A DNA stretch of 42,756 bases. Origin: a virus. The stretch covers positions 1 through 42,756 of IMG/VR virus record IMGVR_UViG_3300023176_002717. One strand, written 5' to 3'. The notes beneath the pieces were generated by a model that was given only the letters and a program-made list of their open reading frames with translations, was not told the origin of the DNA and ran no database searches. Positions 1-42,756 of this stretch are shown here, one piece after another. Position 1 is the stretch's first letter; each line of letters opens with the position of its first letter. The position numbers were made by a program, and so were the translations under genes.

Positions 1-6
1 AGCCAT
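1..6 (-). CDS. Start of a truncated gene, position expected for the major capsid protein
   Basis: Only the first two codons (ATG GCT, minus strand) lie inside the window. A G-rich ribosome-binding stretch (GGGGGC) sits just upstream, between this start and the stop of the protease gene. In phages with a portal, Mu F-like protein and protease-scaffold order, the next gene is normally the major capsid protein, and no capsid protein is found elsewhere here. The identity is inferred from position only. Joining the two window ends as a circle would stop this frame after about ten codons, so sequence is missing between the ends. Confidence 0.35.
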
Positions 7-17
7 GATAAGCCCCC

Positions 18-1742
18 TTAGTCTGGAATTTCAGTAGAAAGTTGATCTTGACCGCCTTCGTGCTGGTAGGCAGAGTTCACGCTGTAGGCTTGGCCGCTGT
101 TAGCAACGATAGATTCCAGAATCTCAACTGGGGTGTCTTTCATTTCTTCAGGCTCTTTACCAAGCGCTTTAGCAGCATTGGTCATAAGGCTGTTCATTTT
201 AGCCTCTTTTTCCTTCTCTGCTTTTTCGTACATGGCGTTGTACTTTTCGTCCATTTTGTCCATGCGGTTAGCCATTTCTTCAACGGAGCTGGCCATTTTA
301 TTCATAGCCTCATCCATTTTGCCCATGCGCGCATTGACGTCCATAGCGGTGTCTTTGCCAGCTTTCATGGCGTTACCTGCAAAAGATTTGAAGTCACTAT
401 CGGACATGCCCTCTAGCTCCTCCTTGGTCTTACCGCAGTTAGCAGCTAAAAGCTGTTCGATAATAAAGTCTTTCATTTCGCCTTCTTCCTCTTGTGAATT
501 TGGCATGATAGTTGCGTCGTTGTTATTGTTACCTACTGGCACAAGCTTTGCAAGCATGTCAAGGATTTTACTTATAGTTCCTTTATCTGCTGGCAGTTCA
601 ATTTCAATTTCGTCGTCTTCATCTTCCATAAGCCCTTGTTTTTCCTCATTAAGATTACAAACAATGACTTCGCTTGTCTGACCTTCTGCATTGGCAAAAA
701 TGCCGACACCTTTTTCAGGGGTTGCCGCGCCCGGCTCATCAAGCAGGATTGCAACGTGGTCAAACTCCATGTTTCGGGCTATCCAGGTGTACTCATCACC
801 GTCAGCATTGACGCCTGACACTTCATCTTTTGTCAGCATCAGTCCGGTTGATACATGGATTGGCTCGCGTGAGGATTCCATATATTGGATACGGTCAAGA
901 AGTTCAGGGCCTCGCTTACACCCCTTCGCCTGATCGACATTAATCACAATATCCATCAATACTTCATTGCCACGCTTTGTTACATTGCGATTGACTGCGC
1001 CAACATAGAAGTTTTGCACAGCCTGCCCGCTCTTGGCGCTAATGAAGTTACCGCTTGCATCAGTAGGGTGTCCAAGTGGCGCCAGTGTCTCATCAATTGA
1101 CAGATATGATCTATCAATATCTTCAGAGGAGTAAAGGCCGCCATTCATGACAACATCGTCACGAATAGGGCACACATTGCGCAGCACGATCTCGCCGCGC
1201 TTTTCATCCCGGTATACGTTTTTAGCATTGACCTGAGTCAACACGTTACAACGTAGCTTTTGATTGCCTTTCATTTTGAAATACTCTATTTGCTGTAATC
1301 GTTTATCGGCCTCTTCTTTTGATGAATAGCCTTTTGATATCCTCTTGCCTTCTTCCGAGTAGACAAACCACTTGCCACCCTCTTTACGAACCACGTTGGC
1401 TTGAATGTTGTTTGACTTGTCTTTGTCGGCAGCTTTCATCTGATCGTATAGCTTGCGGAACCATGACATTCCAGGTCTACCGCCCCACAGCATGGCAGAG
1501 GCATAGGCATGGCTATCTTTAGGCTCATCTAGGAATCGTTCATTTCGCCCCCAAAATCTATTGCCTTTTCTTGCCCACTCAGGACTTACGCTTGACCCAG
1601 AGGCAAGCTTTCTTGCCATTGACACGGTTGAGGCTTCTAATCCTTTTCCAGTCTTTCCTTCTTTATGGAGTTCAAGGCCGCGCTTATATGCCTTCCTTAC
1701 CGTTTCAGGAGGCGAGAAGTTTATGTGAGAATACTTTGGCAT
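18..1742 (-). CDS. Head maturation protease fused to a scaffold-like domain (DUF2213-like)
   Basis: This 574-residue protein probably processes the procapsid. Three parts are visible. Residues 1-155 form a domain often found at the front of phage head proteins, ending in a GGKWFVYSEEGKR-type segment. Residues 160-350 look like a herpesvirus/HK97-type serine protease fold, with candidate catalytic His225 (PLGHP) and Ser298 (HVSTGL), followed by the conserved-looking FDHVAIL strand near 327. Residues 420-560 are Met-, Lys- and Glu-rich and predicted coiled coil, as expected of an internal scaffold. It lies downstream of portal and Mu F genes and just upstream of the cut-off gene at the edge. 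The ribosome-binding site is weak, so the ATG at 1742 is the default choice. The family call is from memory of DUF2213 proteins. Confidence 0.75.
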   Translation of the reverse strand: MPKYSHINFSPPETVRKAYKRGLELHKEGKTGKGLEASTVSMARKLASGSSVSPEWARKGNRFWGRNERFLDEPKDSHAYASAMLWGGRPGMSWFRKLYDQMKAADKDKSNNIQANVVRKEGGKWFVYSEEGKRISKGYSSKEEADKRLQQIEYFKMKGNQKLRCNVLTQVNAKNVYRDEKRGEIVLRNVCPIRDDVVMNGGLYSSEDIDRSYLSIDETLAPLGHPTDASGNFISAKSGQAVQNFYVGAVNRNVTKRGNEVLMDIVINVDQAKGCKRGPELLDRIQYMESSREPIHVSTGLMLTKDEVSGVNADGDEYTWIARNMEFDHVAILLDEPGAATPEKGVGIFANAEGQTSEVIVCNLNEEKQGLMEDEDDEIEIELPADKGTISKILDMLAKLVPVGNNNNDATIMPNSQEEEGEMKDFIIEQLLAANCGKTKEELEGMSDSDFKSFAGNAMKAGKDTAMDVNARMGKMDEAMNKMASSVEEMANRMDKMDEKYNAMYEKAEKEKEAKMNSLMTNAAKALGKEPEEMKDTPVEILESIVANSGQAYSVNSAYQHEGGQDQLSTEIPD

Positions 1743-1792
1743 GATTTATGCGTCCGGCAATATTTATGCCAGTTTACATAATGATCGGGAAT

Positions 1793-1820
1793 AAAAAAAG
1801 CCCTGCTGGGGAACAGGGCT
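1793..1820 (-). terminator. Rho-independent terminator after the endolysin gene
   Basis: On the minus strand a stem AGCCCTG/CAGGGCT with an 8-base loop is followed by seven T. It lies between the endolysin stop (1918) and the protease start (1742). It would separate lysis-gene transcription from head-gene transcription unless it is read through or antiterminated. The 97 bases between it and the endolysin stop hold no convincing gene. Confidence 0.8.
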
Positions 1821-1917
1821 AAAAGGTTTTTTACACTTAAGGAGAGCAATGAATCAATCGAGTGAGAATGATTGCAGTTGCTCGTCCACCATATCACGGA
1901 TTAAGTGCATGTCAATC

Positions 1918-2268
1918 CTAATCATCCCATTCAACGTGAATGTGATTGCTTTCAAGTATCACCTGAAACCTTCCAAATGCATTACTGTACTGACTAAGCT
2001 TGTCAGATAGCCTACGCGCCGCCTCTTTTCCTTTATCCTTAAAGTATCTTGTTCTGAGATCAATAGCATACCCACTATAATGCAAAGATCCTGCAGAGTG
2101 AGACAGATCAAAAACACCATCAAGATCATGGTACCTTCCATCAAACTCAGTCCCACTTGTTATTACGCACTCATGGCCAAGATCAAGCCATATCTCTTCA
2201 GCGTGCTTCATTGCGTGGCGCATTACTCTTTTGATGCCATCAAGACTAGCATTTGCCTTTATCTTCAC
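1918..2268 (-). CDS. Endolysin, M15-type peptidase
   Basis: A 116-residue protein with the zinc-ligand pattern of M15 peptidases (VanY/L-Ala-D-Glu peptidase type): His63 and Asp70 in SLHYSGYAID, and His111 in HIHVEWD near the C-terminus, with a likely catalytic Glu between (about 106). It would cleave peptidoglycan cross-bridge or stem peptides. No signal peptide or SAR segment is visible, so a holin is needed for release. It overlaps the o-spanin gene by 4 bases, forming a compact lysis cassette, and a terminator follows. The single-domain size fits known M15 endolysins. Confidence 0.82.
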   Translation of the reverse strand: MKIKANASLDGIKRVMRHAMKHAEEIWLDLGHECVITSGTEFDGRYHDLDGVFDLSHSAGSLHYSGYAIDLRTRYFKDKGKEAARRLSDKLSQYSNAFGRFQVILESNHIHVEWDD

Positions 2269-2606
2269 TTTAACAACTCCTTAAGGCTGCGGTTTTGGTT
2301 GTTCAGGAATTGCAACAACTCCTGAAGGTTCTTTATTTCATCACCAGCAAAACAGATTTCTCCTTCTGGTGATGCTGTAGGGTACTTGCCAGGGTAATCA
2401 ATCAATAGGCTATCTGGCACATCCGGTGTTACTTGAACAGGAATATTAACAGCCTTGTAAACAACTTCAGGCTCTTTTACTTCCTTTGATGAGCAGCCAG
2501 TAACGAGTATCGAGAAAGCCACACACCCAGAGAACAGAACCAGCACGCCGATACACTGTAGAGATATTTCAAACAGCTCAGCCAAATCAATTCTTGATGT
2601 TTTCAT
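2265..2606 (-). CDS. o-spanin-like outer-membrane lipoprotein (Rz1 type)
   Basis: A 113-residue protein with a hydrophobic N-terminus ending in a lipobox, LVTGC at residues 34-38; a second Cys lies in LFSGC at 24-28. The mature part is Pro- and Glu-rich (KEVKEPEVVYK), then has a short helical C-terminus. The gene begins inside the last codons of the i-spanin gene (20-base overlap) and runs into the endolysin gene, the usual order of two-component spanins. The o-spanin would span from the outer membrane to the i-spanin and fuse the membranes at lysis. The first 20 residues make an unusually long signal region, so an internal start is possible. Confidence 0.72.
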   Translation of the reverse strand: MKTSRIDLAELFEISLQCIGVLVLFSGCVAFSILVTGCSSKEVKEPEVVYKAVNIPVQVTPDVPDSLLIDYPGKYPTASPEGEICFAGDEIKNLQELLQFLNNQNRSLKELLK

Positions 2607-2967
2607 CTACCCACCTGTTGAACTCTTGTGATGATCGGGCAGGCTTTATATCAGGCGTGGCGAATTTTGCAATGGCCATGCTGACAGCGCTATCGATCTT
2701 GCGCTTACATGTGCGCTTGATTTCAGGTATTGACTGACTAAGCTGGTCACGGCCGGACTCGCATAGCGACTTCTCAGACTCTAGCAATGCAATCTTTCTC
2801 AATGCCAAGTCATGCTCAATAACCTGATCATCAATGACCTGCTGAAGATCGTCAGACAGGTTTCGGTAATGCCATGCCTGATACCCGGTGGCCAGAATGA
2901 CAACTACCAGCAGAGCATGTATCGGGTATTTGCCCACTAATTGCGTAAACTTTAGAAAGCCTGTCAT
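2587..2967 (-). CDS. i-spanin-like inner-membrane protein (Rz type)
   Basis: A 126-residue protein with one N-terminal transmembrane helix (about residues 14-34, YPIHALLVVVILATGYQAW) followed by a long charged, predicted coiled-coil periplasmic domain. This N-in topology is typical of Rz-like i-spanins. It starts on an ATGA overlap with the upstream gene and overlaps the o-spanin start. Two Cys residues in the periplasmic part could form disulfides. Function is inferred from topology and gene order, because spanins diverge strongly in sequence. Confidence 0.72.
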   Translation of the reverse strand: MTGFLKFTQLVGKYPIHALLVVVILATGYQAWHYRNLSDDLQQVIDDQVIEHDLALRKIALLESEKSLCESGRDQLSQSIPEIKRTCKRKIDSAVSMAIAKFATPDIKPARSSQEFNRWVDENIKN

Positions 2968-3176
2968 TTCTTACCACCTTGAATACACATCAATACGGTA
3001 GACTCGGCATTAATTCCGGCCAGGGTGCGGAGATTGTAATTCATTGCGTACTGGGCCGAGTGAATGCTTGGAAGAGGCTGGTTAGGCTCAAGATACATTT
3101 CTGATAGCTCTTTGAATTGGCCCTCTAGTATGCGGTGATTATCTCGTCCGTCCTTAAAGTGTAGGTTTGCGTTCAT
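2964..3176 (-). CDS. Hypothetical protein, 70 residues
   Basis: A soluble 70-residue protein that I do not recognise. It is translationally coupled on both sides: 4-base overlaps with the 81-residue gene upstream and with the i-spanin gene downstream. No membrane segment or motif is visible. Its position just before the spanins makes a late, lysis-linked or virion role possible, but that is only context. Confidence 0.6.
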   Translation of the reverse strand: MNANLHFKDGRDNHRILEGQFKELSEMYLEPNQPLPSIHSAQYAMNYNLRTLAGINAESTVLMCIQGGKK

Positions 3177-3418
3177 TCCACACCATCCAGCTTCGCAATA
3201 TTATCCTTCATCAGCTTAACCTTTGGTGCCAGGTGACGGTATAAGTCACACACTCGATACTGAGATAGCGCCATAATATCCAGCTCACCAATGCAGTGCC
3301 CGGCTATCTGAACCTCTGCAAACATGAATGATCCGTTATCAGTGGCGTCAACCAAGTCAACTGAGTGACCCAGTAGATCGTTGATTAGCAGGTGCATCAC
3401 CTTTTTTTCAATATTCAT
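3173..3418 (-). CDS. Hypothetical protein, 81 residues
   Basis: An unrecognised soluble protein of 81 residues, rich in hydrophobic and acidic positions and predicted mixed alpha/beta. Its start overlaps the end of the 180-residue gene by 11 bases, and its stop overlaps the next start by 4. These overlaps are the best evidence that it is translated. Confidence 0.58.
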   Translation of the reverse strand: MNIEKKVMHLLINDLLGHSVDLVDATDNGSFMFAEVQIAGHCIGELDIMALSQYRVCDLYRHLAPKVKLMKDNIAKLDGVE

Positions 3419-3950
3419 ATTGCTCCCCGATTTTAGATATTTCCGAATTCACTGAGTCAATAGAAGTCTTTATTATGGATCGCTTGTAATTGCTGGTAGC
3501 AACCATATCTCCAATTTCAAGTGAGTAAGGTTTTTCTATCTTTTCCTTAACTGACAGTGCGCTTTCTCTAAATGCATTAGCGATGGCCTTTCTAAATTTT
3601 TTTCTTTTAGTGCCATCAGGGTCAAAAAAATCACACCATTCAGAAAGAGACTCTTCTTTTTTTCTAATCATTTCTTCATGAGGCATGCAAAAATAATCTT
3701 CGCAAGCCTTTCTGCACTCTTCAATTGACCTTCCATTTACAGGCATTAACTCACACTCATCATACCAAGATGCAACACCTGTAGCGTATGAGTCCTTAGA
3801 GCCATCACCATACTTTTGGTAATAACTGTATTTTACGTAGGTTATTACATCGCTGTTGAAATGAGACTTTGAGTGCTCATATATCGGCCTTATGTAGACC
3901 TCGTCCCCAGTAGCGAATCTTTGCCCTTTAGGCTGCTTTCCACTATCCAT
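3408..3950 (-). CDS. Hypothetical protein, 180 residues
   Basis: A 180-residue soluble protein that I do not recognise. The N-terminal half looks like a beta-rich recognition module (FATGDEVYIRPIYEH, then Tyr-rich strands). The middle is highly charged and helical with three Cys (residues about 84-100), and the C-terminal part repeats the GDMV-type strand. It overlaps the AT-hook gene upstream by 8 bases. Local sequence is more AT-rich than the flanking portal and spanin genes, consistent with a cargo gene inserted in the late operon. Confidence 0.58.
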   Translation of the reverse strand: MDSGKQPKGQRFATGDEVYIRPIYEHSKSHFNSDVITYVKYSYYQKYGDGSKDSYATGVASWYDECELMPVNGRSIEECRKACEDYFCMPHEEMIRKKEESLSEWCDFFDPDGTKRKKFRKAIANAFRESALSVKEKIEKPYSLEIGDMVATSNYKRSIIKTSIDSVNSEISKIGEQYEY

Positions 3951-4113
3951 TATTACTCTCCATATCAGCCCTTACTACCCGCTCGACATAAGCGGACATG
4001 TTAGGCTGTTTCGTTATGTGTAGTCTTACGTCCGGAGCAAGCTTGGTGCCCCAGTATTTCTTCTTCTCTGATTCCGGCTTTTTTGGTCGGCCGCGCTTCT
4101 TGCTTTCAGTCAT
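3943..4113 (-). CDS. Small AT-hook-like DNA-binding protein, 56 residues
   Basis: A 56-residue gene between the Mu F-like gene and the 180-residue gene. The N-terminus KKRGRPKKP contains the GRP core of an AT-hook. The C-terminal half (LHITKQPNMSAYVERVVRAD) resembles the strand-helix of a ribbon-helix-helix protein. The stop overlaps the next start by 8 bases. No clear ribosome-binding site is visible. It could be a transcription factor for late genes or a DNA-associated protein; the motif is seen, the role is inferred. Confidence 0.5.
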   Translation of the reverse strand: MTESKKRGRPKKPESEKKKYWGTKLAPDVRLHITKQPNMSAYVERVVRADMESNNG

Positions 4114-4167
4114 GGCAATATCATAGTGATTATTTTATGTATGTCCATTAAATATTGGATATCGGCG

Positions 4168-5088
4168 CTATTTGTCTACACCAAAGAACTTCTTACGCTG
4201 GGCTTTTACTTTGTCTTCGAAGTTCGGGTCTGTTGGTTTTCCATTGGAGTCAACCAATACGCTTACCTGGGTACAAAGGCACGCAATCGCGTTCCCACCC
4301 TCCTGATACCACTCCTCAGTCTCTTTTCGCGTGTATATCCCGCCGTGACGCTGTGCGTGTGTTTTGCGGGTTCTATCAGGTATTAGCGCGGATATGTGCA
4401 TAAGACCTGTTCTTACACCGATCTGGTTAGCTTGGAAGTTCTCATCCCATAGCGCCCGGCGGTGCGCACCAGTTATCTCAGTTCGTGCTATTCGTTTAGC
4501 TCTGGCCAGATTACCCTTAGTTCCCTTCTTCTTGTCGCCAAACAATGACTTGTTAATACGCGAGGCTATCCGGTTTGGGTTTTCACCGTTGGACATACCA
4601 TCGGTAAGGATTCTTCCTAGGCTGGCTTTCATATCGCCAGTGAGGCCCTTAAAATCCTCGAATGCCCGGGTTCCGATATAGATCAGCCTGTCCTCAAATG
4701 GAGTGGTTAGGCGTATGCCATCGTATGACCTTGGGTATGATCCCTCGGTTATAATCTCCATATCCCGAATGGCATCAGCCGTTGAGTTCTCATAAGCCTG
4801 TATGGAGGCATCAGAAAGCAGGTGTGTTCGCTCATTACCATCAAGCAGGATGTCATCGATGAGGTCTTGAATATAGGCGTCAATATCGTTGATCAGCGCT
4901 GCGTCTAACTGATACTGGTAGAAGTTCTGGTTTACCTGCATCACCTCAAACTGCAAGCCATCGATATACGTGCGCATCCCATTCAGAACGCGCTTAAATC
5001 GATTCTCAAGCTGCTTGAATACCCTTGCCTCAATAGCATGAGTTCCAGTTTTGTTGACCTTGGCAGTTGGCAATGGAGGGTTAGGCAT
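4168..5088 (-). CDS. Minor head protein, Mu F-like
   Basis: A 306-residue head morphogenesis protein. The C-terminal region has the Mu F signature: ARTEITGAHRRA (about 200-211), the HAQRHGG segment and the paired Cys/His region IACLCTQ. Such proteins sit at the portal vertex and are injected or help capsid assembly. It starts at the exact end of the portal gene (1-base overlap of stop and start), as in many tailed phages. About 50 bases follow before the AT-hook gene, with no visible terminator. Confidence 0.82.
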   Translation of the reverse strand: MPNPPLPTAKVNKTGTHAIEARVFKQLENRFKRVLNGMRTYIDGLQFEVMQVNQNFYQYQLDAALINDIDAYIQDLIDDILLDGNERTHLLSDASIQAYENSTADAIRDMEIITEGSYPRSYDGIRLTTPFEDRLIYIGTRAFEDFKGLTGDMKASLGRILTDGMSNGENPNRIASRINKSLFGDKKKGTKGNLARAKRIARTEITGAHRRALWDENFQANQIGVRTGLMHISALIPDRTRKTHAQRHGGIYTRKETEEWYQEGGNAIACLCTQVSVLVDSNGKPTDPNFEDKVKAQRKKFFGVDK

Positions 5089-6524
5089 TACAGCTCCTCG
5101 TCACCCACATCATCATCGCCTAATTGCTCGGAATCAATGTCATCATCTGTCTTAAGCTCATCAATGCCAGTCATAGCCAAAGCTGAATCCATGGAGATTG
5201 TAGGCTGACCAGATTCACGGGCCAGCTTGTTGATCTCCATTACCTTCTTCAGCATGTCCAGCTTTTCGGTATCGGATGGTGCAAACGGATCATCGAAAAC
5301 AATCTCATACACGCCGCCCGGTGGTTCATCGATCAGCTTTAGCTTAATGAAATGATCAATTACCTTGCGCAGGGATGGTGCAGCAAAGTTCTCTTGACGG
5401 TCTTTTGTGGTCTTGGCCGCTTGCTTCTGATCCTCATCGGATGCCAGTCGCCCGGTCTGCTGGCCAATTAATACTGTCATAGGGTACTGAATACCCGCAG
5501 CGATAGACGATAATGCAATCTCAAAGTGTGGTTTCGGATCGGTCAGATTGATTGAGATAGTTTCGCGCGTCATGCCCTGGGATGTGAACGACTTGTCAAA
5601 CCCTCTTACCCAGTCTTCTACAATCTCATTGAATCGGTCGGCAATTTCTGATGGGTTCGATGCGCCTAGCAATTGCTGAAGGCTTGTCAGGTTGGCGTCC
5701 TTCTCCATAGCAAAGAACTGGCTACCACGGGCATTCTTGAAGAATCCTTCACCGCCAGCACCAATCAACTTGAAACAGGTAACAAGGTCATTGAATGATT
5801 CTTTTAGCGCAGACTTGCCGTAAATAGTGCCATCGTCTGCACCTTCAGCCCATGTAATAACTCGATCTGGGCTGGCTAGTAATGATCGTCCAGTATCATC
5901 GTTCCTATCGCCTAGGTTAGATTCCTGAACCTGCCAGGTAATCGGATCGCCGTAGTTGTTTGAGAATGGGTCGTTATCGAACTGGCGCGGCTCTAGTTGC
6001 GCCTCATACAGCGGACGCATACGAACCAAGCGACCACTTCCGGGAACTACGCTTTTTTGTGGGTGCTTTCCATCTGTTATCTCAAGGAACAACCCGCCCC
6101 AGCGACCAACGCGCTGACGCTCATCAAGCCCACGAATAGCACGCCAGAAGCCTGTCTCCTCAAACAGCTTGATTAACTTCTGTTCCCATGCCGTAGGGTC
6201 TTTCGATTTAGAGTCATCAGTAATGCGTGGCGGCGTCTTCCATGTCTCAGTTACCGGGAATCGAACAATGGCAGAGGCCAGTGCGAACCGCTCAAACAGA
6301 TAATAGAACGATTCAAACGTCAGGGTATGCTGATATCCGAAGTCGTTATAGATATTCGTGTGCTTTGAGTCTACGCCGTACTCTGAGAAGTTCTGAATAC
6401 GTGAGCGGCGCATATTGGTCTGACCATTGGCCACCATTTCATTGACCGTCATAATTGCGTCAACCAGTTTCTTTTTCTGGCTATTCACAGCTACCGCTTG
6501 TTTGTTTTTGTCGCTTTTCTTCAT
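5088..6524 (-). CDS. Portal protein (DUF1073 type)
   Basis: A 478-residue portal, the dodecameric ring through which DNA enters and leaves the capsid. Recognised by overall resemblance to the DUF1073 portal family: the QRVGRWGGLFLEI segment, GKSALKESFNDL, the IGQQTGRLASDEDQKQ region and the DPFAPSDTEKLDMLKKVMEIN wing helix. The C-terminal 25 residues are very acidic. It lies directly after the large terminase and is coupled to the Mu F-like gene. Length is normal for the family. Some databases describe the DUF1073 family as Acb1-like at its N-terminus; neighbours favour the portal role. Confidence 0.87.
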   Translation of the reverse strand: MKKSDKNKQAVAVNSQKKKLVDAIMTVNEMVANGQTNMRRSRIQNFSEYGVDSKHTNIYNDFGYQHTLTFESFYYLFERFALASAIVRFPVTETWKTPPRITDDSKSKDPTAWEQKLIKLFEETGFWRAIRGLDERQRVGRWGGLFLEITDGKHPQKSVVPGSGRLVRMRPLYEAQLEPRQFDNDPFSNNYGDPITWQVQESNLGDRNDDTGRSLLASPDRVITWAEGADDGTIYGKSALKESFNDLVTCFKLIGAGGEGFFKNARGSQFFAMEKDANLTSLQQLLGASNPSEIADRFNEIVEDWVRGFDKSFTSQGMTRETISINLTDPKPHFEIALSSIAAGIQYPMTVLIGQQTGRLASDEDQKQAAKTTKDRQENFAAPSLRKVIDHFIKLKLIDEPPGGVYEIVFDDPFAPSDTEKLDMLKKVMEINKLARESGQPTISMDSALAMTGIDELKTDDDIDSEQLGDDDVGDEEL

Positions 6525-6581
6525 TAGTCAAGCCTGAATGAGTTTTTAAGCATTGTACGGTATAAGCATAGAGTGTGCCAA

Positions 6582-8183
6582 TTACCTGCGTCTAGATGGT
6601 ATTAACAGTGCTGGTGCGCTGCCAGACTTCAACAATCCAATGTCAACAGCATCCATTGTGTTATCCACCATATCATCATGGTCGTGCGAGTCATCAACCG
6701 TGAACTGACTATGCTCTGCCACGAACTCAACAACCCACTTCTCATTATTTGGTATGCAGACCTTGCCAGCTTTAATTTGTGGTGCAGTATCGTATGCCCG
6801 GGTAGTCTTATCAATGTTGCGCTGGATTGGAGTGATATTAACCGGAAGCTCAGAGGTTAAGTCCTGTATTAGCCCTGTTCCTGATGATTTGTCCTCAACA
6901 TGAATGCTTCTCAAGTTTCCTTGCACAAGATCATTCTTAGCAAAAGACGCCTCAACAAACGCCTTGAATTCAGCTCGAAGCTCCGGAGCATCGAACTTAC
7001 CTCGCTTCATGTCAATCAGGTATATCTTACCCTCATGCACACCCCACTCACAGAACACACTGAAATCATTGTGTTGGCCTTTCTTCTGGGCAGTATCGGC
7101 TGTTATGAATCGATATTCCCAGAATGACGGCTTAGGTATATCTGCGCCTTCACCATAGTAAACCCACCAGTCAGGGTCGAACATCTGGCCACCCAGGGCT
7201 ATTGGCTTCTGCATGTACTGAGACATGAATGTGTATTCATTTTGCTCCCACAGATCCATTAACTGCCCGATATCCTCGTTCTCCGGCCAGAACGAGTAAT
7301 ACCCTCTCACGCACTCAGAATTCTTTACGGCATTCCAGCAATTTGTCTTGTGTGGCTCTGGTAGGTTCTCTATGTACTCTTCTGTTATCAGGGCAGGAAT
7401 TACCACTTGATCGAAGTCAAGACCCATTCCCCCACTCATCATGAACCCGGTAGCATCAAGTTGATGTAATCTCTGTTGAATGCTAATGATTGGCGTGGGG
7501 TGCGCTTTTGACTTATCACCGCGACGTGATCGAACCGTGTCAACAAGCATCCTGTTGTACTTATCACGTTTAACTGCCGAGAACATATCCTCGGGCTTCG
7601 AAAAGTCATCCAGCATCAATGCGCCGGAGTATTCAGGCCCAGGGTAACCTCCACGACCGCCGGTTATCTGACCGCCAGCCGAACGACTAACCATTTCGAA
7701 CAAAACCTTATTAGTATCGCTAACAAGCTGCCATTCTTCAGCCTGATCTGCACCAAACGAAGAAGGCCAAAGCTCTTGCCACTCGCCAGATTTGATCATT
7801 TCCCGAACTCGGCGAGAGTTTCGTTTTACCAGTGAGTCGGCATAAGAAAGTGACAAGTAACGCTGTCTTTGTGATGGCGCTATATTTTGTATTGAAGACC
7901 ATGGAGGAAAGAATATAGACCATGTTTCTGTTTTGGTTGAGCCTGGCGGTACATTGAGTATGGTATTCCCTCGCTTGCGTGACACTACGTCTTCCGCAAT
8001 GCTTGCTACCATTTTATGATGCCAGTTAGTGATAAACCTTTGACCCTGTGTAATCTGGAACCATATTTGCTGAAATCTAAGAAAAGACCGTTCAGATATC
8101 AACCTTACGGCCTGCTTTTGGCCGTCACTCATTTCATCCCAATCAAGCATTAAATTTAATTCCGTGATTCTCATGAAATCCAT
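6582..8183 (-). CDS. Large terminase subunit
   Basis: A 533-residue packaging motor. ATPase part: Walker A VPPGSTKTE (78-86) and Walker B ALMLDDF (Asp192/Asp193). Nuclease part: Asp363 in FITADTA, Glu430 in HVEDKSSGTG and Asp503/504/507 in DHDDMVDNTMDAV, the RNase H-like metal ligands. The C-terminal half matches the psiM2-ORF9/TIGR01630 type of terminase. The annotated start overlaps the HNH gene by 41 bases. A later ATG at 8150 (protein start MLDWDEM), preceded by GGA nine bases upstream, may be the true one. No intein is visible. Confidence 0.9.
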   Translation of the reverse strand: MDFMRITELNLMLDWDEMSDGQKQAVRLISERSFLRFQQIWFQITQGQRFITNWHHKMVASIAEDVVSRKRGNTILNVPPGSTKTETWSIFFPPWSSIQNIAPSQRQRYLSLSYADSLVKRNSRRVREMIKSGEWQELWPSSFGADQAEEWQLVSDTNKVLFEMVSRSAGGQITGGRGGYPGPEYSGALMLDDFSKPEDMFSAVKRDKYNRMLVDTVRSRRGDKSKAHPTPIISIQQRLHQLDATGFMMSGGMGLDFDQVVIPALITEEYIENLPEPHKTNCWNAVKNSECVRGYYSFWPENEDIGQLMDLWEQNEYTFMSQYMQKPIALGGQMFDPDWWVYYGEGADIPKPSFWEYRFITADTAQKKGQHNDFSVFCEWGVHEGKIYLIDMKRGKFDAPELRAEFKAFVEASFAKNDLVQGNLRSIHVEDKSSGTGLIQDLTSELPVNITPIQRNIDKTTRAYDTAPQIKAGKVCIPNNEKWVVEFVAEHSQFTVDDSHDHDDMVDNTMDAVDIGLLKSGSAPALLIPSRRR

Positions 8184-8631
8184 ATTTTAAATTTGCGGAT
8201 TTCCTGGCATCTATCGCATCGGACAGTTCAGAGAACCTGCCAATATTTATTTGCTTGTACTTTACCTTTATTGTAGCTCGCCACTTATTATTTACTTTGT
8301 CCCAGCTAACTCCAGTAAACCCAGAAACATTGCTTGGCTTTGGCCTCTGGTTTCTTGAGTTTTCAATCTTATTTACAACCCTTAAATTCTCAATTCTATT
8401 GTCAGATCTGTTTCCATTTATGTGATCAATGGATTTCCCAGAAACACTAAATCCAGAATAGATTGCAACCATTCTATGATGAAGTTGCATTTTTCCACCT
8501 ATTGATATCATTCTATACCCAGATTTAGCCATTGTTCCTGCATAACGACCTGTTGACCTTTCAACAAGCGCACCATAAAAGGCGTCGTATATAAATCTTT
8601 CTTGCAGGTATGATTGTGTAATTTCGATCAT
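8143..8631 (-). CDS. HNH homing endonuclease with AP2-like DNA-binding domain
   Basis: A 162-residue free-standing endonuclease. The HNH core is LHHRMVAIYSGF followed by SIDHINGNRSDNRIENL, and the C-terminal half (SGFTGVSWDKVNNKWRA...) is an AP2-type DNA-binding domain. The ATG at 8631 with GAGAGA upstream is chosen; the frame stays open further up only through a TTG at 8682. It sits between the terminase subunits and overlaps the large-terminase start, a common insertion place for homing endonucleases. Enzymes of this sort cleave the allele lacking the insertion and spread by repair. A packaging role, as for HK97 gp74, is less likely given the AP2 domain. Confidence 0.85.
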   Translation of the reverse strand: MIEITQSYLQERFIYDAFYGALVERSTGRYAGTMAKSGYRMISIGGKMQLHHRMVAIYSGFSVSGKSIDHINGNRSDNRIENLRVVNKIENSRNQRPKPSNVSGFTGVSWDKVNNKWRATIKVKYKQINIGRFSELSDAIDARKSANLKYGFHENHGIKFNA

Positions 8632-8721
8632 GATTGGTCTCTCATGCTGTGGTCGTATTTGATTGCGGAAAGCAACGACCAATTGCCTTTCAGGAGCTAC
8701 CCTATCCGCTATAAAATTATA

Positions 8722-9144
8722 TCAAAGCTTATCCAGTACATCCTGAACGTCTTTAGCAATGACTGTTGCTTTAGGCGTCATTGTTCCGTCTGTGCTTGTA
8801 TGGTCAATGATCTGCTTATCTAGACCCAACAGCTTAGCCTTTCCCATTGTCGCTCCAACGGCCGCTGAGCTTTGAGGTGTCTCACAGGTCAATGCGCACG
8901 TTCTCGCCTCTTCTAGCTCTTTCAGTAGGTCGTCAACGGTAATATTATGCCTCACTCTGTGCTCCTCTTTTAATTCTTTAAGCCTTTGGGCCACCTTGGG
9001 GTTTTTCTGAAGCTTGCTTGACTCTTCCCAAATCTGCTTATCTGTCATATTTTCGGTGTTGTATGCACTTCGATATGCATCAGATGCACTATCTAATTCA
9101 ATGCATCCGGTGCAAAACTTCTCTTGCTTCCGAGTCAATGCCAT
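8722..9144 (-). CDS. Small terminase subunit
   Basis: A 140-residue DNA-recognition subunit of the packaging motor, Terminase_2 type. The N-terminus LTRKQEKFCTGCIELDSASDAYR is the typical helix-turn-helix of this family, followed by KNPKVAQRLKELKEEH and a coiled oligomerisation region with a GKAKLLGLDKQ segment. It is separated from the large subunit by the HNH gene, which implies that the endonuclease was inserted. The final 20 residues contact the motor in related proteins. Confidence 0.85.
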   Translation of the reverse strand: MALTRKQEKFCTGCIELDSASDAYRSAYNTENMTDKQIWEESSKLQKNPKVAQRLKELKEEHRVRHNITVDDLLKELEEARTCALTCETPQSSAAVGATMGKAKLLGLDKQIIDHTSTDGTMTPKATVIAKDVQDVLDKL

Positions 9145-9179
9145 TAGATTAGGAACTCTTCTTCAGATGAACCCATACC

Positions 9180-9431
9180 TTAACCCTCCAACACTGCGTT
9201 AATGCCAGTGTATGTTGTTACGAAGAATTTCTTACCCATAACCTCTGTCCAGTCGTGCCAGTGGCTCAGGTTGATGTGAACACGATCACCCCGGCTGATG
9301 TCTTCATGGCCAGAGAATGCAACGGTGCCCTTGTTCTGCATTTCTTTACGCTCGTAGGCAACGCCGTTTTTCTCTTCTTCCTGACCATCTAATGTGATCA
9401 GTATCTTACCGTTTGCTGGCTTAAAATTCAT
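9180..9431 (-). CDS. GroES-like co-chaperonin candidate
   Basis: An 83-residue protein with the length and element order of Cpn10. An N-terminal strand (FKPANGKILITLD) is followed by a charged loop with a hydrophobic tripeptide (NGVAY, compare the GGIVL mobile loop of GroES). Then come KGTVAFSGHEDISRGDRVHI, matching the GEVLAVG...VGDIVIF region, and a C-terminal MGKKFFVTTYTGINAVLEG like the GroES ILAIVEA end. A phage co-chaperonin would cap host GroEL to fold capsid protein, as T4 gp31 does. It overlaps the upstream lipoprotein gene by 4 bases and precedes the small terminase, consistent with a head-assembly role. Identity is by eye and unconfirmed. Confidence 0.62.
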   Translation of the reverse strand: MNFKPANGKILITLDGQEEEKNGVAYERKEMQNKGTVAFSGHEDISRGDRVHINLSHWHDWTEVMGKKFFVTTYTGINAVLEG

Positions 9432-9811
9432 TCGCCATTCCTTATGTATTCCCCTTTATACTCCAGTATATAACCTAGATTCGTTCCTAGGTCTTCCACC
9501 GGATAGGGGCGCTTTTTCATATTGTCGTAGACAATACCGTCCTTTACCAGCACAGCATGTCCTCCGCTTGGCAGCCTTGTGTATCTTACCTGGCCGCCTA
9601 TTTCTTTCTGGAGTGTAAAAGCGTAGTCCTCACAATCGCCTTGAAATGGATGGTAGATGCTTTCGTAAGCTATCCACTCATTCTTTCCGGACTCTTCCCG
9701 CTTATACCTGAAGTTCCACCGGGCTATCCTATGGATATCCTCATGTGGCATCTTCTGCATAGACGAGCAGCCAGCTATTGTCATAGCCATTACTGCTGTT
9801 GTGATTCTCAT
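9428..9811 (-). CDS. Lipoprotein with transglutaminase-like cysteine peptidase domain
   Basis: A 127-residue exported protein. Residues 1-15 are a short lipoprotein signal with lipobox TIAGC. The mature domain has a Cys-His-Asp triad in the spacing of bacterial transglutaminase-like cysteine peptidases (BTLCP): Cys60 in FQGDCEDYAF, His85 in GGHAVLV and Asp96 in IVYDN. It would sit anchored in the envelope facing the periplasm. Targets are unknown; superinfection exclusion or envelope modification are possible. It is coupled to the GroES-like gene by ATGA overlap. Confidence 0.72.
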   Translation of the reverse strand: MRITTAVMAMTIAGCSSMQKMPHEDIHRIARWNFRYKREESGKNEWIAYESIYHPFQGDCEDYAFTLQKEIGGQVRYTRLPSGGHAVLVKDGIVYDNMKKRPYPVEDLGTNLGYILEYKGEYIRNGE

Positions 9812-9902
9812 CCCTTACACTCCATTAATCCATTATATGTGTGTCCTTTTAATTATCAAGGCTTCCATGCCTTAATAGCCATTAGTCACTGTCCTTTATG
9901 AA

Positions 9903-10139
9903 TTACCCGATCGAATAATTGCAAGCTCGGGCAACAATTGCGACACACCACCCAATAAATGCAATAATCCAACCCACTGATGCCATTTGAAGATAATCAT
10001 CCTCAGTTAGATTTTTTCCACCATCTGCATTATCAGCAAAAGCAGATGGCCATATAAATCCAGCGACAATCATAAGAGCAAAAACAACCACACTAGCAAC
10101 CAGCGCCCAAAATGTTGGCTGGCTATAATCAATGCTCAT
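9903..10139 (-). CDS. Small membrane protein, two transmembrane helices
   Basis: A 78-residue protein with hydrophobic helices at about 10-32 and 52-72, separated by a short acidic loop. I do not recognise it. It overlaps the 64-residue gene upstream by 11 bases. Two-helix proteins of this size can be holins or exclusion proteins, but it lies far from the lysis genes, so no function is assigned. The 91 bases downstream contain only an 8-codon frame. Confidence 0.55.
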   Translation of the reverse strand: MSIDYSQPTFWALVASVVVFALMIVAGFIWPSAFADNADGGKNLTEDDYLQMASVGWIIAFIGWCVAIVARACNYSIG

Positions 10140-10323
10140 GTCGCCCTCTCATAGCCCGACGTATGGCTTCGTCTGCTATGCGCTGGGAGCTTTTTATATA
10201 TACACCTGAAAATAATATCTGATCTGTAGTGCAAACATCATCCTGCCCTGTGCCCATGCTTGGCGCAATGCAACCTTCTTTCCACGGCTGCATATCCGAG
10301 CTATCAAACCTTACATCTTCCAT
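10129..10323 (-). CDS. Hypothetical protein, 64 residues
   Basis: A short soluble protein, acidic N-terminal and Arg-rich C-terminal (IADEAIRRAMRGRHEH), with two Cys. I do not recognise it. Evidence for translation is the overlap with the following membrane-protein gene and its place in the leftward early operon. Confidence 0.5.
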   Translation of the reverse strand: MEDVRFDSSDMQPWKEGCIAPSMGTGQDDVCTTDQILFSGVYIKSSQRIADEAIRRAMRGRHEH

Positions 10324-10389
10324 ATCTATATCCTTAGTTAATCAGAGTAGAGTGTGCACCCTACTCCTTGTTATGCGCCTTAGCGCTGG

Positions 10390-10608
10390 TTAAAGTATTT
10401 TACGGATACTTGATTTAAATCTCTTTGGAGGTGGCTCTGGGGTTTCATACTTCACCTTTCCAGTAACCTTCATCCAATGAATCACAAATTCAGCAAGCAA
10501 GTCAGGTTCAAGCACATGGCAATTAGCAATATACCTTCTAGCTTCCTGAGCCACGGCCTCTGCTCGCTTGTACGATTCTAATTTTCTTTTACTTATTTCA
10601 ACCAGCAT
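10390..10608 (-). CDS. Hypothetical protein, 72 residues
   Basis: A basic, mostly helical 72-residue protein beginning VEISKRKLESYKRAEAVAQE and ending in a Pro- and Lys-rich tail (PEPPPKRFKSSIRKIL). The start has a good AGGAG-type site upstream (GGAGAGGATT). It follows SSB across a spacer carrying two hairpins. No family is recognised; a DNA- or protein-binding helper of the recombination module is a guess. Confidence 0.52.
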   Translation of the reverse strand: MLVEISKRKLESYKRAEAVAQEARRYIANCHVLEPDLLAEFVIHWMKVTGKVKYETPEPPPKRFKSSIRKIL

Positions 10609-10639
10609 AATCCTCTCCTTTGTTTATAACACTTCATTG

Positions 10640-10688
10640 CGCGGGACATAGCCCGCGAATTTGGTTTTTATGCGCCCATATAGGGCGC
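10640..10688. repeat. Two adjacent perfect hairpins between SSB and the 72-residue gene
   Basis: Two GC-rich inverted repeats lie back to back: CGCGGG/CCCGCG (10640-10645 with 10652-10657) and GCGCCC/GGGCGC (10672-10677 with 10683-10688). Neither has a clean T-run on the minus strand. They look more like mRNA-processing or stability elements, or weak attenuators, than a full terminator for the leftward operon. The first hairpin is followed by five T on the plus strand and might stop antisense transcripts. Confidence 0.55.
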
Positions 10689-10697
10689 GGCTAGTGG

Positions 10698-11192
10698 TTA
10701 AAACGGAATATCATCACCTTGCGGGGACTGATTTTGCGGCGCGGACTGGTGAACTCCCATTGGCTGATTCTGCGGCGGTGGCGGCGGCTGATTAGGATTA
10801 AACCCCGGCTGTTGAGGCTGGAACCCTGCCTGTTGTTGCTGTGGTTGATATTGCGCCTGCTGTGGCTGTGCATTCTGTGGAGAATGAATAGCGCCTAACC
10901 ATGCCTCCTGTAGTTCGATCGAATAGACAGGCCCGTTTTGACCGTCGAATATTTCGATCTTCTGAGTTTTTCCGCCAACCTCAACAACAGCACCTTCCAC
11001 CAGTGCGGAGCGATAAAAATCAATCTGCGCCTGATTGCGAACAAAAACAGCGGCGCTATAGTTTGTCCACTCCTTCTGCTTTGTTTTGTGGTCGTAGTAC
11101 TGGACACCGCCACGGATGCCAAACCCTACGGATTCACCAGCTTGAAACTCACTTGCGGCCTTATTTAGTTTTAATACAACTGTAGTTGCCAT
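10698..11192 (-). CDS. ssb: Single-stranded DNA-binding protein
   Basis: A 164-residue SSB. Residues 1-105 form the OB-fold domain, followed by a Gln-, Pro- and Asn-rich flexible linker and the acidic tip DDIPF, which in bacterial SSBs recruits repair and replication partners. The OB part is divergent from E. coli SSB. It lies 12 bases after the Rad52-type gene, forming a single-strand-annealing recombination pair. The tail implies interaction with host proteins that bind SSB. Confidence 0.82.
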   Translation of the reverse strand: MATTVVLKLNKAASEFQAGESVGFGIRGGVQYYDHKTKQKEWTNYSAAVFVRNQAQIDFYRSALVEGAVVEVGGKTQKIEIFDGQNGPVYSIELQEAWLGAIHSPQNAQPQQAQYQPQQQQAGFQPQQPGFNPNQPPPPPQNQPMGVHQSAPQNQSPQGDDIPF

Positions 11193-11204
11193 TTTAACCT
11201 TCCT

Positions 11205-11729
11205 TTAGTTAGGTTTATTTAATTTCGCCCATTCAGGCAGTTGTGGTTTTAACCAGTAGCCATAGTTTGGCTGCTGGCCTTTCTTTGCAAAATTGCATCT
11301 TGTTGCCAAGTGTTTGACATTATTGTCTGGATAGCCTGTCTTGCATTGGGCAAAAGTTGCATCCAGTTTGTAAAGGTATCGACCAATACCCCACTGAACA
11401 GCAGCTCTTTTCATTGAGTCAGATCGTCCGCCTTTAGTTGCCTCAACTTGCGTATTGTCGGCAGCATCCCACTTTGTAACCCATTGCTGAGAAGCTGCAT
11501 CATACACGGATATACCACACTCAACGCCACCACCTGGAATGTCACGGTATTGATTCTGCCATCCTAGAGGGCCAAAAACATCATCAAGCCTAGCCATAAT
11601 TGCCCGGTTAGTAACATAGGCTAATACCATTGCCCATGGCCCATTATTTCCAGTGCCAACCTGCTGGGCGCGCCACTCGATGTCACTATCGGCAAAAGGA
11701 GCCTGTAATTGTTGCATTAAGTTATTCAT
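11205..11729 (-). CDS. Rad52-family single-strand annealing protein
   Basis: A 174-residue recombinase mediator of the Rad52/Rad22 superfamily. It shows the conserved run from DIEWRAQQVG through MARLDDVFGPLGWQNQY, and the C-terminal KGGRSDSMKRAAVQWGIGRYLY, a hallmark of phage Rad52-like proteins. It would anneal complementary strands during phage recombination and replication, together with the neighbouring SSB. No exonuclease partner is evident in the leftward operon; the genes just upstream are of unknown function. The start overlaps the preceding stop by 4 bases. Confidence 0.82.
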   Translation of the reverse strand: MNNLMQQLQAPFADSDIEWRAQQVGTGNNGPWAMVLAYVTNRAIMARLDDVFGPLGWQNQYRDIPGGGVECGISVYDAASQQWVTKWDAADNTQVEATKGGRSDSMKRAAVQWGIGRYLYKLDATFAQCKTGYPDNNVKHLATRCNFAKKGQQPNYGYWLKPQLPEWAKLNKPN

Positions 11730-12151
11730 AACTTACCACCCTGTATTTTACTAACCATTGCAGCAACTGCTTGGGCCTTACAAGGCTTGCTATCTTTAAC
11801 AACTGGCCGCTCGGCCGTAGGCTTATACTGCTGGTGAATGGTATTGATCTTAAACATGATTCCAGATCGGTCTAAATCATCCTGCATACGCTGGCGAGCA
11901 ATAAAGTCCTGACACTTGCTTATCTCAGCATTCTTTTCTGCAAGCTCTGAATACAGCATTGATAGCTGATCCTGGGCATGGTCAGAATAGATTTTTTCGT
12001 ATGCCAGCTCCTGATTACCAGCGCCGATACATTCAAGAACTTCATTCTGCTTGGCCCAGCCCTCTTTAAAGCTAGGATGGCAATCAGCCTTGCACTCCTG
12101 GTGATTCTGACAGGCTTTCTGTCCGGCTAAAAACTGATCCAAATCAAACAT
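11726..12151 (-). CDS. Early hypothetical protein, Cys-rich N-terminus and coiled coil
   Basis: A 141-residue protein. The start at 12151 is chosen over longer in-frame options because AGGAG lies nine to ten bases upstream. The N-terminal part holds several Cys and His (CQNHQECKADCH), suggesting a small metal site, followed by a long helical region with a predicted coiled coil. It precedes and overlaps the Rad52-type gene, so it may be an accessory recombination protein, but I recognise no family. Confidence 0.6.
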   Translation of the reverse strand: MFDLDQFLAGQKACQNHQECKADCHPSFKEGWAKQNEVLECIGAGNQELAYEKIYSDHAQDQLSMLYSELAEKNAEISKCQDFIARQRMQDDLDRSGIMFKINTIHQQYKPTAERPVVKDSKPCKAQAVAAMVSKIQGGKL

Positions 12152-12479
12152 CGAAACACACTCCTGCGTAGTAGGCTTTTGACATGCCATTGGCTTTATC
12201 CTCTGCAGCCTTATCCATGAGCTTCTTAAATTCACCATCAAGAGACACGGCAGCAGCGCCAGTAGCTGCATTAAGGATCATTGCCATCTGATTAACGCAT
12301 GACTCTCCAAAGTCTGAATCGGTACCAGTAATTACACTTACAAAAACGTCATAAGCATCCTGACTATTAACGCTATCACCATCACGCCAGCACTGCTGGA
12401 TAGACTCAGATAAAGACTTCTCTTTGCCTTCCGGATCTGTGATTGCATTAGCTAAAACACTGATTTTGTGATTAGTCAT
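12144..12479 (-). CDS. First gene of the leftward early operon, hypothetical
   Basis: A 111-residue soluble protein, start at 12479 set by an AAGGAG site. It is helical, with an Asp/Ser-rich middle (SVITGTDSDFGESCVNQM) and a Lys-rich segment near residue 85. It is the first gene after the leftward promoter and overlaps the next gene by 8 bases. First genes of leftward operons in lambdoid phages often encode antiterminators or host-takeover proteins, but this sequence has no arginine-rich N-like motif. Confidence 0.62.
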   Translation of the reverse strand: MTNHKISVLANAITDPEGKEKSLSESIQQCWRDGDSVNSQDAYDVFVSVITGTDSDFGESCVNQMAMILNAATGAAAVSLDGEFKKLMDKAAEDKANGMSKAYYAGVCFDV

Positions 12480-12497
12480 TTTTATTTCTCCTTGGTG

Positions 12498-12526
12498 TTG
12501 CGTTTTGAATATAATCCTAATATTAT
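12498..12526 (+). promoter_or_regulatory. Rightward early promoter (sigma70 type)
   Basis: TTGCGT (12498-12503), a 17-base spacer and TATTAT (12521-12526) point rightward at the HTH gene starting at 12557. The predicted transcript leader is only about 25 bases. Confidence 0.65.
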
Positions 12527-12539
12527 TGGAACATAATCC
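12511..12539. promoter_or_regulatory. Candidate operator pair in the divergent control region
   Basis: The 7-mer ATAATCC occurs at 12511-12517 and 12533-12539, 22 bases apart, about two helical turns, so both lie on the same DNA face. One copy is in the spacer of each promoter. The neighbouring HTH protein is the obvious candidate ligand. The longer word TATAATCCTA at 12510-12519 recurs at 23501-23510 in another promoter. Confidence 0.5.
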
Positions 12540-12548
12540 GATTTGCAA
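12520..12548 (-). promoter_or_regulatory. Leftward early promoter (sigma70 type)
   Basis: On the minus strand TTGCAA (12543-12548), a 17-base spacer and TAATAT (12520-12525) form a good sigma70 promoter about 40 bases upstream of the first leftward gene. Its -10 box occupies almost the same bases as the -10 box of the rightward promoter, so the two cannot be open at once. Confidence 0.7.
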
Positions 12549-12556
12549 GGTGTTTT

Positions 12557-12820
12557 ATGAAAAAACAACACAATAAAAAATACGACTTACAAAAGGGCTT
12601 TGAGCTTCTTTGCGAAAAGAAAGGAGGAAGCATCTCATCAATAGCAACTGGAGCTGGCTTGGATGACTCAACGATCAGAAAAGCCATAAAAAACAACAAC
12701 ATAACAATCGAAACATTAGAAAAGATTGCAGAATACACCGGACACTTCTATACGTGTCCGACAACAAAAATCACAGTGCCATCAGTAAAGAAGCTGCTGG
12801 TTACTATGGGTATTAAGTAG
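12557..12820 (+). CDS. Cro-like helix-turn-helix regulator
   Basis: An 87-residue protein with an XRE-type helix-turn-helix (SISSIATGAGLDDSTIRKAIK, about residues 25-45) and a following helix ETLEKIAEYTGH. It lacks the C-terminal peptidase or dimerisation domain of CI/LexA repressors, so it resembles Cro-type or short CI-type regulators. It is the first rightward gene, 31 bases past the overlapping promoters, and probably controls both. No separate CI-like gene is found divergent from it, unlike lambda. Confidence 0.72.
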   Translation: MKKQHNKKYDLQKGFELLCEKKGGSISSIATGAGLDDSTIRKAIKNNNITIETLEKIAEYTGHFYTCPTTKITVPSVKKLLVTMGIK

Positions 12821-12836
12821 ATAAGGAGAAAGACCA

Positions 12837-13250
12837 ATGAGAGAGATTAAGTTTCGTGCGTGGGCGCCTAATTGCCAAGAAATGTGGGACTGGGAAAGAA
12901 TGCAGTATGTACTGAATACCATTGGATGGCAGAACTTTTCCGAGGGCGAAAAGATTATAATGCAGTACACGGGTTTAGATGACTGTAACGGAACCCCCAT
13001 TTATGAGGGCGACATTTGCAAGCTTGTTTTTCATGCTGACGAGAGCTTTGAATCAATTGCTGAAGTGAGGCATGATAAACATCAACTATCCTTCTGGAAC
13101 GATCGTGAGTTTAAGAAAGCTTACAACCCTTCTGGTGGCTACTGGAGTAAAACAGCCAAATGCCTGCCTTGGCCACACTGCGCCTTTCATTGTATGGACA
13201 TTCATGTAATCGGAAACATTCACCAAAACCCTGAACTACTGGAGAACTAA
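12837..13250 (+). CDS. YopX-family protein
   Basis: A 137-residue protein of the YopX family, common in phage accessory regions and of unknown molecular function. Family marks are the N-terminal REIKFRAWAP, the MQYTGLDDCNGTPIYEGDI segment in the middle and IHVIGNIHQNPELLEN at the C-terminus. The ribosome-binding site AAGGAG is 8 bases upstream. Length is normal for the family. Confidence 0.87.
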   Translation: MREIKFRAWAPNCQEMWDWERMQYVLNTIGWQNFSEGEKIIMQYTGLDDCNGTPIYEGDICKLVFHADESFESIAEVRHDKHQLSFWNDREFKKAYNPSGGYWSKTAKCLPWPHCAFHCMDIHVIGNIHQNPELLEN

Positions 13251-13251
13251 C

Positions 13252-13383
13252 ATGAACATTCTATGGGCATTCGCACCAATCATTCCAGTTGCTGCAACCT
13301 GGCTTGCTATTGAGTGCATGACAGGAACGGGATCAACACTCAACAAATCATCGCACGACTATTCAACATTAGGAGCATTATAG
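13252..13383 (+). CDS. Small membrane peptide, 43 residues
   Basis: A 43-residue gene with GGAG upstream, starting one base after the YopX stop. The N-terminal 22 residues (MNILWAFAPIIPVAATWLAI) form one hydrophobic helix; the rest is polar. It could be inserted in the inner membrane. No family is recognised. Confidence 0.5.
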   Translation: MNILWAFAPIIPVAATWLAIECMTGTGSTLNKSSHDYSTLGAL

Positions 13384-13384
13384 C

Positions 13385-13918
13385 ATGAACACAATAAACG
13401 CTAGTGAGATTAAAGGGGATATTCCTGAAGGTGCTACTCACATCCTTGCTTTACACGACCTATTCTACAGACTTCGGAATGAAATATGGGAAGTTTACAT
13501 GTGTACGGGAGACTGGTGCTCATCATCTGAAAACAGCAGCCAGTTAGAAAAAGACATCCTATCAGATAAGTTAACAGAAATCATCTACGACACAGACAAG
13601 CCATACGTACCTAAGGTGGGCGATCACATTGAGGTTACATGGGGTAATAAATCAAAATGGTACGAGTGTGTTGTACTTTCTGATAAGTGGTTCTCGTGGA
13701 AGCGTTATAGCGATATGTCGGACAATCCTTGGGCTAATCGAGAGATAATGATTGACACAGAATTCCGCCCCATCCAATCAGAAGAGGATAAGGCTGTTGA
13801 AAAAATAGCAAGGTTTCTTCAATTCAACACACCTATAAACCTTGAAAAAGATTGCCGGGAAACAGCGGAGCTGATGGTTGAAGAGCTTGGAATTAAAATC
13901 CCGGAGGGCGAGAAATGA
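13385..13918 (+). CDS. Hypothetical protein, 177 residues
   Basis: A soluble acidic protein of 177 residues. The N-terminal part (IPEGATHILALHDLFYRLRNEIWEV) resembles beta-hairpin modules seen in other phage accessory proteins. The middle has a GDHIEVTWGNKSKWYECVV strand pair, and the C-terminus is helical. No catalytic motif is visible. It overlaps the next gene by 4 bases, so it is part of one operon with the flanking small genes. Confidence 0.58.
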   Translation: MNTINASEIKGDIPEGATHILALHDLFYRLRNEIWEVYMCTGDWCSSSENSSQLEKDILSDKLTEIIYDTDKPYVPKVGDHIEVTWGNKSKWYECVVLSDKWFSWKRYSDMSDNPWANREIMIDTEFRPIQSEEDKAVEKIARFLQFNTPINLEKDCRETAELMVEELGIKIPEGEK

Positions 13919-14151
13919 GCAATAACAACCCGTCACCCGTATTCTTTGCAGTGATCTTTTCTTGTATTGCCATTGTGGTTTTCATTATCTATGTTGCTTT
14001 CGACCTGGGCAAAGAATCGGTTTTAAGCTCTAAAGACTGGCACTGCGTAGAATCCCCGTCAGTAGAGACTATGGCCGAAGCTAAGCAACGCATCTCGAAT
14101 GACTGGAAGCGGTTTGAAAACGGCGTTCCTGTTGATCTGGAGGGTAAATAA
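13915..14151 (+). CDS. Small single-pass membrane protein
   Basis: A 78-residue protein with one transmembrane helix at about residues 8-29 and a C-terminal, probably periplasmic, helical domain of about 45 residues. Coupled by overlaps to both neighbours. I do not recognise it. Confidence 0.55.
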   Translation: MSNNNPSPVFFAVIFSCIAIVVFIIYVAFDLGKESVLSSKDWHCVESPSVETMAEAKQRISNDWKRFENGVPVDLEGK

Positions 14152-14333
14152 TGGCGAGTGTTCGTAAGTGGTACGCCGAAGACATAGCAGAATGGATGGA
14201 AAGACGAAAGTCAGGAGAAGAGCTATGGCAGATCGCCGAATCTGTCGGGCTTTCTGAATCAACAATAGATAACTACCTGGATCGAGCAAGAATAGGGGGA
14301 TTTCAGGTATACCCAAAAAGGAGTGAATCATGA
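14151..14333 (+). CDS. Small helix-turn-helix protein, 60 residues
   Basis: A 60-residue protein containing a predicted helix-turn-helix: EELWQIAESVGLSESTIDNYLDRAR (about residues 23-47), like sigma70 region 4 or homeodomain-like modules of phage regulators. The short basic ends would suit DNA binding. It overlaps the neighbours by 1 and 4 bases. Its target is unknown. Confidence 0.6.
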   Translation: MASVRKWYAEDIAEWMERRKSGEELWQIAESVGLSESTIDNYLDRARIGGFQVYPKRSES

Positions 14334-14668
14334 GCATTAGCAATATAGCCAGAGCGCACAGCAACAGAATAGCAGGTACAAATAGCATTGCGGCAATGTG
14401 CCTAAATCGATTAGAAACCGGAGAGCCAGAAACAGCACCAGGCTACATCATCAAAGACAGTGATCGAGAATACACTAATAAGTCGGATATTGTTTATCTT
14501 ACACCGGATGGAAAACCGACTACACAAACATACGCCGCAAAAATGATGCAGACCGCTCGCAGTAACTGCCGGAGGGCATTTACAGAATACAGCCACAAAG
14601 GGCACGAGTTCATATACTGCAATTTTGGAAACGCTAAGTTTGATTGGCAAGAGCACTTCAAACGATAA
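14330..14668 (+). CDS. Hypothetical protein, 112 residues
   Basis: The last gene before a terminator. A 112-residue protein rich in Asn, Arg and Tyr, with two Cys and a C-terminal GHEFIYCNFGNAKFDWQEHF segment. No family is recognised. It overlaps the HTH gene, so the two may work together. Confidence 0.52.
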   Translation: MSISNIARAHSNRIAGTNSIAAMCLNRLETGEPETAPGYIIKDSDREYTNKSDIVYLTPDGKPTTQTYAAKMMQTARSNCRRAFTEYSHKGHEFIYCNFGNAKFDWQEHFKR

Positions 14669-14675
14669 TCCCCAT

Positions 14676-14698
14676 AGCCCGCTTCGGTGGGCTTTTTT
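14676..14698 (+). terminator. Rho-independent terminator
   Basis: AGCCCGC, a TTCG tetraloop and GTGGGCT form a 7-bp stem (one G-U pair) followed by six T. It closes the first rightward operon. Confidence 0.88.
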
Positions 14699-14736
14699 AT
14701 GCCTGAAATTAATCTCAACTATTTGTATAAAAAAGC

Positions 14737-14765
14737 TTTACAGGCATCAGTGGTGCATATATAAT
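14737..14765 (+). promoter_or_regulatory. Rightward promoter (sigma70 type)
   Basis: TTTACA (14737-14742), 17 bases, TATAAT (14760-14765). It restarts transcription after the terminator at 14676-14698 and drives the block that begins with the DUF1391-like peptide. Confidence 0.75.
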
Positions 14766-14799
14766 GTTTACATCAACTGAGAGAGCGGATTAAATCAAG

Positions 14800-14934
14800 A
14801 TGAAAACTCAAGGCGTATATAAAGAATCAAACGGAACCTTTACAGTTCTTACATTTACCAAATCATGGAACTATAAAACAGAAAAAGCGGCAAATAAAAA
14901 ATGGGAATCTCTTGTTAAGGCAGGGTTGTTATGA
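14800..14934 (+). CDS. DUF1391-like small protein, 44 residues
   Basis: A 44-residue gene. Its core, GVYKESNGTFTVLTFTKSWN followed by YKTEKAANKKW, closely follows the pattern of E. coli prophage protein YdfA (DUF1391: GVF..DGTFTAMTYTKSKTFKTE.GARRW). The family's function is not established. It is the first gene after a strong promoter and overlaps the next gene by 4 bases. The family call is from memory and needs a profile search. Confidence 0.55.
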   Translation: MKTQGVYKESNGTFTVLTFTKSWNYKTEKAANKKWESLVKAGLL

Positions 14935-15212
14935 GCGCCATTGATAGGGCGATTGAAGCCGGGGATGTAGGATACATAAAAGCTGTTGATGCTTACAAAA
15001 GGATAGAGAAAGGAGAAATAAACAAGGAAATTGCGCTCAAGGAGCTGGGATCATCATTTAAAAACACTATTGAAATCTGGTGCAGACACATTGAGCACAA
15101 ATCAATGAAGGATAGAAAGTATGACACAAGAACAGCAAGCAAAGGCACTGGGGATCACGCGAATGGCGTATCACCAGCGGCTAAAAAAATGGACAAAGAC
15201 CATGACAGATGA
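14931..15212 (+). CDS. Hypothetical helical protein, 93 residues
   Basis: Residues 1-60 are well-formed amphipathic helices (DRAIEAGDVGYIKAVDAYKR), plausible as an HTH-like module. Residues 60-93 are polar and low in structure, and this is where another gene (15121-15291) overlaps in the +1 frame by 92 bases. The N-terminal part looks genuinely coding, and the tail may be a readthrough extension or the product of overlap. Start is set by ATGA coupling. Confidence 0.5.
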   Translation: MSAIDRAIEAGDVGYIKAVDAYKRIEKGEINKEIALKELGSSFKNTIEIWCRHIEHKSMKDRKYDTRTASKGTGDHANGVSPAAKKMDKDHDR

Positions 15213-15291
15213 AAACGGGGTTGAGTATTTAGTAAGCCCTAAGCACTGCATGGTTAAGCCAGAACACATCAAAGCCAAAGATAAGGAGTGA
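15121..15291 (+). CDS. Small HTH protein overlapping the previous gene
   Basis: A 56-residue gene with AAGGA seven to eight bases upstream. The N-terminus EQQAKALGITRMAYHQRLKKW is a standard helix-turn-helix, and the rest ends in charged residues. It overlaps the end of the 93-residue gene out of frame by 92 bases and stops 3 bases before the next gene. The HTH signature makes this frame at least as convincing as the tail of its neighbour. Confidence 0.55.
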   Translation: MTQEQQAKALGITRMAYHQRLKKWTKTMTDENGVEYLVSPKHCMVKPEHIKAKDKE

Positions 15292-15294
15292 GTT

Positions 15295-15522
15295 ATGAAA
15301 AACAAAGTGATTGTAAAAGTTATTGAAATATCAACAAAAAAGCTTCCTTTTGATTTTCCATGGATCAACGGTGTTGCTGTGAATCTTCTTGGAGATACTG
15401 AGAATTTAGACAATCTAGTGTTAGAACTAAAAGAAGTAAGAAAAATGGTTCTAAGGGATATAAATAGATTCGGTCTGAATTTATCTGATTTCACAATTCA
15501 AATAAAAAGCAAAGGAGAGTGA
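15295..15522 (+). CDS. Hypothetical protein, 75 residues
   Basis: A 75-residue protein with beta-alpha character (KVIVKVIEIS, then LDNLVLELKEVRKMVLRDI). AAGGAG lies upstream. I do not recognise it. Strong spacing to neighbours supports translation. Confidence 0.55.
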   Translation: MKNKVIVKVIEISTKKLPFDFPWINGVAVNLLGDTENLDNLVLELKEVRKMVLRDINRFGLNLSDFTIQIKSKGE

Positions 15523-15525
15523 GTT

Positions 15526-15864
15526 ATGAGTGAAGAAAGAATCAAAGAGCTTGAATCCCAGCTATCCCAGCATAAGGCGCATGTTGACGTGCTGTGGAAT
15601 GCGCTTAGATCGGTTAAGCCAGTTATTCAAACACTTGCTGTGGATCGTGGTAATGGGTCAGGTGCAGAGAAGTTATTTAATTCTGTTCAAGAAGCCTTGT
15701 CCCAATCCCCCGCCACATCACTGGCACAGGTGGAGGCTGAGGCGATTGCGGGAGCCGCTGAATTCCTGCGAGAAAACTTCAACCCGCACAATGAGGATGA
15801 GCATTTGGCTCACCAAAGGATTGACGGGTTTCTTATCGAATACGCCAACAACCTAAAGGAGTAA
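15526..15864 (+). CDS. Hypothetical coiled-coil protein (Eae31/Ead-like phage accessory type)
   Basis: A 112-residue protein with an N-terminal coiled coil (RIKELESQLSQHKAHVDVLWNA) and a C-terminal helical part ending FLIEYANNLKE. Proteins of this composition are common in lambdoid accessory regions, but function is unknown. A good ribosome-binding site (AAAGGAG) lies upstream. Confidence 0.52.
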   Translation: MSEERIKELESQLSQHKAHVDVLWNALRSVKPVIQTLAVDRGNGSGAEKLFNSVQEALSQSPATSLAQVEAEAIAGAAEFLRENFNPHNEDEHLAHQRIDGFLIEYANNLKE

Positions 15865-15869
15865 GGGTG

Positions 15870-16133
15870 ATGAGCCTAGAATACATAACAAAGGCTGAAG
15901 CTGAAGAGAAATCAGGAATAAATCTTGATGGAAGGAGAAAATACTTTATGTGGAATGATGAAGTATGTATTGAGGAAAAATTCACATCAATATGCTCAGG
16001 CTGTGCAGATGATGATGAATATAGTTATCAATCACGCGGATCAGGCTGCCAGGAGTGCGGGTATCACGGAGTAAGGCGAGACTCCTCCCCTCTGCCAGTT
16101 AAGTTCTTGAAGACCAAGGAACCCAACCAATGA
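15870..16133 (+). CDS. Small Cys-rich, zinc-ribbon-like protein
   Basis: An 87-residue protein (a GTG one codon upstream is possible). Two CxxC pairs, CSGC and CQEC at about residues 42-71, make a plausible zinc ribbon, with DDDEYSYQSRGSG between. A short basic tail follows. It may bind nucleic acid or protein; no family is recognised. Confidence 0.55.
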   Translation: MSLEYITKAEAEEKSGINLDGRRKYFMWNDEVCIEEKFTSICSGCADDDEYSYQSRGSGCQECGYHGVRRDSSPLPVKFLKTKEPNQ

Positions 16134-16167
16134 GCTATACAGAAGAAGATATTAAGGGGTATACACC

Positions 16168-16329
16168 ATGCAAACAATAGCAATCCTAGCCTTAGCCTGC
16201 GTTATATCCGGCTTCCTGGCTTACTCATTACGCCGTGAGCATGATAACTGGCATAGCTGGGCATTGGCAGGAGTTAGTGGTTTGTGTGGATTCTCGGCGC
16301 TTATGATAACTGTGCTGGTTCACGTTTGA
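16168..16329 (+). CDS. Small membrane protein, two helices, 53 residues
   Basis: A 53-residue gene with AAGGGG upstream. Helices at about 3-19 and 33-52 are separated by a charged loop (RREHDNWHSW). The topology is like small holins or exclusion proteins, but no evidence ties it to either. The 34 bases before it hold only a 16-codon frame. Confidence 0.5.
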   Translation: MQTIAILALACVISGFLAYSLRREHDNWHSWALAGVSGLCGFSALMITVLVHV

Positions 16330-16350
16330 ATTATAAATTAAGGAGATTAT

Positions 16351-17214
16351 ATGAATATTTTAAGTTTGTTTGATGGCATGTCGTGCGGAAGAATTGCGGC
16401 AGAGCGAGCAGGGCTAAAAGTCGATAAGTACTACGCCTCAGAAGTCGATAAGTACGCAATTCAAGTATCAAAAGCCAACTGGCCAGATATTGAACATCTT
16501 GGTGATGTACAGAACTGGAGAGAATGGGATATTGATTGGTCATTGATTGATTTACTCATTGGCGGATCGCCTTGTCAGGACGTTAGTTTCGCAGGAAAAG
16601 GGGCAGGGCTTGAAGAGGGCACTAGATCATCTCTACTATTTACATTCATTGAAATAATGAATCACATAAAAAGCAAAAACCCCTATGTGTTGGTGATGCT
16701 TGAAAATGTAACAATGAGAGATACTCATAAAAATCAATTTACTGAATTAATGGGATGCGAACCAATTCTCATACGGTCTGAGGATCACACGCCGGTAGTT
16801 AGAAATAGGCTGTACTGGTGCAATTTTCATGTAAACCAACCAGACAAAAAAGACATTGACTTTGGTGATATCAGAGAATGGGGTGTCCCTAAGTCACAAG
16901 CAATGTATTACTCAGAAAAAGCCTTTAATTGGCTAACCAATCACGCAAAAAGGAAGGGTAAGGACTTCAAGATTTATACGCAATCTGGAAAATTCCAAAT
17001 GCTAGAAGCATCAATGCACAAAAAATATAGCTCCCAGCGGTTTTTTGGAATATTGGATTCGCATGGTATTAGATACCCTACAATAACCGAGTGTGAAAGA
17101 CTGCACGGGGTTGATGATGGATATTGCAGCTCAGTCAGCCCTACACAGGCGTATCAAATGCTTGGCAATGGATGGCAGGTTGATACCATCACCCACATAT
17201 TCAGCCATCTTTGA
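16351..17214 (+). CDS. DNA cytosine-5 methyltransferase
   Basis: A 287-residue C5-MTase. AdoMet site FDGMSCG (7-13), catalytic Cys75 in GGSPCQDVS, ENV (118-120), a VRNRLYW segment in place of the usual QxRxR, and GNGWQV (272-277). The FDGMSCG and ENVTMRD spelling groups it with the phage/DNMT3-like subset. No restriction enzyme is adjacent, so it is an orphan that probably protects phage DNA or marks it. The target-recognition region (about 180-250) is short. A terminator follows at 17267-17290. Confidence 0.9.
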   Translation: MNILSLFDGMSCGRIAAERAGLKVDKYYASEVDKYAIQVSKANWPDIEHLGDVQNWREWDIDWSLIDLLIGGSPCQDVSFAGKGAGLEEGTRSSLLFTFIEIMNHIKSKNPYVLVMLENVTMRDTHKNQFTELMGCEPILIRSEDHTPVVRNRLYWCNFHVNQPDKKDIDFGDIREWGVPKSQAMYYSEKAFNWLTNHAKRKGKDFKIYTQSGKFQMLEASMHKKYSSQRFFGILDSHGIRYPTITECERLHGVDDGYCSSVSPTQAYQMLGNGWQVDTITHIFSHL

Positions 17215-17266
17215 ATTACACCATAGTTAGGGCATAATAAAGACCTCGCCACAATCCTATCCCTAG

Positions 17267-17290
17267 AGCCGCTATATGCGGCTTTTTCTT
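17267..17290 (+). terminator. Rho-independent terminator after the methyltransferase
   Basis: AGCCGC/GCGGCT stem with a 5-base TATAT loop, then TTTTCTTT. It closes the unit that ends with the methyltransferase. Confidence 0.85.
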
Positions 17291-17301
17291 TGCATGTAAG
17301 G

Positions 17302-17330
17302 TTGACTGTAACTATTTATGTATTTACACT
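17302..17330 (+). promoter_or_regulatory. Promoter of the RHH-replication operon
   Basis: TTGACT (17302-17307), 17 bases, TACACT (17325-17330). The -10 box lies between the two arms of a perfect inverted repeat. Confidence 0.75.
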
Positions 17331-17345
17331 ACATAATACATAAAT
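17314..17345. promoter_or_regulatory. Palindromic operator, probable RHH binding site
   Basis: Perfect 11-bp inverted repeat: ATTTATGTATT at 17314-17324 and AATACATAAAT at 17335-17345, 10 bases between. The arm centres are 21 bases apart, two helical turns. It covers the spacer, the -10 box and the transcription start, just before the gene of a ribbon-helix-helix protein. This geometry suits two RHH dimers and autorepression. Confidence 0.72.
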
Positions 17346-17357
17346 AAGGAGTCATTC

Positions 17358-17591
17358 ATGGCTAAAGTATCTAGAACATATCGATTTGAAGAAGACCTGC
17401 TAAAGAAAATTCAATCCATTGCTGACGATGAGTTTGATGGAAATTCAACGGCAGCTATTGAATCTCTTTGCAACCAGGCTGCGTTAATGCGATCCATTGA
17501 CGACAGGGTTCGTCACATGATGTACGGAGTTGCAAAAAACGAGATCGACTATTCAGAAGTTCGTACTGTGGTTGACGCTCTGCATATCTAA
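17358..17591 (+). CDS. Ribbon-helix-helix regulator
   Basis: A 77-residue Arc/MetJ-type DNA-binding protein. The strand KVSRTYRFEEDL is followed by helix A (LLKKIQSIADDEF) and helix B (STAAIESLCNQAALM), the standard RHH order, then a C-terminal extension. AAGGAG is 7 bases upstream. It sits at the head of the replication genes behind a palindromic operator, and so probably represses its own promoter and with it replication. No toxin gene follows, which argues against a toxin-antitoxin pair. Confidence 0.75.
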   Translation: MAKVSRTYRFEEDLLKKIQSIADDEFDGNSTAAIESLCNQAALMRSIDDRVRHMMYGVAKNEIDYSEVRTVVDALHI

Positions 17592-17640
17592 CCCTTGCGG
17601 CAACAAGGGCCAGACAATAACAAACAAACAGGATTATAAC

Positions 17641-18291
17641 ATGGCGAAGCAAAGAACGTCATTTCTTCTTCATTTTGACAGTCTCGAAATATTAAACGAG
17701 CTATCAGACGAAGAAGCAGGACAATTATTCAAGGCAATAAAAGCACATCACCAAGGTGAAGAATCAACACTCTCTCCGCTTGTAAGAGTGGCCTTTGCAT
17801 CATTCAAAAATCAGTTTGTCAGGGACGAAAAGAAGTATCAAGAAACCTGCAAACGTAGAGCTGAAGCGGGATCTAAGGGCGGTATGGCAAAAGCTAGCAA
17901 TGCTAAGCAAAAGGTAGCAAAAGGTAGCAAAGCTAAGCAAGACTTAGCAAAGTTAGCAGATAGTGATAGTAAGAAAAAGAAAAATAGTGATAGTAAGAGT
18001 GATAGTGAAAGTAAGAATGTGAGCAAGGGTTTTACCAAACCAACGCCCGATGAATTGATCGATTATTTCACTGAAAAGGGAAGCGACCGAAACGAAGCAG
18101 AGCGATTTTGGAACTATTACGAGTCCAAAGGATGGGTTGTTGGTAAGAACTCACCAATGAAAAACTGGAAGGCTGCTGTTGCCAACTGGCTGAAAAACTC
18201 AAAGCCAGCCAGCACTATGCCAGCAACTACACCAATGGTTAACTCACAAGGAAAATCATTAGAGCAGATGATAGGAGAGGTTATACGATGA
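17641..18291 (+). CDS. Replication initiator, lambda O-like position, carrying the putative origin
   Basis: A 216-residue protein; the ATG at 17641 with AGGA upstream is preferred over a longer frame that overlaps the RHH gene. Residues 1-75 (RTSFLLHFDSLEILNELSDE) match the DUF6291-type domain of phage replication proteins. Residues 76-125 are a Lys/Ser/Asp low-complexity linker encoded by tandem DNA repeats. Residues 126-190 (PTPDELIDYF to WKAAVANWLKN) are a helical domain seen at the C-terminus of replisome organisers. It is followed by a P-like loader and DnaB, as O-P in lambdoid phages. Confidence 0.72.
   Translation: MAKQRTSFLLHFDSLEILNELSDEEAGQLFKAIKAHHQGEESTLSPLVRVAFASFKNQFVRDEKKYQETCKRRAEAGSKGGMAKASNAKQKVAKGSKAKQDLAKLADSDSKKKKNSDSKSDSESKNVSKGFTKPTPDELIDYFTEKGSDRNEAERFWNYYESKGWVVGKNSPMKNWKAAVANWLKNSKPASTMPATTPMVNSQGKSLEQMIGEVIR
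17891..18021. repeat. Iteron array and AT-rich segment, candidate replication origin
   Basis: Seven consecutive 10-bp units at 17891-17958 carry the word TAGCAA or AAGCAA at the same register; the last is shortened to TTAGCAGA. They are in phase with one DNA helical turn. They are followed by a purine-rich, easily melted stretch with two copies of ATAGTGATAGTAAGA (from 17980 and, partly overlapping its flank, 17960). The arrangement inside the initiator gene parallels lambda ori, where the initiator binds iterons in its own gene. Confidence 0.55.
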
Positions 18292-18638
18292 TTAACCAAG
18301 CTATTGCGGATGAAATGCTAAACCAGATGATTTGTATCTGGCCCAGCATGAGCGCGACAATGACCAACGACCAGAAGCTAGGATACATTGCCCAACTGGT
18401 TGCCGGACTACAATCAACCGGACTGGACAACGCAGAATCAGTACGACAAGGATTTACGAAAGCCAGAACCCAGGGCGGCCAATATCCGCCCTCTGTGCCT
18501 GAGTTTATCAAGTGGTGTAAGCCTGAACAGAAAGAGTTAAGCCACCAGCTGTTACCGCGACTGGAGCAGCAAGAATCAACACCGGAACAAATCAAAGCGC
18601 TTTCAGATGAATTACGCAAAGCGATGAAAGGAATTTAA
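18288..18638 (+). CDS. Helicase loader, lambda P-like
   Basis: A 116-residue protein overlapping the initiator gene by 4 bases. The segment GGQYPPSVPEFIKWCKP (about 64-80) matches the diagnostic YPPxxxEFxxWC region of phage replication protein P. It would deliver the helicase to the origin. It is shorter than lambda P (about 230 residues), but short P-like proteins are common. Confidence 0.75.
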   Translation: MINQAIADEMLNQMICIWPSMSATMTNDQKLGYIAQLVAGLQSTGLDNAESVRQGFTKARTQGGQYPPSVPEFIKWCKPEQKELSHQLLPRLEQQESTPEQIKALSDELRKAMKGI

Positions 18639-18639
18639 A

Positions 18640-19953
18640 ATGAATATGTCAGATAACCCAGAATGCCAACTACTGGGAGCATTACTGTTAGATCCAAAAA
18701 ACATATTTCAGGTTCAGGAGGTAATAACCTCTGAAGATTTCGAACAACCTAAACATCGAGTGATTTATGAGGCCATTGTCAAACTCGGAACCGAATCAGA
18801 CGTAATCACTGTCATGGAAGAAATTGACGGGGTCGAAAACTACGGGACTGACCTTGGCTACCTTGGAGATATGACAGACTGGTGCGTAACGACAACAAAC
18901 TCGCTGATGTATGCAAAGATCATTCTCGAAAAATCACGACTGAGAAAGCTTCGGTCTGTTTGCATGATTATTGAGGAGGGGCTACACAACAAAAGCAAGT
19001 CTGAGGCTATCCTAGACGCCGCTGGAGAGGTTTTAAGTAAAATTAGCACCATGGATACCAATGGAAGCCAAATAAGCCTTGACGACGCATTCAGAGAGCT
19101 TATGGCTATGACTGATGACAGGGCGAATGGTAAAAACGAGGTTTACGGGACAGGTTTTGCTGAACTTGATGAATATATGCCGTTCGAGGGAGGAGGATTG
19201 TATTTACTGGGAGGTCGTTCAGGTATGGGTAAGACAACTCTTTTGCAGAGCTTTATAGAAACTCAAATACTTAATGGAATTCCTGTTTACTTTAACTCGG
19301 CTGAAATGAAAGGACAGCAGGTTGCAAAACGAATATTACAGGCCGCTGGATCAGTTGATGGTGGCTTTTTTAGGAACCCAAATCTGTATGCCGGAAAAGA
19401 CCCAGGCATAGGCGCTAGAATTACAGCAGGATTAAATAAATTCAAAGGTAAGAACCTGATGATTGATCAGGAGCAGGGTTTAAGCCTTGAGAAGCTAAAG
19501 GTTCGCGCAAGAAATTATATCAGCGGTCACCCGGACTATCGCAAGACTGGAAAAGGGATGCTAGCAGTTGATTACATACAGCTTATGCAGTACGACAAAA
19601 GAAACCCAAGCACCTCGCTGGGTGAGATTTCAAAAGGACTCCGTGCTCTTGGTAAGGAATTAAATATACCTGTAATTTTGCTTGTTCAGTTAAATCAAGA
19701 CCACAAGACGCGACAGGACAAGCGACCAATACCATCAGACATTGCCGGGTCGTCCGAGCCATACAGAGACTGTGACGGATGCTTGTTCGCTTATCGCCCG
19801 ATTGTTGACGATCCAGACACCCCTGACCGCGATATTATGGAGATCATCACAGCAAAAAGCAGGGATTCAAAGCTTGGAACAGTAAGAGCCTCGGCGGAAA
19901 TGCGCTATTTCAGAGTCAAGGATTTTGACGTAAACCAATACTACCACGGCTAA
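18640..19953 (+). CDS. Replicative DNA helicase, DnaB-like
   Basis: A 437-residue hexameric helicase. The N-terminal domain (about 5-110) is the DnaB N-domain. The RecA-like core has Walker A GGRSGMGKT (191-199), Walker B LAVDYIQLM (Asp311), and the GEISKGLRALGKEL and IPVILLVQLNQ segments, then SSEPYRDCDG near the arginine-finger region. It unwinds DNA ahead of the host polymerase at phage forks. It is encoded next to a P-like loader, so the phage brings both loader and helicase. It is complete. AAAGGA lies upstream of the ATG at 18640. Confidence 0.92.
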   Translation: MNMSDNPECQLLGALLLDPKNIFQVQEVITSEDFEQPKHRVIYEAIVKLGTESDVITVMEEIDGVENYGTDLGYLGDMTDWCVTTTNSLMYAKIILEKSRLRKLRSVCMIIEEGLHNKSKSEAILDAAGEVLSKISTMDTNGSQISLDDAFRELMAMTDDRANGKNEVYGTGFAELDEYMPFEGGGLYLLGGRSGMGKTTLLQSFIETQILNGIPVYFNSAEMKGQQVAKRILQAAGSVDGGFFRNPNLYAGKDPGIGARITAGLNKFKGKNLMIDQEQGLSLEKLKVRARNYISGHPDYRKTGKGMLAVDYIQLMQYDKRNPSTSLGEISKGLRALGKELNIPVILLVQLNQDHKTRQDKRPIPSDIAGSSEPYRDCDGCLFAYRPIVDDPDTPDRDIMEIITAKSRDSKLGTVRASAEMRYFRVKDFDVNQYYHG

Positions 19954-20001
19954 CCAGCTATTAGCGGGTATAGGTAATGTGTAGTAATTTAAAAATAACT
20001 G

Positions 20002-20029
20002 TTGACACAGTTTAAATTGTTGATAGTAT
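20002..20029 (+). promoter_or_regulatory. Strong promoter with inverted repeat over -35
   Basis: TTGACA (20002-20007), 16 bases, TAGTAT (20024-20029). An inverted repeat AACTGT-TGAC-ACAGTT (19997-20012) covers the -35 box, a natural repressor site. It opens the small cassette that ends at the terminator at 20851-20874. Confidence 0.75.
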
Positions 20030-20053
20030 TAATCATGCAGGAGGAAATACTGC

Positions 20054-20215
20054 ATGAAAACTTTAACCATAACCCAAATTGCTAAGAAACATACCGTGCT
20101 AAAAGAAGCCTTGGAGAAACACGAGGAAGTGCGGATTGTGTGGAAAGAGCAAAAACCAAACGGAAAAGTCCATTTTTCCGCTATCGCAAAAAAAGAGGAT
20201 ATCTCAAATGTTTAA
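20054..20215 (+). CDS. Small hypothetical protein, 53 residues
   Basis: A 53-residue gene with a near-perfect AGGAGG site. The product is basic: an N-terminal helical half (TLTITQIAKKHTVLKEALEK) and a strand-rich second half (EVRIVWKEQKPNGKVHFSA). It overlaps the TerB-like gene by 8 bases. The layout vaguely recalls small DNA-binding or antitoxin proteins, but I do not recognise it. Confidence 0.58.
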   Translation: MKTLTITQIAKKHTVLKEALEKHEEVRIVWKEQKPNGKVHFSAIAKKEDISNV

Positions 20216-20648
20216 TATGTTCAAAAAGAAAGGCAAAGAAGCTCTGGCAGAAGTTAAGAAGCTGGAAAACCGTGACCTTGCGGAAGGCTTGGTTGGCGCT
20301 TGTTTGTTGATTGCCGCTGCTGACGGTGAAATTGAAGCGGAAGAAATCGCGAACCTGAATGCTCAGCTGGAAGCTCACCCGTCACTGCAAGGTTTTGGTA
20401 ATGAAATCGGCAAGATGGTTGATAGCTTTAGTAAGCGTCTGGAAGCTGGTTTTCTGATCGGTAAGACTCAGATCATGCGTGAGATTAAAGACTGTACTCA
20501 CAATGATACTGAAGCTGAAGATATCTTTGTTGCTGCTATCACTATTGCCCAGGCTGATGGTGAAGTTGAGCCGGAAGAGCTGGCAGTACTGAAAGAAATC
20601 GGTCGTACACTTGGCTTATCTTTGAGCAATTATGGCATCGAGGGCTAA
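20208..20648 (+). CDS. TerB-like protein
   Basis: A 146-residue protein of the TerB (tellurite-resistance associated) fold. It has two helical halves with repeated acidic signatures: AAADGEIEAEEIANL (about 36-50) and AQADGEVEPEELAVL (about 119-133), likely metal sites. The start at 20208 has GAGG upstream. In phages and defence islands TerB-type proteins are linked to envelope stress and phage interference, but mechanisms are unclear. Codon use here (many CTG, CGT, GCT, GAA) looks more like highly expressed host genes than its neighbours, suggesting recent acquisition or high expression. Confidence 0.75.
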   Translation: MFNMFKKKGKEALAEVKKLENRDLAEGLVGACLLIAAADGEIEAEEIANLNAQLEAHPSLQGFGNEIGKMVDSFSKRLEAGFLIGKTQIMREIKDCTHNDTEAEDIFVAAITIAQADGEVEPEELAVLKEIGRTLGLSLSNYGIEG

Positions 20649-20847
20649 GTTGTCGCTGGCATGGATGGCTATCATTCTGGTAGCTATCTTTGCCGCCGCT
20701 CGTGTTTTTGACTATGCAGTAGGCAGTTATAAGTGCTGGTCAAAATGGAGTGATAGCGGAATGGAATACCGATACAAAGTTGTTGCTGGTTGCCAAATTA
20801 AGCCTAAAAAGTACTGGCTGCCATCAGAAAATTATCGGGTTGATTAA
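20632..20847 (+). CDS. Small exported or membrane-anchored protein
   Basis: A 71-residue protein with an N-terminal hydrophobic segment (about 6-24) acting as signal anchor, then a Trp/Tyr-rich outer part with two Cys (SYKCWSKWSDSG and VAGCQIKPKKYW), perhaps a disulfide. Overlaps the TerB-like gene by 17 bases and is the last gene before the terminator, so the three genes form one cassette. Confidence 0.58.
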   Translation: MASRAKLSLAWMAIILVAIFAAARVFDYAVGSYKCWSKWSDSGMEYRYKVVAGCQIKPKKYWLPSENYRVD

Positions 20848-20850
20848 CAT

Positions 20851-20874
20851 AAAGGGGCTTCGGCTCCTTTTTTT
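20851..20874 (+). terminator. Rho-independent terminator of the TerB cassette
   Basis: AAAGGGGC, TTCG tetraloop, GCTCCTTT, then further T. An 8-bp stem with one G-U pair. Confidence 0.86.
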
Positions 20875-20925
20875 GTGACTGGGTTAATCAAGCCTGTAAA
20901 GATAAGTACGATAAGGAGAAGTAAG

Positions 20926-21261
20926 ATGAGACACGAAGACATGCCAAAAGATTGCTATGCAACTGGACACCCTGCTGGATCGGTAAAGTTTAAGTTTACC
21001 GTCGGCTTGTTTGGAGGGTCATGTATTACAGAAGTCATTGAAACTAATAAGCTTTTTACTCTTGATGTTGAAGACATGGGTGCTTATTTGCCCGATCTGC
21101 TTGGCGATGATGGCTGCACTGGTGATAAATATCCTGGCGAGCCGGGTCATTATTTATTTGACGGACACACCTACGACTGTAGAAGCGTTGAAGATCGAGA
21201 ATGGCATACGCCTGGCCGTATCACCCTACTTGCACAGCTAGAGGAGAGTGGTGATGAGTGA
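20926..21261 (+). CDS. Hypothetical protein, 111 residues
   Basis: The start at 20926 is set by AAGGAG. A beta-rich, acidic protein of 111 residues with four Cys and a His- and Asp-rich middle (GHYLFDGHTYDCRSVEDREWH). I do not recognise it. It overlaps the next gene by 8 bases. Confidence 0.56.
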   Translation: MRHEDMPKDCYATGHPAGSVKFKFTVGLFGGSCITEVIETNKLFTLDVEDMGAYLPDLLGDDGCTGDKYPGEPGHYLFDGHTYDCRSVEDREWHTPGRITLLAQLEESGDE

Positions 21262-21457
21262 TAACCAGCTGTTTGTTGTGATTGCCATTGTGGTCGTAAT
21301 TTTCACAGCAGGATTGATCTACAAGCAAGCGATTAAGTGTGACGGACTATCTAATGATCCTGGCGAATTCATTGAATTTGGATTCACCAATCCAGACCAC
21401 GGAATTGTTTACGAATATCAATATAAGACAAAGCCAAAGGAGACAACCAATGAGTAA
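21254..21457 (+). CDS. Small single-pass membrane protein
   Basis: A 67-residue protein (a GTG two codons upstream is possible) with a hydrophobic helix at about 5-23 and a soluble tail rich in Tyr and Lys. Coupled to both neighbours by overlaps. Function unknown. Confidence 0.52.
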   Translation: MSDNQLFVVIAIVVVIFTAGLIYKQAIKCDGLSNDPGEFIEFGFTNPDHGIVYEYQYKTKPKETTNE

Positions 21458-21797
21458 GAAGATGAGTGATATTAAGTGGAGTGATGCCAGAAAAATTGAA
21501 CATGTTTGGGTTGAGGATTTAGAAGACCCAAGCCTATCGGCGTTTTGTGAGGAGGATGGTGGTGTTTATTTTGTTGTTGAAACATGCGAATCAATGGGTA
21601 ATTTTTCGGATGTGGAGGAAGGAATTTTAAGGGTTTATAGAAACCCAGAACTTCTTCAACTAGAAAACGACAGCCTAACCGCTGAAGTAGAGAGGCTTAG
21701 GGAGGCTTTGGATAAAGCAGCAAATCTGGTATTCGATGAACTCGGGGCCGTTAAAGCGCGGCCATTTATCAAAGCACTGGAGGGTGGTGATGAGTGA
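21450..21797 (+). CDS. Hypothetical protein, 115 residues
   Basis: Start at 21450 with AAGGAG upstream. The N-terminal half is beta-rich and acidic (KIEHVWVEDLEDPSLSAF), while the C-terminal half is a predicted coiled coil (LENDSLTAEVERLREALDKA), as in many lambdoid accessory proteins. It overlaps the DUF551 gene by 8 bases. Confidence 0.56.
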   Translation: MSKKMSDIKWSDARKIEHVWVEDLEDPSLSAFCEEDGGVYFVVETCESMGNFSDVEEGILRVYRNPELLQLENDSLTAEVERLREALDKAANLVFDELGAVKARPFIKALEGGDE

Positions 21798-22008
21798 GTG
21801 GATTAGTGTTGAGGATCGGTTGCCAAAGCACGGCGATACCATTTATACAAAAAGCAAGGATGGCCGAATATACAAAAGTCAAATGTTTGACTGGCATGAA
21901 GGTAAAAATATCATGTTCAAACTATTTGGGTATGTATGGGAGCATAGCAATGTTACTCACTGGAAGGATTACGATAAATCAGAAGCTGTTTCTGGTTACG
22001 ACTCATAA
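21790..22008 (+). CDS. DUF551-family protein
   Basis: A 72-residue protein of DUF551, frequent in phages and prophages of enterobacteria. Signature: N-terminal EWISVEDRLPKHGDTI and a THWKDY segment near the end. The ATG at 21790 is used. Function of the family is unknown. The WISV...P motif makes the assignment fairly secure. Confidence 0.8.
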   Translation: MSEWISVEDRLPKHGDTIYTKSKDGRIYKSQMFDWHEGKNIMFKLFGYVWEHSNVTHWKDYDKSEAVSGYDS

Positions 22009-22025
22009 CCCATAGGAGAATAGGT

Positions 22026-22208
22026 GTGAGTAAGTTTATATTTTTATATTTGATTCCAGTTTTATCTGGTATCTATACATCACATATCGGACTTAGCGTT
22101 TTTGATGTAAAGACATTGATTCCTGCCGTTGGCATTATTTCGCTAGTTTGTTTTATTAGCGTTAGTATTTACATGTCATTTTTTTGGCATCACAAAGAAG
22201 GGGAGTAG
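22026..22208 (+). CDS. Small membrane protein, GTG start
   Basis: A 60-residue, strongly hydrophobic protein with two helices (about 3-19 and 31-52) and a short charged tail (HHKEGE). GGAGAATAG lies upstream of the GTG. Unrecognised. Confidence 0.52.
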   Translation: MSKFIFLYLIPVLSGIYTSHIGLSVFDVKTLIPAVGIISLVCFISVSIYMSFFWHHKEGE

Positions 22209-22210
22209 TT

Positions 22211-22519
22211 GTGAAAGTAAATATAAGCGCCGGATACGAAAAGGTGAATCTCAATCCTTGCGTGTACACAATAAAGCACAAAATGTACGAAGTTGAGCCT
22301 TATATGATATCACGAAGACCTACCGGACCCGTGAGAGAGAAAGGTACAAGATATTATTACACTGCTCACTACATAGCGTTTGGCGATATGATAAATTGTC
22401 ATTGTGATCCATGCGCTGGTGATAAGGCCACGGCTAACATAATTAGAAAAGAGAATCCAAAATTCAACCCAAAGAAGCTAAATTGGGATGGAAATATCGC
22501 AATAATTAAGGAGTTATGA
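22211..22519 (+). CDS. Hypothetical protein, 102 residues, GTG start
   Basis: The GTG at 22211 follows GGGGAG. A basic protein of 102 residues with three Cys (CHCDPC around 76) and strand-rich N-terminus; a CxCxxC site could bind metal. The ATGA at its stop begins a short leader frame (22516-22542). I do not recognise the family. Confidence 0.55.
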   Translation: MKVNISAGYEKVNLNPCVYTIKHKMYEVEPYMISRRPTGPVREKGTRYYYTAHYIAFGDMINCHCDPCAGDKATANIIRKENPKFNPKKLNWDGNIAIIKEL

Positions 22520-22554
22520 TTATGTCTACTGAAACAATTTAAGCTATACTAACC

Positions 22555-22611
22555 AAGCGGCTTGTGAAGGCTTGATCACCTTCTTTGCTTTCGTCCTCAG
22601 CCTTGCCGCTT
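22555..22611 (+). ncRNA. Structured leader upstream of the Rha/KilAC gene
   Basis: AAGCGGC (22555-22561) pairs with GCCGCTT (22605-22611), enclosing a second hairpin GAAGG/CCTTC (22566-22570 with 22579-22583). No T-run follows, so it is not a simple terminator. A short reading frame (MIMSTETI) ends just before it, and a TATACT box lies at 22545-22550. It may regulate expression of the downstream gene, or be a small RNA, like the antisense control of P22 ant. Confidence 0.45.
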
Positions 22612-22647
22612 CAATTCAATGAGGACTTAAAATTTGAGGATGTCACT

Positions 22648-23343
22648 ATGGAATTAATCACCACAAAACCGTTTGCAACTATGTCATCCCGCGAGATTGC
22701 GGAGTTGACCGGAAAAGAACATTACAATGTCAAGCGCGACATATCAGCAATGGTATTGCAGCTTAACTATCCTGACCTTCAGCTCAAAGACTGCCCAAAA
22801 TTTGACCCATCAGAATTGAAGGGTCACCAGATAACGCTAGCGCCGTTTGAATATTGCGGAAATACCTATGACGAATTCCACCTTGATCAAGAGTATTCGC
22901 TGCTTTTGGTTAGTGGTTACAAGGTCGGGCTTCGTCAAAAGATCATTAAGCGCTGGCAAGAGCTGGAATTGCAACAAGCACCGAAGATCCCGCAAACCAT
23001 GTCAGAAGCCCTGCAACTGGCAGCGGATCAGGCCCGGCAACTTGAAGAGCAGGCGCCAAAGGTGGCGTTTGTAGAAAACCTGGTTGAGCGCGACACTCTA
23101 ATGACAGCTACACAGGTTGGGCAGAAACATAAAATTAGCGCAGTTAAGCTAAACAAATTCCTGGATGAGCTTGGCGGTGTGTATAACAAGTCTGTTAAGC
23201 GCGGTCGTGCATTCACTCAATCCTTCATTGATAAAGGCTATGGCGAGCTAAAGCAGACTGAGCCGGGCTATTCTCAAGCGCTGTTTACGCCATCAGGCGA
23301 AGTTTGGATCAATGAAAAGTTAATTAGCGAGGGGTTGGTATGA
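22648..23343 (+). CDS. Rha-type regulator with KilAC-like C-terminal domain
   Basis: A 231-residue protein. The N-terminal 110 residues follow the Rha family (FATMSSREIAELTGKEHYNV, then FHLDQEYSLLLVSGYK and an arginine/lysine-rich IKRWQELE). Residues 150-231 match the KilAC/ANT domain (FVENLVERDTLMTATQVGQK, the KLNKFLDELGGVYNK helix pair). Such fusions are phage antirepressors or regulators. The start at 22648 has GAGGA upstream. It is preceded by a structured leader. It overlaps a 41-residue gene by ATGA. Confidence 0.82.
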   Translation: MELITTKPFATMSSREIAELTGKEHYNVKRDISAMVLQLNYPDLQLKDCPKFDPSELKGHQITLAPFEYCGNTYDEFHLDQEYSLLLVSGYKVGLRQKIIKRWQELELQQAPKIPQTMSEALQLAADQARQLEEQAPKVAFVENLVERDTLMTATQVGQKHKISAVKLNKFLDELGGVYNKSVKRGRAFTQSFIDKGYGELKQTEPGYSQALFTPSGEVWINEKLISEGLV

Positions 23344-23465
23344 GTGTTTCTGTAATTGGATCAAAAATGGTTTGCAGCCCTAATCCGTATTTTATCGGTA
23401 TATCCTGGGGTAATAATCAAATAAGGATCGGCCTTATTTTTTGGCATGTTGTTTTTATAAAATAA
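23340..23465 (+). CDS. Small hydrophobic peptide, 41 residues
   Basis: A 41-residue frame starting on an ATGA overlap with the Rha/KilAC stop, with GAGGGG upstream. It is Val-, Ile- and Trp-rich, ending in a hydrophobic stretch (RIGLIFWHVVFIK), but with no clean transmembrane helix. Coupled translation supports it; nothing else is known. Confidence 0.4.
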   Translation: MSVSVIGSKMVCSPNPYFIGISWGNNQIRIGLIFWHVVFIK

Positions 23466-23486
23466 CAAACCTGTCGCAAATTGACA

Positions 23487-23514
23487 TTAACATAAGTGAT
23501 TATAATCCTATAAT
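23487..23514 (+). promoter_or_regulatory. Promoter with overlapping palindromes
   Basis: TTAACA (23487-23492), 16 bases, TATAAT (23509-23514). A TTGACA at 23481-23486 is also present but is 14 bases from the upstream TATAAT. Two palindromes overlap it: GATTATAATC (23498-23507, perfect) and CCTAT-A-ATAGG (23507-23517). The word TATAATCCTA (23501-23510) is identical to one in the control region at 12510-12519. Confidence 0.65.
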
Positions 23515-23540
23515 AGGGTTACTGATTAGGAGGTAGAAAG

Positions 23541-23780
23541 ATGCTAAAAGCAATTCAGGTTTCGGTTAAGGCTATTTTTAACATGGTTGTAGCGTTAACT
23601 TTATTGTTGTCGGTAACTGGTTGTGGAAACTTTGTAAATGAGCCTAGCATTAAAAAGGCTATGGATTTGTGTGCGAGTAATGGAGGGCTTAATCACCTGT
23701 CAATATTCGTTGCGGACAAAGCAGTTTGCAATAACGGGGCAATTTATCACAGGGGTAATTGGATGGTGAGAGACAGATAG
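23541..23780 (+). CDS. Small lipoprotein, moron-like
   Basis: A 79-residue lipoprotein precursor: hydrophobic signal LTLLLSVTGCGN with lipobox, then about 50 polar residues with two more Cys (LCASNG and AVCNNGAIYH) that could pair. It has AGGAGG upstream, its own promoter and a following terminator, the typical make-up of a phage lysogenic-conversion gene. By analogy with Cor and Llp lipoproteins it might block phage receptors, but there is no sequence evidence for that target. Confidence 0.66.
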   Translation: MLKAIQVSVKAIFNMVVALTLLLSVTGCGNFVNEPSIKKAMDLCASNGGLNHLSIFVADKAVCNNGAIYHRGNWMVRDR

Positions 23781-23814
23781 CAAGCAATGCGCATGATATT
23801 CTAATAACCACCCT

Positions 23815-23837
23815 CCCGCCGGGTTAAGGCGGGGTTT
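23815..23837 (+). terminator. Terminator after the lipoprotein gene
   Basis: CCCGCC (23815-23820) and GGCGGG (23828-23833) form a 6-bp GC stem with a 7-base loop, followed by GTTT. Weak T-run; partial readthrough into the tRNA is plausible. Confidence 0.6.
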
Positions 23838-23840
23838 ATA

Positions 23841-23916
23841 GCCCGCGTAGCATAATGGATAATGCAGTAGCCTTCTAAGCTATTGATTGCAGGTTCGAGT
23901 CCTGCCGCGGGTGCCA
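23841..23916 (+). tRNA. tRNA-Arg (anticodon UCU)
   Basis: A complete cloverleaf. Acceptor GCCCGCG/CGCGGGT (one G-U), D arm GCAT/ATGC, anticodon arm GTAGC/GCTAT with loop CTTCTAA giving anticodon TCT, T arm GCAGG/CCTGC with TTCGAGT loop, then discriminator G and an encoded CCA at 23914-23916. It decodes AGA, a codon rare in many gammaproteobacteria but frequent in AT-rich phage genes. It could also serve as an integration site copy, though no integrase is seen. Confidence 0.93.
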
Positions 23917-23920
23917 AGTT

Positions 23921-24035
23921 TCATATCAAAGGGTCGTGCGCCCTAGACCTAAGTAGGGATTGCACCGGAATAACACACCTCACTGGTGTGCCGCAGATAG
24001 CCGCTGCAGAGGTGACTCTGGGCCTTTTGATATGA
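23921..24035 (+). ncRNA. Structured RNA of unknown class, 115 bases
   Basis: A non-coding stretch starting 4 bases after the tRNA and enclosed by a long stem: TCATATCAAA (23921-23930) pairs perfectly with TTTGATATGA (24026-24035), extended by GG/CC. Inside are a compound hairpin GTGC/GCAC (23936-39, 23962-65) capped by CCCTA/TAGGG (23941-45, 23954-58), a hairpin CGG+CACACC/GGTGTG+CCG (23966-23993) with an AATAA bulge, and CAGAG/CTCTG (24007-11, 24016-20) with a GTGA (GNRA) loop. GGTC (23932-35) could pair with GACC in the first loop as a pseudoknot. No T-run follows. I match it to no known RNA class. Confidence 0.7.
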
Positions 24036-24094
24036 GCCTTGTCTCATACTGAGTAAACAGTAAATCAAAATTTAGAATCAATAAGGAGATAGAC

Positions 24095-24496
24095 ATGTAC
24101 TACTGGGATAAAAAAATTAAAATGGAAGACTTGGTTGGCAAAACAATCAAGGAGATCAAAGGACTAGAGAAGGGTTCTGAAGAGGTTCGCATCTTTACTG
24201 AGTGCGGACAAGAGTATTTGTTTTTTCACCCACAGGATTGCTGTGAGTCGGTTGACCTTAATGATTATGATGGTTATGCAGATGATCTAGTTGGCGCTCT
24301 TATTGTTAGCGCAGAAGAAAGTTCAAATTCAGACGAAGGGGAGAGGCCATGCGAGTATAGCGAAAGCTGGACATGGACATTCTATAAGATAGAAACCAAT
24401 AAGGGCGGGATTTGGATGAGGTGGCTCGGAGAATCTAATGGGTATTACTCCGAAAGCGTTGATCTTGTGTGGGTCAATAAGCCAGATTCCGAATGA
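24095..24496 (+). CDS. DUF7448-like protein
   Basis: A 133-residue acidic protein with the run LVGKTIKEIKGLEKGSEEVR, HPQDCCESV (with the CC pair), SAEESSNSDE, YTWTFYKI-like WTWTFYKIET and GESNGYYSESVDL. These match a family of phage and bacterial proteins of unknown function that I recall as DUF7448. The 51 bases between the structured RNA and this gene's Shine-Dalgarno hold nothing else obvious. AAGGAG is upstream. Confidence 0.72.
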   Translation: MYYWDKKIKMEDLVGKTIKEIKGLEKGSEEVRIFTECGQEYLFFHPQDCCESVDLNDYDGYADDLVGALIVSAEESSNSDEGERPCEYSESWTWTFYKIETNKGGIWMRWLGESNGYYSESVDLVWVNKPDSE

Positions 24497-24523
24497 AGTG
24501 TTATTAATTAACAGGAGAGTGTT

Positions 24524-24727
24524 GTGATAACTAAGGTAAATGTAATTGACATTAAATGTGGCGAGAAGTTGCACAGCTATCTTAAAAACAATCAGGATTC
24601 ACTGCCAAGAGTTGGTGATACTGTCATTATTGAAGGTAGCCAAAGATTTATTGTTATTGAAGTGTGTCACTGTTTTGGATCCAAAGACTCTGTTCAAGAA
24701 TCAATTAATATCTATGTTGAGTGCTAA
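24524..24727 (+). CDS. Hypothetical protein, 67 residues, GTG start
   Basis: A small strand-rich protein (PRVGDTVIIEGSQRFIVIEVCHCF, about 28-51), resembling a small beta-barrel/SH3-like fold by pattern. AGGAGAG lies upstream of the GTG. Three Cys. No family is recognised. Confidence 0.5.
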   Translation: MITKVNVIDIKCGEKLHSYLKNNQDSLPRVGDTVIIEGSQRFIVIEVCHCFGSKDSVQESINIYVEC

Positions 24728-24774
24728 ATACACCTGCTTCATATGCGAAACAGTAGACTATTGCGAGGAGTGTA

Positions 24775-25185
24775 GTGGAGCTATTAATAAACTCAGAGGC
24801 CAGTCTTCGGGCGGCACAGAAACAGCTAGAGATTCAGTTTCAGGAGAAGAAGTTCGTAAAGGCCAAGTTGAGCTATGGCCGACAACGGAGTCTTAGCCAG
24901 AACGCGGCGCTCCATCTGTTCTGCCAGCAGTTGGCCGATAAGCTGAACGAGGCCGGGCTTGACCAGCGCAAAGTAATGAAGCCGAGCGCTGATATACCAT
25001 GGAATATGGAATCTGTTAAAGAGAATCTATGGCGACCTATTCAGAAAGCCGTAACGGGCCTAGATAGCACTACAAAGCCTGAAACAAGCCAGTATCCGGC
25101 CATCTACGATGTTTTAAATATGCACCTGGCTACCAAGTTTGGAATCAGTGTTGAGTGGCCTAAAAGGAGAGAGGATGCCTCGTAA
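24775..25185 (+). CDS. ninB: NinB-family recombination protein
   Basis: A 136-residue protein. The GTG at 24775 has GAGGAG upstream. The segment SYGRQRSLSQNAALHLFCQQLADKL matches the RS.dQN..lh....L core of NinB, and the C-terminal WRPIQKAVTGL...LNMHLATKFG fits as well. NinB (Orf) binds single-stranded DNA and replaces RecFOR in lambda Red recombination, consistent with the SSB and Rad52-type genes in the other operon. It overlaps NinG by 11 bases. Confidence 0.8.
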   Translation: MELLINSEASLRAAQKQLEIQFQEKKFVKAKLSYGRQRSLSQNAALHLFCQQLADKLNEAGLDQRKVMKPSADIPWNMESVKENLWRPIQKAVTGLDSTTKPETSQYPAIYDVLNMHLATKFGISVEWPKRREDAS

Positions 25186-25861
25186 GTGCACAAAGAAAGA
25201 CTGCCGAAAAGAATTGCCGCCTGTTAAGCGGTCTGTATTCCCTGAATCTGCTGGTTTTTGCTCTATTGAGTGCATGAGCCTGCATGGACTGGATAAAGCC
25301 CGTCAGCAGGCCGAGAGAAAGCGCAAGGCCGATGAGGCTGGAGCTAAGAAGCGGCGCGACACATTTAAGAAAGAATTCCAAAAGACAGACAAGCGATACC
25401 GGACTGAACAGATAGAGCTTACACAAAAGGCATTCAACAAAGTTATCAAGCTTGAGGAGTTGCTAAGGTGTGCGATCGCTGGAGAACAGCCGATGTGTAT
25501 ATCTTGTAGCAAGCCATGGACTCCATTCGATAACGCAGACTTTGCAGCCGGACATTGGCACAGCAGGGGCGCAAGGTCGGATCTGGCAATGAACAACCTC
25601 AATGTTTTTTTGCAATGCAACAAAAGGTGTAATTCGGCCTTGGCAGCCAACAAGACTGGAGAAATGGGAACCCATGGCTATGACAAGGGTCTTGTTATGA
25701 GGCTTGGGCAGGATGAATTTAATAGGATAGATGCAAAGTTGAAGCGGGTTAATATTCTTCCTGATTGGTCGGTCGAAGATTACAAGCTGTTAAGAAAGTG
25801 GCTCAATGGTCGTGCAAGATACATAACTAAAGAGCTTGAGCTAATACAGGGAGCTTGCTAG
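25175..25861 (+). CDS. ninG: NinG/Rap Holliday-junction-type nuclease
   Basis: A 228-residue protein of the NinG (Rap) family; the start at 25175 follows AAAAGGAGAG. N-terminal Cys pairs (KCTKKDCRKELP, GFCSIECM), a Lys-rich helix (residues 45-90) and the core CISCSKPW...AAGHWHSRGARSDLAMNNLNV...CNKRCNSALAANKTGE, with the family's Cys, His and Asn residues. NinG cleaves branched DNA in phage recombination. Together with NinB, SSB and the annealing protein it completes a recombination set. Confidence 0.87.
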   Translation: MPRKCTKKDCRKELPPVKRSVFPESAGFCSIECMSLHGLDKARQQAERKRKADEAGAKKRRDTFKKEFQKTDKRYRTEQIELTQKAFNKVIKLEELLRCAIAGEQPMCISCSKPWTPFDNADFAAGHWHSRGARSDLAMNNLNVFLQCNKRCNSALAANKTGEMGTHGYDKGLVMRLGQDEFNRIDAKLKRVNILPDWSVEDYKLLRKWLNGRARYITKELELIQGAC

Positions 25862-25867
25862 AAGTAA

Positions 25868-26284
25868 ATGAAAAGAGTGTTCATATTGATGTTTGTATGC
25901 CTACCAGTATTTGCTGATGGTATTCATGTTGGGGCGTGGTCTCATCACTATCTAAAATCAAGCTACCGAATGAATAACGGCAGAACAAGAAAGTACAACG
26001 AAACACACGGTCGGCTTGGGTATTACAGAGACTACGGTAGCTATTGGGCAGAAGTCGGAGTATTCGAAAACTCACACTACATTGATTCAGAATATGCAGG
26101 AATAGGTAAAAACTACTACAGAAGTAATAATTTTGACCTTGGTATTGTTGGCGGATATGTGAGCGGGTACTCGTTTACAAAAGTTTATGCAGCGGCTACC
26201 GCCTCGTTAAAATCGAAGCTGGTAGCCATTGATTTTGCATTAGCGCCAAAAGTTGCAACAGCAAGCATTAGGATTGAGATATGA
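25868..26284 (+). CDS. Secreted small beta-barrel-like outer-membrane protein
   Basis: A 138-residue protein with a signal peptide (MKRVFILMFVCLPVFADG, cleavage near 16). The mature part is built of alternating aromatic and polar strands (IHVGAWSHHY, RLGYYRDYGSYWAEVGV, NNFDLGIVGGYVSGYS, KVYAAATASLKS), as expected of a small outer-membrane barrel. It follows NinG by 6 bases and ends flush with the convergent fibre gene. Possible roles are receptor masking or envelope modification after infection. I recognise no named family. Confidence 0.62.
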   Translation: MKRVFILMFVCLPVFADGIHVGAWSHHYLKSSYRMNNGRTRKYNETHGRLGYYRDYGSYWAEVGVFENSHYIDSEYAGIGKNYYRSNNFDLGIVGGYVSGYSFTKVYAAATASLKSKLVAIDFALAPKVATASIRIEI

Positions 26285-26980
26285 TTACGGCCTATGCGGC
26301 TGTCCTGTTCTAAATCCTAGCCTGTAAGTTCTCAGCTCATCATTTCCAGTATCAATAAATGATATGTCTGTTGAGCTTAAAGACGATATAGATGGAGAGG
26401 TGACTCCAGTTATTGATAAAGTTAGCCCAGCCTGGCTCCAATCCGTGCCACTCCATGAGTATGCTCTTAAGTCACCACCCAATCCAGTTCCATCTACAAA
26501 AGCAATTGATGATGAGTTTAAAGCAGATAATGAAATAGATGATATACTGGGAAGGGTTAATTTATTGCCAACCTGAGACCATGAAGATCCGTTCCAAGAG
26601 TATGTTGTTAGTTCAAGAGTTCCTGATCCAGCAAATGCAATTTCTGTATCGCTAAATGCTGTAGATTTTGGATCACCTGAGAATGTTACGGACAACCCGC
26701 TTCCGACCTGAGACCAATCAGTTCCATTCCATGAATATGTCCTTAGCTCTGTATTGGTACTATCAATGAACGATATTGTTGACGATGTAAGTGCGCTTAT
26801 TGAGGCAACTCCAGCTCCAGATATTGAAAGGCTATTACCAACCTGAGACCATGAAGATCCGTTCCATGAGTATGTCCTAAGCTGATCGCTTGATGATTCA
26901 AAAAATGCAATAAGTGTTTCACTTAATGCGGTTATTGTTGGCGTACCGCTGACTGGTATTGATAGTGAAGAACCAGTCTT
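26285..26980. repeat. 135-bp direct repeats in the fibre gene
   Basis: The repeated protein unit corresponds to DNA units of about 135 bp. For example, CCAACCTGAGACC plus the next 16 bases are identical at 26568-26596 and 26838-26866, exactly two units (270 bp) apart. Such tandem identity allows slippage or recombination. Confidence 0.7.
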
Positions 26981-27409
26981 TGACCAGGCAGATCCGCTCC
27001 ATGAATAGGTTGTCAATTCGTCATTTGTCGAATCAATAAATGCTATAGTATTCGAGTTTAGAGAGGTCGATGCTGGAAGCGTGATGGATGATACTGACAA
27101 GCCTGTACCAATCTGATTTATCTGATCAAGATATGCGGCCATTTGAGAAATCAAAGCTACAGAATCACCTGGGGGTACATTGATTGAGTTTGCGCTATCT
27201 TCTGCCTCTTGTGCACTGGTTGCTGCTGCTTGAGCTTGTGCCGTTGCCTGAGAAACAATTTGAGTATAAGGGATTGCTGTTTTGCTAGGGCCACCATCTA
27301 CCGGGCGCAAAGTGACGTTACTGTCACCATTAAGCGCACGATCAAAGTCAGCAACATTTCTCTGGAAAGCGTCTATGGCATTTGTGCCTAATGGGCCATC
27401 GATAGCCAT
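26285..27409 (-). CDS. Repeat-built tail fibre
   Basis: A 374-residue protein. Residues 1-95 are a probable attachment and coiled-coil region (QATAQAQAAATSAQEAEDSA). From about 104 there are five full units of about 45 residues of the pattern IAFIDSTN.ELRTYSWNGSSWSQVGN.LSI, and a sixth cut short by the stop after ELRTY, leaving the unrelated tail RLGFRTGQPHRP. This is a propeller- or fibre-like host-recognition module. It lies next to the J-like protein, with GAGGA upstream of the start. DNA of the units is similar enough for unit number to change by recombination. Confidence 0.72.
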   Translation of the reverse strand: MAIDGPLGTNAIDAFQRNVADFDRALNGDSNVTLRPVDGGPSKTAIPYTQIVSQATAQAQAAATSAQEAEDSANSINVPPGDSVALISQMAAYLDQINQIGTGLSVSSITLPASTSLNSNTIAFIDSTNDELTTYSWSGSAWSKTGSSLSIPVSGTPTITALSETLIAFFESSSDQLRTYSWNGSSWSQVGNSLSISGAGVASISALTSSTISFIDSTNTELRTYSWNGTDWSQVGSGLSVTFSGDPKSTAFSDTEIAFAGSGTLELTTYSWNGSSWSQVGNKLTLPSISSISLSALNSSSIAFVDGTGLGGDLRAYSWSGTDWSQAGLTLSITGVTSPSISSLSSTDISFIDTGNDELRTYRLGFRTGQPHRP

Positions 27410-27411
27410 AA

Positions 27412-29856
27412 TTAATCCTCACTAAACATTAGATTGTTATATTCAATCAGCTCTAATTGAACTGTCCCGTCATCTGCTGGGGTTTTTGCTGTAACTGTGA
27501 AGTCATAGTAATTCAAATCCTCATCAGTTCCAATAATAACACGGCTACCGAGCTGAGTTGGCACACTTGCTGCATGGTTAGCAACATAGGCCTTTGTTAC
27601 GTCAAAACCGTCTACCCAGAAATCACCGTTTGAGCCTTGGGTTATGGCGTATGGGCCGTGAACATTTCCGTTTCGGTCTGTTAGGTGTCCAAAGTATGAC
27701 ATGCCCTGCTCGAATGCTGGGCGCTCACTGAGTCTTAATTGTGTGCCGGATATTTCCAGTACCTCAGCGTCAGTGGTTGCATCATCATAAATGCAGGCCC
27801 AGCGAACACGATCACCGATATCAACAAGTAAGCCGTCATCCAGTACACGTTCCATTACCCGGCGGCGCTGATAGACTAATCGCCTAACCTCAAGCTCTGC
27901 CCGGTTGATTGCCTGCGTCTCATTCCTACACCCAGCCAAATCGATCTCAAGCGGTCGAGAACCAATGCCGCTTTCAAACGTCTTTGTGGTTGTGTTTATC
28001 CTGCGGTCAATGTGGCGCTCTTTATTGTCATCAGGATTAATATAGCTAAGCCTGATTGAGTCGTTTCCATTTGGTTTTTGTAGGTTGAATGACTGCGATG
28101 ATTCACTATTCCCAGCAATATTTCGGCGGTCGAATGTCTGAGTGACTGGCTTCTCCTCTTCCCGGAAGAATCGCCATATCTGCCCATCGCGGAACGCACC
28201 AACTCTGGCCACATTGCAAATAGTATGGATTCTCTGGCCAAACGAAATATTTATATCGTCAAAGCTGTAGTTAAAGCCTCTCAAGTCTGAGCTTAAACCG
28301 TCACTTACTTCATACAATGACTCTAAATCGAAAAGCTGTCTTGTTCTTGTTTCTCCAAACAGCCTGACAGCATCATCGAGAATAGCATCCGCAAACGATC
28401 GGTTGTTGCTATTGCGAGCTGTTATGGTGTCGGTTGATGAGTTGTAGGAGTGCTGAAGCCTTGTGGCTATCATTGATACCTCATCGTTTGACGCTATGTT
28501 GTCACGAAGCCTGTCTGCCCTATATTCTGTGTGAGCAATCGTAACCGCTCCGTCACCAACAACGGCAGATCCATCCGCAAGAGAGAATGCAGATTCAACA
28601 AACATCGCATCAGCTCCGTTAGGTATTCTGTTCTGAATGCGCCTAACTCTAAATCTATCAATTGTTGATGGTCTTACTATATCCTCAGTGATCGTTACTG
28701 AAGCGCCGCCAGGGATTCCACGCCCTTCTCCAGAAACAATAGCACCGGTATCAACATCTATCTCGTAATCAATAGTCTGAATAACGCCGCTTGCATTTCT
28801 TATTCCTTGTGGAAACTGGATATTAACAAGAAGATTGTTTGTCTCTCTGCATTGAAACCACGGAGACCAGCCATTTATGTCCTGATCTGATCTGCGCAGT
28901 TGAGAATAAACACTAACACCAGATGCATATACAGTTTCATCTGTTAATGTTCTGTTTGTCACCGTAAATGTGTAAACAATATCATTTACAACACTTCCAC
29001 TAGATGGATCGTTAATTCTTTCCACAGCCCTTGTGAACGAGCTGTATTCAAAGCTTCCTGTCTGAGATATTGAGGCTGAAGGATCAACCGTAAAAGCATT
29101 AGTGCTTGCAAGTTGTAATATCTGCTCAAACAATGCGTTCCCACCAAAACCACCAACATGAGCAGTGATTTTTACCGTATTAGTTGCAGCAAAAGCTCTG
29201 AAGAATATAACAGAGGCATTAATTTCATCAGGCGCCAAAATCTCTACGTTTGATGTTCCCTGTGCAGGGGTTGCATATTTGTTATCTGACGGCGGGGTTC
29301 CGTTTCCACTAAAAATTATGTCTGCCTGCTCAAGATCAGAGAATAAAGACTCACCAACTTTTGCAGCTTGGATGTCATAAGTTCCGACACCAACACAAAA
29401 ACCCTGTAGAAGTCTTTGTGAATTTCCCTGGAATCTATACCAGGGAGCCTGAATAACATCTGGGAAAGCTTGTATCTGACCCTTGATGTCTGGGATGCCC
29501 TCACCAGTTCTGGCTATGTTCGTCTGTCCGGACACTTGATTATTAGGTGATGTTCTTTGTACGCCTTGTGTGTTTGGTTTTTCCGGTCTTGGTAGTAGCG
29601 CAACTGTCACAATGGCAGTGATAACAGCAACGGCAACGGCGATGGTTACAGGGTCAGCACCATCCGGGCGGTGAATGGCATATACACAGTCACCGTCTTT
29701 CAGCTCATAATCAGGCTGGCAGGTTACAGAGTGGCCATTTAGGAATAGGTCAAAGCTGGAATCTTCTGGTAGGAAGTAAGCAGGAGTATCCCCCGGATTA
29801 GCCTGAAACCCAGTCTTATCGCCAGTCAGTCGGTCTACGATATAAACGCTAGTCAT
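27412..29856 (-). CDS. Tail tip protein, lambda J-like
   Basis: An 814-residue central tail-tip/host-specificity protein. The start at 29856 is preferred over a codon four residues upstream because it forms an ATGA overlap with the NlpC/P60 gene. Early part: ubiquitin-like region and a hydrophobic helix (VTIAVAVAVITAIVTVALL, about 73-90) followed by TGEGIPDIKGQIQAFPDVI, typical of phage-tail J/GTA-type tips. The middle and C-terminal parts are beta-rich (tail-hub domains), ending in QLELIEYNNLMF. It forms the baseplate-like hub with the proteins encoded upstream. It probably holds the fibre encoded next. Confidence 0.82.
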   Translation of the reverse strand: MTSVYIVDRLTGDKTGFQANPGDTPAYFLPEDSSFDLFLNGHSVTCQPDYELKDGDCVYAIHRPDGADPVTIAVAVAVITAIVTVALLPRPEKPNTQGVQRTSPNNQVSGQTNIARTGEGIPDIKGQIQAFPDVIQAPWYRFQGNSQRLLQGFCVGVGTYDIQAAKVGESLFSDLEQADIIFSGNGTPPSDNKYATPAQGTSNVEILAPDEINASVIFFRAFAATNTVKITAHVGGFGGNALFEQILQLASTNAFTVDPSASISQTGSFEYSSFTRAVERINDPSSGSVVNDIVYTFTVTNRTLTDETVYASGVSVYSQLRRSDQDINGWSPWFQCRETNNLLVNIQFPQGIRNASGVIQTIDYEIDVDTGAIVSGEGRGIPGGASVTITEDIVRPSTIDRFRVRRIQNRIPNGADAMFVESAFSLADGSAVVGDGAVTIAHTEYRADRLRDNIASNDEVSMIATRLQHSYNSSTDTITARNSNNRSFADAILDDAVRLFGETRTRQLFDLESLYEVSDGLSSDLRGFNYSFDDINISFGQRIHTICNVARVGAFRDGQIWRFFREEEKPVTQTFDRRNIAGNSESSQSFNLQKPNGNDSIRLSYINPDDNKERHIDRRINTTTKTFESGIGSRPLEIDLAGCRNETQAINRAELEVRRLVYQRRRVMERVLDDGLLVDIGDRVRWACIYDDATTDAEVLEISGTQLRLSERPAFEQGMSYFGHLTDRNGNVHGPYAITQGSNGDFWVDGFDVTKAYVANHAASVPTQLGSRVIIGTDEDLNYYDFTVTAKTPADDGTVQLELIEYNNLMFSED

Positions 29857-30251
29857 TCGCCGACCCACTTATAAAGCTTGATTTCTCCGCGATACAGTCG
29901 CCTAAATTGCGAGATCGTTTGATTTGCAACACGCCCGGTACCGCTCTCATTACCAAACGAATGAATAATGCGATTACCGATACGAACACCGACATGAGTA
30001 GCAAGGCCCTGAGAAAACGAAACAGCAACATAGCCACAGTCTGATTCAGACCACGACGAAACCTCTTGGTCAAATGCGCTTTGAATTGTAGCTGTTCCAT
30101 TTACATAACCTTCAATGTCGTCAAGGTTTATACCCTTTACCCTGCTGAAGAAATCAACCACCAGGCCCCAGCAATCAAAGCTTTTTGGGCCTTGTGCGAA
30201 CTTCTCCCACGGCTTTCCAATTACACTATCAACCCATTCTAATTCGTTCAT
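29853..30251 (-). CDS. NlpC/P60 peptidase, tail assembly (lambda K type)
   Basis: A 132-residue cysteine peptidase. The catalytic Cys27 is in SFDCWGLVVD, and His is in LATHVGVRIGN (about 85), followed by a third polar residue. It would cut peptidoglycan at DNA entry or process the tail tip. It lies between DUF1833-like and J-like genes as in many siphophages, overlapping both neighbours. Confidence 0.85.
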   Translation of the reverse strand: MNELEWVDSVIGKPWEKFAQGPKSFDCWGLVVDFFSRVKGINLDDIEGYVNGTATIQSAFDQEVSSWSESDCGYVAVSFSQGLATHVGVRIGNRIIHSFGNESGTGRVANQTISQFRRLYRGEIKLYKWVGE

Positions 30252-30733
30252 GTTGTCTCTAATCCAGGGAACAGGTCAATAGTATAAGGCCGGGCGACTC
30301 GATAGTTAATAGGGTTATCGTCAGATGCAACGATATTGACGTTTCGCGTAGTTATGCGAATCTCGCTGATAGTGAACTCAAACGCCTTTATTTCTCCGGT
30401 TGGGTATATCTCACGATAGATCAAGTTAGCCTGATTAAACCAATCAAAACCATCTATCTTTTTCAGCTCGGTTAATACTTCAGAGCCTATGCGACCAAGT
30501 CTGACATTGATAGAGCTTTGTTCTTGCTCGCGCTGGCTTGGCCTTGGCACTTCGAACTGAAGCGGCTGAAAGGTAAGTTGCTGGCCATCGATTGTGAATG
30601 TTTTATTCTCGACTTGATCTCTAACAAATCGCTTCGTTTCTATCTGCGGATGACTGATTTCGATAGTGATAAAGCGGATTGCTATCGGCTTCTGAGTATG
30701 AAACTGCCTGATCTGTACGTTTGTTTCGGCCAT
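30248..30733 (-). CDS. DUF1833-like minor tail protein
   Basis: A 161-residue beta-rich protein, with LTFQPLQFEVPRPSQ and INVRLGRIGSEVLTELKKIDGF, as in the DUF1833 family of tail-tip proteins found just before NlpC/P60 genes. It would be part of the tail tip complex. Overlaps with neighbours support co-translation. Confidence 0.75.
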   Translation of the reverse strand: MAETNVQIRQFHTQKPIAIRFITIEISHPQIETKRFVRDQVENKTFTIDGQQLTFQPLQFEVPRPSQREQEQSSINVRLGRIGSEVLTELKKIDGFDWFNQANLIYREIYPTGEIKAFEFTISEIRITTRNVNIVASDDNPINYRVARPYTIDLFPGLETT

Positions 30734-31761
30734 TACTCAACCCTCGAAGGATTAAGATCAATCAATTTAGAAGTTCCTGGGTCAGCATTTGCGGGAACTA
30801 CTGCATTGTTATTCGTTACAAGTGATATAGAGTCACCAGCATTGCTAAATTGGCAAGTGAACGAAAGTATTGATGTTTCAGGTGATGAGCCAACAGCTAG
30901 CGTCCTTACTCCATTGTAGTGAATATAAATGCTTCCACTACTCTCTACTTCAACGCCATAAGTAACATCACTTGTTAATCCAGATGCAATAGAAGTTACG
31001 CCACCGCCGGGAAGGTTGATATTAAGATCACCATTAATAAAGGTCATGATAAATATAACTGAGCTAAAATCAGTAGGGTCTGATGACTCAGAAATATAGA
31101 CCTGACTTGTTGATGATGGCAAATAGCTATTTGTTATAGTGTAGAAGCTTCCCCTCGGAATATTCACATTCCAAGCGCCCCCGCACAGTAATTGTGACGC
31201 TTCTGATGTATATGCAAACGAGTTCTCAACGGTTGGAGTTTCATTCTGCCCGGCCCCGGTCACGTTTATATCGAAAAGATATGTTGCTGATTCAAACTCC
31301 TGCCAGTCTCGATTCAATGCAATATCAAACAGCGAGTAGTCGGATGGCCCATACTCTTCACGGGCATCAAGAATAAACTGAGGGTCAACAGGTCTGACAA
31401 TGGATCGAGCAATAACACTGCATGAGTAGGTAAATGTATTTCCAGACTCCGATACTAGGTTTGGTATGCCATCCTCGGTGAAATGACACTCGTGAGTAAT
31501 AAGGCCCTGTTCTGTCTTGATTGGCATTTCAAAGTACAGGTTGCCGCTTTCAGTCGCAGCGACAAACCAAGCGTCAAAGTATTCAGTGTCCGGCTGATTG
31601 AACACCAGTCGAAAATCCCATACAACAGTGGTTTCATCTGTCAGTTTTTGGAAATATGGCGTACCAGATAGCGGCTGAGAACCAATGAACTGATTAGATA
31701 TAGTTCTCGATTTGCCGCTTTGTATTGCGTATCTAAGAGTTGAAGGGTAGTTAACGGCCAT
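30733..31761 (-). CDS. Minor tail protein, distal-tail candidate
   Basis: A 342-residue protein between tape measure and DUF1833-like genes. N-terminal 130 residues (beta-rich, with VVWDFRLVFNQPDTEYFDAWF) resemble a tail-tip or distal tail domain; residues 150-342 are Ser-, Thr- and Asn-rich beta strands that could be a carbohydrate-binding or adhesion domain. Position matches the distal tail protein (lambda M/L place). The overlap with neighbours is one base. Confidence 0.62.
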   Translation of the reverse strand: MAVNYPSTLRYAIQSGKSRTISNQFIGSQPLSGTPYFQKLTDETTVVWDFRLVFNQPDTEYFDAWFVAATESGNLYFEMPIKTEQGLITHECHFTEDGIPNLVSESGNTFTYSCSVIARSIVRPVDPQFILDAREEYGPSDYSLFDIALNRDWQEFESATYLFDINVTGAGQNETPTVENSFAYTSEASQLLCGGAWNVNIPRGSFYTITNSYLPSSTSQVYISESSDPTDFSSVIFIMTFINGDLNINLPGGGVTSIASGLTSDVTYGVEVESSGSIYIHYNGVRTLAVGSSPETSILSFTCQFSNAGDSISLVTNNNAVVPANADPGTSKLIDLNPSRVE

Positions 31762-33191
31762 TATGAAGTCCTCCTTGGCAGAGTGTAAGACCCTTCTAGA
31801 GTTCTAGACACTCTTCCGCCTTCTGCGATATCAGTGATCAGCATGTCAACCGTAAGAACATTGTCATTTACTGACTGGCTTACATTTACAGACGCCTGAG
31901 CGTTGTTATTCACCACAACATTAACTTGAGGCATGTTCGTACCCGATGCAGCTTGAGAGCTGTTAGAGACATTCCCGTTTTGATCTGGAATGAGGTATTG
32001 ACGACCGCCGGAAGTGAAAAGTTCCGGGCCTGTCTCGTTTACTCGGTATGGAGTGCCAGCAGATACCGGGCCGCCCGTTTGCCTTCCGGTGAATGTTTGG
32101 GCAACACCAACACCAGCAGCGATACCAGCTGACGCATAACCTAAAGCTGTCACCCTGGCCGATAATGTACCTGTTGGGTCAAGTGTAAGCGCCTGGGCCG
32201 CTGCCTGCTGTGTACTAACGATAATATTTGCAACAGCAAGCGCTTGGTTAGCAAGAAATATAGCCTTACCAAGTGCTGACTGCTCAGCTCCCACAACAGA
32301 AACAAGATTTGTGAGCTGTGAGCCAAGTTGAGCGTAAGCAGAAACCTCCATCTGGCGAGCGCGAAGGCGTTTGTTTATTTCATCCTGCTCAGCCTTTGTT
32401 CTTGCAGCGTCAGCTCTTTGTCTGTCCTGCTCGGCCTGCTGCTCAAGCGCACTGCGATTCATATATAGCTGTGCCAGCCTTTCTCCTTCTGGGTCTGCAC
32501 CAGCATCAGCGCCTAGAACAGTTTCGCCTTCATTTTGAATATCAAGCCTGCGCTGCTCAAGCACTGCAAGCGCCTCGTTGTTTCTTATCTGCTCTTTTTC
32601 TAGCTCTGTTATTTTCTCTAGGTTTTCTTGTTCTTTTCTTCTTCTCTGTAGTCCAGTTACAGCACGGCCGCCGATCTTGTCCGGTATGTTTTGCAGACGC
32701 TCTATCTCATTAGCGTTTTCTCTGATTGTTGCCGTGAGAGTTTCTATTGATCCGGTAACAACCTCAAGCCTAACGGATTTCAGGTTAGATATTGTCTCAT
32801 CAATAGTGCTGTTGAATTTTTGCGTTTCTTCGTCAGCGCCAATTATTGAATTAATAAACGGGCCAGCAAGTGAGGCGGTAATACCAGCAATAGCACCAGC
32901 AAGAGGGAATCCAAGTACGAAACCAAGGTCAGCAGCCTGGAATGCGAATGCCTGCGCAGCATTCCCGCCATTTTGAATCTGACCAACAAGCTGTTCAATC
33001 TGGACGCCTGCCATGCCAGCCTTGCGCCCGAAGTTGCCCATAGTGACATTGGCCGACTTTACAGCCTTGTCAGTCTTGGCAAACTCAGCATTCATTGACG
33101 CCGTGGTTTTTACTACCTGTTTCTCGGCAGAGATTAGCCCGTCAGTTCTGGCGTCAACCTCATAAAAAATAGTACCAGCATTCTCAGCCAT
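31761..33191 (-). CDS. Tape measure protein (short)
   Basis: A 476-residue protein. Residues 1-120 are helical with a Gly/Ala hydrophobic segment (FVLGFPLAGAIAGITASLAG). 130-300 is a charged coiled coil (RRRKEQENLEKITELEKEQIR). Residues 330-360 are again hydrophobic, and the C-terminus is Asn/Ser-rich. It ends just before the tail tip genes and follows the assembly-chaperone position, as tape measures do. At about 0.15 nm per residue it implies a tail near 70 nm. Confidence 0.82.
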   Translation of the reverse strand: MAENAGTIFYEVDARTDGLISAEKQVVKTTASMNAEFAKTDKAVKSANVTMGNFGRKAGMAGVQIEQLVGQIQNGGNAAQAFAFQAADLGFVLGFPLAGAIAGITASLAGPFINSIIGADEETQKFNSTIDETISNLKSVRLEVVTGSIETLTATIRENANEIERLQNIPDKIGGRAVTGLQRRRKEQENLEKITELEKEQIRNNEALAVLEQRRLDIQNEGETVLGADAGADPEGERLAQLYMNRSALEQQAEQDRQRADAARTKAEQDEINKRLRARQMEVSAYAQLGSQLTNLVSVVGAEQSALGKAIFLANQALAVANIIVSTQQAAAQALTLDPTGTLSARVTALGYASAGIAAGVGVAQTFTGRQTGGPVSAGTPYRVNETGPELFTSGGRQYLIPDQNGNVSNSSQAASGTNMPQVNVVVNNNAQASVNVSQSVNDNVLTVDMLITDIAEGGRVSRTLEGSYTLPRRTS

Positions 33192-33744
33192 CTTTATTAG
33201 CCCTCAACTGATCCATTTTATCCAGAAAATCATTGGCCTTCTCAGGCGTGAAGTCGTCACGATCTGGGTATTTTGATTTCATGATTGCCTGAAACTCGTG
33301 CATTGTCATATTCCACACGGTTTCGGTTTCTAGTCCGAAATGAGAAACCCCAGCGGCCACGTAGTCAATAGGGTTAAACTCTGGGTTTTCTGATCCTGAT
33401 TTCTTTGGCTTCTCGTCACCAAGTAGGCCGTTTCTAAGCAGAGAGAAAGCAAGGATACATTGTTCTGAATCAGGAACTAAACCAGGAACAAACACCAGGG
33501 ACTCACCAACAGGCACGTTATATCCAAACAACTCATAGTAAGTATCCATAGCATAATCAACCATGGATCTATCAAGAATTAGCCCGGCTGCTGATATCTG
33601 CCTGTCTTTGTCGTTGCTTTGTAGGTCTCTCCATAATTCGAACACATCACCCATATCAGCGAGCGCGCGAAAAGAAGGCCGAAAGGTGAACTCTCGACCG
33701 TCATCTGTATGGATTCCAACCTCACCAGCGGCAAGGTTAGCCAT
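33184..33744 (-). CDS. Tail assembly chaperone candidate (DUF6246-like)
   Basis: A 186-residue protein directly upstream of the tape measure, overlapping it by 8 bases. It contains GDVFELWRDLQSNDKDR and a C-terminal YPDRDDFTPEKANDFLDKM helix, as in a family I recall as DUF6246. In siphophages this slot is usually two genes joined by a frameshift (G/GT); here a single gene appears to do the job and I see no convincing slippery site. Confidence 0.62.
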   Translation of the reverse strand: MANLAAGEVGIHTDDGREFTFRPSFRALADMGDVFELWRDLQSNDKDRQISAAGLILDRSMVDYAMDTYYELFGYNVPVGESLVFVPGLVPDSEQCILAFSLLRNGLLGDEKPKKSGSENPEFNPIDYVAAGVSHFGLETETVWNMTMHEFQAIMKSKYPDRDDFTPEKANDFLDKMDQLRANKDG

Positions 33745-34088
33745 TAGATCACCAGAATGGCAGCTTCTACGCCAGTCCCGCCAGTCAGTGCAATATCACC
33801 TTGAAGGTATGCGCGAATAGTGCCAAGTTGAATAGTCTCAGATCCGTTTGCTGTCACTGTCAACTGAATGCCACCACTGACATCAATGGGGCCAATGCCT
33901 GGGCAGTTTTCAGTAGTGCCGCCTGAGCCATCAATAGTGACCGTAACATCAGATCCGGTTGTGTTTTGCATGATCAGAATTTCAGTGCGAAGCGGATCAA
34001 AAACAAAATCATCTGTACCAGTAAGCGTGGTGAAAGTTAAAGCATCAACTCCCCCGCGACCTAAATTACTTTTTGCTACTGTAGCCAT
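33744..34088 (-). CDS. Hypothetical virion protein, decoration-like
   Basis: A 114-residue beta-sandwich-like protein, Gly-, Thr- and Val-rich (SDVTVTIDGSGGTTENCPG, SGGIQLTVTANGSETIQL), with no charge clusters. Placed between tail tube and chaperone candidates. Such small strand-rich proteins often decorate tails or capsids. The role is inferred from composition and place. Confidence 0.55.
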   Translation of the reverse strand: MATVAKSNLGRGGVDALTFTTLTGTDDFVFDPLRTEILIMQNTTGSDVTVTIDGSGGTTENCPGIGPIDVSGGIQLTVTANGSETIQLGTIRAYLQGDIALTGGTGVEAAILVI

Positions 34089-34098
34089 GATTCACTCC

Positions 34099-34563
34099 TT
34101 AAACGCTAGTCGCTGAAATTGTACCGCTACTGGTAGCCTCGAAGCTGTAGCTGATTGCTCCGTCCACAGCACCCTCATTTGACCATGATGTGATCTGGTA
34201 GCAGCCCTCGGTGCGCAGTACGCCGCCGGAAGAATTAGGGCGCTCTAAACGCAAATACAATTTAGACTCGGTGTCACCCTCTGCGCCAGGATTGTATGAG
34301 AACAAATCAAGTCGATCGATCAACGGGCCTTGAGTCGCACCGCTTCGAGTATCAGTAAAGCCAGAAAAGCTTACTGTCTCATTGCGCAGAGTCTCTAAGA
34401 ACTCATTCCAGCCGTTTGAGTTATCATCTGTAACATCGGTGTTGCTGATAGTTAGTGATCGGTTTTTCGTTGTTACCGCACCAAGGCGCTCATAGTTTGC
34501 ACCGTCATCGAACGATACAGACAACTGAAGCAACTGGCCTGAACTTTTGCCATTAGCAGCCAT
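34099..34563 (-). CDS. Major tail tube protein
   Basis: A 154-residue protein of the TP901-1-type tail tube fold: LLQLSVSFDDGANYERLGAV at the front, then LTISNTDVTDDNSNGWNEFL and an RTEGCYQITSWSNEGAVDG hairpin, ending in beta strands. It polymerises around the tape measure into the tail tube. It is located between the tail terminator and the chaperone candidate, the expected order. Confidence 0.8.
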   Translation of the reverse strand: MAANGKSSGQLLQLSVSFDDGANYERLGAVTTKNRSLTISNTDVTDDNSNGWNEFLETLRNETVSFSGFTDTRSGATQGPLIDRLDLFSYNPGAEGDTESKLYLRLERPNSSGGVLRTEGCYQITSWSNEGAVDGAISYSFEATSSGTISATSV

Positions 34564-34564
34564 T

Positions 34565-34978
34565 TTATATTCCCTCTGATCGGGTTGTTAGGCATTCCAC
34601 ATTCAAAGCGAATGATTTGCGCCCGTCATTAAATTGTCTAAAGGGCATTATATCCCCGACGATATTAAAATGAAAGATTGGCATAGTTGTTGCAGATTGT
34701 CTAATGGTTGCAGCTGGGATCAGGTAAGACTTAATAGCCTCGATATGCCTGCGCGGCTCAATTACATTGCCGTCTTTTGTTCCTGTTACGGTGATCTCTA
34801 CAACAGGCGATCCCAATTCAATATTGGTATTGCCGCCGCGAGAAACTAGAGTGATGTTTGGGCGCTCTGGATCGGTGTCGTCAAAGAACTCAAGATCAAC
34901 CTTATAGCCGTCAGTGAATCCACCGTCAGTCAGATAGTTCATTAGATATTCTGTAACTGGTAGCTGAGGCACTGTCAT
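34565..34978 (-). CDS. Tail terminator protein
   Basis: A 137-residue protein with features of DUF4128/lambda U-type terminators: PVTEYLMNYLTDGGF at the front, a central beta sheet (NIELGSPVVEITVTG) and a C-terminal strand FALNVECLTTRSEGI. It caps the tail tube and joins it to the head. It precedes the tail tube and overlaps the gp10-like gene by 4 bases. Confidence 0.68.
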   Translation of the reverse strand: MTVPQLPVTEYLMNYLTDGGFTDGYKVDLEFFDDTDPERPNITLVSRGGNTNIELGSPVVEITVTGTKDGNVIEPRRHIEAIKSYLIPAATIRQSATTMPIFHFNIVGDIMPFRQFNDGRKSFALNVECLTTRSEGI

Positions 34979-35337
34979 ACCTTATAGCTCCTCTTTATGA
35001 TCTGCTGTATAGCTTCTTTTCCGTCACGCTCGAAACCTTTTCTAAGGAATTCTGACTCAGCGCCCGGTTTCTGCCAGTTCTTTTCACCGCCGTCATGCAC
35101 ATATGCAGCGTAAGCAGCGGTGTACCCAGCCCGGCCAATGAATCCATTGGAGTCGTTTTTTATCTCCATGAACCTTGAGTTAACCAGGTTACTGGTATCC
35201 ACCGGGGTTAATAGTACGGCGTAGTTCTGCCCGGTGATCAGTATTTCCGTTACGGTCTTTCGGGTAAGGTCGCCGCGAATATTGCCGATAAGCTTCGACA
35301 TATTGCCTTTCACCTGATTCACGCCCTTAACTGGCAT
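34975..35337 (-). CDS. Head-tail joining protein, HK97 gp10-like
   Basis: A 120-residue protein. The pattern TPVDTSNLVNSRFMEI...GRAGYTAAYAAYVHDGG and KGFERDGKEAIQQIIKRSYK is the HK97 gp10 family (tail completion) signature. It sits between head closure and tail terminator genes, as expected. Confidence 0.82.
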   Translation of the reverse strand: MPVKGVNQVKGNMSKLIGNIRGDLTRKTVTEILITGQNYAVLLTPVDTSNLVNSRFMEIKNDSNGFIGRAGYTAAYAAYVHDGGEKNWQKPGAESEFLRKGFERDGKEAIQQIIKRSYKV

Positions 35338-35684
35338 TAGACCATCACCGTCACATCAGGCCTGCCCAGTCCACGTTGAACGCGCTTTACGTTCTCGACT
35401 CGCACAATCTCTGCATCACTACCCGGATCAGGCATATCAGTATGAACACCAAGCATTACTCGGTCATTGCGCTTTATTTGGCCAGGGTCAGCGGTCACAT
35501 AGAATACAAACTTAGGAATGAACTCAATACCATTGGAATCAACGGCTGATTTATTGTCTGTCGAGTAGTTGCAGCGCACAGTGAAAGGCGCTCCATAGAT
35601 CGGCGTATTGTATCCAGGCGTAGTTCCAGTGAAAGGCCAGACTGTTAGCCTGTCTCTATGGAATCTGGTTGCGGTTCTGCTCAT
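35337..35684 (-). CDS. Head closure protein candidate
   Basis: A 115-residue beta-rich protein (RDRLTVWPFTGTTPGYNTPIYG at the front; IVRVENVKRVQRGLGRPDVTVMV at the end), in the slot of HK97 gp9/SPP1 gp16-type head closure proteins. It overlaps the preceding adaptor gene by 29 bases. Family assigned mainly from gene order. Confidence 0.66.
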   Translation of the reverse strand: MSRTATRFHRDRLTVWPFTGTTPGYNTPIYGAPFTVRCNYSTDNKSAVDSNGIEFIPKFVFYVTADPGQIKRNDRVMLGVHTDMPDPGSDAEIVRVENVKRVQRGLGRPDVTVMV

Positions 35685-36096
35685 AGATTGGGCCTCGGTT
35701 TTCGTAAGTTGGGCCTGATACGCCGATAAACAGATTTACGCCACCAGGGTCGCCCATTACATCAATGACGCACTGACCAGCTACGCCAAGAGTCTGTAAA
35801 AACAAACCATGCGCGTATTTGTCAATGCCACGGCGATTTGCTTTATCCAGTGTGATTGCGTCACCATTGGCGCTGCGTGTCGATGTTTCGTTACTCTCGG
35901 TAATAACCTCGAAGTTAAAGGCAACCCCGGCAAGTTTAGCGCACTCCTGAAGTGAATCTGGCACGTTATTTGCGTCAAGGCACATATCAGCCTGATCAAC
36001 CAATGCAATCAGCGCAGTTATTTTGCGGTCAGAAAACCCTTCGGATAAATCCGGGTACTCTTCGCGCACATCGGATACGGTAATTGTAACGGCCAT
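35656..36096 (-). CDS. Head-tail adaptor protein
   Basis: A 146-residue protein. Alpha-helical N-terminal half (VSDVREEYPDLSEGFSDRKIT and LIALVDQADMCLD), then GAKxA-like variants, as in phage connector (HK97 gp6/DUF7370-like) adaptors that bind under the portal. The C-terminus is Gly-, Pro- and Asn-rich. Order with the following closure protein supports it. Confidence 0.66.
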   Translation of the reverse strand: MAVTITVSDVREEYPDLSEGFSDRKITALIALVDQADMCLDANNVPDSLQECAKLAGVAFNFEVITESNETSTRSANGDAITLDKANRRGIDKYAHGLFLQTLGVAGQCVIDVMGDPGGVNLFIGVSGPTYENRGPIYEQNRNQIP

Positions 36097-36329
36097 TATT
36101 TATCTGCCTTCTCTTGCGCTGCCTTGGCTTGCTTGTCGCGTGTCTTAGACCACATAGCAGAACCAGTGATAGCTGGCTGGGCCAGTACGTTAACAACCAC
36201 AGAGTTCAATACTGATGAATCACCAAGCAAAGAAGCAGCGATAATAACAGCAATTGCAATCAGGAAGTTACAGGCCGTGGCCATCATGTGCATTTTGTAC
36301 GTGCGGCTATTCATTGGGTTCATTTTCAT
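36096..36329 (-). CDS. Small membrane protein, holin candidate 1
   Basis: A 77-residue protein with one or two hydrophobic helices (NFLIAIAVIIAASLL, then VVVNVLAQPAIT) and a Lys-rich C-terminal tail (RDKQAKAAQEKADK), a typical holin look. It is preceded by GGAGG. It overlaps the next membrane gene by 23 bases. The lysis genes at the left end have no obvious holin. Confidence 0.55.
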   Translation of the reverse strand: MKMNPMNSRTYKMHMMATACNFLIAIAVIIAASLLGDSSVLNSVVVNVLAQPAITGSAMWSKTRDKQAKAAQEKADK

Positions 36330-36612
36330 TAACCTCCAGCTTAATGGCTTTCATATTGTTTTCTCGGACTCGCTCTTTGTAGTTAAGGTAGCCAAGTAAT
36401 AGCGATCCTCCAGCAATAAGCACAGTCATGGCAGTAAGGCATAGACCAATAACCTGAAGCCAGTCTATTGGCGATGCCATGGATGCAGCGCCAACACCAA
36501 CACCTCCAACAGCAGCTTTTAATCCAGAGCTATGCTGCACAACCTCGGTAATGCTTCCTGTATGGCTAGCTACGTCTGTTATTTGGTGATTCATCCCTTG
36601 ATGCGCGCTCAT
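36307..36612 (-). CDS. Small membrane protein, holin candidate 2
   Basis: A 101-residue protein with a polar N-terminus, a hydrophobic helix (WLQVIGLCLTAMTVLIAGGSLLLGYL, about 52-77) and a charged C-terminus, similar to single-span or T7-type holins (class II/III). It overlaps the previous candidate, so the two may be a holin/antiholin pair. No experimental or sequence-family proof. Confidence 0.55.
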   Translation of the reverse strand: MSAHQGMNHQITDVASHTGSITEVVQHSSGLKAAVGGVGVGAASMASPIDWLQVIGLCLTAMTVLIAGGSLLLGYLNYKERVRENNMKAIKLEVNENEPNE

Positions 36613-36614
36613 AT

Positions 36615-37091
36615 CTATACCTTAATGCCCTTAGTTTGGTCAATGCGCGGTACAGCATAAAAACTGCTAATAGCATTAGAAATCCAGCCTCCAGCACCAT
36701 TAAATTTAATCCTTAAGGTGAGTAAAGAGAACAATTCCATTATGGATAATGCTATAGCGGCATTTTCGAAGTTGTCATAAGACCAATAATAAAGTGATGC
36801 TAGCCACGCCGGGGTTGATTGATACTCCATTGATATAATAACAGTCCCTACAAGTATTGCTTTGGCCGAGCAAAGAAGAACTGTAAGCAGCATTACTGCC
36901 GAAAACATAACCGTTGGCATTGATAGTTTGAATGCTTTGTTTGCAACATGCGCCCTGACATATGCCCACATGCCTATTACAACATAGAAGAAAAGAGTCT
37001 GTATCTCTCCAGAGAACGTCTCTGAATACCAGAAAGCAAACAGCTTATCTATCAGCAAGGTTAACAGGACAAACGGCGCAAAGATTTTCAC
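36615..37091 (-). CDS. Membrane protein, about four transmembrane helices
   Basis: A 158-residue protein, GTG start coupled to the preceding 28-codon gene. Hydrophobic helices at about 1-18, 30-49, 55-80 and 105-125 by eye. I do not recognise it. It stands with two other membrane genes between fibre and head-tail genes; lysis, exclusion or export functions are all conceivable. Confidence 0.55.
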   Translation of the reverse strand: MKIFAPFVLLTLLIDKLFAFWYSETFSGEIQTLFFYVVIGMWAYVRAHVANKAFKLSMPTVMFSAVMLLTVLLCSAKAILVGTVIISMEYQSTPAWLASLYYWSYDNFENAAIALSIMELFSLLTLRIKFNGAGGWISNAISSFYAVPRIDQTKGIKV

Positions 37092-37174
37092 TTTTTGCCG
37101 CCCTTGTTTTTATTGCCAGTTGTTGGAATCTCTAGCTTTGGTGGTTGGGAACCTGCCCCGCCTGCATTAGCCAT
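37088..37174 (-). CDS. Very small Gly/Lys-rich peptide, 28 residues
   Basis: A 28-residue frame (MANAGGAGSQPPKLEIPTT, then a Lys/Asn/Gly tail) with a strong AGGAGG site. Its stop overlaps the GTG start of the next gene (GTGA). It may serve mainly to bring ribosomes to that gene, or be a genuine small peptide. It is the first gene after the terminator at 37213-37237. Confidence 0.45.
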   Translation of the reverse strand: MANAGGAGSQPPKLEIPTTGNKNKGGKK

Positions 37175-37212
37175 AACGGCCTCCTGAATTTACCTTGACT
37201 ATATACTAGCCT

Positions 37213-37237
37213 AAAAAAAGCCCCCGGTTAAGGGGGC
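37213..37237 (-). terminator. Rho-independent terminator after the giant fibre gene
   Basis: On the minus strand GCCCCC/GGGGGC with a 6-base loop, followed by seven T. It lies 8 bases after the fibre stop and upstream of the membrane and connector genes. Confidence 0.85.
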
Positions 37238-37244
37238 GGTGTAA

Positions 37245-40200
37245 TCAAAGTGATTTTATCATTATTGAACCGTTGTTGATCTCAATTGACCTTCTGGTTC
37301 CGGTGTCAGTATCGGTCATGATAAACACATCGCCAGTACCAAGCTCAAGATTTCCATTCAGCTTGAACGTGTCGGTCTCTTCATCGGCATCAGTAAACGC
37401 ACCAAGCCATGAATCCTCATTGGTGGTCAGTCTGTAGAACTCTGCCTCTGTAGGTACCTGATCTTCTGCGTATCGATACATCTGTAAGTGCGACACACCA
37501 ACGATGCTATTGCCGATGCTGACATCGTTTGTAGCAAAGTCAGACAATGGTCTGTGCAGTCGAATCAGGCGGCCATTTGATGATTCGCCCTCGTGCTCAC
37601 CATCTACCACCACGTAAGCTGCCATTTCAGGATCTGCACTTTGATCACCAAGGCGATAAGGGCGCAACATGATTGCCACATGCTCTGGAACTCTTACCCT
37701 TTCTGTGTTGTACAGGGAAGGGTCAAACAATCCGAAGCGGTCATGAGGATCACCTGAGTTAACAGGGTATCGAGCGTAAGTAGTTGACGCTGTCCACGTC
37801 TCAGTGATGCTGCGTGTTGCTTCCACGTTCCAGGTGAATGCAGCATTGGCAAGGGCTGTCGTAGGGCGAACAAACAGCACTCGGCGAGCATTAGGAAGGT
37901 CATTGTTTACCGCATCATAGGTGAACGAGATAGTACGAACCACCGGAGAACCTGCAACAGTGTATGAGTAGTTTCTGTTTCCGATGGTTTGGTCGGCGGC
38001 CAGATTTGAAATGGTTATCGTCTCTGAATGGGTTCCGGAATCGGTACCATTGTTATCTAAATGGATTGCCACGGTTAGCGTCAGCGATCCGGTCAGATCA
38101 TCAGGAATAATAACCTCAGCCTCTACAGCAGTTGACGTTCCTACTGGCGTGTGCCACTGACGACCATCTACCTCTAGCTGTGAAGCGTAGGTTCGGGTAC
38201 GACTGCTACCATCTTCTCGACCAATGTTAAGGAATAAACCCTCTTGCCCAGACAGAGCCATCAATGGTGTCGATGACGAAGGGCCAACACGAACCATTGA
38301 TTGATTATCTGTATTCGTTAGAGGTCGCTGCAACGAATAATCAAACATGATTATCTTGTACGCGCCACTGCCTATGTCACTTTTTCCTGCTGTATTACGA
38401 ATGCGAACATTGCTATTCAAAATATACGACTGAAAGCCAGGAAACGCAGTGTTAAGTGAGTCGTCAGGCGTATTGTAAAAGAAAATATTGTTGTTCTGGA
38501 ATCCTACAAACTCAACTCCAGTAATATCGTCAAAGTAGTTGCCTGTGGCGCTCCTGACGTTCTCATCCCACAACTTAGCTGCCTCACGAACAAGACCAAA
38601 CTGGCTTGCTGATGGCAGTGAGCGCCAACCGCTTGCTGTTGTGGTTGTTCTGGTAAGGTCGTTACTCAAAGCTGTTAGAACTTCAGGAAGCGAGCTTGTC
38701 GGAACCTCATCAAATATTGCGTGATCAAGGTTAGAGTCAAGGTTCTCCCTGTCAATCTTAAAGCTTCCGGCTGCTCCGGAAAGCATTTCATTACTTGCCG
38801 TACCGTTGACAGCGTAGGCTGTTCCAGCGGGGTTATTAATGTCAAAGGATGATTGAGGCAATACAGCAGTAAACGCCTGTCGATCAAGGATGATCCCGAT
38901 AGGAGTAACACTAACCGTTTTGGTATTGTCATCTACCTCAACAAGATTGGTAACGTTAACGAACTTAGGTACCAAGAATGTGATGCTCCGGGTTCCTTCG
39001 AAGTGCGCCAGAATGCCGTTCTGCTGCCCTACATTAACGTAGTGAGACAGATCATTATTGCTCGATGCGTCATTGTCTTTAACGTACAGGTCGCCAGCAG
39101 TCCAAGGTGTAGGATCACCTGCAACCTCTAACCCGTTTAGCTTAGTTTCCTGTTCGTAGCTTAAAGAATGATTGGTAAGAAGTAGTGCTTGCGCTGTTGG
39201 CTCCAGCTTTTCAATATCAATGCTTCCATCTGCAATGGCTGGAATTACATTAATATCGTCTGTCAGATTGTAGCCACGGTTTACATTGGTCTGAACAATA
39301 TCAATAGTCTGACCAAGCGCATAGTTGAGGCCACTGTAATTATCTGCAAGTCCGGCAGTATCAAACACGTAGTATGTATCTGTGGAGCCTGTCAAAGTAA
39401 CAGCCCTGAAGTCATCCTCTAAGTTATGTCGGAACACTTCATTTCCGTCACGGTCTTTTACAACCAGGAATGCACTACTTAGGAATGTTGTCAAATCAGC
39501 AGGCTGAATGGTTCCGTCAATATCGAAGTACAGCAGCGCGCTAGACAGTAGGTTGGCCCCAGTCTCTCCAGTGAACGCATTAACCTGTGCCTGTGTTGCA
39601 CTGAATAGCGCGTCTGTCGTTACCGATTCATCACCACCGATGTATTCTTGAGTCTCACCACTCTGAGGGTTGTTAGGATCGGTTGATGGGTTAATAAATG
39701 GCGCATGATCTAGCACATACGGTGACAAAAATATTCTAATGTCAGATATATCAGTCCTCAGTATTGCGCGCTGTTCGGATGTTGTGTCAACTTCCTCAAT
39801 AGTGTTAAGAAATCTAATCTCAGACAGCGAGATAATGTCATTGGTAGCGTTACGGATAACCAACCAGTCATCGTTGGTTGAGTTATTCAGCCTGCTTGGA
39901 TTGTCTTGCAATGCGACAATTACATCACCCTGCTCAACACCAAAACCACCAAAGCTATCATTTCCAACCCTAACCACATAAGCATCGCCAGCAGTAGGGG
40001 TGACACCAATTGGGAACCCTGCAATTGTACCTAGTGTAGGATTCAGGGATACGGTAGTGCCTACCTGTAAGTGGAATAATCCATTAGGAAGTAGCAATGC
40101 AGCACTGGAAAGCGTCACGCGAGTAGCCACCCATGGCTGACCACGGGCTGACTGTGCCAATGTCACAAGATCGTTCTGATGAGCTTCAATGAAGTTTAAC

Positions 40201-42548
40201 AGTGTACCAGTCGCACTACCTCTGCGAATGTTGTTCGCACCTTCAACATCAATAACTACCGTGTTTGTTGGTGTTAATCCAGTATCAAAGCGAGCGGTAC
40301 CAGCTTGGTTGAGCACTGTAAATTCTACTGGGTCAGATGCTCCAACGCCTTGAGCTGTTATCTCTGCATCCGTAGGAAGGATGAAGTTCACACGGGCGTC
40401 ATCACTGCGAGCATAAAGCCCCGTATTTCCAGAGTATAAGTCAAAGTTTGTTGGGCCAATATTGACAGAATCAGTAAACGGAACAAACGGGCCACTAAAG
40501 CGATTGGCGTTAGTGCCGGGGCTTGCAGCAGCTACAATGCCAAACAGGCGGTTAAGTTGGTCAAGGCCATCCTGAACAGTGTTTATGCTTTCGTCTATGT
40601 TTGCAAAGGCGGCGTCATCAGCCAGAACTTGAGAGGCTCTAGCATTACCAGTAACAGAAGTCACCAGCCAGTCTGTACCGGAAGATGGCAGGGTGATAGT
40701 GATTGTCTGGCCCTCAAAGCGCATTTGATTAGCTTGGCCTGCAATGGTATTGCCGCCAGCCGGGATGAAGTCTGCTCGAAGATTAGAAGCGCCACGGTTA
40801 ACGATAAAGCTAAACGACAAATCACGACCAGGGTTCAACGCTAAGAAATCAGCAATTGAGCTAAACCGGATGGCCTGAGTAACTGATGTGTTTGTATTGG
40901 TCAGTCGGATAGTACGATCAAGGTAGTTCGTATAGTTCGTTGTGTTAATTGTGAACTCTTGAGCGTTAATCTCTACAGGCGGCAAAGGTTGAGGTATATC
41001 GCCTTCAAATACCGGGCTTTCAACTACTCGGTAATCATTAGCAGCAAATATTCGGACAATGGTGCCGGATCGCATTTGAATAGTGTTCGCTGCAACTGGA
41101 GTTGTTGGTATCTCATTTCCGTTCAGGTCTAGCAATCCAGCCCTCTGAGCTACAAGCGTAGCGTCTGCCCGGTTTGAATCTGTGTTTTGATCATTGGCAA
41201 CAATCCATAAGGCTGAGTTGTTATTTAGTGAGGCGTCAACCAAGTCCTGCGCATCTTCCTCCGTTGGCATATCGCGGCGCAGCGTTACCGGGTGATCCGC
41301 TACGGCGGCAGGAGTAATCCAGCTACGAACACCAGCGGCTGTTGAGGTTAGAACCTGACCGTCAGATGCCGGATTGCCTAAATCATCTTCTACAAATTGC
41401 TGAGTGGAGAAGTTGCGCTCAAATTCAATATAAGGAAACTCGACTTCTTCAGTTGGCCCGGTTGGGTTTGTTGGGTCAATAGGGAAGTCAATAGTCTGGC
41501 CTGCTAACTGGACATTACCACTTGCACAGCGAATGTCAGAGAATATGCGCGTACCAGTTGGCGGAAATCCGATTGGCTCCGGCGGCGTTACCTCAACATC
41601 GCCTGGTGGTATATCGAATGTTTTAACAGGCGCGGGGTTTGAGTCAACAAAATCAAACAGCGGGTTAGGGTCGTCATAACCGTTTTCCCAAATGGTGAAG
41701 TTACAACCTGTGAATGTTGTGGTTGTAGGGTTGTTGATTGTGTATTTGGTTACGCGGCCCGGCAATGGGTTATTAAATGCGAAGCGGTGGCCAGGGTTGC
41801 CAGTGAATGTTTCTGACTTATCCGCTGGCGATGGGTCGTTACGCTGTTCTGCAAACTTAGGATAGAATGCCCGGCCTGAGCCTGCTGTAGTGACGAGGCT
41901 TGTTATTGGATAGCTCTCGGTATCGTTAACAGTGTTTGAGTATCGAAGCGCAGAACCGCCGCCATAGATATTACCACCACCGCCAATGTCATTCTGACCA
42001 AGGCGAAGACCGCCACCGGATCGAGGCGCAAGCTCACCGTTAATTGTTACACGGCTAAGGCCATTAACAACACCAACAGTCATGCCGGACTCTTGCAGGG
42101 TTGAGCCGTCAGACATTGGAATTTCACCCGGATCAAGATTCATGATACTGGCGACCGCCGTATCGTCATTATCCGTGAAGGCATTTGTATTTGCGTTTGA
42201 CTCGTACAGAGTCTTAATCATTTCTGGGCTATTCTCAGCCGCTAGAAGCTGCCATTGGTTGGCGTCATAGGTGCTAGGCTCATCTTCGCCAGACCAGCGG
42301 AATGTCGAGCCTCCAGTGATCTCTACGACCGTATAAACTGAGCGAGGGTCATTTCGTAGCTCATCTGGGTTGGCTGTGTAGTAAGTGTCGCGCGCAGCAA
42401 TATCAGCAAAAGGGCTTGGCGGGCTTGGCACTTCTGGAACCTGAGCCTGACCGCCGCCACCAAAACCTGGGTATCGGCGAGCATCAACGCTAACCGAAAG
42501 AGACAGCGCCATTATCAGCAATGGCACCATTAGCATAATCCGTTTCAT
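37245..42548 (-). CDS. Giant fibre-like protein with an N-terminal signal peptide
   Basis: A 1767-residue protein. Residues 1-23 look like a Sec signal peptide: KR, then hydrophobic MLMVPLLIMALSLSVSV, then VDA just before RRYPG. Next comes a Gly/Pro linker, then IAARDTYYTANPDELRND...FRWSGEDEPSTYDANQWQLL, the short tail-fibre module seen in many phage fibres. The rest is long, Thr/Asn/Asp-rich beta structure with no recognised enzyme motif and a short final NNGSIMIKSL. A fibre or adhesin that sits in the structural operon and yet carries an export signal is unusual. The start at 42548 has GAGG ribosome-binding sequence upstream (AAGAGGAAGTAAAA). Confidence 0.65.
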   Translation of the reverse strand: MKRIMLMVPLLIMALSLSVSVDARRYPGFGGGGQAQVPEVPSPPSPFADIAARDTYYTANPDELRNDPRSVYTVVEITGGSTFRWSGEDEPSTYDANQWQLLAAENSPEMIKTLYESNANTNAFTDNDDTAVASIMNLDPGEIPMSDGSTLQESGMTVGVVNGLSRVTINGELAPRSGGGLRLGQNDIGGGGNIYGGGSALRYSNTVNDTESYPITSLVTTAGSGRAFYPKFAEQRNDPSPADKSETFTGNPGHRFAFNNPLPGRVTKYTINNPTTTTFTGCNFTIWENGYDDPNPLFDFVDSNPAPVKTFDIPPGDVEVTPPEPIGFPPTGTRIFSDIRCASGNVQLAGQTIDFPIDPTNPTGPTEEVEFPYIEFERNFSTQQFVEDDLGNPASDGQVLTSTAAGVRSWITPAAVADHPVTLRRDMPTEEDAQDLVDASLNNNSALWIVANDQNTDSNRADATLVAQRAGLLDLNGNEIPTTPVAANTIQMRSGTIVRIFAANDYRVVESPVFEGDIPQPLPPVEINAQEFTINTTNYTNYLDRTIRLTNTNTSVTQAIRFSSIADFLALNPGRDLSFSFIVNRGASNLRADFIPAGGNTIAGQANQMRFEGQTITITLPSSGTDWLVTSVTGNARASQVLADDAAFANIDESINTVQDGLDQLNRLFGIVAAASPGTNANRFSGPFVPFTDSVNIGPTNFDLYSGNTGLYARSDDARVNFILPTDAEITAQGVGASDPVEFTVLNQAGTARFDTGLTPTNTVVIDVEGANNIRRGSATGTLLNFIEAHQNDLVTLAQSARGQPWVATRVTLSSAALLLPNGLFHLQVGTTVSLNPTLGTIAGFPIGVTPTAGDAYVVRVGNDSFGGFGVEQGDVIVALQDNPSRLNNSTNDDWLVIRNATNDIISLSEIRFLNTIEEVDTTSEQRAILRTDISDIRIFLSPYVLDHAPFINPSTDPNNPQSGETQEYIGGDESVTTDALFSATQAQVNAFTGETGANLLSSALLYFDIDGTIQPADLTTFLSSAFLVVKDRDGNEVFRHNLEDDFRAVTLTGSTDTYYVFDTAGLADNYSGLNYALGQTIDIVQTNVNRGYNLTDDINVIPAIADGSIDIEKLEPTAQALLLTNHSLSYEQETKLNGLEVAGDPTPWTAGDLYVKDNDASSNNDLSHYVNVGQQNGILAHFEGTRSITFLVPKFVNVTNLVEVDDNTKTVSVTPIGIILDRQAFTAVLPQSSFDINNPAGTAYAVNGTASNEMLSGAAGSFKIDRENLDSNLDHAIFDEVPTSSLPEVLTALSNDLTRTTTTASGWRSLPSASQFGLVREAAKLWDENVRSATGNYFDDITGVEFVGFQNNNIFFYNTPDDSLNTAFPGFQSYILNSNVRIRNTAGKSDIGSGAYKIIMFDYSLQRPLTNTDNQSMVRVGPSSSTPLMALSGQEGLFLNIGREDGSSRTRTYASQLEVDGRQWHTPVGTSTAVEAEVIIPDDLTGSLTLTVAIHLDNNGTDSGTHSETITISNLAADQTIGNRNYSYTVAGSPVVRTISFTYDAVNNDLPNARRVLFVRPTTALANAAFTWNVEATRSITETWTASTTYARYPVNSGDPHDRFGLFDPSLYNTERVRVPEHVAIMLRPYRLGDQSADPEMAAYVVVDGEHEGESSNGRLIRLHRPLSDFATNDVSIGNSIVGVSHLQMYRYAEDQVPTEAEFYRLTTNEDSWLGAFTDADEETDTFKLNGNLELGTGDVFIMTDTDTGTRRSIEINNGSIMIKSL

Positions 42549-42562
42549 TTTTACTTCCTCTT

Positions 42563-42756
42563 TTAAAGTTCGGTTTCTGGTGGAGAGTACTTATCTTTCC
42601 ACTCTATCGCTTGTTCTTTCGTGATGTGTTCGCCACCGTCTAGCAGGCCAGTGAATAGGTACTGGCCGTTTAATACGGTAGGCTTACACGTTGCGCTCAT
42701 TAACTCATCAGCTACAGATTGATCGCTGATTAGTGTGTATGCGTACACTGGTTGCG
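42563..42756 (-). CDS. 5'-truncated small protein at the right edge
   Basis: At least 61 residues are encoded, starting by GTG at 42748, but the frame is open to the window edge, so the true start may lie outside. The product (SDQSVADELMSATCKPTVLNG, ending DKYSPPETEL) is acidic and soluble and not recognised. It lies 14 bases before the giant fibre gene, in the same direction. Confidence 0.5.
   Translation of the reverse strand, partial: QPVYAYTLISDQSVADELMSATCKPTVLNGQYLFTGLLDGGEHITKEQAIEWKDKYSPPETEL

Follow-up and report, generated by a model that had tools for sequence, protein, structure and literature searches.

A 115-nt intergenic element in a tailed phage, lying directly behind a tRNA-Arg gene, folds on the + strand into a single closed unit and is best explained as a structured noncoding RNA gene that is co-transcribed with tRNA-Arg(UCU), freed by tRNA 3' processing and active in trans, a reading to which we give a probability of about one half. 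What the present analysis shows is the fold with its strand bias, the location of the element and its absence from known RNA families. The element is a good candidate for a new viral RNA.

The element and its surroundings

The window, that is the whole stretch of 42,756 bases that was analysed, carries TerL, portal, DnaB helicase, Rha antirepressor and NinG genes together with tail genes, several of which were named by eye. It is nearly complete. A contig (L008) joins window positions 1 and 42756 through ~3.3 kb that is absent from the window and contains head-gene-like ORFs, and from this closure the whole phage genome is estimated at about 46 kb. Elsewhere in the window a 374-aa protein (26285-27409, - strand) is built of repeat units of the type 'IAFIDSTNDELRTYSWNGSSWSQVG' and is perhaps receptor-binding or tail-associated, and an ORF at 8143-8682 (- strand), just 5' of TerL and on the same strand, resembles an HNH homing endonuclease by eye.

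The element occupies the intergenic space between an upstream gene and a DUF7448 gene (Table 1). The spacer between the CCA of the tRNA-Arg gene and the element is only 4 nt (AGTT), and the DUF7448 gene, which has its own Shine-Dalgarno sequence (AAGGAGA), starts ~60 nt 3' of the element in the same direction. The promoter-like site that precedes the lipoprotein ORF is a putative transcript start for that ORF, the tRNA and the RNA, but sites of this type are no more numerous in the region than expected by chance. No promoter or terminator belonging to the element itself was found. The G+C-rich hairpin before the tRNA gene is without a real T-run and was not picked by terminator scoring. In a separate viral contig (L004, ~4600-5000), integron attC-like core sites (GTTAGGC / AACGCCTAACC) were seen by eye on either side of the gene preceding a DUF7448 gene, and DUF7448 may thus also be carried in integron cassettes.

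Table 1. Features of the tRNA-Arg interval of the window and of the corresponding interval in three related phages
Feature	Position	Strand	Details
Promoter-like site TTAACA-16-TATAAT	23487-23514	+	11/12 consensus match; 5' of lipoprotein ORF, tRNA and RNA
Putative lipoprotein ORF (LSVTGC), 79 aa	23541-23780	+	directly 5' of tRNA, behind promoter-like site
G+C-rich hairpin UCCCGCC/GGCGGGG	23814-23834	+	305-nt fold; 6 nt before tRNA
tRNA-Arg, anticodon UCU, CCA encoded	23841-23916	+	ARAGORN; Rfam tRNA 70.1 bits
P0 5' strand CAAG	23915-23918	+	would pair with 24038-24041 and overlap tRNA CCA end; fold with flanks
P1 5' strand UCAUAUCAAAGGGUC	23921-23935	+	15 bp with 24021-24035
P2 two-tier hairpin, AU bulge, loop GACCUAAG	23936-23965	+	predicted fold
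P3 hairpin, loop UCACU, AAUAA bulge 23969-23973	23966-23993	+	predicted fold
P4 short hairpin, 3 bp, loop AUAGCCG	23994-24006	+	uncertain, p ~0.57
P5 hairpin CAGAG-GUGA-CUCUG, GNRA loop 24012-24015	24007-24020	+	p 0.67-0.86
P1 3' strand GGCCUUUUGAUAUGA	24021-24035	+	predicted fold, pair probabilities
P0 3' strand CUUG	24038-24041	+	inverted repeat; fold with flanks
DUF7448 gene	24095-24496	+	Pfam PF24240, E 1.2e-25
Stem-cassette RNAs	L018:13837-13964; L019:12863-12959; L020:3933-4059		about 100-130 nt

The predicted fold has a minimum free energy (MFE) of -51.4 kcal/mol and consists of a 15-bp outer stem and four hairpins that meet in a junction without unpaired bases. None of 200 shuffled sequences (mean -33.3 kcal/mol) reached this value (z -4.64). 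In an independent test with 5,000 dinucleotide shuffles none was as stable as the element (z -5.1), a closed outer stem of at least 10 bp was formed by none, and just 10 were as fully paired. The minus strand folds less well (z -2.9 as against -4.6) because three of the pairs are G-U on the + strand, and the tRNA and the operon lie on the strand with the stronger fold. When the interval was folded as a whole (305 nt) the tRNA cloverleaf and the element formed independently side by side, and the predicted fold of the element was unchanged from 20 to 45 C. With its flanks included the fold reaches -57.4 kcal/mol and gains the 4 bp of P0 (CAAG/CUUG), separated from P1 by a 2x2 internal loop. P1, P2 and the distal part of P3 are firm, with pair probabilities mostly above 0.95 (0.98-1.00 in P1 apart from a terminal pair at 0.66; at least 0.95 in the distal 6 bp of P3). 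The base of P3 (3 bp, 0.47-0.63), P4 and P5 are less certain at about 0.5-0.86 overall, so that half of the junction is predicted only moderately.

A first-pass annotation of the sequence had placed a 115-base element without a reading frame of note four bases past the tRNA CCA, and these coordinates and the lack of a frame were borne out, as were a two-tier hairpin, an AAUAA bulge and a GUGA-capped (GNRA) hairpin. The perfect outer stem that it described is also present, although its length had been put at 10 bp and is really 15 bp, the helix continuing through G-U and G-C pairs. A GGTC/GACC pseudoknot proposed at the same time is unlikely in the predicted fold: the complementarity is real, but GGUC forms the inner strand of P1 and pairing would compete with the outer stem. 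The duplex would yield ~3.8 kcal/mol against the 9.1 kcal/mol needed to open both strands, and the pseudoknot was rejected as disfavoured by ~5 kcal/mol net. Loops L3 and L5 share a UCAC/GUGA complementarity, to which no weight was given, since by a simple count some 4-nt loop complementarity is expected in about one case in five.

Among the inverted repeats of the 42.8-kb window with arms within 160 nt, the longest is the one formed by the outer arms (23915-23933 / 24023-24041). Phage tRNA genes can serve as attachment sites. Terminal inverted repeats of 15 bp beside such a gene could belong to an element that acts as DNA, such as a MITE, an integron attC, a retron ncRNA or a recombination site. 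We regard this as the most improbable of the readings considered: the element is present as a single copy in the genome, no flanking target duplication was seen by eye, neither a reverse transcriptase (PF00078), adjacent to the element as a retron ncRNA would have it or elsewhere, nor any tyrosine integrase family was found in the window record, and the G-U pairs favour the RNA strand.

Known RNA classes and the search for relatives

In a scan of the window with Rfam 15 at gathering thresholds the tRNA was the sole match, and at E values up to 10 nothing credible was found on the + strand over the element, in agreement with the earlier failure to place it in a class. The scan gave no match of the element to known self-cleaving ribozyme families or to the GOLLD and ROOL covariance models. 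Nothing observed speaks for the ribozyme that the first-pass annotation had suggested, although one of a new family would escape such a scan. ARAGORN and Rfam together report only the tRNA-Arg gene in this region; a tRNA would show a T-arm (GGTTCGANTCC) and a 7-bp acceptor, and the loop of P5 is the 4-nt GUGA. No intrinsic terminator (a G+C hairpin followed by a T-run) was found between 23300 and 24600, which upholds the first-pass annotation's view that an element without a T-run is not a terminator.

BLAST searches of the element against phage, plasmid and E. coli records gave short chance matches or none, and four degenerate loop-pattern scans of IMG/VR returned the same phage and chance matches without the fold. 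The one other copy found is on an IMG/VR contig that belongs to the same phage and agrees with the window at every base for 10.4 kb about the element. No collection searched held a divergent homologue, and identical copies offer no substitutions from which base-pair covariation could be read. A single-sequence covariance model of the element (R1) was run against three slightly overlapping samples of proteobacterial genomes (369, 392 and 399; more than 1,100 in all) and gave no credible match; the single match obtained, at E 0.002 per genome, fell within the coding sequence of a gene in a G+C-rich genome and was put down to chance. Because the host of the phage may lie outside these samples, the absence is weak evidence. 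Relatives found through TerL, DnaB and NinB synteny are without the element, and R1 found no comparable RNA in three phages with related tRNA-Arg genes. The suggestion that the RNA is encoded only in phages agrees with these searches insofar as the element was seen in this phage only. Finding none in so large an amount of sequence is also what one would expect of a locally evolved, non-conserved element. The element is real, statistically strong, unclassified and without found homologues, and is to be taken as a new sequence of an ordinary kind until expression or covariation is seen.

Lying 5' of the DUF7448 gene and in its orientation, the element would suit the part of a leader regulator of that gene, whether a riboswitch, as had been entertained earlier, or a protein-binding operator. 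Four viral contigs carry relatives of the DUF7448 gene at 72, 69, 55 and 50% identity and lack the element, so that it is not tied to this gene, and phage MPK9 has no upstream match to it. Also against a leader, neither a terminator nor evident Shine-Dalgarno sequestration was found and a tRNA precedes the element, and we consider this explanation very unlikely.

The same interval in related phages

In each of three syntenic relatives (L018, L019 and L020), whose DnaB proteins are 58-65% identical to that of the window, the space that separates the replication/Rha genes from the NinB/NinG region holds an intergenic element with a strong fold (Table 1, stem-cassette RNAs). The closing stem, of ~20 bp, is nearly identical in the three (GUUUAUAGGUGUGRUGRCUG / CAGUCAUYACAACCUAUAARC), with 97% of its 20 pairs formed across the three sequences; three changes are one-sided, pair-keeping and to or from G-U, and two-sided changes number 0. 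The interiors are unrelated to one another. In L018 the interior scores as a tRNA (38 bits), a degenerate one set within the long stem; in L020 it has, by eye, a decayed-looking T-arm, and in L019 it is short. In L018 and L019 the cassette RNA sits 5' of an ORF for the same MAKKKRK-type protein; the ORF that follows it in L020 has the same length, 161 aa. The cassette as a whole belongs to no Rfam family, and a scan of 369 sampled genomes of one class gave no match. A model of the cassette RNA (R2) does not match the window element and the stems share no sequence similarity, so that the resemblance between the two is one of place and build, with no homology implied. With three sequences the pattern is suggestive only.

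Two further observations were made in these phages. A ~75-base intergenic leader just 5' of the cassette stem is almost identical in L018 (13750-13825) and L019 (12780-12855) and is possibly a further RNA or a regulatory element. In L019, an int-alpA RNA (RF02996) match at 10774-10840 scores 33.7 bits, below the gathering score of 35.8, and lies 5' of the phage ORF preceding Rha.

Because different stem-closed RNAs, one of them tRNA-like, occur there in three syntenic phages, the interval between Rha and NinB/NinG appears to hold RNA genes recurrently, which suits the preferred reading of the window element as an RNA gene. We infer that the element is transcribed in one unit with tRNA-Arg(UCU), that processing of the tRNA 3' end releases it, and that the product is stable and acts in trans, by analogy with other tRNA-adjacent phage RNAs, on host or phage RNA or protein. 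The processed RNA, of ~115-125 nt, should persist because the 15-19-bp closing stem would leave almost no single-stranded end. A bolder form of this reading, which we hold to be improbable, makes the interval a site for RNA cassettes in this phage group. A long closing stem would carry exchangeable interiors, tRNA-like in one phage and a linker-free five-way junction in the window phage, and the cassettes would make up a new class of trans-acting stem-closed phage RNAs.

A conserved stem with changing interiors also fits the main rival well, and for this reason our confidence in a noncoding RNA gene is not higher. The element may instead act in cis on the processing or stability of the tRNA-DUF7448 transcript, with an excised RNA that does nothing in its own right. 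The 15+4-bp stem would then serve as a site for a ribonuclease III-type enzyme or as a block to exonucleases, parting the tRNA from the mRNA that follows and shielding the ends so made. The ~19-21 stem positions, including a CAAG/CUUG extension that overlaps the tRNA CCA, are consistent with this, as are the relatives, in which a ~20-bp closing stem is kept and the interior wholly changed as if the stem were what is selected. A simple hairpin would do for such a purpose, yet four more hairpins and a linker-free junction are present, and in sequence the stem of the relatives does not match that of the window. This rival is possible, and we hold it to be rather unlikely.

The tRNA-like interiors of the relatives, which resemble tRNAs at differing stages of decay, and the finding of conservation in none of the collections searched could also point to a strong but functionless fold, arisen by drift or left over from a decayed RNA gene of some other kind, for instance a second tRNA. 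Decay breaks stems, yet all stems of the element are intact and no shuffled sequence matched its stability, nor does it bear a tRNA signature; such an origin is doubtful.

Comparison with known phage RNAs

To our knowledge many folded RNAs lie beside tRNAs in phages and a function is known for almost none of them. The present element is a compact example whose 115 nt put direct structural work and deletions within reach, and the parallel RNAs at the same site in related phages make the operon interval worth surveying as a collecting site for RNA genes. The tRNA cluster of phage T4 encodes stable RNAs ('species 1 and 2', RNA C/D), which are likewise short phage RNAs encoded with tRNAs; T4 is a phage of an unrelated type and the likeness is one of description. 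Close in setting are the stem-cassette RNAs, which share with the element the interval, a size of about 100-130 nt, a long closing stem, a structured interior and an association with tRNA, and differ from it throughout in sequence.

GOLLD and ROOL are phage RNAs that are often found near tRNAs, and like the element they are phage-encoded, tRNA-adjacent and highly structured with no associated protein (PMC12286853). They differ in being several hundred nt long with conserved Rfam cores, whereas the element has 115 nt and no Rfam match. In phage PhiKZ an abundant ncRNA of about 100 nt, encoded between genes, was detected experimentally (PMC8545117), and the element, known from its sequence, may be likened to it in size, intergenic position and phage origin.
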